NCBI GenBank assembly: GCA_913047725.1
Contig: CAJWTH010000003.1
Coordinates: forward strand, 1 to 57,906
Direction of reading: 5' to 3'
DNA: 57,906 nt
DNA from: an uncultured Planktomarina sp.
Lineage (GTDB): Bacteria; Pseudomonadota; Alphaproteobacteria; Rhodobacterales; Rhodobacteraceae
Position numbers and translations under genes: made by a program. Below, in pieces: positions 1 to 57,906 of this stretch. The notes beneath the pieces are model-generated. The model made no database searches. It was given only the letters and a program-made list of their open reading frames with translations, and was not told the DNA's origin. The stretch's first letter is position 1; each line of letters starts with the position of its first letter.

Positions 1-201
1 TACAACGATTGGTTCATCAAAGTCTGGATGTGGATTTTCTGTCCTGTTGCAAAAGCGGCAAGCCGCATCACTTTTGTTGTAAATAAATTTTGGGTTACAC
101 ATTATCTTTTGTTTTCCTGCCACTTAAAGCCTTTGCCATTAATCACTCTTTTCCATTACTTCAGATGTAGGGCAATAGCGTGTATATCAAAATTTAATTT
201 A
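1..201 (+). other. Open frame entering from the left edge, unidentified
   Basis: Frame 1 is open from the first base to a TGA at 199-201, giving 66 residues without a start codon inside the window. The first 30 residues are rich in Trp, Phe, Val and Ala and could be the end of a membrane protein; the rest looks less protein-like. It could equally be chance. No family was recognised. Confidence 0.15.
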
Positions 202-245
202 TGATTAGACCTAAATAATTTATCAGATCTGTCGTTTTTATTTTT

Positions 246-416
246 ATGACGGATAATGAAATTATTTACACAATTTGGGGAACAGGCCCACTTAGGAAGC
301 AGTTTGATGTCGCGCCCTACTCGCTAAAGCCCGATGAACTGAAAACCCTACACCGTTTGGACAATTTCAAGTCACCTGTGAATACTAATAGGTTAGTCAC
401 CTCAAGTATTGAATGA
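246..416 (+). CDS. Possible 56-residue hypothetical protein
   Basis: An ATG at 246 opens 56 codons ending in TGA at 414-416. The predicted peptide is soluble and of mixed charge (starts MTDNEIIYTIWGTGPL). No purine-rich ribosome-binding site precedes the ATG; the upstream bases are a T run. No family was recognised. Apart from this frame and the frame entering from the edge, positions 1-557 show nothing I can assign. Confidence 0.2.
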   Translation: MTDNEIIYTIWGTGPLRKQFDVAPYSLKPDELKTLHRLDNFKSPVNTNRLVTSSIE

Positions 417-557
417 CGCTAATAGGTAGCAGGGAATGCGGAACCAGCAGTGCGGCATTTTCTAATCTAAAAATAGCCATCCAATTTTCTTTAATGTCTT
501 CATAATTCTGCTACCCTTCGATATGAGGTAATTGAACCGCATTTAGGAGAGATAACC

Positions 558-851
558 ATGAGAAAATATGTCTATGATATGTGGTGCGTTGTCATGGATC
601 ATGACAAAAACCCATTAAGAAATATTCCAAACACAGCGACACGACATATGATTATGCAAATACTTGCATGGATGTGGTGCATCGCTTTTGGGCTAATTGT
701 TGGCAGTTGGTATGCTGTTGGCGTAAGCCTGATAGGCCATTTTTTATTACTAGGGGCTGTTGCAATTACCGTAGCGACATTTGAGACGGCCAAACGCAAA
801 CCACAAATCTTTATGAATGGACTACGTGGTAAAGGTGGAGAACATGAATAA
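558..851 (+). CDS. Small inner-membrane protein, 97 aa, unknown function
   Basis: The ATG at 558 is preceded by a good ribosome-binding site, AGGAGA, at 545-550. The protein has a short charged N-terminus with several Cys/Trp/Met residues, then two hydrophobic stretches at about residues 32-50 and 54-75 that should span the membrane as a hairpin. A basic, glycine-rich tail (TAKRKPQ...RGKGGEHE) probably lies in the cytoplasm. No enzymatic motif is visible and I do not recognise the family. It stands alone: the next gene is 90 bp away on the opposite strand and convergent. The strong Shine-Dalgarno and coherent membrane pattern make it likely real. Confidence 0.65.
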   Translation: MRKYVYDMWCVVMDHDKNPLRNIPNTATRHMIMQILAWMWCIAFGLIVGSWYAVGVSLIGHFLLLGAVAITVATFETAKRKPQIFMNGLRGKGGEHE

Positions 852-941
852 AAGTGGGATAATTTTTTTCAGTTGATTATTTGAACACTAACATAAATCT
901 GCAGGGTGAGTTGGATCAATTGGCTTGCCCTCTAAATTTAT

Positions 942-1517
942 TTATTCCCAATCCACCCGGTACATTGTTTCATTTCTTCTTAAGAAGAAGGGTGTAAATG
1001 GGCCACTGTAAATGGCTTGAATGGGACTTCCATTGATAGAAAGCCCATCTTTGAGCAATGCTTTTTCCAAAACATTGGCGTATTTTTTATTTCTTTTATT
1101 AGTTGATTTCCCAGAGTATTTGATAACTGCATAATGCCCACCTTTTACAGTAACCAGTTTTACATTATCGGCCTTCGGAATTGGAGTATTCAGTTTAGAA
1201 TAACTTTTGGGTAAGAAAAAATGCATCGTTAAACCGCTACCGTCATCTGATTTTAGGACAGGGACGGTCATTGCAATCTTTGACGCAGTTTTGTTTTCGC
1301 CAGAAATGTATCTAAATAATCGCCTAAATGCCCCATCTTCTCCTGAAACCTGTAGAGTTTGAACAGCTAGCCTATCCTCGTAGTATCTTATTTCATATAC
1401 TTTGGTAGTTTTGAGTAGTCTGTAGGTTGGTTCTTCATATGCCATGGCTGCACCAATATGATTGAAATAAAAAAGAATAAAAAAAGTTATAAATTTCAAC
1501 ATATTTTTGTTTTTCAT
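942..1517 (-). CDS. SOUL-family haem-binding protein, exported
   Basis: The protein is recognisable as a SOUL/HBP family member: an early YRLLKTTKVYEIRYYED segment, a central block with KIAMTVPVL, and the terminal pattern PFTPFFLRRNE. SOUL proteins bind haem or related hydrophobic ligands; their bacterial role is not settled. I chose the ATG at 1517 (191 aa), which starts MKNKNMLKFITFF and gives a signal peptide ending near AAMA-YEE, so the mature protein should be periplasmic. An in-frame ATG at 1553 adds 12 residues ahead of the signal and is less attractive; neither start has a strong ribosome-binding site. It is not in an operon. Family call is firm; the start is not. Confidence 0.85.
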   Translation of the reverse strand: MKNKNMLKFITFFILFYFNHIGAAMAYEEPTYRLLKTTKVYEIRYYEDRLAVQTLQVSGEDGAFRRLFRYISGENKTASKIAMTVPVLKSDDGSGLTMHFFLPKSYSKLNTPIPKADNVKLVTVKGGHYAVIKYSGKSTNKRNKKYANVLEKALLKDGLSINGSPIQAIYSGPFTPFFLRRNETMYRVDWE

Positions 1518-1770
1518 TCTATGCACTTTGTCCCACCATGTAGTGTACAACATTCATCTTGAGGCTGTCACTATATCGCATGAATAAACTGAACTTGGTT
1601 AAAAAAACTAAAAGTGCATTGCTGTTTTTGTGGGTTGAGGTGAGGATTTCATAAGACACTACTTTTAAAAATTAAGCATCCAAGAACTGGAAATTTCTAA
1701 TCGAATTAAGGATTAGCTGTTGTTAACTACAATTCTAACGAGAATTTAGATGTAGATTAAATTGGTAAAG

Positions 1771-1798
1771 AAAAAAGGCTAGACTCGAAAGCCTAGCC
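1771..1798 (-). terminator. Probable rho-independent terminator, leftward
   Basis: On the minus strand, GGCTAG (1798-1793) and CTAGCC (1782-1777) pair around a 10-nt loop, followed directly by a run of six T (1776-1771). This is a good intrinsic terminator for leftward transcription. The oddity is that no protein gene on the minus strand lies to its right, so whatever it terminates is non-coding or very short. Confidence 0.5.
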
Positions 1799-1895
1799 AT
1801 GAAGTTTAACATCACAGGGAGACTGCTTACTTGCAAAAAGTGTGCCACAATCTCACAAAAGACCAAGTTGTAGTTTAACCTAGTCTTTTTGGTGG
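1771..1895 (-). ncRNA. Candidate small RNA, unknown class
   Basis: A leftward terminator at 1771-1798 has no minus-strand gene upstream. Within about 90 nt to its right is a second stem-loop, AAAAGAC pairing with GTCTTTT (extendable with wobble pairs), near 1857-1890. Two hairpins, the last ending in a U tract, in a gene-free gap is what a small trans-acting RNA looks like. I saw no match to 6S, SRP, tmRNA or RNase P RNA. The right boundary is a guess; strand is inferred only from the U tract. Confidence 0.25.
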
Positions 1896-2000
1896 TGCCT
1901 TACATTGTAGTGAACCTGCGATATGTCTGCGAACCTTTTTCTAAGATTTGGAAAAAGCGCGTGGTTGCATTAATTGCGGTTCTGAGGGTAGCCTTGTGAA

Positions 2001-2189
2001 ATGGATAATCATTTAAACCCTCTCAATCAATACAGGCAGAGATGTCCAAGGTGTCAGTCACCTTTGAAAACTGTCGTGGTGCATGGACATGAGCAGTGCC
2101 TAATCTGTAAGTCCAATATATTTGAGTGCTGCTCAGGCGATACCTGCGACACTGATCATGACTTGACTGTTGGGTACAAGAGGGCGTGA
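2001..2189 (+). CDS. Zinc-ribbon miniprotein, 62 aa
   Basis: This small protein carries two CxxC knuckles, CPRC (residues 15-18) and CLIC (33-36), plus a C-terminal CC...C cluster (ECCSGDTCD). Between the knuckles lies the segment VVVHGHEQC. I know this type as short zinc-ribbon proteins of alphaproteobacteria with no assigned role; the knuckles imply bound zinc and possibly a nucleic acid or protein contact. The ribosome-binding site is poor: GAGGG near 1984 is about 13 bases from the ATG. The isolated location gives no functional hint. I am fairly confident it is coding because of the Cys pattern. Confidence 0.6.
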   Translation: MDNHLNPLNQYRQRCPRCQSPLKTVVVHGHEQCLICKSNIFECCSGDTCDTDHDLTVGYKRA

Positions 2190-2341
2190 GTTTAAGAAGA
2201 ATGAAGTTGTCTATGCGTGTCATTGCCGTTTTTATTGAAAATGTAAGGCTACTGCGTACTGAACTAGAATATCTTACGATATTAGTTATGTGGCATCTAA
2301 CAATGGCCAGCCTAAGTCCTTTGAGAATCTACGATAACTGA

Positions 2342-3193
2342 ATGGTAAAATATATAGATAATGTAAATGCTCGTGCTCACTTAAGGTTTATGGAATGGCA
2401 AGCTGTATTGCGGTTGACGCACCACCGTGACCACACAGAAATGGCGCAAGCTTTTCCTGAGTACATAGAAGTGTGTAATCAATGGCACGAAAAATATAAA
2501 ACTTACATCAAGCGGAACCCAAGGAGGCCCAGGGCGGTTGCCCTTAATTCAATTTATTTAAGTTTGCTGAATAACAAAATTGAAAATTTAGAAGAGTTTT
2601 ACATAAGATTAAGCACAGAAGTTACAAATCTCAGGACGAGTAAGTCTCGTATACGGAAGGTTGTGCTTGATGACGAAAATTATGTAACTGAGTTCAGATT
2701 TGGAACAAAAATAGACAGTTTCGGAAATAATAACAGGATTGTTAATTTGGTTCTCAAGGAGGCTGTAGAACTTGTTCATGCTGATTATACGAAAAATGAG
2801 TTAAATAGCGCTTTTAATGACTTGGCTCTGGAATATGTAGAAGCCCAGATAAATAAAGAGGAGTTAGTGGCTCTAAGGGATTTATTTTTTAAAAAGGTTT
2901 ATGCCATGGAAAAATCTATAACACGCGCAGAGGCACTCATTTTAAGAAACTCTGATAAAAAATTGGCGAAAGATGCGTATCACCTGTACGGAATTTTTAA
3001 ACTGCGTTGTGAGGTTGGTGATGCTTGGACGTTATCTCAAACGGAACTTGCCAGAGAAAAGTTAGGTGTTGGAAAGCCGGCAGCTCTGAAAGCGGTAGAT
3101 TTACTCATTAAATTAAAATTAATTGAAATATTTGAGCAAGTGACTTTGGTTAGTGCTGAAGCACAGGCGACTGTTTACAGGCGTATAGGCTGA
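2342..3193 (+). CDS. Hypothetical protein with a C-terminal winged-helix-like segment
   Basis: A 283-residue soluble, helix-rich protein. The N-terminal two thirds are charged and show no motif I recognise. The last ~70 residues read like a winged-helix DNA-binding unit: TLSQTELAREKLGVGKPAALKAV resembles helix-turn-recognition helix, followed by LLIKLKLIEIFEQ and a short strand. That arrangement is seen in replication initiators and some transcription regulators, but I cannot place it in either. Codon use looks more A/T-rich than in the core genes. The ATG at 2342 follows a weak purine stretch. It is alone between the zinc-ribbon gene and a gap, and may be an acquired gene. Confidence 0.65.
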   Translation: MVKYIDNVNARAHLRFMEWQAVLRLTHHRDHTEMAQAFPEYIEVCNQWHEKYKTYIKRNPRRPRAVALNSIYLSLLNNKIENLEEFYIRLSTEVTNLRTSKSRIRKVVLDDENYVTEFRFGTKIDSFGNNNRIVNLVLKEAVELVHADYTKNELNSAFNDLALEYVEAQINKEELVALRDLFFKKVYAMEKSITRAEALILRNSDKKLAKDAYHLYGIFKLRCEVGDAWTLSQTELAREKLGVGKPAALKAVDLLIKLKLIEIFEQVTLVSAEAQATVYRRIG

Positions 3194-3427
3194 CATATTG
3201 TTTGCTCTATGAAAACATTGATACGCCGTACAAAATTATGTGACATGGAAAATATAAAAAATATCTTGAAGTTTACGCCGATAATATAAAATATTATTGG
3301 CAGACCATTTAAACCTAAAAATAGTAAATTTTAAAATAAAAATAATTACAAATGTTGGCTATAACTCGGCTATCAGCATTGGAAAAAACTAATGCTTGAA
3401 AATGAAAAATTTAGATAAGAAAACCAA

Positions 3428-3604
3428 ATGCAACTTCTCGCTTATGGACATGAAGGGGGTAACAAAAATAAGGTTTGGTCAGTGATGGACGTTCCGTCTT
3501 TGGAGCACATGGCTGGAATGATGAATAAACCAGAAATCATTAAAATGAGAGAAAAGGCTGGGGCAATTACCAAAACTCAAAAAATGATTAAGCTTGTAGA
3601 ATAA
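3428..3604 (+). CDS. Short ORF, possible C-terminal remnant of an alpha/beta-barrel domain
   Basis: An ATG at 3428 opens 58 codons. The peptide contains VWSVMDVPSLEHMAGMM and ends MREKAGAITKTQKMIKLVE. That resembles the C-terminal half of small dimeric ferredoxin-like (ABM/Dabb type) proteins, where a strand precedes a helix with a Met/Pro-rich segment. The N-terminal strand expected in that fold is missing: in the same frame a TAA stands four codons upstream of the ATG. It is therefore either a very small protein or the surviving 3' part of a broken gene. The family resemblance is inferred by eye. Confidence 0.35.
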   Translation: MQLLAYGHEGGNKNKVWSVMDVPSLEHMAGMMNKPEIIKMREKAGAITKTQKMIKLVE

Positions 3605-3736
3605 AGTCACTTTGGTTGGATATAAAGTGATTTTAGAGTTATAACAGCAGCCCACTTTATGATCGTATTTAATGACAGCATAGGGTGTGCCACTCTGAAA
3701 AAACCTTAAATAAATTAATAAGTTTGGCAGTAGTAG

Positions 3737-3898
3737 TCAAACCAACGTAACGCATTTTTTTGATTCATTGTCCCAAGTCATTCCTGGTAAGCAGAACTGG
3801 GATGGGTCAGATCCCCCATTGGGGCAGCTGGGTGCTTCTTGAGCTATCGCTGTTGTTGAGTGAAAAAATATGATTATAAAAGTCAGAACTTTTTTCAT
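3737..3898 (-). CDS. Small secreted cysteine-containing protein, 53 aa
   Basis: On the minus strand, an ATG at 3898 opens 53 codons ending TGA at 3737. Residues 1-19 form a classical signal peptide: MKK, a hydrophobic core (VLTFIIIFF) and a cleavage site near AIA-QE. The short mature part has three cysteines in the arrangement SCPNGG...FCLPGMTWD...KKCV, reminiscent of small exported alphaproteobacterial proteins with a CxxGMTWD...CV signature. A ribosome-binding site AAGGA lies about ten bases before the ATG. It is likely periplasmic or secreted; function unknown. The signal peptide and Shine-Dalgarno together make this more than a chance ORF. Confidence 0.65.
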   Translation of the reverse strand: MKKVLTFIIIFFHSTTAIAQEAPSCPNGGSDPSQFCLPGMTWDNESKKCVTLV

Positions 3899-4077
3899 TA
3901 TCTATTTTCCTTTAAAAACTGGATAGAACTAGGTCTCTTTTCTCTTTTCATATTAAGTAAGTACCACCCTACCTTTACTGGCTGATAATAATTTAGGGTT
4001 GCTGGTCAGGGTGTCGGTTTATGTCAGCATGTAGCTTTCTAATTTATTATCTTGTGTGTTAGTATACAATGTCAGCC

Positions 4078-4093
4078 TTGAACAATTGTTTAA
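4078..4093. promoter_or_regulatory. Palindrome in front of the LacI-type gene, possible operator
   Basis: TTGAACAATTGTTTAA reads as an inverted repeat with one mismatch across its 16 bases and ends 33 bp before the GTG start of the LacI-family gene. Such regulators often bind their own promoter. The centre is AT rather than the CG common in LacI operators, so the assignment is tentative. Confidence 0.3.
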
Positions 4094-4125
4094 AGGTTTT
4101 TAGATAGAAAAATATGGATTGAAGT

Positions 4126-5148
4126 GTGACACAAAGAAAATATCCCCTCACTTTGAGAGATGTATCTGAAGTCTCTGGCGTTTCTGAGATGACTGTAAGT
4201 CGAGTTCTGCGCAATAAGGGTGATGTTTCAGCGACGACCCGTTCTAAAGTTTTAGATGCGACCAAGTCTTTGGGTTATGTTCCGAATAAAATTGCGGGTG
4301 CTCTCGCCTCGCAACGGGTTAACCTAGTTGCTGTAATTATCCCCTCCATGTCTAACATGGTGTTTCCAGAAGTGATGACTGGAATATCACAGGCGTTGGA
4401 TGAAACTGACTTGCAACCTGTCGTTGGAATCACCAATTATCTCCCTGAACGAGAGGAAAAAGTATTATATGAGATGTTATCTTGGCGTCCTTCGGGCATA
4501 ATTATTGCGGGTCTTGAGCAATCTGAAGCTTCGCGCGTAATGTTAGCAAACTCAGGCATTCCAGTTGTACAAATCATGGACATAGATGGAGATCCCATTG
4601 ATGCGATGGTTGGCATTTCCCATCGCCGTGCTGGTCGAAAAATGGCAGAAGCTATTCTGAAATCTGGCTATCAAAATATTGGTTTTATGGGAACCCAAAC
4701 ACCACTTGATCACCGCGCTAGAAAACGATTTGAAGGTTTCACGCAGGCCTTGGCAAAGCAGGGAGTAGAAATTGTTGACCGTGAATTTTACACAGGTGGC
4801 TCTGCGCTTGCGAAGGGCCGTGAGATGACAGAATCTATTCTGACTAGGTCTCCTGATTTAGATTTCATATATTATTCAAATGATATGATTGGCGCGGGTG
4901 GTTTGTTGCATTTGTGGGACAAAAAAATTGATATTCCTAGTCAGGTAGGCCTGGCAGGTTTTAATCAGGTTGAGCTTATTGATGGCCTTCCACTTCGGTT
5001 AGCCACAATGGACAGTTGTCGGTTTGAAATAGGTCAAACAGCCGCTCAGATTATTGCAGTACGTAATGGCTTGCTAGACTTGCCTTTAGAGAACATTGTT
5101 GAACTTTCACCAAAAATAGAATTTGGTGATACCCTACTTAGAAAATGA
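4126..5148 (+). CDS. LacI-family (GntR-like) transcriptional regulator
   Basis: The N-terminal helix-turn-helix (about residues 9-30) reads LRDVSEVSGVSEMTVSRVLR, followed by the usual hinge segment LGYVPNKIAGALAS. Residues 65-340 form a periplasmic-binding-protein-like sugar-sensing domain (VNLVAVIIPSMSNMVFPEV; later FIYYSNDMIGAGGL). The SEMTVSR recognition helix resembles gluconate-type GntR repressors, but the effector cannot be read from the sequence. The start is GTG at 4126; a nearby upstream ATG in frame is followed by a stop. No sugar transporter or catabolic gene is next to it, so its targets lie elsewhere. Its stop codon abuts the stop of the convergent GST gene with no base between. 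Confidence 0.9.
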   Translation: MTQRKYPLTLRDVSEVSGVSEMTVSRVLRNKGDVSATTRSKVLDATKSLGYVPNKIAGALASQRVNLVAVIIPSMSNMVFPEVMTGISQALDETDLQPVVGITNYLPEREEKVLYEMLSWRPSGIIIAGLEQSEASRVMLANSGIPVVQIMDIDGDPIDAMVGISHRRAGRKMAEAILKSGYQNIGFMGTQTPLDHRARKRFEGFTQALAKQGVEIVDREFYTGGSALAKGREMTESILTRSPDLDFIYYSNDMIGAGGLLHLWDKKIDIPSQVGLAGFNQVELIDGLPLRLATMDSCRFEIGQTAAQIIAVRNGLLDLPLENIVELSPKIEFGDTLLRK

Positions 5149-5793
5149 CTACCCCACTCTTGAAAATAAAACTGGTGTGCTTTCTTCTATCCAGAAATCG
5201 TATTTTTTCATAATATTTATGAAAAGATCTGTTTGTAAAAAATGATCAAGCCATCGGTGCACGTTTGGCAAATCCTGTGCATAAAACCAGTTTTTATCAA
5301 TATTTGAAAACTGTCTAATAAAGGGTAGGACAGCCATGTCAGCTAACGAGCAGCCTTCGCCAAACATCCAATTAGACTTTCCAATTTGTACGTTTAAGTC
5401 TGTCAAAAACTTGAGAGCCTTTGCTTGCTCCAACTTTGCATCTAACTCTGGAAATCTAACAAAATATTTTGTGTGATCTAAAGCATCTTTAAAAGGACCA
5501 TCATTTTTTAAGATCCATTCATACCCCTCGTTTGGCATATCTAGCCAGTGTTCTGGATCTCCCCGTTTCAGAGACCAAATCATTATATCAAAACTTTCTT
5601 CAATTATCTCGTTACTAGTAATTAAAACAGGTACGGTTCCCTTAGGTGAGGCTGACAGCAATTCTGGGGCCTTATCGCGTAACAAGATTTCTCTCAGCTG
5701 TACCTGAATACCTGAAACGTAGATTGCTAGTCGTGCACGCATGGCGTATGGGCATCGTCTGAAGCTGTATAAAATTGGCTTAGCATCACTCAA
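5149..5793 (-). CDS. Glutathione S-transferase family protein
   Basis: This 214-residue protein has an N-terminal thioredoxin-like domain beginning KPILYSFRRCPYAMRARLA, with CPYA at the active-site position, and the cis-Pro/substrate segment GTVPVLIT followed by EESFDIM. The rest is the all-helical C-terminal domain (SLADMAVLPFIRQF). It likely uses glutathione for conjugation, reduction or deglutathionylation in the cytoplasm; the substrate is unknown. It is the last gene of a three-gene operon: its ATG overlaps the stop of mtaB by four bases, suggesting translational coupling, although no functional link to lysine synthesis or tRNA modification is obvious. Confidence 0.85.
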   Translation of the reverse strand: MSDAKPILYSFRRCPYAMRARLAIYVSGIQVQLREILLRDKAPELLSASPKGTVPVLITSNEIIEESFDIMIWSLKRGDPEHWLDMPNEGYEWILKNDGPFKDALDHTKYFVRFPELDAKLEQAKALKFLTDLNVQIGKSNWMFGEGCSLADMAVLPFIRQFSNIDKNWFYAQDLPNVHRWLDHFLQTDLFINIMKKYDFWIEESTPVLFSRVG

Positions 5794-7046
5794 GCGGCCT
5801 GTCCCTGCAGTTGTTTGGAAGAGGCGGAAGTAATCTTGGTTTCTATAATTTTACCTTCTGGTTGAGCGTCAGAAAAAACTACCTCTGCAAACTGTGGCGT
5901 ACGACCCATATGTTGGCTTTCCATCAAAACAGCATGTGGTTGGCCAACTTGGGCATTGAGGTGTTTCTCAACCTGTAATTCCCCTAACGCTCGGAGCCGA
6001 GCTGCTCGGACTTTGATTTCACGGCCATCAACTTGGGGCATACGTGCTGCAGGAGTGCGTGAACGCACTGAATAAGGGAAGACATGCAGCCATGTAAGAT
6101 TACACTCTTTGACTAGGGATAACGATCTCTCGAAATGTTCTTCGGTTTCTGTTGGAAAACCTGCAATAATATCTGCACCAAACGTCATTTCTGGACGAAG
6201 ATGGAGGACTTCTTCTGTGAACTGTATGGCATCATTTCGCAGATGGCGACGCTTCATTCGTTTAAGAATTAAGTCATCTCCGTGTTGTAGCGATAGGTGA
6301 AGATGTGGCATCAACCTTTGCTCGCATGCAATAGCCTGCAGCAGGGCGGGGTCAACTTCAATTGAATCAATTGAACTTATCCTTAACCTTGGCAAGTCAG
6401 GCACCAGTCTTAAGATTCTTAGAACCAACTCGCCCAGTTTTGGAGTTGCTGGAAGGTCTGCACCCCAGCTAGTCATATCTACTCCGGTCAAAACAATTTC
6501 AGCATAACCTTTGTCAACTAGTCGTTTAATTTGATCTACGACTACCCCTGCTGGAACTGAACGAGAATTGCCTCGCCCAAATGGGATTATACAGAAGGTG
6601 CATCTGTGATCACATCCGTTTTGAACTTGCACATAAGCACGGCTGCGGGTGCCAAAACCATCAATTAAATGTCCAGCGGTTTCAGTAACCGACATAATAT
6701 CGTCCACTTGAATTGGCTCGGTGCCAAAGCCATCTACCAGACGGCTCCACGTGGACGCTTTCATCTTTTCTGTATTACCAATCACTAGGTCAACTTCTGA
6801 CATTTCGGAAAATGTTTTGGGCTCAACCTGTGCAGCACATCCAGTTACAATAAGCTTTGAATTTGGATGTTTTCGACGGAGTTTGCGAATATCTTGTTTT
6901 GCTTTCCGGACAGCCTCCGCTGTTACCGCACAGGTATTGACAACGACAGTATTACTTAGATTTGCTTTGTCTGCTAAGTCCCTCATGGCCTCAGTCTCAT
7001 ACATATTCAATCGACAACCGTGATTAGAAAAAACGGGTTTATTCAT
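5790..7046 (-). CDS. mtaB: tRNA t6A37 methylthiotransferase MtaB
   Basis: A methylthiotransferase of the radical-SAM family. C11, C39 and C70 (HGCRLN, NTCAVT, TGCAAQ) bind the auxiliary 4Fe-4S cluster. C145, C149 and C152 (NGCDHRCTFC) bind the radical-SAM cluster. A C-terminal TRAM-like part follows. MtaB adds the 2-methylthio group to threonylcarbamoyladenosine-37 in tRNAs reading ANN codons, notably tRNA-Lys(UUU), the tRNA encoded about 0.9 kb away. Length (418 aa) is normal. The ATG overlaps the dapF stop in ATGA, and its own stop overlaps the GST start, so all three genes are probably one transcript. MtaB is preferred over MiaB because of its N-terminal motif and its dapF neighbour. Confidence 0.92.
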   Translation of the reverse strand: MNKPVFSNHGCRLNMYETEAMRDLADKANLSNTVVVNTCAVTAEAVRKAKQDIRKLRRKHPNSKLIVTGCAAQVEPKTFSEMSEVDLVIGNTEKMKASTWSRLVDGFGTEPIQVDDIMSVTETAGHLIDGFGTRSRAYVQVQNGCDHRCTFCIIPFGRGNSRSVPAGVVVDQIKRLVDKGYAEIVLTGVDMTSWGADLPATPKLGELVLRILRLVPDLPRLRISSIDSIEVDPALLQAIACEQRLMPHLHLSLQHGDDLILKRMKRRHLRNDAIQFTEEVLHLRPEMTFGADIIAGFPTETEEHFERSLSLVKECNLTWLHVFPYSVRSRTPAARMPQVDGREIKVRAARLRALGELQVEKHLNAQVGQPHAVLMESQHMGRTPQFAEVVFSDAQPEGKIIETKITSASSKQLQGQAA

Positions 7047-7864
7047 GTTAAGCTCTTTAAAAATTGGGTAGTGAGTGTTCCATTAAATACGTGTGAAGTT
7101 TCGCCTGACATCCAAACACCATCTTCACGCCAATCAACATAAATAGTACCACCGTCTAGATCAATTTGAACTTTACGCGCAGTCAATCCAAGTCTTGCCG
7201 ATGCTACAGCAGCGGCACAAGATGAGGAACCTGACGCTAAAGTAACCCCAACGCCACGCTCCCACACACGCATACGCAAATGATCTTTTGAAACTTTATG
7301 AACAAATTGCACATTAGTTCGTTGGGGAAATAGGGGATCGTTTTCAATATCTGGTGCAACAGCCTCTAATTCGACTTGATCGACATTTTTGACAAAAAAA
7401 GTACAGTGTGGGTTACCCATGCCCGTGGCGGTTGGACTTCCATTCATCGGCAAATGTAATGTATCCATCTCGCGCGCTAGGGGAACCTCGTTCCAAGTTA
7501 ATAAAGGATGTCCCATATTAACGCTTACAGTATTATTTTTATAAAGAGCAAAAAGAATACCTCGTTCTGTTATTAAGGTTAGCCTATCTATACCTAGGCG
7601 CTCCATTTCATAACATGCCACACAGCGAGTTGCATTTCCGCAAGTTTCAGAGCTCGAGCCGTCTTTATTAAAAAATGTCAGGGCAACATCAGCATCTGGA
7701 GAATCACTAATTACAGCGAGTTGGTCAAATCCAATGCCTCGGTGACGATCTCCTAGGGCGCGAACTAATTTAGGAGAAATTTTTTGTATACCATTACGAG
7801 AATCGATAACAACAAAGTCATTACCAAGCCCATGCATCTTCATAAAAGGTATCTGATGGTCCAT
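7043..7864 (-). CDS. dapF: Diaminopimelate epimerase
   Basis: DapF converts LL- to meso-diaminopimelate for lysine and peptidoglycan. The protein opens FMKMHGLGNDFVVIDSRNG, has catalytic Cys75 in ETCGNATRC and the second catalytic Cys216 in SGSSSCAAA, and is 273 residues, normal for the family. It heads the operon dapF-mtaB-GST; upstream on the other side is the rightward tRNA-Lys. With dapB at 26.5 kb it shows that this organism makes lysine through diaminopimelate. The ATG at 7864 lies directly at the homologous N-terminus, so the start is secure. Confidence 0.95.
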   Translation of the reverse strand: MDHQIPFMKMHGLGNDFVVIDSRNGIQKISPKLVRALGDRHRGIGFDQLAVISDSPDADVALTFFNKDGSSSETCGNATRCVACYEMERLGIDRLTLITERGILFALYKNNTVSVNMGHPLLTWNEVPLAREMDTLHLPMNGSPTATGMGNPHCTFFVKNVDQVELEAVAPDIENDPLFPQRTNVQFVHKVSKDHLRMRVWERGVGVTLASGSSSCAAAVASARLGLTARKVQIDLDGGTIYVDWREDGVWMSGETSHVFNGTLTTQFLKSLT

Positions 7865-7919
7865 TTGTGCCGTATATCGATCAAATTAAAAGGAATCTAG
7901 TATAAGCTCAGATAAGCTC

Positions 7920-7948
7920 TTGACCCTGACCGTTACCCTTCCTAAAAC
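7920..7948 (+). promoter_or_regulatory. Likely sigma-70 promoter of tRNA-Lys
   Basis: TTGACC at 7920-7925 and TAAAAC at 7943-7948 are separated by exactly 17 bases. Transcription would start near 7955, a few bases before the mature 5' end of the tRNA at 7959. The -35 box is nearly ideal; the -10 is moderate. Confidence 0.5.
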
Positions 7949-7958
7949 CTCGTTCAGT

Positions 7959-8034
7959 GGGCCCTTAGCTCAGTTGGTAGAGCAACTGACTTTTAATCAG
8001 TGGGTCACAGGTTCAAATCCTGTAGGGCTCACCA
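7959..8034 (+). tRNA. tRNA-Lys (anticodon TTT)
   Basis: A full cloverleaf can be drawn: the acceptor stem GGGCCCT pairs with AGGGCTC, a standard D arm follows, and the anticodon stem ACTGA/TCAGT encloses loop CTTTTAA with anticodon TTT at 7992-7994. A T arm with GGTTCAAATCC and an encoded 3' CCA (8032-8034) complete it. It decodes AAA/AAG. This is a substrate class for MtaB, encoded close by. Confidence 0.97.
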
Positions 8035-8260
8035 CTTAATTAATAACTTTTCTGATAACCGAATGTTTTCTTCTTTGCGAAGGGAAACAATTTATTGTGT
8101 TATTTTCATAGAACATGGCGATTAAAAGTTATTGCCTAGCTTACGTGATATGCCCTGCTCACACACTTTTTATTGGCAGGGTGACGTTGAGGCGGGTTTG
8201 AAAAAAAAATGTAATTTTAATTGTCCATAAAAATTGAGGTTATGGCTAAAAGCATTATTT

Positions 8261-8893
8261 TTATTTCGCCAATTTAGCTGCCAAATCTTGATTTAGAAGT
8301 CCATCAAAAGCAATTTTCATTTGGGGGTTTGAGGCTAATAGCTTTGTGAGGCTAGAGGTTTTCCAACTTATCCCAACCACTTTTTCAGTTAGTTTAACTG
8401 TGGCAGTTGCTGGCTTCTTTATGAGATATGCTAGTTCTCCGATAAATACATTTGGCCCAACAAGAAACTTTTTATCATCACGAGTGATGAGTGCTTCGCC
8501 ATCAATTATAAAATAAAGGCATTTTGGGATTTCACCTTCAGTAGTAATTTGTTCTTCGCTGGAACCATCAAACCAATCTGCTATTTTCAATAATTTTTTA
8601 AATTCTCCCGGTGAAAGGGTAGTAAAAACCTGATATAGTTTTTTTTCTCTTTCGGTCATTACGAATGAAGCTCGATCGGAATAGATTACAACAATCATTA
8701 TCAAATTTATAACTACGAAGCTTGAGTTCCACAGCAACGCACTCCAGAGAGGAGTTTCCATAAAAAAATAATAAATTATGTAAAAAATAGTGCCTAAAAT
8801 TATCAAGCCACGAAGTAATATTTGGTCTCGAACCAAATATGCAAGGAGAAATAAAAACGCACCAACGTGAACCAGAATATCTAATGAAAACAT
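8261..8893 (-). CDS. Membrane protein with three TM segments and a cNMP-binding-like domain (Popeye-like)
   Basis: From the ATG at 8893 the protein is 210 residues. Three hydrophobic helices lie at about 4-20, 27-45 and 51-71, followed by a cyclic-nucleotide-binding-like beta roll (about 90-200) containing LYFIIDGEALI and IGELAYLIKKPATATVKL. This layout is that of Popeye-domain proteins, which bind cAMP in animals. The phosphate-binding cassette is recognisable, but the arginine expected in the PRTATV-type segment is Ala (KPATATV), so cAMP binding is doubtful. The frame is also open to a TTG at 8953, which I consider too far upstream. It is a single gene; role unknown. Confidence 0.75.
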   Translation of the reverse strand: MFSLDILVHVGAFLFLLAYLVRDQILLRGLIILGTIFYIIYYFFMETPLWSALLWNSSFVVINLIMIVVIYSDRASFVMTEREKKLYQVFTTLSPGEFKKLLKIADWFDGSSEEQITTEGEIPKCLYFIIDGEALITRDDKKFLVGPNVFIGELAYLIKKPATATVKLTEKVVGISWKTSSLTKLLASNPQMKIAFDGLLNQDLAAKLAK

Positions 8894-9020
8894 TTCTAAC
8901 CCTAACTTAACTTTTCTTATGTAATAACTGTGAAAATCTCTAATCTGTATCAAGCCGCGTCTTAATTTAGATCACCTTATTTAGGTGGCCGTCTGGGCAT
9001 TAGAAAACTAAGTCTTTGAG

Positions 9021-9350
9021 TTAGGTTTTTAGCCAAATTTCTTGAACAGCTGGGTCCCAACCAACTGTCAACTTATTGCCAAATTTTAATACGGGTCGCT
9101 TCATTAGCGTAGGATGGGCCAGCAATTGAGCATCGGCTTCAGACTCTCGTAACCACATTGATAAACCGCGATAGGTAGTTGATTTTTTGTTGACGAGAGC
9201 AGATCCAAATTCAGTTAAAAACTCAGCCCACTCTATTTCCGAAAGAGGCTCCGCTCTTATATCCCGAACTATGACTTCATATCCTGCATCTTTTAGCGCC
9301 TTTTGCGCTTTCTTACATGTATCACATGTGGGTATTCCATAAAGTATCAT
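9021..9350 (-). CDS. ArsC/Spx/YffB-family protein
   Basis: A 109-residue thioredoxin-fold protein starting MILYGIPTCDTCKKAQKAL, with a CxxC pair (C9 and C12) and the typical end LMKRPVLKFGNKLTVGW. The family includes arsenate reductase, Spx and YffB. The length and the CDTCKKA motif suit the short YffB-like glutathione-dependent reductases better than true ArsC, and no arsenic genes are nearby. It is monocistronic between htpG and the Popeye-like gene, all three leftward. Confidence 0.85.
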   Translation of the reverse strand: MILYGIPTCDTCKKAQKALKDAGYEVIVRDIRAEPLSEIEWAEFLTEFGSALVNKKSTTYRGLSMWLRESEADAQLLAHPTLMKRPVLKFGNKLTVGWDPAVQEIWLKT

Positions 9351-9495
9351 ATGGTTGCTCCGCAGTTAAAATTATTATTGGGCGTGTACCTAAAGTTTTT
9401 TACTATTTTAATCTCAAACTAAGAATTACAGTATCGGCTCACTAGCAAGAGATCGACTGACCTCTTACTTTATATAACTATGAATTTTACCTAAC

Positions 9496-11340
9496 TTAAA
9501 GTTCTAACCCAAGTTGAATAATGTCTTGGGAAAATTGCTGCGTGCTAGACGGCATTTCGCCATCTTGGATCCTTGCTTGTTCAAACAACACCCTACAGAG
9601 AGCTTTTTGTAGGTCTAAACTTAATTTAGGTAACTTTTGTATTAAGCCGTGACCAACATTAACCTCTAGAACTTTTTTACTAGTTTCAAATTCGGGGTTT
9701 TGAGCTTTCAAAATACGCTCGAGGTTAAAATCTAGCCCACCTTCGCCTGCAACCAGACGAACTGGACTGTCGATAAGTGTAGTTGAGGCAATTGCATTCT
9801 CCACTTTATCTTCGAGGCAATCCTTTATGAGCGCAATGCATACATCAGCGTTCTTTGGTTCACTTTTTTTGCGTTTAGTCTTGGATGTTCCAACCTTATC
9901 AATGTCATATTTATCTCTTGAAATGGACACAAATGACTTTTCTTGGAAGGCATTCATTTGAGAGATCCAGAATGCATCAATAGGGTCTACCATTAGCAGA
10001 ACATCAATGCCTTTTGCTTTAAAACCTTCTAGGTGAGGACTACTCTTTGCCTGAGCTAAGGTATCACCGGTAAAGTAGAAGATTTGATCCTGACCATCTG
10101 CAAAATTATCAATGTAGTTTTGTAGAGAAATCAATTTCTCGTCTTTGTTTGAGTAAACTCTGATTATCTCTGCAATCTTATCTCTATTTTCAAAATCTTC
10201 GTAAAGACCTTCCTTAATCACTTTTCCAAATTGAGACCAAAATGCGTCATAAGCGCCAGGATCTTTCTTCTGCTTTTTCTTTAGCTCTGATAAGACGCGC
10301 TTGGTTAATGACTTGGAAATCTTTTTTAGAATTGGACTACTTTGAACCATTTCACGGCTGACGTTAAGGTCTAGGCTGGAGGTGTCTAGAACACCCTTCA
10401 AGAACCTTAGCCAAGATGGAATAATCTCTTGTAGGTCATTTGTTATAAATACCCGATTTATGTAGAGATTAATTTTTGATTTTCGCTCGGGTTCATGAAG
10501 ATCAAAGGGTGCATTTGTTGGTACGAACAATAAATTTGTAAATTCAACTGTTCCCTCTGATTTATTGTGTATGGTTATAAACGGGTCATCAAAGGCGCCA
10601 AAGCTTGAATTATAAAATTCTTTATACTCCTCTTTGGATATTTTTGTTGGTGATTGCGTCCATAAAGCCTGCGCGCTATTAACTTGCTCAACTTCACCTT
10701 CTTTTTCGCTAATCTTGATTGGTATCTGAATGTGGTCTGAATATTTCTTTACTAGGTTCCGAATACGGGAGCCTTCACAGTACTCTTTAGCATCTTTTTT
10801 CAGAAATAACTTTACACATGTCCCGGCTGGTTGATCCATATCCGACTGACTAATGTCATACCCAGTTTGGCCATCACTGGCCCAAGTGTATGCCTTATCA
10901 GTACCAGCTTTTCGGGTTGTGACTTCCACTGTATCCGCAACCATGAATGCTGAATAAAACCCTACACCAAATTTACCAATTAAACTTTGAGCCGCACTTT
11001 TTGCGTCTTTATTATCTTCAATTTCTTGCAAAAAACCGGCGGTCCCTGACTTCGCAATTGTTCCAAGGGTCTCAGACAACTCTTCGTCGTTGAGGCCGAT
11101 GCCATTATCTCTAATCTCAACATATTTTTTCTTTGCATTTATGATTATTTCGATTTGGTCATCTTCAGAATTAAGAATGGAAGGCGTAGTTTGCCCCTGG
11201 AAGCGACGTTTTTGAATTGCGTCTGAAGCATTAGACAGCAACTCCCTTAAGAAAATGTCCCGATCGGAATAAAGTGAGTTAATTACAATATTTAAGATTT
11301 TGCTGGTGTCAGCCTCAAAACTCTTAGCAAATTTATCCAT
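9496..11340 (-). CDS. htpG: Molecular chaperone HtpG (Hsp90)
   Basis: Bacterial Hsp90, 614 residues from the chosen ATG. The N-terminal GHKL ATPase domain shows ELLSNASDAI, DNGIGLN and GKFGVGFYSAF; the middle domain shows NREM-type SLDLNVSREMVQSSPIL; the dimerisation domain is at the C-terminus. It folds and remodels client proteins in the cytoplasm. The frame extends 11 codons further upstream, but a clear ribosome-binding site GGAGG lies six bases before the ATG at 11340, and that protein starts MDKFAKSFEAD as expected. A CTTGAA element 47 bp upstream may be part of a heat-shock promoter. The gene follows psd after a 199-bp gap, so it is probably transcribed separately. Confidence 0.96.
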   Translation of the reverse strand: MDKFAKSFEADTSKILNIVINSLYSDRDIFLRELLSNASDAIQKRRFQGQTTPSILNSEDDQIEIIINAKKKYVEIRDNGIGLNDEELSETLGTIAKSGTAGFLQEIEDNKDAKSAAQSLIGKFGVGFYSAFMVADTVEVTTRKAGTDKAYTWASDGQTGYDISQSDMDQPAGTCVKLFLKKDAKEYCEGSRIRNLVKKYSDHIQIPIKISEKEGEVEQVNSAQALWTQSPTKISKEEYKEFYNSSFGAFDDPFITIHNKSEGTVEFTNLLFVPTNAPFDLHEPERKSKINLYINRVFITNDLQEIIPSWLRFLKGVLDTSSLDLNVSREMVQSSPILKKISKSLTKRVLSELKKKQKKDPGAYDAFWSQFGKVIKEGLYEDFENRDKIAEIIRVYSNKDEKLISLQNYIDNFADGQDQIFYFTGDTLAQAKSSPHLEGFKAKGIDVLLMVDPIDAFWISQMNAFQEKSFVSISRDKYDIDKVGTSKTKRKKSEPKNADVCIALIKDCLEDKVENAIASTTLIDSPVRLVAGEGGLDFNLERILKAQNPEFETSKKVLEVNVGHGLIQKLPKLSLDLQKALCRVLFEQARIQDGEMPSSTQQFSQDIIQLGLEL

Positions 11341-11386
11341 AGTGTCCTCCATAGGTTGATGCTCACTTATCAATGATATTTATCAA

Positions 11387-11392
11387 TTCAAG
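11387..11392 (-). promoter_or_regulatory. Possible heat-shock (RpoH) -35 element before htpG
   Basis: On the minus strand CCTTGAA occurs 47 bp upstream of the htpG start, matching the CTTGAA -35 type used by RpoH. A convincing RpoH -10 box is not visible at the right distance, so only half of the promoter is supported. Confidence 0.3.
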
Positions 11393-11539
11393 GAGTTTTA
11401 TTGTAATTTTAACCATTATTTTTAGTTTGCTGAAAAAGCAGTTTTAAAAAAACCTTTAATAGCCTTAGTTATAACAAAAAATAATAAAAATTATTTGCTT
11501 AACTGGTACACAATTATCAGTTATCTTTATTTTTTTTAG

Positions 11540-12232
11540 TTAAATTCTTTCTATTGGCCATTGTGACTGCTCTTCATTTAGGTGTGCTATCACAGTTTCA
11601 CCGGCAACTGCAGTTTGACCCAAGCCAACGGATGGCTCAACTCCCTCAGGTAGAAATATATCTAATCGACTTCCAAAGCGTATTAGGCCAAATCGCTCTC
11701 CCACGTTCAACATCCCCTGATTTTTTGTAAAACAAACTATCCGCCTAGCAACTAATCCAGCAATTTGAATTACGCCAATTCGAATACCGTTAGTGGTTTC
11801 AATAGTTATTGCATTTCGCTCATTGTGTTCGCTGGCTTTATCGAGAGATGCGTTCAAAAATTTACCATGGTGGTAATTTATCGCAATTACCTCACCAGAA
11901 ATTGGAGCTCTATTTATGTGACAGTTGAACACATTCATAAACACTGACACCCTAATCATGGGCGTATCACCTAGCAGCATCTCTGCTGGTGGTGTAGTTT
12001 TTGTAATTAAGGAAACAATTCCATCTGCAGGTGACAGGACAAGCCCAGGGCCTTGAGGGACAGAGCGGACTGGGTCGCGGAAGAAATAGTAACACCATAT
12101 GGTAGCTAACACTCCTAGCCAAAAAAGTGGCTGCCACACAAGCCAGAATACCAAGCTAATTATGGCAAAAATAATCACAAATTTTCGGCCCTCTGGATGC
12201 ATTGGCACAGCCACGACCTTCACCATGTTCAT
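11540..12232 (-). CDS. psd: Phosphatidylserine decarboxylase proenzyme
   Basis: Psd converts phosphatidylserine to phosphatidylethanolamine (PE). The 230-residue form with an N-terminal membrane segment (about residues 17-45) is the short alphaproteobacterial type. Motifs are [25 protein letters not shown] and the autocleavage region [12 protein letters not shown], where cleavage at Gly-Ser creates the pyruvoyl group. It is the last gene of a six-gene leftward operon, four bases after dgkA. Together with pssA in the same operon it forms the complete route from CDP-diacylglycerol to PE, the donor lipid of the two EptA-type enzymes. Confidence 0.95.
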
Positions 12233-12236
12233 TAAT

Positions 12237-12626
12237 TTATATCCAATTAAAAGTAGTTAAGATCACAAAGGCAGCGAAGATACCATTTGCGCAAAGCATA
12301 CATAAAACTGCAAGTGAGCCCAAGTCTTTTGCGTGTTTTGCTGGGAGTGACCATTCTGGCGATACCATATCGGCTATTTCTTCAATTGCAGTATTAAGTG
12401 CTTCAATGGCAAAAGTTATCAATATTAGTAATATTGCTAAGATAACAAAACTTTTCTCTGCCTGAATTAGTATAAAGATAACTACAATCAAAAAGGCTGC
12501 TAGGGTTTCGTGGCGAAAAGCCGTTTCACCCCAAAGTCTTTTTGCCCCTGCCCAAGAATATGAGGCAGCAGCAAAAATATGAGCGATACCGTGGATTTTT
12601 TCAGGTGGGTTAGTCTTTTTTGACAT
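12237..12626 (-). CDS. dgkA: Diacylglycerol kinase
   Basis: A 129-residue integral membrane kinase of the DgkA family, with three hydrophobic helices and the signature [14 protein letters not shown] followed by [15 protein letters not shown]. It phosphorylates diacylglycerol to phosphatidate with ATP. The start ATG overlaps the 3' end of the EptA gene by 17 bases, suggesting coupled translation. EptA releases one diacylglycerol for each phosphoethanolamine moved, so a kinase made from the same message clears that by-product and returns it to phospholipid synthesis. Confidence 0.95.
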
Positions 12627-14259
12627 CAGCTTTATTTCCGCAACGATTAAAAATATCTAGGATAGGTTTATATTCCACGGTTTCGACCCCTGTCATGCCT
12701 AAGAGGCTATGAAAAAAGTTTGCATGGCTATATTTTTGAGTTGAAACTGTCCTTAAACACTCAGACGTAATACTTGTTAAGTTTTTATATGCATCTGACA
12801 ACCACACGATCATTGGAACTTTTGTTTGCTCTCTTGGTGCCATAAAATAGGGAGCACCATGAAGAAATAATCCATTTTCACCTAAAGATTCACCATGATC
12901 AGAAATATATATCATTGAAGTGGTTACACGGCTCTGTTTTTTGAGTAAAGCGATCAAATCGGCATTTACTTTATCTGTGTACGCGATTGAATTGTCATAC
13001 GCATTAACAATTTCTTCTTTAGTGCATTCAAAGAAGTTGGATGTTCGGCAAGCTGGTTTGAATTTTTCGAGCGCCCTTGGGTATCGCAAATAATAAGACG
13101 GACCATGACTGCCAATTTGATGTAAAACCAATACAGTGTTTTTTTGTATTTCTGGCAATCTTTTAGCTACTTCGTCGACTAGTATGCCATCTAAGCATTC
13201 ACCCTCGCCACAAAATTTTATATTTTTTGCGTAGGTGACTTGAGTATATTTGGCTCGTGCTGCCAGCCCCTTATCACCAGTATTGTTATCAATCCACTCA
13301 ACCTGGTAACCGGCACGTTGAATTATATCCAAGACGTTTTCCTGAGAAGTTCCTTTTTCGTAAGAGTAGTTTGCCCGTTCAAAGTTAGAAAACATGCAGG
13401 GAAGAGAAACAGCAGTAGAAGTGCCACAGCTGGAAACATTATCGTAATAAGCAATGTCTTCATTTTTGAGCTTTGGATTTGTGGAGCGGTTGTAACTTCC
13501 CAGGCTAAAACTTTGTGAACGGGCTGTTTCGCCAATAACCACAACTATTAAATTAGGCTTTCCCTGATTTCTAAAGTTTGAATTTAGAGTTGCGTCAGTT
13601 CCAATTTCTTTAAATTCCAAAGTAGCAGACCGGGTGATCATAGCTAAGTAAAGAAATGATTCAGTAATTGGGGCTAGTGGCTGAAAGCTTGATTTCAAAT
13701 CAATCCGTAGTCTTAAAACTGAAGAATTACCCTTGATATCTGTTGCAACCAATATGACGGTTCCCAGAACGCAAAACACTAAAAAAAGTATATTTTGCAA
13801 AACTGAATGGAAAAACTTTGGATGATCAACTTTAACGTAAAAGACTATTACAGCTGGCACTATACCTGACACCCCAACCCATATTAGAAAAGACCTGGTT
13901 ACAAGGTGCTTCCCCTCCATAAGCGTTGTTGTAACTACATTTTGTATCATCTCTCGATCAATTATGACCCCTAATTGGTCCATATAATATGATGTCACTG
14001 AAGATAGTATGAACAAAAAAGCAATAAATGGTTGAAGGATGCGTTTCATTGCAAAGATTGACACAAGACCGCAGCATAATAGTAGCAAAGCTAATGCAAA
14101 AACTACTCCACGGATTTTTGCACCGGCAAAGACATCATCCCAAATTGTCCAAAAAGTTGTGTTATGAAGAACAAAAATAACTGCAACCGAAATGGTAACA
14201 AGAATGAGGGGATGAACACTTCGTGTCCGCCATTTAATGTAGTAATTGAGTGGCGGCAT
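12610..14259 (-). CDS. eptA: Phosphoethanolamine transferase, EptA family (copy 1)
   Basis: 549 residues: about five membrane helices in the first 210 residues, then a periplasmic alkaline-phosphatase-like domain. The metal-site Glu244 lies in VIGETARSQS. Thr282 in SCGTSTAVSLPCMFS matches the nucleophile, flanked by the conserved Cys pair (C278, C288); ISDHGESLGENG and QIGSHGPSYY supply further metal ligands. The family transfers phosphoethanolamine from PE to lipid A, which lowers negative charge and reduces binding of cationic peptides. It follows pssA by three bases and overlaps dgkA. Of the two copies in this operon it is the one closest to canonical EptA/MCR. Confidence 0.92.
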   Translation of the reverse strand: MPPLNYYIKWRTRSVHPLILVTISVAVIFVLHNTTFWTIWDDVFAGAKIRGVVFALALLLLCCGLVSIFAMKRILQPFIAFLFILSSVTSYYMDQLGVIIDREMIQNVVTTTLMEGKHLVTRSFLIWVGVSGIVPAVIVFYVKVDHPKFFHSVLQNILFLVFCVLGTVILVATDIKGNSSVLRLRIDLKSSFQPLAPITESFLYLAMITRSATLEFKEIGTDATLNSNFRNQGKPNLIVVVIGETARSQSFSLGSYNRSTNPKLKNEDIAYYDNVSSCGTSTAVSLPCMFSNFERANYSYEKGTSQENVLDIIQRAGYQVEWIDNNTGDKGLAARAKYTQVTYAKNIKFCGEGECLDGILVDEVAKRLPEIQKNTVLVLHQIGSHGPSYYLRYPRALEKFKPACRTSNFFECTKEEIVNAYDNSIAYTDKVNADLIALLKKQSRVTTSMIYISDHGESLGENGLFLHGAPYFMAPREQTKVPMIVWLSDAYKNLTSITSECLRTVSTQKYSHANFFHSLLGMTGVETVEYKPILDIFNRCGNKADVKKD

Positions 14260-14262
14260 AAA

Positions 14263-15027
14263 TTATTTTTCCAATTTAGAAGCAGACCTGCGAATAAATA
14301 CAAAGACTGGGAGTGTCAGTAAATACACGACATTGCCTATTAGCAAAGTTTCCCAAGGGAAAACAATTAGGCACACCAAAATTGCTAGGATAGTTAGAAT
14401 AATGGGCAGATTCATCGAAGTAGGGAAATTAGCGTCTTTTAACGAAATTGTTGGAAATGTGCCCACAGCGAGCGCACCACAAATCACCAGGAATATCATG
14501 GTAGCTATTGTATAATGCTCAGAGACATCAATTCCCATCATAACCAAAAATAATGGTGATAAGCCAAGGCAGGCCAAAGCCGGTGCTGGTACGCCAATAA
14601 AGTCGTTTGTCTTTAATTTCTGGCCTATCGCTTCTTCTTCATTTTGATTTACGTTAAATCGTGCAAGGCGAAGTGCACAACAAACTGCAAAAACCATGAC
14701 TGATATCCAGCCAAAACTGGATATGGAGGAATTTGCAAAAATTGTGAAATAAATAATAAGTGGTGTTGCTATGCCAAAATTAAAAAAATCAGCGAGAGTG
14801 TCCAATTCAGCACCAATTTTGCTTTCGCTTTGTAAGGCTCGTGCAAGTCCACCGTCGATCACGTCTAAAATCATGGCAAAAATTAAAAGGTAAAGTGCCA
14901 AATTTACATTTCCCTGAAGAGCCATTTTAACAGCAGTCAGTCCAACACAAATCCCAAAAATTGTTACAATATTTGGCAAAGACTTTGATAATGGTTCACG
15001 AGGTGGTTCGGTGATCATTTTATCCAA
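14263..15027 (-). CDS. pssA: CDP-diacylglycerol-serine O-phosphatidyltransferase
   Basis: A CDP-alcohol phosphatidyltransferase of 254 residues with the family motif DVIDGGLARAL...GAELDTLADF (about residues 55-80), in which the Asp residues bind metal and substrate, and several membrane helices after it. With psd in the same operon, serine is the likely alcohol and the product phosphatidylserine. The ATG overlaps the end of the PAP2 phosphatase gene by 13 bases. Next to PE-consuming transferases, it supplies fresh PE precursor. Confidence 0.92.
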   Translation of the reverse strand: MDKMITEPPREPLSKSLPNIVTIFGICVGLTAVKMALQGNVNLALYLLIFAMILDVIDGGLARALQSESKIGAELDTLADFFNFGIATPLIIYFTIFANSSISSFGWISVMVFAVCCALRLARFNVNQNEEEAIGQKLKTNDFIGVPAPALACLGLSPLFLVMMGIDVSEHYTIATMIFLVICGALAVGTFPTISLKDANFPTSMNLPIILTILAILVCLIVFPWETLLIGNVVYLLTLPVFVFIRRSASKLEK

Positions 15028-15644
15028 CTCCGAAATTTGTGGCCTAAACGAGTACGAAATTCTAAAAATTTAGTAGAAAAGAGTGCGGCTACTAAAAGAC
15101 CAGTAGCCGCTCCGGCGATAGTGGCCGAGATTGTGTGTCTATCAAGCATCACGCGAGCGTACATTGTGCACAATAAAACAGGAATAACTATCATTGCGAA
15201 CCACCAGCTATACCGTCGCATCACAAAGTAAGCGGTGGCGCCTGCCAGCGCTGAGTGGCCAGATGGTGTGTTGTGTTTACTTGTTGACGAAAATGGTCTT
15301 TGTCCAAGTCTTGTACCCATAATTTTGACATTATTTAGAAGTCTTTTAGGGCCATGAGATGCAATAATTCCTGAAACAGCGATAACTAAAATTTGCTTGA
15401 ATCCGGCTTTGTCCCTACTAATAATTGCTAAGGCAAATGGCATAAGTGTGTTAATATGACGACCGTATTTTTCTGTTGAAACAACAAATGGCATGTCTTC
15501 CCCACCTCTGGATGCAGAGTAATCGTTTTTTAAATCGCTAGGGTATAGTGCGGATATAAGGATTATTGTGACAAGAAGCACAATAGGAACAGTGTATGTA
15601 TGAAATACTTTAATAGGTTGTCTGAGTATTTCAACGAAGGTCAT
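15015..15644 (-). CDS. PAP2-family lipid phosphatase, LpxE-like
   Basis: Starting at the ATG at 15644, the protein has 209 residues. That ATG lies one base after the TGA of the upstream eptA-like gene and has GGAGG upstream inside that gene. The frame is open to 15719, but that start lies within the neighbour. It is an integral membrane protein with the PAP2 signature spread over KRLLNNVKIMGTRLGQRPF, NTPSGHSALAG and YARVMLDRHTISATIAG. Such enzymes remove phosphate from lipids in the outer leaflet of the inner membrane. Next to EptA-type genes, a lipid A phosphatase (LpxE/LpxF-like) is the natural guess; a phosphatidate or phosphatidylglycerophosphate phosphatase is possible. Confidence 0.75.
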   Translation of the reverse strand: MTFVEILRQPIKVFHTYTVPIVLLVTIILISALYPSDLKNDYSASRGGEDMPFVVSTEKYGRHINTLMPFALAIISRDKAGFKQILVIAVSGIIASHGPKRLLNNVKIMGTRLGQRPFSSTSKHNTPSGHSALAGATAYFVMRRYSWWFAMIVIPVLLCTMYARVMLDRHTISATIAGAATGLLVAALFSTKFLEFRTRLGHKFRSWIK

Positions 15645-15645
15645 T

Positions 15646-17259
15646 TCAAGAGCCTCCACTGCGTGTGTTGAAAATATCAAAATGTGGTTTGTAAATATCG
15701 CTTCGCATTTGGAACGCACCCATCACGCTGTGAAAAGGATAATCGTGCGGAAGAGTTATATCTGTTAGAATGCTAGCGTTAGTTAAGTTTCGGGATTTTT
15801 TAAAACTATCTGACATCCAAACCATAAAGGGAACGCGTCTCTGCTCAGGAGGCGCAATAGCAATTGGTGCTCCGTGAAGATAGTAACCGTTCTCGCCCAA
15901 AGATTGTCCATGGTCCGAAACATAGATCATGGTGGCGTTGGTTTGTTCCAGACTTTTAAGTTGGCTTATCAGATTTGCGATCACTTGGTCTGTAAAACGA
16001 ATCGTATTATCATAAGCATTAATTAGCTCTTGCCTGGTACATTTTGCGATTTGAACAGTTTTGCATACAGGCGAAAAATGTTCGTACTCTGGTGGGTACT
16101 TTTTATAGTAAGCTGGTCCATGGCTTCCGGTAAGGTGTAAAGTTACAAAAACTCGATCGGCATTTGCCTCTTTTAATAGTTTGTCTAGGTTCCAAATTAG
16201 GGTGTCATCGTAGGCGCCAGATGGACAGTTTGTATCAATACAACTGTCTGAGATGTCTTTGGTAGTCTGATAAATGTTCACAGTCATTGGTGGTGGGCCA
16301 GAATTATTTGTTCGATAAATTGTCTTAATGCCATGACGCGTCAAATAACTCGGCAGTGGCTCAAACTTTGTACGTGAGGGTGCCTGCTGACCCTCATGAG
16401 TAAAAATACATGCGGCCGATGATATCGTATTAGTAGAACACGACAGTCCAATTGGAAATATTGCTAATTGGTGATCTTTTGTAAAAGGGTTGGTATTTTT
16501 TTTGTAACCTAGCAATGAAAAGTTATCCGCACGAGCTGCCTCTCCTAAGACAAGAACTACCACTTCTCTTTTAGCAGGTTTTTCAGAAAGGAAATATCCG
16601 TCTGGAAGAAGTGTTTGCTCACGGTTATCCAAGGCTGAGCGATTAAAGTGCCTGGCAGTATTTACGATGTAAGACCAAGGAAGAATTTTCCCACCCATTC
16701 GTGAAGCATGGTTGTCGTACCACAGCATCGTAAACGATGTCATCGTTATCCAAATAGCTAAAATCAAAATTGACCCTATTCCATACCCAAATCTCCAAAC
16801 CCGTTTTGGGACATCTAAATTGATGGATAAAACAAAGAGTGCAGGTACCAAACCTAAAAAGAATGTAGGCACAATGACTGAAATATGTAGAAGTTCTGTG
16901 GCCTCTCGGGAGTCTGTATTTAATACATTTGCTATCATGGATCGGTCAATTTCGATCCCATAGCTAATCATAAAATACAGCCCAAAGGCATTACAAATAA
17001 ATAAAACCGTAACCACCCACCGCATCAGTGAAACTGATAAGCCAGATAAAAGAAACAAGCTTGCAGCTAGCAGGCAAATTTGGAGGATTTGGAGAGAAAT
17101 TATCTGAATTATACCGCCAGAGCTTCTTAAATCACTGACTGTTAAAGCATAATCGAGAAGAGGACTTTGGAACGCAATTAAATTAAATATGCAAACTATC
17201 ATCACAAAGGATACCAAGCTTATTCTTAGCGCCCCTAGCCATTTTAGAAAATTTTGCAA
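15646..17259 (-). CDS. Phosphoethanolamine transferase-like protein, EptA family (copy 2)
   Basis: The second EptA-type protein (537 aa), first gene of the operon. It has N-terminal membrane helices (to about residue 180) and a sulfatase-like periplasmic domain with Glu240 in LVLGEAARADNFS. The nucleophile region is SCSTNTISSAACIFTH, with Thr278 between Cys274 and Cys284 at the canonical spacing, and SDHGQSLGENG and LTGSHGPAYY follow. The substitutions around the nucleophile (CSTNTISSAAC against CGTSTAVSLPC in copy 1) suggest a different acceptor. The start codon is TTG at 17259; GAGGG lies about 11 bases upstream and no in-frame ATG is nearby. Confidence 0.88.
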   Translation of the reverse strand: MQNFLKWLGALRISLVSFVMIVCIFNLIAFQSPLLDYALTVSDLRSSGGIIQIISLQILQICLLAASLFLLSGLSVSLMRWVVTVLFICNAFGLYFMISYGIEIDRSMIANVLNTDSREATELLHISVIVPTFFLGLVPALFVLSINLDVPKRVWRFGYGIGSILILAIWITMTSFTMLWYDNHASRMGGKILPWSYIVNTARHFNRSALDNREQTLLPDGYFLSEKPAKREVVVLVLGEAARADNFSLLGYKKNTNPFTKDHQLAIFPIGLSCSTNTISSAACIFTHEGQQAPSRTKFEPLPSYLTRHGIKTIYRTNNSGPPPMTVNIYQTTKDISDSCIDTNCPSGAYDDTLIWNLDKLLKEANADRVFVTLHLTGSHGPAYYKKYPPEYEHFSPVCKTVQIAKCTRQELINAYDNTIRFTDQVIANLISQLKSLEQTNATMIYVSDHGQSLGENGYYLHGAPIAIAPPEQRRVPFMVWMSDSFKKSRNLTNASILTDITLPHDYPFHSVMGAFQMRSDIYKPHFDIFNTRSGGS

Positions 17260-17634
17260 AGCAATAAGTTCCCTCGTTTAATTGTCAAATATCAGAAGAC
17301 ACATCTACGTCAACTCGTTGAGTTTTGATCATATGGGATGTCTTGAGCCAAGTGATGACATAAGCCAAAAAAATTGCCTTTTATAATTAATTTTTGTTAA
17401 TTTACGCCATAAAGTTTGTTTAATATGCTTAATTTTTAATATCGATTTTGGTGGATAAGTTTTCTTGTTAGAATTCTATGATAGTATAACTAAATACTTT
17501 ATAAAGTAGCTGCTAGAGATCTGCCATAGTTTTTCTAATCGTGTACTGTTAGGTTTAGTTTCCTGAATTAAATTTTAATTTGGTACCAATCCAAATACTG
17601 AGATTAATTGGTTTATTGTGAGAGAGGCGAAAAT
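17260..17634. other. Divergent intergenic region, AT-rich
   Basis: This 375-bp gap separates the leftward lipid operon from the rightward FAD oxidase gene. Besides the promoter above, a weak rightward promoter is possible near 17463-17491 (TTCTTG, 17-base spacer, TATAAC). No ORF, RNA or repeat was seen; the middle is very A/T-rich. Confidence 0.4.
17286..17313 (-). promoter_or_regulatory. Likely promoter of the envelope lipid operon
   Basis: On the minus strand TTGACG (17313-17308) and TATTTG (17291-17286) are spaced by 16 bases and lie 26 bp ahead of the TTG start of the first gene. It looks like a housekeeping sigma-70 promoter; no regulator-binding repeat stands out around it. Confidence 0.45.
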
Positions 17635-19053
17635 ATGCTGAAACCCGCAAGTTCTGAGTTTAAAACATATTTAGAAACGATATTACCACCCGCTGTGTTT
17701 CCAGAAATTAGTGAGAAATACCTTACGGAGCCACGGGGACGATACCAAGGTATGGCTGGTATTTTAGTTGCCCCTGACGGTACAGACCAAGTGTCAAAAA
17801 TCATCTCTGCTGCGGCGCAGGCCACTGTAGGTGTTATACCTTATGGTGGTGGTACAGGCCTTGTAGGTGGGCAGCTTTTACCTACCTCCACAGGAGAGGT
17901 GCCGGCGCCAATAATAATTAGCTTATCGCGGATGCGTAAGATTAGAAGTTATCATTCTGAAGAAAATGTTTTGGTGGTGGAGGCTGGTGTTACCTTGGCT
18001 GAGGCTAAGGCTGAAGCCCTTAACGTAAACCGACTTTTCCCGCTATCACTCACTTCTGAGGGTACGGCTCAAATTGGAGGAATTTTGGCAACAAACGCTG
18101 GTGGGGTAAACGTATTGAGATATGGAATGGCACGTGATCAAGTTCTTGGAATTGAGGCAGTAATGGCAGATGGTCAAATTTTAAAAGGCCTAAAACGTTT
18201 GCGTAAAGATAATACTGGTTATGATTTACGCCATTTGCTTATTGGTTCTGAGGGGACGCTTGGTATTATTACGGCCGCGAGTCTTAAACTTGCTGCACGG
18301 CCTAGCAATGAAGGGACAGCATTTTTGGCGGTTGAGAGCCCAACATCAGCACTTGAACTTTTGCGCCGGGCACAGGAGTTGGTGGGTGATAGTATTTCCG
18401 CATTTGAATTAATTTCAGCGCAAGCATTAGAGTTTATATCAGAAAAATTTCCACAAATGCGTCAGCCTTGGCCAAACCCACCTGAATGGTCCGTTTTGTT
18501 GCATCTAGGGCTGTCAGATAGTCAACGCTCAGAAAAAGCGTTTGATGTTTTATTTGAAAGAGCATCTGATTTGATAATTGACGGTATTATTGCTCAGTCG
18601 CAACAGCAATCTAACGATTTTTGGAGCTTACGTGAAGCTATACCACTAGCAAACAGAGCTATTGGAGCTATCTGCTCTTTCGATATTGCAGTACCACTTT
18701 CTGAAATCCCTAACTTTATTCGTAGAGCAGAGTTGCGCACCAAAAGATTTGGTAAGTTGCGGACCAACTGTTTTGGTCACCTTGGTGATGGTAATTTACA
18801 CTATAACATTTTTCCACCAGTGGGAGCATCTGCCAAAGACTATATAGAGACTAGGGATGATTTGGAAAATGAACTCCACTCTCTTGTATATGAGATGGGT
18901 GGGTCAATATCAGCGGAGCATGGCGTGGGGCGCCTCAAAGTAAATGACCTGGAACGCTTCTGTGACCCAGTCAAAATGGCGCTTATGCGAACTGTGAAAA
19001 ATGCTCTAGACCCTTTGGGAATTTTGAACCCTGGCGCAGTTTTACGGGATTGA
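17635..19053 (+). CDS. FAD-binding oxidoreductase, D-lactate/D-2-hydroxyglutarate dehydrogenase type
   Basis: A 472-residue VAO-type flavoprotein. The FAD-binding half contains IPYGGGTGLVGG, LATNAGGVNVLRYG and GSEGTLGIITA; the cap/C-terminal half ends with the metal and substrate motif FGHLGDGNLHYN and SAEHGVGRLK. These are the hallmarks of GlcD/D-LDH/D2HGDH enzymes, which oxidise D-2-hydroxyacids to 2-oxoacids. The substrate cannot be told from sequence alone. The frame extends nine codons upstream to 17608, but GAGAGGCG lies just before the ATG at 17635, which I prefer. The downstream pseudouridine synthase follows after 43 bp. Confidence 0.9.
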   Translation: MLKPASSEFKTYLETILPPAVFPEISEKYLTEPRGRYQGMAGILVAPDGTDQVSKIISAAAQATVGVIPYGGGTGLVGGQLLPTSTGEVPAPIIISLSRMRKIRSYHSEENVLVVEAGVTLAEAKAEALNVNRLFPLSLTSEGTAQIGGILATNAGGVNVLRYGMARDQVLGIEAVMADGQILKGLKRLRKDNTGYDLRHLLIGSEGTLGIITAASLKLAARPSNEGTAFLAVESPTSALELLRRAQELVGDSISAFELISAQALEFISEKFPQMRQPWPNPPEWSVLLHLGLSDSQRSEKAFDVLFERASDLIIDGIIAQSQQQSNDFWSLREAIPLANRAIGAICSFDIAVPLSEIPNFIRRAELRTKRFGKLRTNCFGHLGDGNLHYNIFPPVGASAKDYIETRDDLENELHSLVYEMGGSISAEHGVGRLKVNDLERFCDPVKMALMRTVKNALDPLGILNPGAVLRD

Positions 19054-19096
19054 TATTAGGTAATCTGATATGGCAAATTACATTTCTTAATTCAAG

Positions 19097-19771
19097 TTGG
19101 TTTCTGGAAGGCTTATCGCATTGCATTTGACAGACTATTCTCCGCCAATTGACCCGTTGGATATTGTGTACCTTGATCATGAGCTGCTGGCTGTGAACAA
19201 ACCGTCAGGGCTACTATCGGTGCCGGGTCGAGGTCCACTGTTAGCAGATTGCTTAATCGCTCGAATACAGGCAGATTATCCTAGCGCACTGTTGGTCCAC
19301 CGCCTTGACCGAGATACCTCAGGCGTAATGGTCTTTGCATTATCGGCCCACGCACAACGGCATTTAGGACTTCAGTTTGAAAAGCGCCAATCTCAGAAAA
19401 CCTATGTTGCCCGGGTTATGGGCCAGGTTGAAGGTGATGAAGGAATTATTGACCTGCCTATAATAGTAGATTGGCCCAATCGTCCAAAACAGAAAATTTG
19501 TCATGATACTGGTCGTTCGGCAGTTACCCAATGGCATGTAATTAATAGGGACATTAAGGAAACTCGGCTAAAATTGAAGCCTCAGACTGGTCGCTCTCAT
19601 CAGCTGCGCATCCACATGATGGAATTTGGACACCCTATTTTAGGGGATCCCTTCTATGGAACTCCTGAGAGCCAAACCGTTTCCCGTTTGATGCTCCACT
19701 CTCATCGCCTTCGACTTCGCCACCCTGATGGAGGTGAACAGATAGAGTTTCGTGCGAAGTTACCTTTTTGA
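19097..19771 (+). CDS. rluA: RluA-family pseudouridine synthase
   Basis: A 224-residue RluA-family enzyme with the catalytic motif HRLDRDTSGVMVFAL and the C-terminal block LKPQTGRSHQLRIHMM. Its short length and lack of an S4 domain suit RluA itself, which modifies 23S rRNA U746 and tRNA U32, rather than RluC or RluD. The start is uncertain: TTG at 19097 gives the full ORF and no ATG precedes the conserved region, but a later TTG is also possible. It is probably co-transcribed with the preceding oxidase gene. Confidence 0.85.
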   Translation: MVSGRLIALHLTDYSPPIDPLDIVYLDHELLAVNKPSGLLSVPGRGPLLADCLIARIQADYPSALLVHRLDRDTSGVMVFALSAHAQRHLGLQFEKRQSQKTYVARVMGQVEGDEGIIDLPIIVDWPNRPKQKICHDTGRSAVTQWHVINRDIKETRLKLKPQTGRSHQLRIHMMEFGHPILGDPFYGTPESQTVSRLMLHSHRLRLRHPDGGEQIEFRAKLPF

Positions 19772-19908
19772 TACTGTTAATTTTTTTATATAACTACCTG
19801 GCTATAGTTTGTTCCGCTATATAAAATTTCAACTTGCAACATGCTAAATAAAGAATAAATGTTCATTTGAATTGTAAATTTTTAGGTGTTTTTTTTGGGA
19901 GTGTAACG

Positions 19909-21327
19909 ATGGATAAATTAGATTTCTACATTAATGGCAGGTGGGTTAAGCCGTCAAAGCCGGAAACACTTGACGTAATCAACCCGGCTAATGAAGGTAA
20001 AGTTGCAACCATATCGTTAGGAAGTAGTGCCGATGTGGATCTAGCTGTTTCTGCGGCTCGAGCAGCATTTCCTTCCTATTCTGAAACGCCAGTGAATCAG
20101 CGTGTGGAGTTGCTGACAACTATCCGGGAGATCTATAAGCGTAGGCTTGATGATGTTGCTGACGCGATACAAACAGAAATGGGTGCCCCAACCTATCTTG
20201 CTAAGGGAGCACAGGCCATGGTTGGCTTAGGTCACCTGAAAGCTGCGATCCGTTCGTTGAGCAACCATGATTTTGAATACATGCACGGTGAGTTTATAAT
20301 ACGTCACGAGCCAATCGGTGTTTGTGGACTTATAACTCCTTGGAACTGGCCAGTAAACCAAGTGGTCTCCAAGCTTGCGCCATGCATTGCGTCTGGCTGT
20401 ACCGCAATATTGAAGCCTTCGGAAATTGCGCCCCTATCATCGATGGTGATTGCTGAAATTCTTCACGAGGCGGGAGTGCCTGCTGGTGTCTTCAACCTGG
20501 TTAATGGAATGGGACCCGTCGTAGGCGAGGCCATGTCTGCTCATCCAGACATAGATATGATGTCATTTACTGGCTCAACGCGCGGTGGTGTTGCGGTGGC
20601 AAAAGCATCTGCTGATAGCGTCAAACGGGTAAGCCAAGAATTGGGTGGAAAATCAGCAAATATTATTCTTGATGACGAAAGTTTTGAGAAATCCATCAGC
20701 GCTGGTGTGAGCCTTTGTATGGATAATACAGGTCAGTCCTGTAACGCTCCAACTAGGATGTTAGTACCAGCCAGTCGGAAAGAACAGGCATTTGCCGTTG
20801 CTGCTAAGGAAGCAGAAAAAACAATCGTTGGAGATCCAAAATCAGATGGTACAATAATCGGCCCACTTGTTAGCGATGTGCAATACGAAAAGGTTCAAAA
20901 TCTAATCAAAAAAGGTATTAAAGATGGCGCAACATTAGTGGCCGGAGGGCTTGGCAAGCCAGAGGGCCTAGATCAGGGTTACTATGTTAAGCCAACTGTT
21001 TTTGGAGATGTAAAAAATGACATGACAATTGCCAAGGAAGAAATTTTTGGACCAGTTCTGTCAATCATCTCCTATGATGATGTAGATCATGCAGTTACTA
21101 TAGCTAATGATACTGAATTTGGACTAGCTGCATATGTATCAGGTGAGAATAAGGAAGAGTTAACAGCCATTGCACGGCGTTTGCGCGCTGGTCAGGTACA
21201 TATAAATTACGGCTCTGGAGGTGCTAATGCACCATTTGGAGGCTTTAAGCAGTCTGGAAATGGCAGAGAGAAAGCTGAGTGGGGACTCGAGGAGTTCCTA
21301 GAAGTTAAGGCAATTTTTGGTGGATAA
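19909..21327 (+). CDS. NAD(P)-dependent aldehyde dehydrogenase
   Basis: An aldehyde dehydrogenase of 472 residues from the ATG at 19909, which has GGGAG ten bases upstream. The frame is open to 19867 but the first 14 codons are not family-like. Key residues are visible: the nucleotide-binding TPWNWPVNQV, FTGST, the general base Glu in QELGGKSAN, the nucleophile Cys in GQSCNAPTR and the end FGGFKQSG. It oxidises an aldehyde to the acid; the substrate cannot be deduced, and neighbours do not help. A strong terminator follows 32 bp downstream. Confidence 0.92.
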   Translation: MDKLDFYINGRWVKPSKPETLDVINPANEGKVATISLGSSADVDLAVSAARAAFPSYSETPVNQRVELLTTIREIYKRRLDDVADAIQTEMGAPTYLAKGAQAMVGLGHLKAAIRSLSNHDFEYMHGEFIIRHEPIGVCGLITPWNWPVNQVVSKLAPCIASGCTAILKPSEIAPLSSMVIAEILHEAGVPAGVFNLVNGMGPVVGEAMSAHPDIDMMSFTGSTRGGVAVAKASADSVKRVSQELGGKSANIILDDESFEKSISAGVSLCMDNTGQSCNAPTRMLVPASRKEQAFAVAAKEAEKTIVGDPKSDGTIIGPLVSDVQYEKVQNLIKKGIKDGATLVAGGLGKPEGLDQGYYVKPTVFGDVKNDMTIAKEEIFGPVLSIISYDDVDHAVTIANDTEFGLAAYVSGENKEELTAIARRLRAGQVHINYGSGGANAPFGGFKQSGNGREKAEWGLEEFLEVKAIFGG

Positions 21328-21358
21328 TTTAAACTAGGTATTAATTAATCTATTTTTT

Positions 21359-21388
21359 AAAAAGGCCCCAACTAGTTGGGGCCTTTTT
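21359..21388. terminator. Bidirectional rho-independent terminator
   Basis: A perfect 30-base palindrome: five A, the stem GGCCCCAACT, its complement AGTTGGGGCC, and five T. It sits between the convergent aldehyde dehydrogenase (ends 21327) and pnp (ends 21409), and has a U tract in both orientations, so it should stop both transcripts. Confidence 0.92.
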
Positions 21389-21408
21389 AGTATTATAGCT
21401 TAAAGCTT

Positions 21409-23541
21409 TTAGGACTCAGTTTCTTCTGGAGCCATTTCTTCACCAGTTTCCTGATTAACCATTTTCATCGCCAAGCGAACTTTACCGCGATCATCGAAAC
21501 CTAGTAGCTTGACCCATACTTCTTGACCCTCTTTCAGGACGTCCGACGGGTGATTTATTCTGCGGTTTTCAATTTGACTTACGTGCACTAAGCCATCTTT
21601 TTTCCCAAAGAAATTTACAAAAGCGCCAAAATCTACGACTTTTACAACTGTGCCCTTATAGATAGCGTTAGCTTCAGGCTCGGCGACAATAGCGTGGATC
21701 ATGTCATACGCTTTTTTGATACTATCGCCATTTGGACTGGCAATCTTTATCACACCCTCGTCGTTGATATCCACTTTTGCGCCAGATAATTCAACAATCT
21801 CTCGAATTACCTTACCACCAGATCCTATAACTTCGCGGATTTTATCAGTTGGAACGTTCATGGTCTCAATTCGTGGTGCGTGGATACTAAACTCTTGCGC
21901 ACCTGTAATTGACTTGGACATTTCGCCTAGAATATGAAGCCGCCCAGCTTTGGCTTGTGCCAAAGCCTTTTTCATTATGTCTTGCGTGATACCAGCCACT
22001 TTGATGTCCATTTGCAGAGACGTGATTCCAGCTTCTGTACCAGCCACTTTGAAATCCATATCGCCCAAGTGATCTTCATCACCCAAGATATCGGTCAAAA
22101 TGGCATAATCTCCGTCTTCTTCAAGGACTAGACCCATGGCCACACCTGCAACAGGTGCCTTCAAAGGCACCCCGGCATCCATCATAGATAAGGATCCACC
22201 GCAGACTGAAGCCATAGATGACGAACCATTTGATTCTGTTATTTCTGAAACTAGGCGAATGGTGTAAGGGAAATCTGTCGCAGCTGGCAGGACCGCCTGA
22301 AGCGCACGCCATGCCAATTTACCATGTCCAATTTCTCGACGACCCGGAGGCCCAAAACGGCCCACCTCTCCAACAGAGTAGGGTGGAAAGTTATAGTGTA
22401 GTAGAAAATTAGATTTATACATCCCGTTAAGAGCGTCAATCATTTGCTCATCGTCACCGGTTCCTAAAGTCGTGACAACCAGGCCTTGAGTTTCACCGCG
22501 AGTGAATAAAGCTGAGCCATGTGTTCGAGGTAGTAGACCTGTCTCACAATTGATCTCTCGGACTGTATCCAGGGCTCGCCCGTCGATACGCTTCCCATTT
22601 TTTACAACATCACCACGCAGGACTTGTGATTCCAATTTCTTCATAGCGGAACCTAAGTTTTCATCACTAAGCTGTTCCTCAGCTAAACTACCCTTGATGG
22701 TTTCTTTTGCTTCAGAAACTGCTGTAGTTCGCTCTTGCTTATCTGTGATTGCATAAGCCGCCTGCATTGAATCTTTTCCAGCAGCAGAAACCGCAGTAAA
22801 CAGGTCGCTGTAATCTGGTGCTTGAAAATTAAATGGTTCTTTTGCGCAATCTTCTGCCAAGTCAACGATAAGGTCGATTACGGGCTGGATTTGTTCATGT
22901 GCAAAAGCTACGGCACCGAGCATTTCATCTTCTGTGAGCTCATAGGCTTCTGATTCTACCATCATCACGGCGTCTTTAGTGCCAGCGACAACTAGATCTA
23001 GTCGTTGCTCCGGATCTAGGCGGAGATTGTGCATTTCGTCAATCGTTGGGTTTAGGATATAGGCTCCATCCACAAAACCAACACGTGCGGCCGCTATTGG
23101 GCCCATAAAGGGTGCGCCCGAAATTGTTAATGCCGCTGATGCTGCAATCATTGCAACCATATCTGGATCATTTACTAAATCATGAGAAAGAACAGTGCAT
23201 ATTACTAAAACTTCGTTTTTGAAGCCTGGAACAAACAATGGCCTTATTGGGCGATCGATCAAACGTGAAGTTAATGTTTCTTTCTCAGTTGGACGCGCCT
23301 CGCGCTTAAAAAAACCGCCTGGAATTTTACCAGCAGCATAATATTTCTCGTTATAATGTACAGTCAGGGGAAAGAAATCCTGACCTGGCTTTTGGTGTTT
23401 AGCAAAAGTTACGTTTGCCATTACTGAGGTTTCGCCCAGAGTGGCGATTACAGTGCCGTCTGCCTGACGCGCAACTTTACCTGTTTCCAGCGAGAGAGTT
23501 TCTTCACCCCACTGCATGGATTTTTTTGTTTCTATAAACAT
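21409..23541 (-). CDS. pnp: Polyribonucleotide nucleotidyltransferase (PNPase)
   Basis: PNPase degrades RNA 3' to 5' with phosphate. The 710-residue protein has two RNase PH-like core domains separated by a helical linker (around residues 240-310), then a KH domain ([15 protein letters not shown]) and a C-terminal S1 domain ([15 protein letters not shown]...GLVHVSQI). Length is normal. It follows rpsO in the classical rpsO-pnp order, 393 bp apart, with a terminator and two hairpins in between, which suggests a partly independent transcript and leader-mediated self-control. Confidence 0.97.
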
Positions 23542-23934
23542 TTATGATTTCCTATATGGCCCATTGGCCAGTAACATTGCGGCCCCATTGCCGCCGACCC
23601 CTGTATCCTATTTCCGGGCGCTGGGATCTTGACGCCACGTCTCAGATAACAGGCCTCTACAGCAAGAAGGTGAGTAGGGAAAGGGCTGGTATTTGCAACC
23701 TAATGCTCCAGCACCTCAACCAGGCCTGGTCAATTTTGTTTTTTTAGAAATGAAAATCTATGTTTTGATCAAAGTGGCGATTGAACCAGCCTTGGAGGAA
23801 GCTTCCTGTAAGCTGGAGATCCAAAATGCCTTGTTGGCCGGTATCGCTGACTACGGTGATACTGTATCAATTTCTGGTTACAAAAAAACCGCACCTGTTT
23901 GGATGCGGTTTTGTAGTCTTTAATGTATAAAAAT
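23542..23934 (-). promoter_or_regulatory. pnp leader with paired repeats
   Basis: The gap between rpsO and pnp contains the rpsO terminator (23885-23912). Close to the pnp start are two small stem-loops: GCGGC/GCCGC around 23579-23594, and GGCC/GGCC around 23560-23572. In enterobacteria a stem in this leader is cut by RNase III and then used by PNPase for autocontrol; the similar position is suggestive only. A rightward 76-codon open frame here overlaps the terminator and is not considered a gene. Confidence 0.35.
23885..23912 (-). terminator. rho-independent terminator after rpsO
   Basis: On the minus strand AAAACCGCA (23912-23904) pairs with TGCGGTTTT (23893-23885) around a 10-nt loop, and the T run continues to 23882. 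It lies 22 bp past the rpsO stop. Confidence 0.8.
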
Positions 23935-24204
23935 TTAGCGACGCAGTCCCAAACGTTTGATTAAATCTTGATATCGAGCTTCATCTTTAGCTCTGGCATA
24001 ATCAAGTAATTTCCGGCGCGTTGCCACCATTTTCAATAACCCTCGACGACCATGGTTGTCTTTTTTATGAGTTTTAAAGTGTTCGGTTAATGTTGCAATA
24101 CGGGACGAAAGAACTGCTACTTGTACCTCTGGGGAGCCAGTGTCACCCTCTTTGGTGGCAAATTCTTTCATCACACGTGCTTTTTCTTCAGCTGTAATCG
24201 ACAT
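23935..24204 (-). CDS. rpsO: 30S ribosomal protein S15
   Basis: The 89-residue S15 protein, full length, recognised by [36 protein letters not shown] and the end [10 protein letters not shown]. It binds the central domain of 16S rRNA early in 30S assembly. The ATG is preceded by AAGGAG seven bases upstream. It is followed by its own terminator and then pnp. Confidence 0.98.
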
Positions 24205-24426
24205 CGGGATCTCCTTTATATGTTAAGGGTTATGGCGCAGGCCGGGATGTCGTCCAGCAAGGCCCATGGAGTTGTTAAACAGAATCTAGTTGAGCTAGGC
24301 GTATAAGTAACTTCCATTCAAAAGGAAAGACTATTACTTAGAGTTTCTGTTCCCAGAATACTTTCGCTTTTCAGGCAAAGATGAAATCGCACGATGGTGA
24401 CCAGCTTTAGGTTCTTAACCCTTTAA

Positions 24427-24933
24427 TTATTCCCATTTTTCCGGTTTTTGTGAATAGGCGATGTAAAGGGGATGCTTGGGGTGTCCCCCTTTAGATATGC
24501 CTAGATGAAAAACTGGTTTGTTAGACTTTCGTAAGGTTTTCTCTACCATAGATCCACGGTTTAAATGGGCACCATGGGTTCCCCATGCTGCAATTATTTG
24601 ATCTCCCCACTGGCAGGACTCTAGTATAGTATGATCATTTTCTGGACCAATTGGATCTTTGGCTGCACGCATTTTTTTGGGATCAGTGTTGCGCCAGGCA
24701 AAAATATTAACCACCTGAAAACCGCCAAATCCCAGAGTTCGTGCCCGTCGTTCACAACGCTCCACGGTTGGATCATTTTGAACTTCGGTTGCAGTGGATG
24801 GGTTTAACATCACAAATACCACTCGAGATGCCTCTAATTTCCAAACCCTAGTCAGTGCATAGCGATATTGTTCACAATCAGAATATCTGGCTATGCTGTG
24901 GGCATCTCCTTTGGTATGAGATCTTATAATCAT
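24427..24933 (-). CDS. DUF1643 domain protein
   Basis: A 168-residue soluble protein matching the DUF1643 pattern: FVMLNPSTATEVQNDPTVERC, then VVNIFAWRNTDPKKM, then IIAAWGTHG and a C-terminal GGHPKHPLYI. No biochemical role is established to my knowledge. It sits inside the translation-related cluster between truB and rpsO, all leftward, with gaps over 140 bp on both sides, so it may have its own promoter. Confidence 0.85.
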   Translation of the reverse strand: MIIRSHTKGDAHSIARYSDCEQYRYALTRVWKLEASRVVFVMLNPSTATEVQNDPTVERCERRARTLGFGGFQVVNIFAWRNTDPKKMRAAKDPIGPENDHTILESCQWGDQIIAAWGTHGAHLNRGSMVEKTLRKSNKPVFHLGISKGGHPKHPLYIAYSQKPEKWE

Positions 24934-25077
24934 TTAGTCAGTTTGTGGGATCAGAGGAATTAATTCAAGCGTTGGCTGAGGGTAGATTTTTTATTATCAG
25001 GCCACTCATTTTGTCTTAATGATTTGCAGGAAAATATTTCTAGCCTTTCAAACACGACCGATTTCATGAAAATCAAT

Positions 25078-25980
25078 TTACTGAACAATTACGCGGTTGG
25101 GATGGATTTCACCTGATCTGAATTGGCCAATAGCTAGAGCCTTTCCTTCATAACTCACCCAGATTTCATCACCAAATTCCGCATCAGTAAAGCAAATGGC
25201 TGGATTTCCATTTTGGAGCTTGGTGGCCCCCTCTGAATTTGTGGTACCTTTTGGCAAATCAGCTAGGCCGTCCTCTAGAGGCCGCAAATATTTATCAATG
25301 TCTAGGGTTTTGGCGAATGGCTCTATTGTTTCAAGAGTAACGGAATGCTCCAATTCAAATGGGCCAGACCATATGCGTCGAAGTTTGGTGACATGAGCAT
25401 AACATCCCAAAGCTTGTCCGAGATCGCGCGCGACAGCACGAACATAACCACCTTTGCCACAGGTCATTTTTAATACAGCAGTATTAACAGAAGGCCGGTC
25501 TATCAAAGTTAATTCTGACACAAAAAGTGGACGAGCAGAAATTTTTACTTCTTCACCTGCCCTAGCTAAATTATAGGCGCGTTCCCCATTTATTTTGACG
25601 GCAGAAAATTTAGGGGGAACTTGCATGGTCTCGCCAATAAAAGCCTCCAACTTATTAATTATTTCGGCGTTGGTGGGGCGTTTTGGACAGGTTGCGACGA
25701 CCTCACCTTCCGCATCATCTGTATTTGTTGCGATACCCAACTCTATGCTAAATTCATAAGCTTTTTCCGCGTCTGTGATGTACGGTATGGTTTTAGTAGC
25801 TTCACCTAAAGCGATTGCCAGTAGGCCAGTAGCCTCAGGATCCAACGTACCTGCGTGACCAGCTTTTTTTGCATTAAAAGCCCAACGTACCTTGTTTACA
25901 ACGGCGCTACTTGTCATGCCGTTAGGTTTATCAATAATTATCCAGCCTGAAATATTACGGCCTTTGCGAGTACGTCCCAT
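25078..25980 (-). CDS. truB: tRNA pseudouridine-55 synthase
   Basis: TruB makes pseudouridine 55 in the T loop of tRNAs. The 300-residue protein starts with [20 protein letters not shown] and has the catalytic Asp in [13 protein letters not shown], followed by [18 protein letters not shown]-terminal extension may form the PUA-like part. It lies 94 bp after rbfA on the same strand, a frequent bacterial pairing of translation-maturation genes. Confidence 0.96.
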
Positions 25981-26074
25981 GGGTTCCTCTTATGTTAAAG
26001 AAAGGTGTCAAAACTCAGCATATAAAATTTCAATCTATGACCGTTCTGGAGCCAAATTTTAAGCTGATAAGGGC

Positions 26075-26470
26075 TCAATCGTCTAAGTCGCGCCGTACAT
26101 CATCTCGTTCAAATAGTTGGCGGGTATTTTCTATTCGGTCAAATGTCTCATCGAGCCGAAAGCGCAAATCTGGTGCGTACTTCAATCCGGCCTTGCGCCC
26201 AACTATGCTTCTTATTTGACCTTTGTTTTTAGCTAAGGCTGCGATCGTCTCTGTGTTTTGACTGCCACCCAGAGGCATAACGTACACAGTCGCTATTTGT
26301 AGGTCAGGGGATGTAGTAACTTCACAAATAGTTATTGAAATACGGTTGAGTTCCGGGTCATGTATTTCACCACGTGCCAATACCTCAGATAGAGTTCGCC
26401 GAATAACTTCGCCAACTTTTAACTGCCTTTGCGACGGACCTGCGCCTTGGTATGCTCTTGTCTTTGCCAT
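26075..26470 (-). CDS. rbfA: 30S ribosome-binding factor A
   Basis: A 131-residue RbfA protein with the KH-like fold: [19 protein letters not shown], then [20 protein letters not shown] and [10 protein letters not shown], ending in [15 protein letters not shown]. It binds immature 30S subunits during 16S processing. It is divergent from dapB with 78 bp between the starts, so promoters for both must lie there, and it leads into truB. Confidence 0.95.
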
Positions 26471-26548
26471 AAGTGGGACATAGGCCCTGTGCCATTAGGT
26501 TTGCAAGTGGCAAAACTTTGGGCCAAATACAAAGTAGAGGAGAACGGC

Positions 26549-27358
26549 ATGATGAAAAACCCTGGAATAACGATTACTGGTGCGTCTGGCCGCATGGGGC
26601 AAATGCTCGTCAAAGAGGTTCTCGAAAGTAATAGTGCGCGGCTCGTTGGAGCTGTAGAACGAGTTGGCCATGCCTGGGTAGGTTTGGATTTGGGGGAAGC
26701 GATGGGTGGCAGTGCCAATGGCATAATTGTTACTGATGACCCATTGAAAGCTTTTGCACTTTCTCAAGCGATAATAGATTTTACCGCTCCAAATGCTTCA
26801 ATTGAATTTGCTGCCTTAGCTGCTCAGGCAAGGGCTGTACATGTCATTGGAACAACAGGAATGAACGATCAAGAGATTGCTGCACTCGAACCGGCAAGTC
26901 GTCATGCGGTAATAGTGCGTGCTGGTAATATGTCTTTAGGTGTTAACATCTTGACTAAATTAGTTGAAAAAGTTTCTGCGGCACTGGATGACGATTTTGA
27001 CATTGAAATTATTGAATCTCACCATCGGCATAAGGTTGACGCACCGTCTGGTACAGCATTGATGTTGGGTGAAGCTGCAGCCGCTGGGCGCGGTGTTAAG
27101 TTAGCAGATATTCGTGACGGTTTACGAGATGGTGTAGTAGGTGCACGGACGACAGGTAATATTGGATTTGTGTCAATCCGTGGAGGTGATATTGTCGGTG
27201 AACATGATGTACTTTTTGCTGCTGCTGGTGAACAAATTACACTTCGCCATTTGGCAACAGATAGAAGAATATTTGCTCGTGGAGCGCTGAAGGCTGCGCT
27301 TTGGGGGCAAACCCAAAAACCAGGTCACTACGACATGATGGACGTACTGGGACTTTGA
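26549..27358 (+). CDS. dapB: 4-hydroxy-tetrahydrodipicolinate reductase
   Basis: DapB reduces 4-hydroxy-tetrahydrodipicolinate in the diaminopimelate/lysine pathway. From the ATG at 26549 it has 269 residues: an N-terminal Rossmann fold ([15 protein letters not shown]) and the catalytic segment [17 protein letters not shown], with the His pair and Lys. The reading frame runs 40 codons further upstream into the divergent rbfA gene, but GAGGAGA lies eight bases before 26549 and the family starts there. Confidence 0.96.
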
Positions 27359-27409
27359 TCTAGATCAAAATTCGGTGTTAAAATTGACAGCAAAGTCTTA
27401 GGTTTAAAA

Positions 27410-27781
27410 ATGCGCATTTTTTATCTTTCTTTTTTATTGAGCTTGATGGTTGTGTCGGCGCAGGCTGGTGAACGTATTTTTGATCGTTCAACACTTCTTG
27501 ATGTGGTCTCTGAGAAAGTATTAATTCTCCGCCTTTTTGGCATTAAGCTAAAAATTATGGAAGATGGAAGAATTGAGGGCAAGGCAATGGGTCGGGATGT
27601 TGTTGGTGACTGGGAATGGCAAGATGGTTTTTTTTGTCGCTCTATGTTTTGGGGTGAGCGTGATATTGGCTATAATTGTCAGGAAGTTTCCATCAATAAC
27701 AAAAAAATAAAATTCATAAGTGACCGTGGATTGGGTGCTAGTGCCAAGTTTTTGATAAAACCAAATGCTGGCTCGAACTAA
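27410..27781 (+). CDS. Exported protein of unknown function, 123 aa
   Basis: The first 19 residues form a signal peptide (MRIFYLSFLLSLMVVSAQA-GE). The mature 104 residues contain GKAMGRDVVGDWEWQDGFFCR and GYNCQEVSIN, with two cysteines that could form a disulfide, so a small periplasmic protein is likely. Homologues are sometimes labelled dihydrodipicolinate reductase only because they sit after dapB; nothing in the sequence supports that activity. It starts 51 bp after dapB and is probably co-transcribed. Its stop lies two bases from the stop of the convergent DUF1674 gene. Confidence 0.75.
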   Translation: MRIFYLSFLLSLMVVSAQAGERIFDRSTLLDVVSEKVLILRLFGIKLKIMEDGRIEGKAMGRDVVGDWEWQDGFFCRSMFWGERDIGYNCQEVSINNKKIKFISDRGLGASAKFLIKPNAGSN

Positions 27782-27783
27782 AG

Positions 27784-27963
27784 TTAGAAGTCTACGGCAA
27801 TGCCTTTGCGCTCCCAATCGCCAAACCTTACGGGCTCAGGACCATCTCTGCCCCCAAGTTCAGCAGGCAATTCTTTTTCTTCAACCAAGTCTTTGCGGGT
27901 TTTTGCTTCAGCCAAAGCACGTTCTGCGGCAGCTGTCAGTTTGCTTTTCTTGTTTTCTCTCAT
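27784..27963 (-). CDS. DUF1674 / succinate dehydrogenase assembly factor 4-like protein
   Basis: From the ATG at 27963 the protein has 59 residues: a charged helical first half and the diagnostic C-terminus GGRDGPEPVRFGDWERKGIAVDF in two blocks (GPEPVRFGDW, KGIAVDF). This is the DUF1674/SDHAF4 signature; the mitochondrial homologue helps assemble flavinylated SdhA. The frame is open further upstream to 28059, into the divergent rsmB gene, but those residues are not family-like. No sdh genes are in the window. Confidence 0.88.
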   Translation of the reverse strand: MRENKKSKLTAAAERALAEAKTRKDLVEEKELPAELGGRDGPEPVRFGDWERKGIAVDF

Positions 27964-28006
27964 AGTGCTGATATATGCCGGTTTGATGAAATCGCAAGGA
28001 TAGTAA

Positions 28007-29341
28007 ATGCAGCAACCCCAGCAAAAACCGGGTCGACCTGGAACTTCTTTAGCTGGCAAGACAGCAAAACGAGTAATTTTAAATATAGAACGTTTGGAAG
28101 CAGTTCGAATTTTAAATGCGGTGATGATAGAGCAAAAGCAACTTTCTGAGCTAACACAATCAACTGAGTTTCAGGCATTACAGCCTCAAGAACGTGCTCG
28201 TGCACAACGTCTTGCGACGCATACTTTAAGACATGTAGGTCGAGCGGACCGGGCCTTACGTCCACATTTGGCAAAGTTGCCTGCAGTGGAGGTTTTAAAT
28301 GTGATGCGTTTAGGTGTGGTTGAAATAGTTGGCCTTGGTGCTCCAGCGCATGCTGTTGTTAATGATTTGGTTTCAATTTGTTCTGCGAATGGTAAAACCC
28401 GTGCTTTTAAGGGTCTCATTAATGCGGTTTTGCGCAAAGCTGTCGCTGATGTTTCCGGAAAATGGGACAAGTCGCCTGTCCAAATGCTGCCAAAATGGCT
28501 TCGGAACCCCCTAAAGGAAGCCTACGGAAACGGCACCGTTATGGCTCTGGAGACTGCTCACATGCGTGGTGCTCCTGTCGATTTGACTGTCACTAGTGAA
28601 CCAACAGTGTGGGCTAAAAAATTAAATGGTATTGTTTTACCTAATGGGTCAGTTCGGTTAAATGAAATGGGACAAATTTCATCCCTTGAGGGCTTTAGGG
28701 ATGGCAATTGGTGGGTTCAGGACGCGTCAGCTTCTTGGCCGGCGATGTGGTTAGGCCTTCAATACGGTGAAACAGTTTTAGATGTTTGTGCCGCACCGGG
28801 TGGCAAAACCATGCAAATGGCAGCAATGGGAACCAAAGTGACCTCCCTTGATATCTCGCCACAGCGAATGAAACGAGTTACTGAAAATCTAAACCGGACA
28901 AAATTAAAGGCTGAAACAATTATCGCTAATATCATGGATTGGGAAGATCCACGCAGCTTTGATGCTGTTTTGTTGGATGCGCCATGCTCTGCCACGGGGA
29001 CAATTCGCCGGCACCCAGACTTGCCGTTTGCTAAAGATGGCACCGGTATTTCAGAGTTAATTAGCCTGCAAGCGGATATGCTATCTGCGGCGGCAAAACG
29101 AGTAAAGCTTGGTGGACGCTTGGTGTTTTGCACTTGTTCCCTGATCCCTGACGAAGGTGAAGTCCAAGCTGAAAATTTTCTAAAGGATAATAATAACTTC
29201 GTAGCTGACGCCACAACTCCACTGGGAATAGACGAAAAGTGGCGTACTGAAGAAGGCGGTTTCCGGTTGAGGCCTGATTTTTGGCCTGATCTAGGTGGCA
29301 TGGATGGTTTTTATATTATTCGCTTAAACCGATTAAGATAA
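28007..29341 (+). CDS. rsmB: 16S rRNA (cytosine-967-C5)-methyltransferase
   Basis: RsmB methylates C967 of 16S rRNA. The N-terminal ~140 residues form the NusB-like RNA-binding domain, and the rest the SAM-dependent domain with VCAAPGGKTMQMAA (SAM binding), LDAPCSATGTIRRHPD (catalytic Cys) and FCTCSLIPDEGE. Length 444 is normal. AAGGA lies six bases before the ATG. The next genes, a heparinase-like protein and purH, follow closely on the same strand and are probably one transcript. Confidence 0.93.
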   Translation: MQQPQQKPGRPGTSLAGKTAKRVILNIERLEAVRILNAVMIEQKQLSELTQSTEFQALQPQERARAQRLATHTLRHVGRADRALRPHLAKLPAVEVLNVMRLGVVEIVGLGAPAHAVVNDLVSICSANGKTRAFKGLINAVLRKAVADVSGKWDKSPVQMLPKWLRNPLKEAYGNGTVMALETAHMRGAPVDLTVTSEPTVWAKKLNGIVLPNGSVRLNEMGQISSLEGFRDGNWWVQDASASWPAMWLGLQYGETVLDVCAAPGGKTMQMAAMGTKVTSLDISPQRMKRVTENLNRTKLKAETIIANIMDWEDPRSFDAVLLDAPCSATGTIRRHPDLPFAKDGTGISELISLQADMLSAAAKRVKLGGRLVFCTCSLIPDEGEVQAENFLKDNNNFVADATTPLGIDEKWRTEEGGFRLRPDFWPDLGGMDGFYIIRLNRLR

Positions 29342-29406
29342 AATTTACTGGGTGACACAGCGCAAGCTTTGGGCGTATTGTTTACTCGTATTGTGAGGCA
29401 TCAGGG

Positions 29407-31125
29407 TTGCATATTCCTGTAAGAGATAGTCCATATCGGTTGTCCTGGTTAACTCAAATAGGAAACCGTTGGCATTTGCGTCGGGCTGCTTGGTCCCGAC
29501 CACCTATTGGTGTGTTAAGTACGCCAGAACCTTGGACTATCGGTCAATATGATCGTGGCAAACAGCTGGTTGAGGGCAATTTCTTGACGCAAGGGCACAT
29601 CGTGGAGGTTGGTGATGGATCCGTTTGGGACCAGCCCATCCCTTCTGATTTGTTCGAGGCTGAATTACATAGTTTTGGATGGTTGGATGATTTAGCTGCA
29701 GTTGGCGATAACGAAGCTCGCGGCCGGGCGCAGACGTGGCTCTTGCAGTGGATTTCAAAATTTGGAATGGGCAAGGGTCTGGGATGGAATTCTAATTTAA
29801 CTGGGCGCCGGTTGATACGCTGGATTAACCATTCAATATTTATCCAGAAAACCCTCCCAAAGAATTCAGTAAATATTTTTTATCATTCGTTGGCATTACA
29901 CACTGTTTTTTTATCACGGTGTTGGCGGCAAGCTTCTACTAGTATGGAACGCTTTGAAGCATTATCCGGTCTGGTTTGTGCGGGATATTCTTTAGTGGGA
30001 ATGGAGCACCTAGCTGTCTCAGGTTTAAAAGATCTCGATGTTGAATGTGAATCGCTCGTTAGTTCAGACGGTACTTTGTTATCTCGAAACCCAGAAGAAC
30101 TACTCAATGTCTTTGGCTTATTAATTCAAATTAAAATAACGCTTGATTTAGTGAAGGCTGAAATTCCGCAGTTTTTAATACAAAGAATTGCAATAATGGC
30201 ACCAGTTCTGCGCAGTTTGAGACATGGCGATGGAACTTTAGCACGTTTTCATGGGGGAGGTTCAGGAAGTGAATATTTTTTGGATCAAACGCTCGCGGCC
30301 TCTGGAATACGGCCAACTATTCCACAAGATAATGCCATGGGGTTTTCACGGTTCACGTCGGGAGCAACGGCTGTAATTGTAGATGCCGAAGCACCCGCCT
30401 CTGGTCCTACTAGTTTCAACGCCCATGCCTCCACTGGTGCGTTCGAACTTTCTACAGGGCGCAACCCATTAATTGTTAGCTGTGGTTCGGGCTCAAGTTT
30501 TGGAGATGATTTGCACCTGGCTGGGCGCTGTACTGCCTCACACTCAACAATGACAATTGAAGGTGTCAATTCCTCCTGGTTTTCCAAGAGTGCCCAAAAG
30601 CATTTGAGCTACCTTCAAGATGTCCCAAACATCGTGAAGGTAAAAAAAACTCGGGCTATTGATGGAGTTCGCCTTAAAATAAATCATAATGGCTACCAAG
30701 GTAGCCATGGGCTAATGCATGTCCGCACTATGGATCTTCCTGTTGATGGTCAGAGTTTGGCTGGTGAGGATGAGCTTTATCCGCCCCAAAAGAAAGATAT
30801 GAAACAGTTTGATAAAATGCGCGGACAACATTCTGGAGAACTCAAATATGCGGTGCAGTTTCATATCCACCCTGATTCTCAGGTAAGCCTTATAGCGGGG
30901 GGATTAGCCGTTTCACTTACGTTAATTAATGGGGATATTTGGGTTCTTAGACATGATGGATCTAGCGCTCTATCGGTTGAACAAAGTTTGTATTTTGATA
31001 ATAATTTACTTTATCCGCGTAAAACTTCGCAAATTGTCTTAAGTGGAAAAATTAAGGAATTTACAACTCGTGTTCGCTGGTCACTAGCCAAATCAGTTGA
31101 AAAGTCGCAAGAAGCCACACAATAA
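29407..31125 (+). CDS. Heparinase II/III-family protein
   Basis: A 572-residue protein with an alpha-helical first part (WLLQWISKFG...GWNSNLTGRRLIRWINH) and a C-terminal beta-rich heparinase II/III domain (MGFSRFTSGATAVIVDAEA, then SHSTMTIEGVNSS). Family members are polysaccharide lyases, but those lodged between rsmB and purH in alphaproteobacteria have no known substrate, and I see no signal peptide, so the protein may act inside the cell. The start is TTG at 29407 with GAGG upstream. It is 35 bp from purH. Confidence 0.82.
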   Translation: MHIPVRDSPYRLSWLTQIGNRWHLRRAAWSRPPIGVLSTPEPWTIGQYDRGKQLVEGNFLTQGHIVEVGDGSVWDQPIPSDLFEAELHSFGWLDDLAAVGDNEARGRAQTWLLQWISKFGMGKGLGWNSNLTGRRLIRWINHSIFIQKTLPKNSVNIFYHSLALHTVFLSRCWRQASTSMERFEALSGLVCAGYSLVGMEHLAVSGLKDLDVECESLVSSDGTLLSRNPEELLNVFGLLIQIKITLDLVKAEIPQFLIQRIAIMAPVLRSLRHGDGTLARFHGGGSGSEYFLDQTLAASGIRPTIPQDNAMGFSRFTSGATAVIVDAEAPASGPTSFNAHASTGAFELSTGRNPLIVSCGSGSSFGDDLHLAGRCTASHSTMTIEGVNSSWFSKSAQKHLSYLQDVPNIVKVKKTRAIDGVRLKINHNGYQGSHGLMHVRTMDLPVDGQSLAGEDELYPPQKKDMKQFDKMRGQHSGELKYAVQFHIHPDSQVSLIAGGLAVSLTLINGDIWVLRHDGSSALSVEQSLYFDNNLLYPRKTSQIVLSGKIKEFTTRVRWSLAKSVEKSQEATQ

Positions 31126-31160
31126 AATGAACTTGGGACAATGGCTAACCATTAGGATTA

Positions 31161-32750
31161 ATGATGATTGACCTCATAAAGCTTCGGCGTGCTTTAATTT
31201 CCGTATCTGATAAAACTGGCCTTCTAGAGTTAGCCCACGCTTTAGTAGATCGGGGTGTTGAACTGGTTTCTACTGGTGGTACAGCAATTGCTCTTCGCGA
31301 TGCTGGATTGGACGTTCTGGATGTAGAAACGATTACTGGATTTCCCGAGATGATGGATGGCCGCGTTAAAACTTTACATCCAACTGTGCATGGTGGCCTG
31401 TTGGCCTTGCGTGACAACGCAAACCATAACGAAGCAATGGAGGAGTATGGTATTACTGGGATCGATTTGTTGGTTGTTAATCTTTACCCCTTTGAAGAAA
31501 CTGTTGCCAATGGTGCCGATTATACGTCTTCGATCGAAAATATTGATATTGGAGGTCCCGCCATGATCCGGGCTGCCGCTAAAAACCACAAATTTGTGAC
31601 TGTGGTTACCGATACTCAGGATTATTCTAATTTATTGAAAGAGTTGTCAGAACTCAAAGGCTCAACTAGTTATTTTTTTCGACAAAAACTAGCGCTCAAT
31701 GCGTATGCTCGAACTGCATCTTATGATGCTGCAATTTCGAATTGGATGGCTAAAGAGATGGAAGTAAATCCACGCTATAAGGTTGTTTCTGGGTCTATTG
31801 TCCAAGAATTACGTTACGGCGAAAACCCTCATCAGGCAGCAGTTTTTTATGGGCAAAGTGGTTCACAAAGTGGTGTGGCTACGGCAGTTCAGCATCAGGG
31901 TAAAAAACTTTCTTATAATAATATAAATGATACTGACGCCGCAGTAGAGCTTGTTGCGGAATTTGAGCCAGTTGAGGGACCTGCGTGCGCCATTATTAAA
32001 CATGCTAACCCCTGTGGAGTAAGCCGGGCAGCTACATTAAAAGAGGCTTATCAGGCAGCCTTTAATTGCGATCAGAAGAGTGCGTTTGGGGGCATTGTGG
32101 CTCTAAACCAAAAACTAGATGGTGTCACAGCTACTGAGATTTGTAAGATTTTTACAGAAGTAGTAATAGCGCCTGACGCAGATGATGAAGCACGCAAAAT
32201 CTTTTCTAAGAAGAAAAACTTGCGACTACTAACGATTAAGAACTTACCTGACATAAATATTACAAGCCAAACTATCAGGCAAGTTTTGGGTGGATATTTG
32301 GTTCAAGATAAAGATATGGGACGGGTCTCGCCTGACGACTTAAAAGTGGTAACTAAACGCTCGCCAACTTCTGCAGAGTTAAGTGATATGCTCTTTGCAT
32401 GGAAAGTCGCTAAGCATGTAAAATCTAATGCGATCGTTTATGTAAAAAATGGTGCAACAGTGGGTATTGGCGCTGGGCAAATGAGCCGCGTGGATAGTAC
32501 CCTAATTGCTGCTCGCAAGGCGAGAGAGATGGCGGAACAACTCAATTTAAAGAACCCATTAACTCATGGATCAGTTGTGGCATCTGATGCATTTTTTCCA
32601 TTTGCAGATGGGATACTGACAGTTGCTGAAGCTGGCGCTATGGCGATTATCCAACCAGGCGGCTCTGTTCGGGATGAAGAAGTTATTGCGGCAGCTAATG
32701 CAGCTGGCTTAACTATGATATTTACTGGGATGAGACATTTTAGGCATTAG
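31161..32750 (+). CDS. purH: Bifunctional AICAR formyltransferase / IMP cyclohydrolase
   Basis: PurH performs the last two steps of IMP synthesis. Residues 1-150 form the IMP cyclohydrolase domain ([49 protein letters not shown]). The rest is the formyltransferase domain with [12 protein letters not shown] and the catalytic KHANPCG, ending at [10 protein letters not shown]. Length 529 is typical. Tandem ATG codons lie at 31161; either could serve. lspA begins one base after its stop. Confidence 0.97.
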
Positions 32751-32751
32751 C

Positions 32752-33228
32752 ATGAAAAAAGTTTTACTTTGGAGTACGGCCCTTACCTTTGTGTTGGACC
32801 AGGTTACAAAAATTACAATTGTACATTGGATGGGTTTGATTTCAAAAGGTACAATTGATGTTTGGCCGGGGTTTATTCAATTTCGTATGGCGTGGAATAC
32901 TGGAATAAATTTTGGGCTTCTTTCTGGCAATGGTGATTTAGGCCGTTGGTTTTTGGTGGTCCTATCGCTCATTATATGTACTTTTGTATTGTACTGGATT
33001 CGAGGCGAAAAAGGTCTCTTTGTCCTTATATCTGGTGGTTTTGTGATAGGAGGAGCGCTAGGCAATTTAATTGATCGAATTTTATATGGTGGCGTGGCTG
33101 ATTTTTTGAATATCACCTGTTGTGGATTTCAAAACCCATATGCATTTAATGTTGCGGACATTACGATTTTTATAGGCATATTTGGAATGGTTCTATTCTC
33201 TTCAGATAACGATAAAAAGCTTGAGTAA
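32752..33228 (+). CDS. lspA: Lipoprotein signal peptidase (SPase II)
   Basis: LspA cleaves the signal peptide of lipoproteins in the inner membrane. The 158-residue protein has four hydrophobic helices; the catalytic Asp residues lie in GNLIDRILYGGVADFLN and AFNVADITI, and N-terminal LDQVTK and WNTGINFGLL are conserved. It is separated from purH by a single base (TAG-C-ATG), so the two are almost certainly translated from one mRNA. A 177-bp gap follows before mutL. Confidence 0.95.
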   Translation: MKKVLLWSTALTFVLDQVTKITIVHWMGLISKGTIDVWPGFIQFRMAWNTGINFGLLSGNGDLGRWFLVVLSLIICTFVLYWIRGEKGLFVLISGGFVIGGALGNLIDRILYGGVADFLNITCCGFQNPYAFNVADITIFIGIFGMVLFSSDNDKKLE

Positions 33229-33405
33229 AACTGCTGTCAATTATGCATTTTCTTTAAAATTTTAATTTCATTGCACTTCTTTTTATTAATTTGATTCTGG
33301 TGATGTATTCAAAAGTTATGTTTCCATATTTTATAGAGCTTTAGTTGCCAAAAGACTTGAAGGAAGAGTGGTAGAATCGGAGCATAATATGCTATCAGTA
33401 GTGGT

Positions 33406-35211
33406 ATGCTTAGTAATGACCCCAACATAAGCCAAGCCCAACCTGTGATTCGACAGTTGAATGAAACAGCAATTAATCAGATTGCCGCTGGTGAAGTTGT
33501 AGAAAGACCGGCGTCAGCAATTAAAGAACTCGTTGAGAACGCGATAGATTCCGGTGCAACGCGTATTGATGTTGACTACGCAGATGGAGGAAAATCTTTT
33601 ATTCGTTGTACTGATAACGGGTGTGGTATTTCTGCTGACGAATTGCCACTGGCTATGATGCGACATGCCACCAGTAAAATTGATGGCTCTAATCTTTTAA
33701 ATATTCAAAGTTTTGGGTTCCGGGGGGAGGCCTTGCCTTCACTAGGTGCAGTAGGAAAGCTTGTGATCATGAGTCGATGTTCACAGTCTGATGGGGCGGA
33801 ATTAGAGGTTGATGGTGGAAAGCTGAGCCCGGTTAGACCAGTGGCCATGCAGCCAGGAACTCGGGTAACACTTAGTGATTTGTTTTATGCTACTCCTGCG
33901 CGCCTAAAGTTTTTGAGATCTGATAGGGCCGAGTCTAAGGCGATTGCTGATATCATGCGCCGACTGGCAATAGCAGAACCTTCAATTGCATTTTGTTTAC
34001 GTGACATGGCAACAGAACGCATAGTTTTGCGATTTCAGGCTGAACAAGGCAATATGTTTGATGCATTGCGTAGTCGATTGGGCCAAGTGATGGGCTCAGC
34101 GTTTGTTGAGAATTCTATAGTTGTAGACGCGGAGCGTGAAGAAATTCGTTTGACAGGATTTGCAGGACTTCCAACATATTCTCGGGGTGCCGCTGTATCT
34201 CAATTTCTTTTTGTTAATGGCCGACCCGTAAGGGACAAACTTCTTTTAGGTGGATTACGAGGGGCTTACTCAGATTTCTTATCCCGAGATCGACATCCTG
34301 CTGTTGCATTGTTTGTAGAGTGTGATCCCACGCGGGTAGATGTAAACGTGCATCCTGCTAAAGCGGAGGTACGTTTTAGAGAACCAGCTTTAGTGCGCGG
34401 GCTTCTTGTGTCTGGGGTTCGTCATGCTTTAGCAGAGGCAGGTCATCGTTCATCATCGACTGTGTCAGATGCAGCTCTTGGAAAATTTGAAGTGCCCGCT
34501 GAATCCCGATCTTATCAAATGGACCGGCCTTCGCGAGTGGTTGGACAGTTTGAATCTTTGGATACAAAGAATATGTTTGACGTAGAGCCATCTGCCCGAA
34601 CAGAGGTGGTGTATAAGGCCGAATCCCAAAGCTTGCCCCTGGGAGCTGCCCGGGCCCAATTACATGAGAACTATATATTGTCACAAACTGAGAATGGCTT
34701 GGTTATTGTTGATGCGCATGCTGCGCATGAGCGAATTATATATGAAAAAATGAAATCACAGTTGAAATCGTCAGGCATAAAATCACAAGCGCTGTTAATT
34801 CCAGAGGTGATTACTCTTTCAGATAGTGAAACTGCCCTGATTCTGGAGAAAAGTGAAATCTTAATGGAGCTGGGACTTACCGTTGAGCCGTTTGGCCAGG
34901 GTGCTGTTTCAATACAAACAATACCAGCAATATTAGGCCAAGTTGATGTCAAAAAACTTGTACTGGATATTATTGATGAGCTAGCTGAAAGTGGAGTTAC
35001 GGAGATTCTGACTTCACAAATTGAGGCTATTTTAAGTAGAGTAGCCTGCCATGGATCAGTACGTACAGGTAGGCGTATGCAGGCTGATGAAATGAACGCC
35101 TTGTTACGTGAAATGGAAGCTACGCCGCATTCGGGCCAATGCAATCATGGTCGACCGACTTATGTGAGCCTCGCCATGACTGATATTGCAAAGCTGTTTG
35201 GAAGAATATGA
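33406..35211 (+). CDS. mutL: DNA mismatch repair protein MutL
   Basis: MutL couples mismatch recognition by MutS to strand removal. The N-terminal GHKL ATPase shows AAGEVVERPASAIKELVENA, DNGCGI and FGFRGEALPS; the C-terminal domain carries DAHAAHERIIYE, close to the DQHAxxExxxxE metal motif of endonuclease-type MutL but with Ala for Gln, and ends SGQCNHGRPTYVSL. Length 601 is usual. It overlaps the following rmuC gene by four bases (ATGA), pairing two genome-maintenance genes. Confidence 0.96.
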   Translation: MLSNDPNISQAQPVIRQLNETAINQIAAGEVVERPASAIKELVENAIDSGATRIDVDYADGGKSFIRCTDNGCGISADELPLAMMRHATSKIDGSNLLNIQSFGFRGEALPSLGAVGKLVIMSRCSQSDGAELEVDGGKLSPVRPVAMQPGTRVTLSDLFYATPARLKFLRSDRAESKAIADIMRRLAIAEPSIAFCLRDMATERIVLRFQAEQGNMFDALRSRLGQVMGSAFVENSIVVDAEREEIRLTGFAGLPTYSRGAAVSQFLFVNGRPVRDKLLLGGLRGAYSDFLSRDRHPAVALFVECDPTRVDVNVHPAKAEVRFREPALVRGLLVSGVRHALAEAGHRSSSTVSDAALGKFEVPAESRSYQMDRPSRVVGQFESLDTKNMFDVEPSARTEVVYKAESQSLPLGAARAQLHENYILSQTENGLVIVDAHAAHERIIYEKMKSQLKSSGIKSQALLIPEVITLSDSETALILEKSEILMELGLTVEPFGQGAVSIQTIPAILGQVDVKKLVLDIIDELAESGVTEILTSQIEAILSRVACHGSVRTGRRMQADEMNALLREMEATPHSGQCNHGRPTYVSLAMTDIAKLFGRI

Positions 35212-36347
35212 TAATGACCCCTGAAATTACTTTAGCTCTGCTAGTTGGAATCAGTTTGATTGCTTTTTTAGTTGTTATTTTGTTAATTTTTGTTGCCCGC
35301 GCTGCATCACGCTCTGCTAATGCAACCGTTCCTCTTGGCAATCAGTTAGAGTCCCTAAATCAGAGAGTTCAAATAATAGGAGACGGTCAGCAACAGCTAG
35401 CAGGTGGCTTAACCCATGTTTCTGAGTCACAGGCCGCTCAACAGGGAAATATGATTAAGTTAATGGAGGCCCGTCTAGCATCAGTTCAGGAGCAGATGAA
35501 CCTTAACTTAAACTCGAGCGCAAAAAATACAGCTAAGTCATTGGGAGAATTACAGCAGAGATTAGTTACCATTGATAAAGCCCAAGATAATATTCAAAAG
35601 CTTTCAGGCGATGTGCTTAGTTTACAAGATATTTTGTCAAATAAGCAAACTCGTGGGGCTTTTGGTGAAATTCAATTACAAGAGATTGTAAGTAAGGCCC
35701 TACCATCTGATGCATATGCTTGGCAGGTAACGCTATCAAATGGAAAGCGTGCTGATTGTTTGATCCATTTACCTAACCCTCCTGGGCCAATTGTTATTGA
35801 TAGCAAATTTCCATTGGAAGCATACGAAGCCTTAAGAAATGCATCGACAGATTGGGAAGTTAATGAGGCTGCTAAATTTATGCGTACTAGCGTGAAGGCC
35901 CACATCAAAGCTATTTCTGAAAAATATATTTTGGATGGTGAAACGGCTGATGGTGCATTAATGTTTTTACCCTCAGAATCAGTTTATGCGGAGCTACACG
36001 CCAACTTTCCTGAATTAGTTAGGGATGGCTTTGAAGCACATGTTTGGATTGTGTCGCCTACTACATGCATGGCAACGCTGAACACTATGCGGGCCATTTT
36101 GAAAGATGCTCGAATGCGTGAGCAAGCTGGTGCTATTCGCACTGCATTGCGACTTTTACATCGTGATGTTGAATTGGTAGTTGATCGTGTCGAAAAGCTG
36201 AACACACATTTTGGACAGGCTCGGAAAGATGTGGAGGGGATTACAATCGCTGCAGAGCGCGCCGGAAAAAGGGCACATAAGTTGGATAATTTTGATTTTG
36301 AGGAAATCGACGTAGCCGAAAATATTGTACCAATAAATAAGTCGTAA
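35208..36347 (+). CDS. rmuC: DNA recombination protein RmuC
   Basis: A 379-residue RmuC-type protein: an N-terminal membrane helix (about residues 7-30), a coiled-coil part (residues 40-130) and the nuclease-like RmuC domain with GAFGEIQLQEIV, VIDSKFPLEAYEAL and MFLPSESVYAEL. RmuC limits inversions at short inverted repeats. It begins at an ATG within the mutL stop codon region (ATGA overlap), so expression is coupled to mutL. Its end is convergent with the ClC gene, 29 bp away. Confidence 0.92.
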   Translation: MIMTPEITLALLVGISLIAFLVVILLIFVARAASRSANATVPLGNQLESLNQRVQIIGDGQQQLAGGLTHVSESQAAQQGNMIKLMEARLASVQEQMNLNLNSSAKNTAKSLGELQQRLVTIDKAQDNIQKLSGDVLSLQDILSNKQTRGAFGEIQLQEIVSKALPSDAYAWQVTLSNGKRADCLIHLPNPPGPIVIDSKFPLEAYEALRNASTDWEVNEAAKFMRTSVKAHIKAISEKYILDGETADGALMFLPSESVYAELHANFPELVRDGFEAHVWIVSPTTCMATLNTMRAILKDARMREQAGAIRTALRLLHRDVELVVDRVEKLNTHFGQARKDVEGITIAAERAGKRAHKLDNFDFEEIDVAENIVPINKS

Positions 36348-36376
36348 CAGTATCGATGCTGAAAGAGTTTAGCACA

Positions 36377-38071
36377 CTAATCTTTATGTTCTAAATCTAT
36401 AATTTGTGTCTGGAGCTTTAAATAAGCTTTAAAAATGTCACCTTCTGAGATGACTCCCATTAATGTATTGTCTGATTGATCTAAAACTGGGATTGCTTCA
36501 CCGATAAAATCAGATGCGACTTCAATTGCTTGCTGAAGAGACGCATCTGAATTGAGAAAAATTGGCTTTTCATCAACATAGGGAATTAACAAATCTTCAG
36601 TTTTAACCGAAACGAGTGAGCTGAGGTAAACCTTACCAGAAAAAGCTCCGGTTTCCTTTTCTATGTAAGCCTCACTTTTATTGTCAGTTGCCATTCGCTC
36701 TATAGCATTAGCCACGGTAGTTTCTGCCTTGACCGTGATAAAATCAGCAGAAATGAGTGGTTCAATAGAGTTTTCCATTAATAGTAAGCCACTGCGGCCG
36801 TGGCTCAGATCTATATTTCTAAGCAGTAATTGTTTGTCAAAATATGAATGTCCAAAATAGTGATGACTGAACATGATAGCAGTCACAATACCAGTTAAAG
36901 ACATCATGGCTAGCTCGTATGAGCCGGTAAGTTCCAGAACAATGATTGTCATCGATATGGGCGCACCTATTACCGCGCCAGCAACAGCAGCCATACCGCA
37001 GATAATTAATTCTGGACCTGATGAAACGTAAAGCCCAGCTATCGTTAAAATTTGAGATATAGCTGCACCGGCTGCTGCGCCAATAAGTAATGCTGGTGAG
37101 AAAACGCCGCCAAAAAAGCCAAACCCAAGTGAAATAGATGTAGCGATTATTTTTCCAAATAGAATAAGAAGAACTACGACCAACAAGGTTTCGTTTTGAA
37201 GCAGAGACCAGAGGGTTTGTGACCCAAGGCCCATTACTCCCGGTACAAGCGCACCAATTAAGCTGAGGCACGGTACCATTATCACTGCTGAATGCAGTGG
37301 TTTTAATTTAAGTAATTTGGGTAATGATGCAAAGAATAATAATGACCTCATAAATACGACAGCAATAAATCCGAATATTGGTCCAACCAAACACGATATT
37401 AAAATCATTAAGCCCATGTTTTCATTCAATATTGTTTGTTCAAAAAATGGTACTGATGGCCAAACTGCTTGTGTTATTCCAAAGGATACTGTTGAGGCTA
37501 TTGCAATCGGGGCTAAGGCTTTAAAAGCAAAATGCCTCAAAATTGCTTCATGTGCAAAAATTATACCGGCAAATGGCGCGCCAAAACCTGCTGATATAGC
37601 TGCAGCAATTCCAGCTCCTATGAAAACATCAGTGGAAAAGTTTAGTGAAATCTTTGTTTTCAACCATGAGCCAATAGTTGCGCCAAGATGAACAAGTGGA
37701 CCATATTGGCCAACTGATGCTCCACCAGAGGCAGATATAAAAGCGGCCAATGTACTAAAAATTCCCAGTTTAATATTTATTTCGTTATCTATTCTATGAA
37801 CAGAATAAATAGTGTCTGCCGGGCCTTGCCATTCTTTAGAAATGGAAATTTTCTTCAGCCACAGTATACTGAAAACTGCCAGACCAAGAGTAAAATTATA
37901 AAGAATAAACCTTTGAGTAAAAGTTTCGGGTCTTTCAAAGATAACACTTATTAGATTGATTCCCGATCTAAAGTAATGTGCTGTTACCGCTCCTGCAGCA
38001 CCCAAGATTACGCCAACAAACAGAGCTCCCAACAACAGTAAAACAGCATTATTTGATACTTTAATCGCCAA
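36377..38071 (-). CDS. ClC-family chloride channel/transporter with CBS domains, variant filter
   Basis: A 564-residue ClC protein with about ten hydrophobic helices (residues 1-420) and two C-terminal CBS domains (about 430-555) that may sense nucleotides. The GGVFSPAL filter segment is normal. The segment that is GREGP in ClC antiporters is GQYGP here (residues 121-125 in ASVGQYGPLVHLG), so Tyr123 replaces the gating glutamate, and the first filter segment (normally GSGIP) reads like QGPADT. It may be a channel or an uncoupled carrier rather than a Cl-/H+ antiporter. It is monocistronic and convergent with rmuC. Confidence 0.9.
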   Translation of the reverse strand: MAIKVSNNAVLLLLGALFVGVILGAAGAVTAHYFRSGINLISVIFERPETFTQRFILYNFTLGLAVFSILWLKKISISKEWQGPADTIYSVHRIDNEINIKLGIFSTLAAFISASGGASVGQYGPLVHLGATIGSWLKTKISLNFSTDVFIGAGIAAAISAGFGAPFAGIIFAHEAILRHFAFKALAPIAIASTVSFGITQAVWPSVPFFEQTILNENMGLMILISCLVGPIFGFIAVVFMRSLLFFASLPKLLKLKPLHSAVIMVPCLSLIGALVPGVMGLGSQTLWSLLQNETLLVVVLLILFGKIIATSISLGFGFFGGVFSPALLIGAAAGAAISQILTIAGLYVSSGPELIICGMAAVAGAVIGAPISMTIIVLELTGSYELAMMSLTGIVTAIMFSHHYFGHSYFDKQLLLRNIDLSHGRSGLLLMENSIEPLISADFITVKAETTVANAIERMATDNKSEAYIEKETGAFSGKVYLSSLVSVKTEDLLIPYVDEKPIFLNSDASLQQAIEVASDFIGEAIPVLDQSDNTLMGVISEGDIFKAYLKLQTQIIDLEHKD

Positions 38072-38268
38072 TTTTAAAGCTCGCTAAACTAATTTATTTC
38101 ATTTTAAGTAGTTTCTTTTAGGTCTCACTACTACTTAATTTTTTTTTAACTAGTCTACTTCGCCTTTGGGAACAGCTCTTGAAAATAGGTTTTAAAGGTG
38201 TCAGCAGCGATTTATGATTATTTAACGGGAAAGAATTACTGGCTAGATGTAAATTCCTTTTAGGTGAT

Positions 38269-38916
38269 TTAAATTCCTAAGAAACGCTGTGCCAGTCTTG
38301 GAAACCATGAATTAAAACGTAGTGGCGCATCAGTGGCGGTAAGACAAATACAATCTTCACCGATGTCTGCCATAGGCGTATGCTCAAGGCTTTGGTCAGC
38401 CGTTTCTACATCACCAACTGTGAACCTAGCGGTTTCATCAGAGAAAGCACCTTTCAGTACCAGTGTTAGTTCGGTGCCACGGTGCCCATGATCTGGGACG
38501 ACTGAACCGGCTGGAATGTAGAGCAATCGCGCAGTAGCTGATTTGGACGTTTTCAACACGGCTTGGCGTACGCCCATACCAATTGGACGCCATTTAATAT
38601 CATCTAAACTGCTGCCAACATATGCGGCTAATGGATTTGGGATCTTATTTTGTGGTTCAGAACCTTTAATTCCTGGCATCTTTGAAATTAAAGTTAAGGT
38701 ATTTGCCAAGGCATCTTTGGACATTGAAACCTTTGCTGTTTCGTCTAGGAAAACCCCACCAACAGAGTCAAAGGCTTGGGCAGCTGCCCGACATTCGTCA
38801 CACATTTCTAAGTGGGTTGCCACTATTAGATTGAAGGCCTCGGGAAGTGCCCCTGCGGAATATGCTAATAATATTTCATCGTGTAGGTGGTGTTTTATAT
38901 CATTCATATCATTCAT
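38269..38916 (-). CDS. chrR: Zinc anti-sigma factor ChrR
   Basis: A 215-residue two-domain anti-sigma factor. The N-terminal zinc domain carries HH at residues 9-10 and HLEMCDEC (H35, C39, C42), matching the H...HxxxCxxC ligand set that inhibits RpoE. The C-terminal cupin has PDHGHRGTELTLVLKG and LEHTP, matching the His/Glu metal ligands that ChrR needs to respond to singlet oxygen. The ATG overlaps the rpoE stop in ATGA, so the two are translationally coupled. In Rhodobacter the pair controls genes against singlet oxygen; the same is inferred here. Confidence 0.93.
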   Translation of the reverse strand: MNDMNDIKHHLHDEILLAYSAGALPEAFNLIVATHLEMCDECRAAAQAFDSVGGVFLDETAKVSMSKDALANTLTLISKMPGIKGSEPQNKIPNPLAAYVGSSLDDIKWRPIGMGVRQAVLKTSKSATARLLYIPAGSVVPDHGHRGTELTLVLKGAFSDETARFTVGDVETADQSLEHTPMADIGEDCICLTATDAPLRFNSWFPRLAQRFLGI

Positions 38917-39458
38917 TTCATGGACTGACGTAATTTCTCTAATGCTAATCTAAGGCGCGATTTGATTGTGCCAAGGGGCAAGCCAGTTTCTATGGCAATT
39001 TCGCTATGACTTAAATCGCCAAAATAAGCTTTTTGTAGAAGTGCTAGCTGTGCATCGGGCAGTACTGACATCGCTAATCTCAGTTGCTCTGTTTCTTGTT
39101 GCAAGGTTAAAATATCAACTGCTTCAGGCTCAGATTCTGGGCCCCAGGTTAAATCTTCTGGCTCAGGGCGGCGCTGTTTACGAAACGCGTCAATATTTTT
39201 GTTTCTGGCAATTGTGAAAATCCAAGTTGATACACTTGCACGGCTTGGGTCAAATAAAGGTGCTTTGAGCCAGACGGTTGCCATGACCTCCTGTGCGCAG
39301 TCTTCTGCCATGCTGTTGGAGGCTCCAGATCTTATTAGAAAAGATTTAACACGAGGCGCAAAATAATGAAAAAGTTCCGCAAAAGCTTTCGGATCTTGGC
39401 TTTTTTGTACCTGCTGCAGTTCTTTAACCCAATTGTTTAGAGGTTTAGTTTTGGTCAC
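38913..39458 (-). CDS. rpoE: RNA polymerase sigma factor RpoE (ECF, ChrR-controlled)
   Basis: An ECF sigma factor of 181 residues: sigma-2 (CAQEVMATVWLKAPLFDP, STWIFTIARNKNIDAFRKQ) and sigma-4 (LPDAQLALLQKAYFGDLSHSEIA, LPLGTIKSRLRLALEKLR). With ChrR encoded in the same operon it belongs to the group that answers singlet oxygen in Rhodobacter. It is divergent from the operon at 39684, which carries a good candidate RpoE promoter. I did not find an equally clear RpoE promoter for rpoE itself on the minus strand. Confidence 0.94.
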   Translation of the reverse strand: MTKTKPLNNWVKELQQVQKSQDPKAFAELFHYFAPRVKSFLIRSGASNSMAEDCAQEVMATVWLKAPLFDPSRASVSTWIFTIARNKNIDAFRKQRRPEPEDLTWGPESEPEAVDILTLQQETEQLRLAMSVLPDAQLALLQKAYFGDLSHSEIAIETGLPLGTIKSRLRLALEKLRQSMK

Positions 39459-39626
39459 AGCTGGGGGTGTAGCCTTTTGGTTAATATGGATTAGATCTTA
39501 GAAAACAGTATAGGGGATTTGTTTGATAGATGCACTAGATTCATGATGCCTTTCTAAATTTTCACACATATTGTATCCACACCAAAGAATTTATTTCCGA
39601 CCAACTAAAAACAAATTTTCTAAATG

Positions 39627-39655
39627 TAATCTGTTTGCAAGCTGACTACGTAAGA
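39627..39655 (+). promoter_or_regulatory. Candidate RpoE-dependent promoter
   Basis: TAATCT (39627-39632) and GTAAGA (39650-39655) are spaced by 17 bases, 28 bp before the first gene of the operon at 39684. Rhodobacter RpoE promoters are of the TGATCC / CGTAAGA type; the -10 element ACGTAAGA agrees very well, the -35 less so. Its position opposite rpoE-chrR is what the known regulon would predict. Confidence 0.55.
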
Positions 39656-39683
39656 AAATTAAATAATAATAAAGGGCCAATAG

Positions 39684-40982
39684 ATGCCATTTGAGAATAT
39701 CCAAGCAGACAAAAGGCGAATAGCGATTATCGGGGGTGGGGTTTCAGGACTGGGCGCCGCTTACGCGCTTCGAACATCAGAAAATGTAGTGTTGTTCGAA
39801 TCTGGTACAAAATTAGGAGGTCATGCCCGAACTGTATTGGCAGGCAAAAATGGAAACATGCCCGTGGATACAGGGTTTTTAGTCTATAATAATGTAAACT
39901 ATCCCCGCCTAACAGAATTATTTGATGAACTAGAGGTACCAACAATTCCGTCAGATATGAGCTTTGGAGCGTCAATTGATGGTGGATGGCTCGAATACGG
40001 AATATTAGCTCCGAAGGCAATCATAGCCCAAAAACGCAACATTTTTAGGCCAAAGTTCCTTGGAATGATGCGCGATATATTAAGATTTAATAAGTTGGCT
40101 AACAGCAATGTCATTGATCCTAATGTCACGATTGGAAGTCTTATTAAAAATTGGGGATTGGGGAATTGGTTCCGAGACTATTATCTGACCCCTTTCACTG
40201 GTGCAATTTGGTCCACACCGATAACTAAAATTTTGGATTTTCCAGCGCTTCCAATGATAAAGTTTATGAAAAACCATGCTTTACTGGGAACGGGTGGCCA
40301 ACACAATTGGCGTACAGTCAATGGTGGCTCATATGAGTACGTGCACCGTGTTGAAAACACGCTTCGAGAAGTAGGTGTTGAGATACGTTTGTCTGCGGCA
40401 GTAACGTCTGTACGCCGCGTTGATAGTGGTGTTGAGGTAAAAGCGGCTGGTGGCGTTTATGAATACTTTGATGAAGTAATCTTTGCTACTCACTCTAACA
40501 CCACATTAGAGTTGTTAAGCGATCCAACTGAGATCGAGCAAAGTTCACTGAATTCAATTAAATACCAATCCAACACAATGGTGCTGCATGCCGATACTTC
40601 AATAATGCCAAAACGAAAAGCGGCCTGGGCTTCTTGGGTATACACTGAGGAAAAAAACCGAAAATCAGATCATATTGATCTGACTTATTGGATCAACCGT
40701 CTTCAAAGTTTGCCAGAAGATGATCCTTGCTTTGTAACTCTTAATACCAAGCGACCAATAAAGCCGCATCTAATTTATGACGAATATGTTTTTAATCACC
40801 CAGTTTTTGACTTGGCAGCTTTGCAAGGGCAGCGAAATTTAGCCGATTCAAATGGTACTAATTCGACTTGGTTTTGTGGTGCATGGATGCGAAATGGCTT
40901 TCATGAGGATGGTTTAGCCACTGGTATGGAGGTCGCACGCCGTATACTCGACCAATCTGCCAGCATGATCGCAGCTGAGTAA
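39684..40982 (+). CDS. FAD-dependent oxidoreductase of the ChrR/RpoE operon (RSP1091/UfaD-like)
   Basis: A 432-residue flavin amine-oxidase-like protein with the Rossmann motif IAIIGGGVSGLGAAYALR and FESGTKLGGHARTV near the N-terminus and FCGAWMRNGFHEDGLATGMEVA at the end. Position and order match the Rhodobacter sphaeroides operon RSP1091-1087 beside rpoE-chrR, whose first member has been tied to unsaturated/furan fatty acid formation and to ChrR turnover. The substrate is therefore probably a membrane fatty acyl chain. The stop codon shares one base with the next ATG. Confidence 0.85.
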   Translation: MPFENIQADKRRIAIIGGGVSGLGAAYALRTSENVVLFESGTKLGGHARTVLAGKNGNMPVDTGFLVYNNVNYPRLTELFDELEVPTIPSDMSFGASIDGGWLEYGILAPKAIIAQKRNIFRPKFLGMMRDILRFNKLANSNVIDPNVTIGSLIKNWGLGNWFRDYYLTPFTGAIWSTPITKILDFPALPMIKFMKNHALLGTGGQHNWRTVNGGSYEYVHRVENTLREVGVEIRLSAAVTSVRRVDSGVEVKAAGGVYEYFDEVIFATHSNTTLELLSDPTEIEQSSLNSIKYQSNTMVLHADTSIMPKRKAAWASWVYTEEKNRKSDHIDLTYWINRLQSLPEDDPCFVTLNTKRPIKPHLIYDEYVFNHPVFDLAALQGQRNLADSNGTNSTWFCGAWMRNGFHEDGLATGMEVARRILDQSASMIAAE

Positions 40983-41734
40983 TGGGTATGGATTATATCC
41001 AAGCTCACACTTTTCATGGACGAAAAGGCCAAATCGAAAACTCATTTAGTTATGCGGTAGACTATTTGCTACTTGATTTTAAGAGCAAAAAACGATTTCC
41101 TAAGCTCTTTTCTCACAATCATTTTAATTTTTTTAGTATTTACGACAAAGATCACGGTGGCCCACCGAAAAATGGAATTGGTTTAAGCTGGGTGCAAAAC
41201 ATTTTGAAGGTAAATGACCTTCCTGGCCAAGAGAGTATTTTTCTTCTAGCGCAGCCACGTCTTTTTGGATTTGTTTTTAATCCAGTAAGTTTTTGGTTAT
41301 GCTTTGATTCACATGATAATCTCCGTGTGGTAATTGCCGAAGTAAGTAACACTTTTGGCCAGCGGCACTGCTATTTGTGCCACCGTGATGACCTTGGGCC
41401 AATCACGGGGTTTGATACAATTACGGCAGAAAAAGTTTTTCATGTTTCCCCATTTCAACCTGTTGAGGGCACCTATTGCTTTAACTTTGATATCAGTACT
41501 GACTGGATTTCGATATCAATAGAATACAAGCGCAAAGAAGGTGGCTTAGTCGCAACTCTAGTGGGCCCACGCCAGCTTCTGACAAACCGATCTATTTTAT
41601 TATCGATATTGCGTCGGCCGTTTGGATCCAGGAGGGTCTTGGCACTAATACATTGGCAAGCAGTAAGGCTTTGGTGGCGAAAGGCAACTTTTCGTTCTTG
41701 CCCAGAGGCCCCGCACAATGATGTGAGCAGATGA
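40982..41734 (+). CDS. DUF1365 protein of the ChrR/RpoE operon (RSP1090-like)
   Basis: A 250-residue DUF1365 protein, recognised by the N-terminal HTFHGRKGQIENSFSYAVDYL, the central LLAQPRLFGFVFNPVSFWLC and VSNTFGQRHCYLC. DUF1365 genes accompany FAD oxidoreductases and cyclopropane-synthase-like enzymes acting on phospholipid acyl chains; the biochemical step is not known to me. The start overlaps the FAD gene by one base and its stop overlaps the transporter start, so the genes are tightly coupled. No cyclopropane/methylase gene is inserted here. Confidence 0.88.
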   Translation: MGMDYIQAHTFHGRKGQIENSFSYAVDYLLLDFKSKKRFPKLFSHNHFNFFSIYDKDHGGPPKNGIGLSWVQNILKVNDLPGQESIFLLAQPRLFGFVFNPVSFWLCFDSHDNLRVVIAEVSNTFGQRHCYLCHRDDLGPITGFDTITAEKVFHVSPFQPVEGTYCFNFDISTDWISISIEYKRKEGGLVATLVGPRQLLTNRSILLSILRRPFGSRRVLALIHWQAVRLWWRKATFRSCPEAPHNDVSR

Positions 41735-42969
41735 CAGCTGTAAACAATATTTCTCCACCAGCATTTGCTCTATTTGGTGGCATGCTCGCCGCTGCAGGCA
41801 TACCGATTTATATTTTTGCACCAACGTTTTACGCTGAAAATTACGGCTTAAGTCTTACAAGCATTGCAGCTGTTTTATTTTGGTTGCGATTGGTGGATGC
41901 GGTACAGGATCCGTTGTTTGGATGGGCATCCGAAAATATTGGGCGTGAACGTCGTTTTTGGGTAGCTTTTGCAGTTATTATTTTGGTTGGGTCTATGGCT
42001 CTACTTTTTGCTGTGCCACCCCAAACGTCACCCCTTTTTTGGTTTGCAATCTCGATGACTGGGCTGTTCAGTGCATTTAGTTTTTTAACAATCAACTTTT
42101 ATGCGCAGGGTATTACTGCTGCTGCTGAGTTGCCTGGTGGCCACATGCAATTAGCGGCATGGCGTGAAACTGGTGCATTGATTGGAATCTGTTTAGCTTC
42201 TGTTGCTCCAGGATTATTTATCCTTTGGGGCATGGAGCCAATGCTTATCTTCACATTAACTTTTGGGTGCGTTGGTTTAATTTCTTTATGGATGATGAAA
42301 AGCCAATGGGTAGTTCTTGTTAAAAGAAAGCCGTCAAATTTTCTATTAGTGTGGCAAGATAGAAGTACAAGGCTATTATTAATTCTGGCATTCATAAATG
42401 CCCTGCCAGTTGCGGTGACCTCTTCACTATTTTTGTTTTTTGTTGGCCACCAACTTCAGGCCCCTGCCTGGGCAGGTGGGCTTCTAATGTTATTTTTCCT
42501 TTCTGCAGCTGCTGCTGCACCAATATGGACAATGGCGTCACGGCGATATGGAACGCGTCGCTGTCTAATAATTGCTATGAGCCTGGCTGTGATAATATTT
42601 GCATTAAGTGGAACTCTAAAGTCGGGTGATATTTGGATCTTTTTAATTGTCTGTATGGTTTCTGGTGCATCTATCAGTGCAGACTTAACCTTAATGCCAG
42701 CCGCCTTCGCTCAAAGACTTGCAGTAATAGCACCGAATGGAGGGCAGGGCTTTGGGCTTTGGTCTTTGATGAATAAGCTTACGCTGGCCCTTGCTGCGAT
42801 TGTACTTTTCCCATTGCTCGAGCTTTCTGGTTTCGATGCAACCGTGGCTCAGCAGACTGATAGTGCCTTAACGATGCTGACCGTGTTATATGCAATTTGT
42901 CCATTGTTTCTAAAACTAATTGCAATATTAATTTTAATTAAAACCCCACTGCAGGATGATCGGTTATGA
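41731..42969 (+). CDS. MFS transporter, GPH-like (RSP1089-like)
   Basis: A 412-residue membrane protein with about twelve hydrophobic helices. The region after helix 2 (WLRLVDAVQDPLFGWASEN, then GRERRFW) is typical of the glycoside-pentoside-hexuronide cation symporter group. In this operon it more likely moves a lipid-related molecule or acts as a flippase, but that is inference from context only. ATGA overlaps link it to both neighbours. Confidence 0.85.
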   Translation: MTAVNNISPPAFALFGGMLAAAGIPIYIFAPTFYAENYGLSLTSIAAVLFWLRLVDAVQDPLFGWASENIGRERRFWVAFAVIILVGSMALLFAVPPQTSPLFWFAISMTGLFSAFSFLTINFYAQGITAAAELPGGHMQLAAWRETGALIGICLASVAPGLFILWGMEPMLIFTLTFGCVGLISLWMMKSQWVVLVKRKPSNFLLVWQDRSTRLLLILAFINALPVAVTSSLFLFFVGHQLQAPAWAGGLLMLFFLSAAAAAPIWTMASRRYGTRRCLIIAMSLAVIIFALSGTLKSGDIWIFLIVCMVSGASISADLTLMPAAFAQRLAVIAPNGGQGFGLWSLMNKLTLALAAIVLFPLLELSGFDATVAQQTDSALTMLTVLYAICPLFLKLIAILILIKTPLQDDRL

Positions 42970-43541
42970 TGTTTGAAATAATACTTTTAGGCGGGTTTTC
43001 TGCCATTTTGGTAGCTCTATTTTTAAAGAAAAAGTTTGGCTTTCAAGCTCAAAAATCGACTGATTACGTGTCTACGGGTCCTCAATTTGATATTCGCAAA
43101 AACCTAAGTGGTCCAATGTTGTCAGAGGGAATTATCTATGGCCCATTTGGTCGTGTAACTTCGCGCTTTGTGGCAAAAATGCATGCAGAATGGAATGGTG
43201 ATGTTGGGGAGATTACTGAAGTCTTTGATTATGATAGTGGTAATTCTCAAACGCGTAAGTGGACATTAAAAGTCAGGAAAGACGGAAGTATTGAGGCTGA
43301 CGCCGACGATTTAGTTGGCACTGGCTATGGAAATCAAGCAGGTTCTGCAGTTGTTTTGAACTATACTATTAAACTTACAGAGGATGCGGGGGGCCATGCT
43401 TTGAAGGTGACAGATTGGATGTATCTTATGGAAAATGGAGTAGTAATTAACCGCAGCCAATTCAGAAAGTTTGGAATTAAGGTTGCTGAACTTGTAGCAA
43501 CAATGCGCCCAGAAACCTCTGACCAGATTGCGACTGAATGA
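42966..43541 (+). CDS. DUF3833 family protein (RSP1088-like)
   Basis: A 191-residue protein with one N-terminal membrane helix (about residues 3-20) and a beta-rich lipocalin-like body: LSEGIIYGPFGRVTSRFVAKM, EITEVFDYDSGNSQTRKWTL, ENGVVINRSQFRKFGIKV. These are features of DUF3833. A lipocalin-like fold would suit binding of a lipid in or near the membrane, but no function is established. It is the fourth gene in the five-gene operon, with ATGA overlaps on both sides. Confidence 0.82.
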   Translation: MMFEIILLGGFSAILVALFLKKKFGFQAQKSTDYVSTGPQFDIRKNLSGPMLSEGIIYGPFGRVTSRFVAKMHAEWNGDVGEITEVFDYDSGNSQTRKWTLKVRKDGSIEADADDLVGTGYGNQAGSAVVLNYTIKLTEDAGGHALKVTDWMYLMENGVVINRSQFRKFGIKVAELVATMRPETSDQIATE

Positions 43542-44266
43542 ATTTTATTGGAAAGCGCTATTGGCTAGTTGGTGCCAGTGAGGGACTTGGCCGTGCCTTA
43601 GCACACAAGATGAGTGCGGCGGGCGCTGAACTCGTTATATCTGCCCGATCAGAAACACGGTTAAGAGCGCTTGCTGCTGAATTGCCAAATAAAGTTCAGG
43701 TTGCAGCTCTGGATATTTCCGATGGTGCAAGTGTTGTTAAAGCGGGAGCGGGTTTGGGTCGCTTAGACGGAATTGTATTTCTTGCAAGTGTTTACTGGCC
43801 GATGCCGGCAAACCAATGGGATGGCGCCAACGCGATTGCTATGGCGGAAATTAATTTTACGGGACTTTTCCGAGTGCTGGATCAAGTTATGGAACAGTTT
43901 CTGGAGCGAGATGCAGGCCATATTGTTATTACTGGGAGTTTGAGTGGATTTCGTGGATTACCAGGCGCCATTGGTTACGGCGCATCCAAGGCAGGCGTTA
44001 TGTCATTAGCGGAAAGTCTTTATGCAGATTTGCGGTCATCTGGGATTAAGGTGCAGTTAGCAAGTCCAGGATTTATTAAAACCCGACAAACTGATAAGAA
44101 TAGATTTCGAATGCCGTTTATTATGTCGCCTGATGAGGCGGCTGATTATATGATGCTTCATATGGCCAGTAATCGCTTTAAAAGTAGCTTTCCACGGCTG
44201 TTTTCTTGGTTTTTGCGTTCCAGCCAATTTTGGCCTGATTGGCTTTATTTTCGAATATTTAGTTAA
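43538..44266 (+). CDS. Short-chain dehydrogenase/reductase (RSP1087-like)
   Basis: A classical SDR of 242 residues: the cofactor motif WLVGASEGLGRALA (a GxxxGxG variant), ITGSLSGFRG with the catalytic Ser, and the YGASK catalytic Tyr/Lys pair. It probably uses NADP(H) and, by context, acts on an oxidised lipid or fatty aldehyde/ketone. It is the last gene of the operon. Its TAA stop overlaps the TAA of the convergent saccharopine dehydrogenase-like gene. Confidence 0.88.
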   Translation: MNFIGKRYWLVGASEGLGRALAHKMSAAGAELVISARSETRLRALAAELPNKVQVAALDISDGASVVKAGAGLGRLDGIVFLASVYWPMPANQWDGANAIAMAEINFTGLFRVLDQVMEQFLERDAGHIVITGSLSGFRGLPGAIGYGASKAGVMSLAESLYADLRSSGIKVQLASPGFIKTRQTDKNRFRMPFIMSPDEAADYMMLHMASNRFKSSFPRLFSWFLRSSQFWPDWLYFRIFS

Positions 44267-45306
44267 ATTAATTCGTTTATTTTTTGATCAAAAACCAGCT
44301 TCGCCCTCTTCCAAACACCACCCTCAATGTTGCCCAATGACAAAAGGCTTGGGAGCAGCTGAGAAGAAAAATCTTCTGAACTCTCCCGTGGTAAGATAGA
44401 CGGTAAATTATCAATAGCTGTAACATCTAAAACTGGGTCATCAGAGATTCTTTGTGTAGGCTGTTCCCATGTTGTTTCAGAACTATAAACTTTAATTGGT
44501 GAGTAAGAATTTGTGGGGTCGCACGCAATATCACCAATTACAGTAAGTTTGCGTTTCGCATTTATTGTGGATTTTGGAATAAAGACTGGAGTTGCTTTAT
44601 CTGCCAGTACACAATTCAAAAATATTTCATGCTCATAAATTTCTGGAAATGGACCACCATGGGCTGTTTCACTGATGTCCCATTTAGTCGTTGTTATGTT
44701 TAGCCTATTACAAAAATCTATGGCACCGGTACCAACCCGACCGTAAGCTCCAACAACAATTACTCGTGGCCTTGTTTGCGACAGGCTAGCCAAGATATCT
44801 GCCTCCAAGCTGTTGGCATTTGTAAATGGCTGCATCGCAGAGCATCTCTCACCAAGTTGAATCGCAGACCAACTTTTGATGGCTACGGCAGCACCTGCAA
44901 AACCTGCCCAATAACCGAAAGCGGCTACTCTTCTATCTGTCTCGTCTGTTAAGTATTCTAAATCATACAATGTGCCACCACCGGCAGCAAAGCGGGATAG
45001 TAGTTTTTGTCCGTTAGGTTGGCCTTTATAGGCATGACCAAACATAATATGACGGTGTTTGAGTGGAGTATTGTCATTTGGAAGTTCTTTTAAACCAAAT
45101 ATAATAGTGTCGCTTGGTGCGTTCTGCCAAGTTCCTGCATCGACAATTTTAATATTTTTAAACTGTTGAATTGGAATTGCTCGGGACGGGTCTCGTTCAA
45201 TTATTACATTAAATCCAGCTGATATCAGGCTGTCTACACCATCCGGTGTTACACCTACCCGCTGTTCATTTGAGCGTTGTTCAGCTCTGATCCAAATACT
45301 GGTCAT
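44263..45306 (-). CDS. Saccharopine dehydrogenase-like protein (LYS1/AlaDH-PNT fold)
   Basis: A 347-residue protein that starts SIWIRAEQRSNEQRVGVTPDGV, the Lys1/alanine dehydrogenase-type N-terminus, and has FGHAYKGQ, GGTLYDLEYL and the NAD-binding VIVVGAYGRVGTGA. The closest description is saccharopine dehydrogenase (NAD+, L-lysine-forming). Because dapF and dapB in this window show the diaminopimelate route, an alpha-aminoadipate lysine synthesis role is unlikely. It more likely works in lysine breakdown or on a related imine. No partner reductase gene lies next to it. It may be co-transcribed with the upstream phosphatase-like gene. Confidence 0.82.
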   Translation of the reverse strand: MTSIWIRAEQRSNEQRVGVTPDGVDSLISAGFNVIIERDPSRAIPIQQFKNIKIVDAGTWQNAPSDTIIFGLKELPNDNTPLKHRHIMFGHAYKGQPNGQKLLSRFAAGGGTLYDLEYLTDETDRRVAAFGYWAGFAGAAVAIKSWSAIQLGERCSAMQPFTNANSLEADILASLSQTRPRVIVVGAYGRVGTGAIDFCNRLNITTTKWDISETAHGGPFPEIYEHEIFLNCVLADKATPVFIPKSTINAKRKLTVIGDIACDPTNSYSPIKVYSSETTWEQPTQRISDDPVLDVTAIDNLPSILPRESSEDFSSQLLPSLLSLGNIEGGVWKRAKLVFDQKINELI

Positions 45307-45335
45307 GATTTATTATTTATCTGCAAGTTAATAAC

Positions 45336-45995
45336 TTAAACTATAGTCTGGGCGTAGTGGCGCTCTTCGGCATCTAGATGAGGCGTAGCGTTATAACCAA
45401 TCATAAAAACCTCATCTCCCCAAGAATGGAATTTATGAATGGATGAATTATAGATTGGAAATAATAGTCGGGCAAACCCATCGGGCCCAAGCTTGAACAA
45501 TTCGGCAATAAACATGCTAATGACCCCGCCAGAGGTAATAATTACACTACGTCCACCAAGTGCTATTAGTTCTGTTATCAAATTTTTGAAGCGCTGAGCA
45601 AAATGTAGGTAGCTTTCATGGACAGCGTCAAGTTCGCCACGATACCAAGAATTAAACAACTTTGGAGCGTGCCAAATAAATTCCTCATGGGAATTTGGAA
45701 TTGGGGTCCTTGTTTGTAATTTAAATTCTTCAGCTAAGTCGAAATAACGCATCTCATTGACTCGAGGATCAATTTGAACGTTTTCTTGAAAATTTATTCC
45801 TTCTATTGTTTCACGATGTCTGCGAAGAGTTCCACAAATTAATCGATCGCAAGTTTTCAAATTTCCGCGCAGATAGTCTCCTAACCATATAGCTTGTTGG
45901 TGGCCAGTTGGAGAAAGTTTATCGTAACTTTCCTCATTTTTTGCACCGGTGTTAGCCTGTCCGTGGCGGACTAAAATTATTTCACTTAATTCCAT
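45336..45995 (-). CDS. Histidine phosphatase (phosphoglycerate mutase) family protein
   Basis: The 219-residue protein opens IILVRHGQANTGAKNEESYD with the RHG phospho-acceptor motif, and LSPTGHQQAIWLGDYL and CGTLRRHRETI follow, as in the PGAM-like branch. In the second catalytic motif, usually SHGG, it reads VIITSGGVISMF, so Ser replaces the general His. That variant occurs in some bacterial members and may reduce or alter phosphatase activity. It lies 29 bp upstream of the saccharopine dehydrogenase-like gene on the same strand. Confidence 0.85.
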   Translation of the reverse strand: MELSEIILVRHGQANTGAKNEESYDKLSPTGHQQAIWLGDYLRGNLKTCDRLICGTLRRHRETIEGINFQENVQIDPRVNEMRYFDLAEEFKLQTRTPIPNSHEEFIWHAPKLFNSWYRGELDAVHESYLHFAQRFKNLITELIALGGRSVIITSGGVISMFIAELFKLGPDGFARLLFPIYNSSIHKFHSWGDEVFMIGYNATPHLDAEERHYAQTIV

Positions 45996-46154
45996 AACGA
46001 TTGAGTAGCGTGTTTCATAATGTTTGCCAATTGTGACTTTTTGGAGCGAATTGGAAACCTTTTTTGGCGCAAATTCTGTTATGCTTGTCGTGTATGGGGT
46101 GTGTTTTTGTATAATCCATGATTTAAAACGAAAATAGTTTTTAGGAGTAGTTCT

Positions 46155-48950
46155 TTGTCAGAATCAGTCACATTTACCTTAGATGGTACTGAAATCTTGG
46201 CCCAGTCCGGGCAGACAATCTGGGATGTTACCAAGGGACAAGGTTTTATTATTCCGCATTTGTGCCATCGAGATGAGCCTGGTTATCGATCAGATGGCAA
46301 CTGTAGAGCGTGTATGGTGGAGGTAGAAGGTGAGCGTACGCTGGTCGCCTCCTGTATAAGGCCAGTATCTGATGGGATGGTAGTGCACACACGCTCTAAT
46401 CGTGCGACGCAAGCGCGTAAGATGGTTATGGAAATGCTAGTTGCGGATCAACCTGAGATTGAAGTTGCTCATGATAAGTCGAGCCATCTGTGGGAGATGG
46501 CTGAGGGTCAAGGGGTTATGGCAAGCCGATTCCCAAAACTAGAAGACGGCCGTATTCCCCTTCTCGATGACAGTCATGTGGCAATGTCTGTTAGCTTAGA
46601 TGCATGTATTCAGTGCGGGTTGTGCGTTCGAGCGTGCCGTGAGGTTCAAGTAAATGACGTGATTGGGATGTCAGGCCGAGGTCATGACTCCTACCCAACC
46701 TTTGATATGTCTGATCCAATGGGTGATAGTAGCTGTGTGGCCTGTGGTGAATGTGTTCAAGCCTGTCCCACTGGTGCGTTAATGCCCGCCACGGTGACAG
46801 ATGAAAACCAGGTTGGTGACAGTGCGGATTTTGATAGCGAAACTAAGAGTATCTGTCCATTTTGCGGAGTTGGATGCCAGGTTAGCCTTAAGGTAAAAGA
46901 TGGACGAGTGAAGTATGTCGATGGTATAAATGGGCCTGCTAATGAAGGGCGTTTGTGCGTAAAGGGTCGGTTTGGGTTCGATTATATTCATCATAATCAC
47001 CGTCTAACTAAGCCGTTAATCCGACGTGAGAATGCTCCCGCGAAAGGCCTTAATGTTGACCCCGGTGATTGGAGTGACGTCTTTCGTGAGGCGAGTTGGG
47101 AAGAAGCATTAGACTTTGCGGCTGGTGGTTTAGCCAAATTAAAACAGTCTAAGGGCGGTGCTTCAGTGGCAGGTTTTGGTTCTGCTAAATGTACCAATGA
47201 GGAAGCTTACTTATTTCAGAAGCTTATTCGTCAGGGATTTGGGCATAACAATGTGGATCATTGTACCCGTCTCTGTCACGCATCTAGTGTTGCCGCTTTA
47301 ATGGAAAATGTTGGTTCTGGGGCAGTAACTGCAACATTTAATGAGATTGAAAATGCTGATGTAGCCATCGTAATTGGCGCAAATCCTATCGAGAACCATC
47401 CAGTAGCAGCAACTTATTTTAAACAATTTACAAAACGTGGTGGAAAACTAATAGTAATGGATCCACGAGGTCAGGCATTGAAGCGCTTTTCTAGTCACAT
47501 GTTGCAATTTCGACCTGGAACTGATGTTTCGATGCTCAATGCTATTATGCACGTGATTGTTGAAGAGAATTTATATGACCAGCAATATATTGAGGCTTAT
47601 ACTGAGAACTGGGATGCTGAAAAAGCACACTTAAAAGAATTTTCGCCTGAAAAAATGGCTGGAATTTGTGGTATAGAAGCGGAGGTTCTTAGAGATGTGG
47701 CTCGTACTTTTGCGGGTGCTAATGCCGGAATGATCTTTTGGGGCATGGGGGTGTCCCAGCATATACATGGTACAGATAATTCTCGTTGTTTGATTAGTTT
47801 AGGACTAATGACTGGTCAGATTGGCCGACCCGGTACTGGTTTGCACCCTCTACGTGGTCAAAATAATGTACAAGGAGCATCTGATGCAGGACTAATCCCA
47901 ATGTTTTTACCTGATATGCAAACGGTTGTAAGTGATGATGTACGTGCCAAGTTTGCAAAGGTTTGGGCGCGGGACGGTGGAGTAAATGAACCACTGGACC
48001 CTAACAAAGGATTGACCGTGACAGAGATAATGGATGCCATCCATGATGGTGATATCTGCGGCATGTATGTTTTGGGTGAAAACCCTGCAATGTCGGATCC
48101 GGATGTTGTTCATGCCCGTGACGCTCTTGCTAAACTTGAGCATTTGGTTGTTCAGGATATTTTTATCACAGAAACTGCTAACTATGCAGATGTAATTCTG
48201 CCTGCCGCTGCATTTGCTGAAAAGAGTGGGACGGTCACTAATACTAATAGGCAAGTACAAATGGGCCGTCCTGCTGTTTCTCCTCCAGGGGATGCTCGTG
48301 CGGATTGGTGGATTGAAGTTGAGCTGGCCAAACGCCTTGGTTTGGGTTGGGGCTATGATCATCCAAGTCAAGTTTTTGCTGAGATGAAACTAACCATGGA
48401 ATCCTTTGATAATATTAGTTGGGATAGGCTGGAAAGTGAGAATGCGGTTACGTATCCTTCGCTTTCACCCACTGATCCGGGCCAGCCTATTGTATTTGGG
48501 GATGGTTTTCCAAGGACAGACGGCCGCGCAAAATTTACGCCAGCGGACGTAATAGCGCCTGATGATACACCTGATGAAGAATATCCCATGATCTTAACAA
48601 CTGGGAGACAACTTGAGCATTGGCATACAGGGTCGATGACGCGTCGTTCAGCGGTGTTGGATGCGGTGGAGCCTGAGGCTAATTGTTCACTACATCCATC
48701 CACCTTGCGTAAATTAGGAGTAGCTCCAGGCGGATTGGTTCGGTTGACCACAAAACGTGGGACTATCGATATTATGGCTCGTGAGGATCGTGGCGTTTCT
48801 CCGGATATGGTTTTTTTGCCTTTTGCTTTTGTAGAAGCTGCGGCAAATATTTTAACTAATCCTGCAGTTGATCCATATGGGAAAATTCCAGAATTTAAAT
48901 TTTCTGCTGTACGGGTTGAAAAAGTAGAAATATCTATTGCTGCAGAATAA
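46155..48950 (+). CDS. Formate dehydrogenase alpha subunit (NAD-linked type)
   Basis: A 931-residue molybdenum/tungsten enzyme subunit of the FdsA/FdhA kind. The N-terminal 2Fe-2S domain uses C37, C50, C53 and C67. The double 4Fe-4S ferredoxin domain has CIQCGLCVRAC (151-161) and CVACGECVQAC (194-204). The molybdopterin part has CPFCGVGC (234-241) and the active-site Cys374 in DHCTRLCHASSV, so it is a Cys, not selenocysteine, enzyme. The start is TTG with AGGAG seven bases upstream. The diaphorase partners (FdsB, FdsG) and FdsD are not in the neighbourhood, so electrons must go to subunits encoded elsewhere or another acceptor. Confidence 0.93.
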   Translation: MSESVTFTLDGTEILAQSGQTIWDVTKGQGFIIPHLCHRDEPGYRSDGNCRACMVEVEGERTLVASCIRPVSDGMVVHTRSNRATQARKMVMEMLVADQPEIEVAHDKSSHLWEMAEGQGVMASRFPKLEDGRIPLLDDSHVAMSVSLDACIQCGLCVRACREVQVNDVIGMSGRGHDSYPTFDMSDPMGDSSCVACGECVQACPTGALMPATVTDENQVGDSADFDSETKSICPFCGVGCQVSLKVKDGRVKYVDGINGPANEGRLCVKGRFGFDYIHHNHRLTKPLIRRENAPAKGLNVDPGDWSDVFREASWEEALDFAAGGLAKLKQSKGGASVAGFGSAKCTNEEAYLFQKLIRQGFGHNNVDHCTRLCHASSVAALMENVGSGAVTATFNEIENADVAIVIGANPIENHPVAATYFKQFTKRGGKLIVMDPRGQALKRFSSHMLQFRPGTDVSMLNAIMHVIVEENLYDQQYIEAYTENWDAEKAHLKEFSPEKMAGICGIEAEVLRDVARTFAGANAGMIFWGMGVSQHIHGTDNSRCLISLGLMTGQIGRPGTGLHPLRGQNNVQGASDAGLIPMFLPDMQTVVSDDVRAKFAKVWARDGGVNEPLDPNKGLTVTEIMDAIHDGDICGMYVLGENPAMSDPDVVHARDALAKLEHLVVQDIFITETANYADVILPAAAFAEKSGTVTNTNRQVQMGRPAVSPPGDARADWWIEVELAKRLGLGWGYDHPSQVFAEMKLTMESFDNISWDRLESENAVTYPSLSPTDPGQPIVFGDGFPRTDGRAKFTPADVIAPDDTPDEEYPMILTTGRQLEHWHTGSMTRRSAVLDAVEPEANCSLHPSTLRKLGVAPGGLVRLTTKRGTIDIMAREDRGVSPDMVFLPFAFVEAAANILTNPAVDPYGKIPEFKFSAVRVEKVEISIAAE

Positions 48951-49362
48951 AGATTTTCAAAGTTTTTAAACTTTTCTCTCAAGCAATTATCTGCTTCTTT
49001 TAAAAATGGTCTTTGTGCGTACAACTAATGATTGACCTGCCGTGAGATCTGGCCATCCTATCCAAACCCAGTTCATCTGAAGGTTACTGGACACGGCATT
49101 TGAAAGAATATTGTGATTGTTTTGGCAGATCTGATTTTGTTTTGGCTTCACTTAGTTCTAATGCACAGGATTTAGGTGACAATCCTTCAAAACCTAACGT
49201 CCCGATTTAATTAGTAGGTGTTAGGACATTATCAAAAGATTACTGACAAATTTAACATAAGTGGACGTTTGGCTAATTATAAACTAAAGCGATAACGTGC
49301 TATATTTGTAATTTGAAAGGCCATCTACTTTGATGGCTTTTTTAATTGTGACGTTATAAATA
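48951..49362. other. Intergenic stretch after formate dehydrogenase
   Basis: This 412-bp gap holds a terminator (49320-49343). A rightward frame is open from about 49045 to a TAA at 49210 but has no good start codon or ribosome-binding site and no recognisable motif. It may be a remnant or chance. No promoter or RNA gene was seen. Confidence 0.35.
49320..49343. terminator. Rho-independent terminator between fdh and rpmJ
   Basis: GCCATC (49320-49325) pairs with GATGGC (49332-49337) around a six-base loop, followed on the plus strand by six T. The plus-strand tail is the better one; in the leftward direction it lies 20 bp past the rpmJ stop and may also help there. Confidence 0.65.
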
Positions 49363-49488
49363 CTAACCTTGACGCGCCTTAAACCGCGGCTGGGTTTTAT
49401 TAATTACGTAAACGCGGCCTTTACGGCGCACTACACGACAGTCACGGTGGCGGCCCTTAAGTGAGCGAAGCGAGTTCTTGACCTTCAT
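49363..49488 (-). CDS. rpmJ: 50S ribosomal protein L36
   Basis: A 41-residue ribosomal protein: [17 protein letters not shown], then [20 protein letters not shown] and a short tail. The only cysteine is C17, so this is the zinc-free form lacking the four-ligand CxxC...CxxxxH site, as is usual in alphaproteobacteria. AAGGA precedes the ATG. It is too short for most ORF thresholds but unmistakable. A tRNA-Val gene lies 50 bp upstream on the same strand. Confidence 0.96.
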
Positions 49489-49538
49489 TGGTCTTTTCCT
49501 TCAAAACTGGGCTGCGGTTAAGCCCTAGTTAAATTACG

Positions 49539-49613
49539 TGGTGGGCACGACTGGGATCGAACCAGTGACCCCTTCGATGTCAACGAAGTGCTCTACCGCT
49601 GAGCTACGCGCCC
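49539..49613 (-). tRNA. tRNA-Val (anticodon GAC)
   Basis: On the minus strand the acceptor stem GGGCGCG pairs with CGTGCCC with one G-T pair. The D arm is AGCTCAGCGGTAGAGC, the anticodon stem CTTCG/CGAAG encloses TTGACAT with anticodon GAC, the T arm contains GGTTCGATCC, and the 3' CCA is encoded (49541-49539). It decodes GUC/GUU and may share a transcript with rpmJ. Confidence 0.97.
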
Positions 49614-49810
49614 GTTGAACCGATACAAAGTCCACATCGCAATAATAAAAGACGCTTGCGGCCGTATCAGTAGCGGCCGTATATGCAGCAGGTGACGAGT
49701 CTTCAAGCCAAAATTGAGTGATGGCGCAAAAATAGCGAGGCAGAAGTTATTTTTATGATCTTTATGAACCAAATACTTCCTAAATACTTGAAATATGTTA
49801 TGTTGTTATC

Positions 49811-50671
49811 GTGACAATGGCTACATTCAAACTTTTATCACCCTCAGAACTCCAGAGTAGCATAGTATTCGCATCGCCTCACTCTGGACGGCTATATTCT
49901 CAAAAATTTTTAGAATCTGTCATGCTCGATCCACTTACCATACGCACATCTGAAGATGCTTTTGTTGATGAGTTATTTAATTCTGTGCCTAGTTTTGGCG
50001 CTCCACTTTTGGTGGCGAACGTTCCGCGATCTTTTATTGATCTTAATCGAGACCCTGGAGACCTAGATCCTATATTGATCCAAGGCGCTAAGTTTCTTGG
50101 AGGAAAAAATGGAAGGTCATTATCTGGCTTCGGGGTGGTACCGCGTCTGGTTTCAAAAAATAAATCGATTTACAGTGGTAAATTAAATTTGGATGAGGCC
50201 AAAGAACGGTTGTTAAACTTTTGGTATCCTTATCATAAGTGTTTGCAAGACATACTTGATGCTACAAGAAAAAAATTTGGCCATGCTGTACTTATTGACT
50301 GTCACTCTATGCCCCACCAGTGCGTAGATTTAGAACTGCGGGAAGCGGCTCCACCTCAGATTGTTTTGGGGGACCGGTTTGGCGCTGCCGCGAGCCGAAA
50401 CGTAGTAGATCAGGTACATATGGCATTTTCTGAAAGTGGATTTCGTGTCTCAAGAAATATACCGTTTGCAGGCGCTTATACTAGTCAAAAATATGGAAAA
50501 CCCCAGCAAAACCAGCACGTCATACAGGTGGAAATTGATCGTAGTCTCTACATGAACGAAGCAACAATTGAAAAACTATCTAATTTTTCTGAATTTCAGA
50601 TAACTTTGAGTGACGTGATTGCTAAAATTATTCAAATAGATGTTAACGAAGATAAGTTAGCCGCTGAGTAG
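49811..50671 (+). CDS. N-formylglutamate amidohydrolase family protein
   Basis: A 286-residue FGase-family protein (HutG-like) with the metal-site segments FASPHSGRLY, SEDAFVDELF, RSFIDLNRDPGDLD and LIDCHSMPHQ, and a C-terminal QVEIDRSLYM. It should hydrolyse N-formylglutamate or a related N-acyl amino acid to the free amino acid. The other histidine-degradation genes are not here, so a different physiological substrate is possible. The start is GTG at 49811; an in-frame ATG two codons later is an alternative. The stop lies one base from that of convergent dinB. Confidence 0.88.
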   Translation: MTMATFKLLSPSELQSSIVFASPHSGRLYSQKFLESVMLDPLTIRTSEDAFVDELFNSVPSFGAPLLVANVPRSFIDLNRDPGDLDPILIQGAKFLGGKNGRSLSGFGVVPRLVSKNKSIYSGKLNLDEAKERLLNFWYPYHKCLQDILDATRKKFGHAVLIDCHSMPHQCVDLELREAAPPQIVLGDRFGAAASRNVVDQVHMAFSESGFRVSRNIPFAGAYTSQKYGKPQQNQHVIQVEIDRSLYMNEATIEKLSNFSEFQITLSDVIAKIIQIDVNEDKLAAE

Positions 50672-50672
50672 C

Positions 50673-51929
50673 TCAACGCAAAGAGCGACCTTTGACTATT
50701 GAACCACTGCCAAATTTTGCTCTTATCTGGTCAGTTGCTCTTTCAGCTTTGGCCCTATTTTGTTCATTTGGATCAAGTAAGTCACCAGTGAGGTGGCTGT
50801 TGGTCTCACTCACCAAGTTTGAGATACCCACGCCTATAAGCCGGTATGACCCGGCATGGCTTGTTTGATCAAATAAGTTGCGTGCTGTGCGATAAATACG
50901 ATCAGCAATTTGCGTTGGCTCACGAAGTGACAGCCTACGTGATAGCAAACTATGATCTGCCCGTTTTAGTTTAAGAGTGACAACGCTACCAGCAAGATCT
51001 CGAGCTTTGGCTCGGTCGCTAACCTTTTCGGCCAACCTCCATATATGTCCATCCAATATATTGGGATTTGACGTATCCTCTGAGAATGTCGTTTCATTTG
51101 AGATGCTTTTAATAGCTGCATTTGCAGTTACGCGTCTGCGGTCTTGTCCGCGAGCTAGGTGCCAGAGCCTGTCGCCAAGCGACCCAAATCGAACAGAGAG
51201 ATCTCTACGATCCCATCGCAAAAGATCTTTAAATACTCGGATCCCGGCTTTATCCAATGCATCCTGCGAGACGCTTCCAACGCCCCAGATCAGGCTAATA
51301 GGTTTATTTTGTAAAAACTCAGCAGTTTCGGCAACCCCAATCACAGAATACCCGCGTGGTTTTTCGAGATCGCTCGCCACCTTTGCTAGAAACTTATTGT
51401 GAGATAACCCAATCGAGCCAGTAAGGCCAAGTTCGTCTTTCATTCGGTTAATTAGCTTTGCGAGCATTACTGCAGGAGGCGCTCCATGCAGTTTGGTTGT
51501 ACCCGTCATGTCTATAAAAGCTTCGTCAAGAGAAAGTGGCTCGACGTCAGGCGTTAGATCCTGCATTATTTTTCTGATTGCTTTACTGGCTTTTACATAT
51601 TCATCCATCCTAGGACGCACAACCACTGCGTCAGGACAAAGTTTTAATGCTTGATACATCGGCATAGCTGATTTGACCCCTCGTACTCGGGCCACGTAAC
51701 AGGCTGTACTGACTACCCCTCGGCGTCCTCCACCTATTATTACTGGTTTGTTGGCCAGCTCTGGGTTGTCACGTTTTTCGACAGAAGCGTAGAAGGCATC
51801 ACAATCCATGTGTGCTATTGAAAGTGAAAAAAGTTCTGGATGTGCCAATATTTGAGGGCGCCCACAATTTGAGCACCGCGATGGGGTAGTTTTAAAGGAT
51901 GCGAGACAGTCTCTACAAATCGCTGGCAT
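50673..51929 (-). CDS. dinB: DNA polymerase IV with N-terminal zinc knuckle
   Basis: A Y-family translesion polymerase, 418 residues. An N-terminal extension with C5, C8, C19 and C22 looks like a small zinc knuckle; I associate it with alphaproteobacterial DinB. The palm follows with SIAHMDCDAFYASVE (D42, D44) and LSLDEAFIDMTG (D135, E136), then the GSIGLSHNKFLAKVASDLEKP-type fingers/palm segment and a little-finger domain. It copies past damaged bases. It is a single gene, convergent with the FGase gene. Confidence 0.93.
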   Translation of the reverse strand: MPAICRDCLASFKTTPSRCSNCGRPQILAHPELFSLSIAHMDCDAFYASVEKRDNPELANKPVIIGGGRRGVVSTACYVARVRGVKSAMPMYQALKLCPDAVVVRPRMDEYVKASKAIRKIMQDLTPDVEPLSLDEAFIDMTGTTKLHGAPPAVMLAKLINRMKDELGLTGSIGLSHNKFLAKVASDLEKPRGYSVIGVAETAEFLQNKPISLIWGVGSVSQDALDKAGIRVFKDLLRWDRRDLSVRFGSLGDRLWHLARGQDRRRVTANAAIKSISNETTFSEDTSNPNILDGHIWRLAEKVSDRAKARDLAGSVVTLKLKRADHSLLSRRLSLREPTQIADRIYRTARNLFDQTSHAGSYRLIGVGISNLVSETNSHLTGDLLDPNEQNRAKAERATDQIRAKFGSGSIVKGRSLR

Positions 51930-52012
51930 GCTCCTAGGATATAGGGAAAGTCAGCTCGCGTCCACGGAGTGAAGTGGATTCTAAAAAGGATGATGGACTA
52001 AAAGTTTTATAC

Positions 52013-52720
52013 CTATAAATTATTTATTTCTGAAAGGATCTCCATTGTAGAAGCGAGTGGGGATGGTGCAGACCAGATTGGGCGTCCAATTACGATATGG
52101 TCTGCACCATTTGTAATTGCCATAGCTGGGGTGGTGATACGCTTTTGGTCTCCTGGTTTTGACCCAATGGGACGAATGCCAGGGGTAACAATCAACTTTC
52201 CTTCAGCTTCAGGCAACGCACGTACCAGCGGGGCTTCTTGTGGACTGGCAATTACGCCGTCTGCGCCAGCATCAAAGGCTTTACCTGCGCGTTCAACCAC
52301 TAAGTCAGAAAGCTTCCCTGACTTTATTAATGCCGCATCAAGATCTGTTCTATCAAGTGATGTGAGAATGGTGACGGCCAAGATCTTAGTTTTTTTACCA
52401 CTAGCGCCGTCTTTGGCAGCTTTTACAATGTTGGGATCACCGTGAACGGTTAAAAAATCTAAATCAAAGCTTGTCAGTCCACGTACGGCCTTTTCGACTG
52501 TTGCCCCGATGTCAAAAATTTTCATGTCCAGAAAGATACGTTTTCCCATTTCTTGTTTAAGCTCGTTTGCCAAGGCAAGTCCGCCGGTAGTCAGCATGCC
52601 TAGTCCAATTTTATAAAAGCTGACTGCATCACCAAGTTGTTGGGCTAATTTTAGCGCTGATATGGCGTCTGCTACATCCATTGCGACAATCAATCTATCG
52701 TCTGCCAAAGTCACCTCCAA
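52013..52720 (-). CDS. pyrF: Orotidine 5'-phosphate decarboxylase
   Basis: PyrF makes UMP from OMP. A 235-residue TIM barrel starting DRLIVAMDVADAISALKLA, with the catalytic LDMKIFDIGATVEKAV, then VHGDPNIVKAA and TPGIRPIGSKPGDQKRITTP followed by IVIGRPIW. Length is normal. It is divergent from clpB, about 280 bp apart. Confidence 0.96.
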   Translation of the reverse strand: MEVTLADDRLIVAMDVADAISALKLAQQLGDAVSFYKIGLGMLTTGGLALANELKQEMGKRIFLDMKIFDIGATVEKAVRGLTSFDLDFLTVHGDPNIVKAAKDGASGKKTKILAVTILTSLDRTDLDAALIKSGKLSDLVVERAGKAFDAGADGVIASPQEAPLVRALPEAEGKLIVTPGIRPIGSKPGDQKRITTPAMAITNGADHIVIGRPIWSAPSPLASTMEILSEINNL

Positions 52721-53003
52721 AATGTTTGATTGCTAAATAATAATTCAGATAAATCCGGTCAACGTTAAGCATCATATTATTGGTTAATACTACGTGGGCC
52801 CCCTGGTACAAGCAGGAAGAGGACTATGTTTAAATGGCCTTATTGATAACGCTGTCAGCAATTTAGTAAAACATAGACATACATTTTTTTATAACCACCC
52901 TTGCCGTTGCTGTCTTGTATACCCAACTACAAATACAGTTACTTTAATACTTTGTTTGAATGAGCGGTGCTGTTCAGGTTCAAGTGGTCAGAGGATAGGA
53001 TCA

Positions 53004-55613
53004 ATGAATTTAGAAAAATTGACGGAAAGATCGCGTGGGTCGATTCAGGCCGCACAAACTATTGCTGAAAGAAAAAGTCATGGGCGCTTAGGACCTGAGC
53101 ATTTATTAAAAGCATTGTTAGATGACCCGGAGGGTTTATCCAGTAATTTGATTTTGCGTTCAGGGGGGAATTTGGTTCGTATAATAGATGTGCTGGAAAT
53201 TAACCTCTCAAAAATTGCAAAAGTCACTGGTGTCTCCCAACTTCACCTAGACAGCACGCTGAACAAGGTTCTGCTTGAGGCTGAGAAAATAGCCCATAAA
53301 GCAGGTGATAGTTTTGTTCCCGTAGAACGTCTTTTTCTTGCCCTTTGTACAGTGAAATCCAAAGCTAAAGAGGCATTAGATTCTGGGGAGGTCTTAGCTC
53401 ACAATGTCCATGAAGAAATTAATAATATTCGACAAGGTCGTACTGCAGATAACGCTAATGCTGAGGATAGTTATGAAGCCTTAAATAAATATGCACAGGA
53501 TCTCACCGCGCGTGCGCGAGAAGGTAAGATTGATCCTATTATAGGGCGTGACGAAGAAATTAGGCGTGCAATGCAAGTCCTTTCGCGCAGAACTAAAAAT
53601 AATCCCGTTTTGATTGGAGAGCCTGGTGTGGGCAAGACTGCAATCGCAGAGGGAATGGCCCTTCGGATTATAAACGGTGACGTCCCTGAGAGCCTCCGCA
53701 ATAAGCGGTTACTTGCTTTAGACATGGGGGCCTTAATTGCTGGTGCCAAGTACCGTGGTGAATTTGAAGAACGTTTGAAAGCAGTATTAAATGAAATGAC
53801 TGCTGCGATGGGAGGGATTATTCTTTTTATTGACGAGATGCATACGCTCGTTGGGGCAGGGAAAGGTGACGGCACAATGGATGCGGCGAACCTTATTAAA
53901 CCTGCTTTGGCTCGGGGCGAATTACACTGCATTGGTGCTACAACTTTGACTGAATATAGAAGATATGTTGAGAAAGATGCAGCACTTGCTCGTAGGTTCC
54001 AACCGATCGTGGTTGATGAGCCTACAGTCAATGACACAGTCTCAATTCTTCGAGGAATTAAAGAGAAATATGAACTACATCATGGCGTGCGAATTGCAGA
54101 TGCGGCTTTAGTTGCTTCAGCACAGCTATCTCACCGCTACATTACAGATCGCTTTTTGCCTGATAAGGCTATTGACTTGATGGACGAGGCGGCCAGCCGT
54201 TTGCGGATGCAGGTGGACAGTAAGCCAGACGAACTGGATGCACTTGATCGAGATATTTTGCAAAAGCAGATTGAGGCAGAAGCGCTGAAAACAGAAGACG
54301 ATGACGTTTCTAAAAGCCGTCTATCAAAACTTCAGAAAAAACTAGCTGTACTTCAGGAGCGGGCAAGTGAGTTAACTGGGCAGTGGCAAGCTGAGAGAGC
54401 TAAGTTAGCAACAGCTCGGGATCTTAAAGAAATGCTAGACCGTGCTCGTGCTGATCTAGACATAGCCAAGCGAGACGGCAATCTAGCGAAAGCGGGCGAG
54501 CTTTCCTACGGGGTAATTCCAGGACTAGAAAAGAAATTATCTGCAACGGAATTAGATGAAGAAAAAATGGTTGAAGAAGCTGTATGGCCGGATCAAATTG
54601 CCGGAGTGGTTGAACGATGGACAGGCATACCAACATCACGGATGTTAGAAGGCGAGCGGGATAAACTGCTGCGGATGGAAGATGAGTTGCATTTGCGTGT
54701 CATCGGCCAGCACTCTGCGGTGCATGCAGTATCCAATGCCGTACGTCGTGCACGGGCGGGACTAAATGATGAAAGCCAGCCCTTAGGTAGCTTCTTATTT
54801 CTTGGTCCAACAGGAGTTGGGAAGACAGAGCTTACCAAGGCGGTAGCCAACTTTTTATTTGATGATGACAATGCCATGGTGAGAATTGACATGTCTGAAT
54901 TTATGGAAAAGCATAATGTTGCTAGACTGATTGGAGCCCCTCCCGGGTATGTTGGTTATGAGGAGGGTGGCGTTCTTACGGAGGCCATTAGACGACGTCC
55001 ATACCAGGTAGTACTGTTTGATGAAGTAGAAAAAGCCCATCCAGATGTATTTAATATTTTGCTTCAAGTCTTGGATGATGGTGTGCTGACCGATGGTCAG
55101 GGTAGAACTGTAGACTTTAAGCAAACTATAATCATTCTGACCAGCAACCTAGGAGCGCTGGCACTGAGCCAACTTCCGGATGGCTCTGATGTTTCTGATG
55201 CTCAACGTGAAGTTATGGATGCCGTACAGCGTCATTTTCGACCTGAGTTCTTGAACCGTTTGGACGAGACTATCATTTTTGATCGGTTGAGCCGCAATGA
55301 GATGAATGGCATCGTGGATGTCCAGTTGAAGCTCCTAACTGGTCGATTAGCCCACCGCAATATTAACTTAAATCTGGACCAAGCTTCCAAAGAGTGGCTT
55401 GCGGATGAAGGATATGACCCAGTATTTGGGGCGCGACCACTCAAACGCGTTATACAAAGGACACTTCAAAATCAACTCGCTGAGATGCTTTTGGCGAATG
55501 AAGTTGTGGATGGTGATAGTGTTCCTATTACGGTTGGCCCAGATGGATTAATTGTTGGTGATCGCCTCAGCTCATCCTCCCGCGTGCCACAAAAAAAACC
55601 CATGGTTCATTAA
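53004..55613 (+). CDS. clpB: ATP-dependent disaggregase ClpB
   Basis: A Hsp100 chaperone that pulls polypeptides from aggregates with DnaK. The 869-residue protein from the ATG at 53004 has the N domain ([20 protein letters not shown]), AAA-1 with [13 protein letters not shown], the coiled-coil M domain (about residues 410-530) and AAA-2 with [14 protein letters not shown]. The frame extends 70 codons upstream to 52794, but that part is not ClpB-like, and GAGGATAGGA lies just before 53004. The 280-bp leader presumably holds its promoters; no clean heat-shock promoter was recognised. Confidence 0.96.
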
Positions 55614-55702
55614 ACTTTTAAAATGAATTAAAATCTAATTATGGATGGATTGGCTCAGAGTCACTTTCGTACTAGTTAGAGGCTACTGAAGGGATTCATT
55701 GT

Positions 55703-56605
55703 ATGGCAAATGGCTGGAAAAATAATCTATTAAATTGTGAAATAACACCTGAGCCGTTTTGGCTAAGCAGACGTCAAATTGTTTCTGGGGCTTTATGTTC
55801 AGGAGTTTTTGGAACGATAGCAGCTCCCAGTTCTGCTGAGGTGCTCGCGCCAAATAGCTGGGACGACATCACTAACTATAATAATTATTATGAGTTTGGT
55901 ACTGGAAAAGGAGATCCAGCGGCTAACGCACATCGGCTGAATACTAACGGATGGTCGATAGTTGTGGACGGTTTGGTAGATAAGCCAGGCCGTTACTCTT
56001 TGCCGGAACTTTTAACTGGGTTAACTTTAGAGGAGCGAGTTTACAGGTTTCGATGCGTTGAGGCCTGGTCAATGGTTGTCCCCTGGAATGGATATGAACT
56101 TAAAGACATTCTCGATATTGTCGGCGTTAAACCGAGTGCTAAATATGTTTCATTTGAGACCGCTCTTCGACCAGATGAGATGCCAGGTGTTAAGTACAAT
56201 GTTTTGGATTGGCCCTACAGAGAGGGTTTACGGCTTGATGAGGCGATGCATCCCCTGACTTTGATGGCTACGGGAATTTATGGAAAACCTATCCCAAATC
56301 AAAATGGAGCTCCAATAAGGCTGGTCGTACCTTGGAAATATGGCTTTAAATCAATCAAATCCATCGTAAGAATTACACTAACGGATATAGAACCAAAGAC
56401 GAGTTGGAATAAGTCTAATCCGAGAGAGTACGGTTTTTACAGCAATGTAAATCCAACTGTAGATCATCCGCGTTGGTCGCAGGCTAGTGAACGAAGAATT
56501 GGTGGAGGCTTATTTGCCAGACGCAAACCTACCTTGATGTTTAATGGTTACGAAGATGAAGTTGCCCATCTTTATAATGGAATGGACTTAGCTAAGTTGT
56601 ATTAG
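55703..56605 (+). CDS. msrP: Protein-methionine-sulfoxide reductase catalytic subunit MsrP
   Basis: MsrP (YedY) reduces methionine sulfoxide in periplasmic proteins using a molybdopterin cofactor. The Tat signal has twin arginines at residues 23-24 (LSRRQIVSG) followed by a hydrophobic stretch. Cys118 in [15 protein letters not shown] ligates molybdenum, and [15 protein letters not shown] is the conserved end. Length 300 is usual. The membrane partner msrQ follows after 24 bp. Repair of oxidised proteins fits the singlet-oxygen regulon found at 38-44 kb. Confidence 0.95.
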
Positions 56606-56629
56606 TTAGACAAAATGTGGATCGAGTAA

Positions 56630-57235
56630 ATGATTGTCCGAGCACTAAATTCTGGCCTTCGTAAAGTTCCTGTGTGGGTCATCTATATTTTTTTACCAGT
56701 TCCAGGTGTAGTGACATTCTATTTAGGTTTGACCGGTGGACTTGGCGCTGAACCAATTAAGGCACTTGAGCAGGCGCTTGGTGAATTTACATTAAACCTT
56801 CTGGTCTTGGGCCTATCAATCAGTCCAATCCTAAGATTTACGGGCTTGAATCTTTTAAGGTTTCGCCGTGCGGTTGGTGTTATGGCTTTTACCTATGTGA
56901 CTGCACATTTTTTAACTTGGCTTATTCTTGACTTACAGAGTGCCAATCAGATTTTTGCTGATATTAAGAAGCGCCCCTACGTTACCGTTGGGTTTTTGGG
57001 TTTTTTACTTTTAGTGCCGCTAGCTGTTACTTCAAATAATTGGGCAGTTCGAAGTCTGGGCCGGTTTTGGCCTAAGTTACACAGTTTAGTCTATGTGGCT
57101 GCTATTCTTGGTAGTTTGCATTACATAATGTTGACTAAGGGCTTCCAGCTTGAGCCTTTAATCTACATGGCTGTCATCATTGCTTTTATCGCAGCGCGTA
57201 TGCCTAAATGGCGTCGATCCTTGGCTAGAAAGTAG
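56630..57235 (+). CDS. msrQ: Haem-binding membrane subunit MsrQ
   Basis: MsrQ (YedZ) passes electrons from the quinone pool or flavin reductase to MsrP. The 201-residue protein has six hydrophobic helices, with TGLNLLRFRRAVGVMAFTY in two blocks and YVTAHFLTW and SLHYIML carrying the likely haem-ligand histidines. It is downstream of msrP in the standard order and probably in one operon. Confidence 0.94.
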   Translation: MIVRALNSGLRKVPVWVIYIFLPVPGVVTFYLGLTGGLGAEPIKALEQALGEFTLNLLVLGLSISPILRFTGLNLLRFRRAVGVMAFTYVTAHFLTWLILDLQSANQIFADIKKRPYVTVGFLGFLLLVPLAVTSNNWAVRSLGRFWPKLHSLVYVAAILGSLHYIMLTKGFQLEPLIYMAVIIAFIAARMPKWRRSLARK

Positions 57236-57460
57236 TCAAACCCAGTTAACGCTCATAACTGTCTTTAGCTTTGAACAGTATTGGTCTTTCCTTGATGCCA
57301 TCATTAGTAGTTACGGTTCGCAGAAGTTCTATATGTAGAAATTACACTGCATTGATTTAGACATAGTGATTTCAGTGATAACTAATCAGATGTTTTTGCG
57401 AATATAAGTGTATGATTTTAAGGATATAAAAATTAATTATAGAAAAAGTTCATTTTCTTT

Positions 57461-57479
57461 AAAAAAGCCCTTGCGGCTT
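57461..57479 (-). terminator. Leftward terminator-like hairpin before the rrn operon
   Basis: On the minus strand AAGCC (57479-57475) pairs with GGCTT (57469-57465) around five bases, followed by four more T, making a six-base U tract. No minus-strand gene to the right is visible. Slightly upstream, GCTTCT could pair with the AGAAGC that overlaps the terminator stem, an arrangement like an anti-terminator. Confidence 0.4.
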
Positions 57480-57789
57480 CTGACCGGTGACCTTAGAAGC
57501 ACCCTACTGGCTTCGCTAATAAACGAATCCACAACGAAATTGATATATACTTAGCAGGGCGTGCTTACAGTTATTAAGCGCAACCGGTTATTTTTTGTGT
57601 CGCGCTATTTGAAATTGATGATATCTGAAGAGATATGTGGGCGGTTTGGTTCATTCGATGAACAAACAACTGCATATCGACTTACTAGGGCTACCTCAAA
57701 TTGAGGGTGTCCGATTATGTAAGGTCAGCTTCACTGTTTGTTAGGTTTTTGTTTCTTTTTGAAACTGAAGCACAATAAACAGAAATGAT

Positions 57790-57810
57790 GTCCCGCCTGA
57801 ACAGCGGGAC
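57790..57810 (+). other. Hairpin in the 16S rRNA leader
   Basis: GTCCCGC (57790-57796) and GCGGGAC (57804-57810) form a perfect seven-pair stem with a seven-base loop, 45 bp before the 16S 5' end. It may serve pre-rRNA processing or be part of a boxB-like antitermination element; no certain boxA was identified. Confidence 0.4.
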
Positions 57811-57854
57811 GATGTGCAGAGGTTCGAACGTCAAGGTTATACAGCAATGTATTT

Positions 57855-57906
57855 CAACTTGAGAGTTTGATCCTGGCTCAGAACGAACGCTGGCGGCAGG
57901 CCTAAT
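57855..57906 (+). rRNA. 16S ribosomal RNA, 5' end only
   Basis: The sequence from CAACTTGAGAGTTTGATCCT through GGCTCAGAACGAACGCTGG to the window edge is the conserved 5' end of bacterial 16S rRNA, including the universal 27F primer site. The following GCGGCAGGCCTAAT is typical of alphaproteobacteria. Only about 50 bases are present; the gene continues beyond the window, presumably as a normal rrn operon. Confidence 0.98.

Follow-up and report, generated by a model that had tools for sequence, protein, structure and literature searches.

A tyrosine at the gating-glutamate position in a clade of bacterial CLC proteins linked to flagellar gene clusters

A CLC gene in the Planktomarina window

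The window analysed here, a stretch of 57,906 nucleotides from an uncultured Planktomarina sp. (contig CAJWTH010000003.1), carries a gene encoding a CLC protein with tyrosine at the gating position (Table 1). The open reading frame described in a first-pass annotation made from the letters alone was confirmed, and lies on the minus strand. It starts with a TTG codon at 38071 and ends at 36377, and this start is supported by a congener with 86% identity that reads ATG-AIKVSNN at the same codon. The product matches the Pfam Voltage_CLC profile (PF00654, 4.2e-61), and its AlphaFold model, with a mean pLDDT of 89.4, matches the structures of CLC-2, AtCLCa and CLC-ec1 in Foldseek searches. The protein belongs to the CLC superfamily both by this profile, which matches across the CLC domain, and by its fold. 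Its score against the ClcB-like equivalog NF002505 (173.7 bits) falls below the curated cut-off of 482.

Table 1. Coordinates of the CLC gene, of its main sequence features and of the insertion that carries it.
Feature	Position	Strand	Basis or remark
Tyr-type CLC protein gene	36377..38071	minus	564 aa; transmembrane CLC domain and C-terminal CBS region
CBS domain (residues 500-551), containing S542-E-G-D545	36419..36574	minus	Pfam PF00571, 9.2e-10
Phe411, at the Tyr_C position (CLC-ec1 Y445)	36839..36841	minus	alignment
A-H-E-A (residues 173-176): His174 = CLC-ec1 I201, Glu175 = E202, Ala176 = Glu_in (E203) position	37544..37555	minus	alignment
GQYGP (residues 121-125), with Tyr123 at the Glu_ex position (CLC-ec1 E148)	37697..37711	minus	alignment with CLC-ec1
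GPAD (residues 83-86) = CLC-ec1 G108-I109-P110-E111; Ser_C not conserved	37814..37825	minus	alignment
Insertion with the CLC gene, flanked by chrR and rmuC	36348..38268		comparison with congeners

The protein had also been credited with two CBS domains. The predicted fold does present a C-terminal domain with two repeats, but Pfam scores just one CBS domain. Conservation extends over the C-terminal half of the CBS region, with E543 and D545 invariant in A1, and residues 542-545 fit the S/T-x-x-D pattern of CBS sites that bind nucleotides. The CBS domain of Tyr-type CLCs probably senses adenine nucleotides, this S-x-x-D motif being the one piece of evidence that points in that direction.

Extent of the tyrosine clade and its pore residues

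Relatives were sought first in the genus and then in 84,980 species genomes, using scan patterns ([AT]GI[IV]FAHE and FGF[FA]GGVF) of which the gate motif was not part, and the best 80 loci (L032-L111) were taken for analysis. All of them encode Tyr at the gate. In a tree of 104 rows including Glu-type cousins from the phylum, all 65 Tyr rows lie on one side of one branch and the change from Glu to Tyr occurs once (SH-aLRT 97, in a quick tree search that left some branches long). The earliest of the Tyr rows (L177) carries the motif GRYGP. Tyr-type CLCs are a monophyletic bacterial clade, nested among bacterial CBS-CLCs, in which the gating glutamate was lost once. The presence of Tyr in 65/65 clade members indicates that Tyr123 is not the product of chance or of sequencing error.

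A survey of prevalence recovered the exact pattern in 7/249 Rhodobacteraceae genomes and in 6/399 genomes sampled across the phylum, and the Tyr-type pattern is therefore uncommon overall. Clade members are marine alpha- and gammaproteobacteria, and the best 80 loci correspond by title mostly to marine pelagic groups (Planktomarina, other Rhodobacteraceae, SAR116, PS1, SAR92, Litoricola, HIMB30 and Halieaceae). Searches for viral copies of the Tyr-type gene returned none. Two contigs titled Bacteroidota (L040 and L044; Crocinitomicaceae and Flavobacteriaceae) contain Rhodobacteraceae-type loci and are probably misbinned MAG contigs. One genome (G012) encodes, away from flagellar genes, a second Tyr-type CLC (L127:9454-11280) that spans two frames with in-frame TGA and TAG codons and is apparently a pseudogene.

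Alignment with CLC-ec1 and with cousins of the clade places Tyr123 at the position of the gating glutamate (E148), as the first-pass annotation had proposed, and a DNA pattern for the gate region matches the window at 37683-37711. This alignment revealed no Glu or Asp, specific to the Tyr clade, that takes over at the gate: the clade-conserved acidic residues near the pore, D86 and E175 (E111 and E202 in CLC-ec1), are also present in GREGP-bearing cousins. The loss goes beyond what was first claimed, with Glu_in gone as well and the pattern invariant across the clade. Of the features expected in CLC-ec1-type antiporters, Glu_ex within GREGP is replaced by Tyr123 and Glu_in by Ala176, and the natural absence of the gating glutamate that defines gate-less CLC channels extends to 65/65 clade rows.

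Besides Tyr123, several residues distinguish the clade from its Glu-type cousins. These include His174 (65/65 Tyr clade rows versus 2/38 cousins), Pro84 in place of CLC-ec1 I109 (59/65 rows) and Gln or Ile in place of CLC-ec1 R147. His174 (37550-37552) adjoins the E202 equivalent and could constitute a new titratable site. The losses of Ser_C and Glu_in and the change of Tyr_C to Phe are, on the other hand, common to cousins that keep GREGP. The degenerate first filter motif to which attention had been drawn is indeed present, but it is not diagnostic and was rejected as special evidence; like the missing Glu_in and the Phe at Tyr_C, it is non-specific, since the GREGP cousins show the same. 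Around the pore, the equivalents of CLC-ec1 F190, F357, GGVFSP and E202 remain conserved, and those of the inner-pore residues F348 and I356 (L315 and V323) are hydrophobic, whereas CLC-1-type channels typically have small polar residues there (PMC6019066).

Flagellar linkage and the relocated window copy

Genes neighbouring the best 80 loci were clustered and scanned with Pfam, and flagellar proteins of E. coli K-12 were used as independent probes. Flagellar matches were detected within 5 kb of the CLC gene in 46/80 Tyr-type loci and in 1/20 Glu-type loci (Fisher p ~1e-5, a value that overstates independence, as the loci are related), the single Glu-type match being of the motB/OmpA type. Flagellar neighbours identified by Pfam encompass fliS, fliD, flagellin, fliE, fliF, motA, motB, flaG and rod proteins; 12 further Tyr loci present a divergent FliS-cluster gene only, and the Planktomarina loci share the same gene order, with fliF some 7-8 kb away. 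Flagellar partners and gene orders differ between the alpha- and gammaproteobacterial groups. On plasmid pOA238_118 of Octadecabacter arcticus, the gene, which the NCBI annotation names 'chloride channel protein', immediately follows fliD within a flagellar cluster, and this copy falls in a separate, distant Tyr subclade of the tree. Flagellar linkage was observed neither in the window group nor in the Litoricola-type group, and some gammaproteobacterial relatives likewise show none.

The Tyr-type gene is linked to flagellar clusters and often also to a voltage-gated potassium channel. A Kv-type gene lies near the CLC gene in 20 loci, within ~210 bp in 11 of them, and 19/20 of these neighbours contain the TVGYGD filter. 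A NaChBac-type sodium channel was considered as the partner and rejected, TVGYGD being the filter of a K+ channel. In one locus (L107), motA, motB, a second motB, the Kv gene, the CLC gene and a Sel1-repeat gene touch or overlap each other. The two motB-like genes of this locus stand in tandem, flanked by motA and the gene for the K+ channel (L107:1562-3914). Sigma-54 activators are encoded near the CLC gene in several flagellar clusters. Also recurrent around it in Rhodobacteraceae flagellar clusters (L033-L038 and L040-L048) are several small, conserved genes with no known function, corresponding to clusters c15, c16, c17, c24, c36, c37 and c39. This gene linkage is unexpected and well supported, and neither the GQYGP string nor its flagellar association was found in the open-access literature searched.

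At the genome level, FlhA was detected in 25/29 Tyr-type genomes and in 100/121 genomes of the family at large, and co-occurrence with flagella was rejected as support given this baseline. FlhA scores in the Rhodobacteraceae form two groups (~700-735 and >770 bits), which probably reflect different flagellar cluster types. In the family pattern survey, the five FlhA-positive Tyr-type genomes all belong to the high-scoring group, which makes up ~14% of the family, and this suggests that the Tyr-type gene is associated with a particular type of flagellar cluster. The same observation would also fit an ordinary CLC gene hitch-hiking with mobile flagellar clusters. Horizontal spread of the fla2 and fla3 clusters of Rhodobacterales, some of them on plasmids, is described in a preprint (PMC11974857) in which neither chloride nor ion channels are mentioned. 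We nevertheless regard hitch-hiking as unlikely: the linkage recurs with varied flagellar genes and orders in alphaproteobacteria, gammaproteobacteria and the distant Tyr subclade, and genes that touch Kv and mot genes suggest co-expression.

The copy in the window is a descendant that was relocated away from the flagellar context. It lies between chrR and rmuC in the window and in three congeners, whereas in 11 congeners chrR and rmuC are adjacent and have no CLC gene between them. Another genome (G015) combines a window-type copy with two more CLC genes, one of which resides in a flagellar cluster. Searches of the window genome (a draft, 86% complete) found no FliF, FlhA or Kv homolog. The four window-type copies evolve under purifying selection (dN/dS 0.10-0.14), and a copy that is relocated but still selected implies a job not strictly dependent on the flagellum. 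In genome G004 (L124), which is 99% complete, no FliF was found and two stops interrupt FlhA, while fliS and the CLC gene are intact, indicating that the CLC gene can outlive the flagellum. The flagellar cluster of that genome is decaying.

Next to the insertion, positions 38269-42969 of the window encode an RpoE-like sigma factor paired with a ChrR anti-sigma factor, and genes for an FAD oxidoreductase, a DUF1365 protein and an MFS-type transporter run divergently from this pair. The whole group resembles the singlet-oxygen (RpoE-ChrR) regulon of Rhodobacter. Singlet-oxygen regulation was rejected as a general feature of the CLC gene, the chrR neighbourhood being confined to window-type copies; sigma-E-like patterns in the window did not exceed chance, and none was detected upstream of the CLC gene.

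Proposed function and comparison with known systems

CLC-ec1 loses H+ transport but still moves Cl- when a non-protonatable residue takes the place of either proton glutamate (PMC3519907), and CLC-K channels, which have no glutamate gate, are inert to H+ transfer (PMC6019066). With both proton glutamates absent, these precedents make passive anion movement the most likely state, and we infer on sound grounds that Tyr-type CLCs would be proton-uncoupled. With moderate confidence, we propose that they form a CLC-K-like, proton-uncoupled passive anion pathway, its CBS region probably sensing adenine nucleotides, that was recruited to motility or membrane-potential control. The single change from Glu_ex to Tyr would have generated an uncoupled Cl- conductance by the same logic as in CLC-K; in marine cells that swim, the resulting anion leak may fix or steady the membrane potential and the balance of ions, with repolarisation falling to the paired K+ channel and shunting to the leak. 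This role in swimming is one that we infer from gene linkage only. It is also possible, albeit tentative, that gate-less nucleotide-sensing CLC, Kv and stator genes make up a flagellum-associated module that clamps or resets membrane potential during swimming and has spread with flagellar clusters, including those on plasmids. The first-pass reading of a nucleotide-sensing passive anion channel is, as a whole, partly supported.

Counting against the passive pathway are the hydrophobic L315 and V323 of the inner pore and the bulk of Tyr, which, in contrast to the Val of CLC-K, might obstruct the pore instead of opening it. The protein would then act as a non-conducting membrane sensor, signalling to motility via its CBS region, and both the conservation in the C-terminal half of that region and the sigma-54 activators near the gene in several flagellar clusters would fit such a role. 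The conserved pore-lining equivalents of F190, F357, GGVFSP and E202, together with the frequent pairing of the gene with another ion channel, make a plugged sensor as improbable as hitch-hiking. Somewhat more doubtful is a transporter still coupled to H+ by a rerouted proton path, in which Tyr123 and His174 would stand in for Glu_ex and Glu_in. His174, two residues before the Glu_in position, is invariant in the clade, and a dissociable Glu_in is dispensable in some CLC antiporters (PMC3519907). Yet no characterised CLC exchanger lacking Glu_ex was found in the literature searched, the pKa of the Tyr side chain, near 10, makes it a poor proton carrier at seawater pH, and His occurs at the same position in two Glu-type cousins.

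The least probable of the alternatives weighed is conduction of an anion other than chloride, such as nitrate, through a central site devoid of the Ser_C and Tyr_C hydroxyls: exchange of Pro for Ser_C shifts Cl-/NO3- preference in plant CLCs and Pro84 occupies a neighbouring position, but the same central-site changes, Pro excepted, occur in Glu-type cousins, and no nitrate or fluoride genes are prominent among the recurrent neighbours.

Bacterial CLCs are textbook proton-coupled exchangers and, to our knowledge, the known CLCs that naturally lack the gate are chiefly kidney channels of animals. The CLC-K channels (ClC-Ka/Kb) resemble the passive pathway proposed here in having naturally lost the gating glutamate within a CLC fold bearing CBS domains. 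They differ in having Val rather than Tyr at the gate, in keeping Tyr_C, in presenting a flipped Ser_C, which is absent here, and in requiring barttin; they are animal proteins only distantly similar to the window protein (a weak PDB match, 4e-6 in phmmer). This weak match and the nesting of the clade among bacterial CBS-CLCs, in a tree of Tyr-type rows and Glu-type cousins, would speak against a specific common descent with animal CLC-K. CLC-ec1 (ClcA) shares the fold, with a Foldseek TM-score of ~0.8 by target length, and the conserved E202, F190, F357 and GxFxP, but its identity to the window protein is ~20% in the structural alignment, its Glu_ex, Glu_in, Ser_C and Tyr_C are all replaced in the window protein, which has the CBS region in addition. 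The closest Glu-type relatives of the clade are ClcB-like CBS proteins of the PRK01862 type, which likewise present Val or Ala at Glu_in, a lost Ser_C and, in many of them, Phe for Tyr_C; they keep Glu_ex within GREGP and lie outside flagellar clusters, with a flagellar-type match in 1/20.

A bacterial clade with Tyr at the gate offers a natural test of the effect of this residue on coupling and conduction, and the recurrence of its genes in flagellar clusters alongside a K+ channel opens the link between membrane potential and swimming to direct testing in cultured marine strains. An ion channel tied to motility has a counterpart in NavBP of Bacillus pseudofirmus, a voltage-gated Na+ channel that takes part in motility and chemotaxis, although NavBP is a cation channel of unrelated fold.
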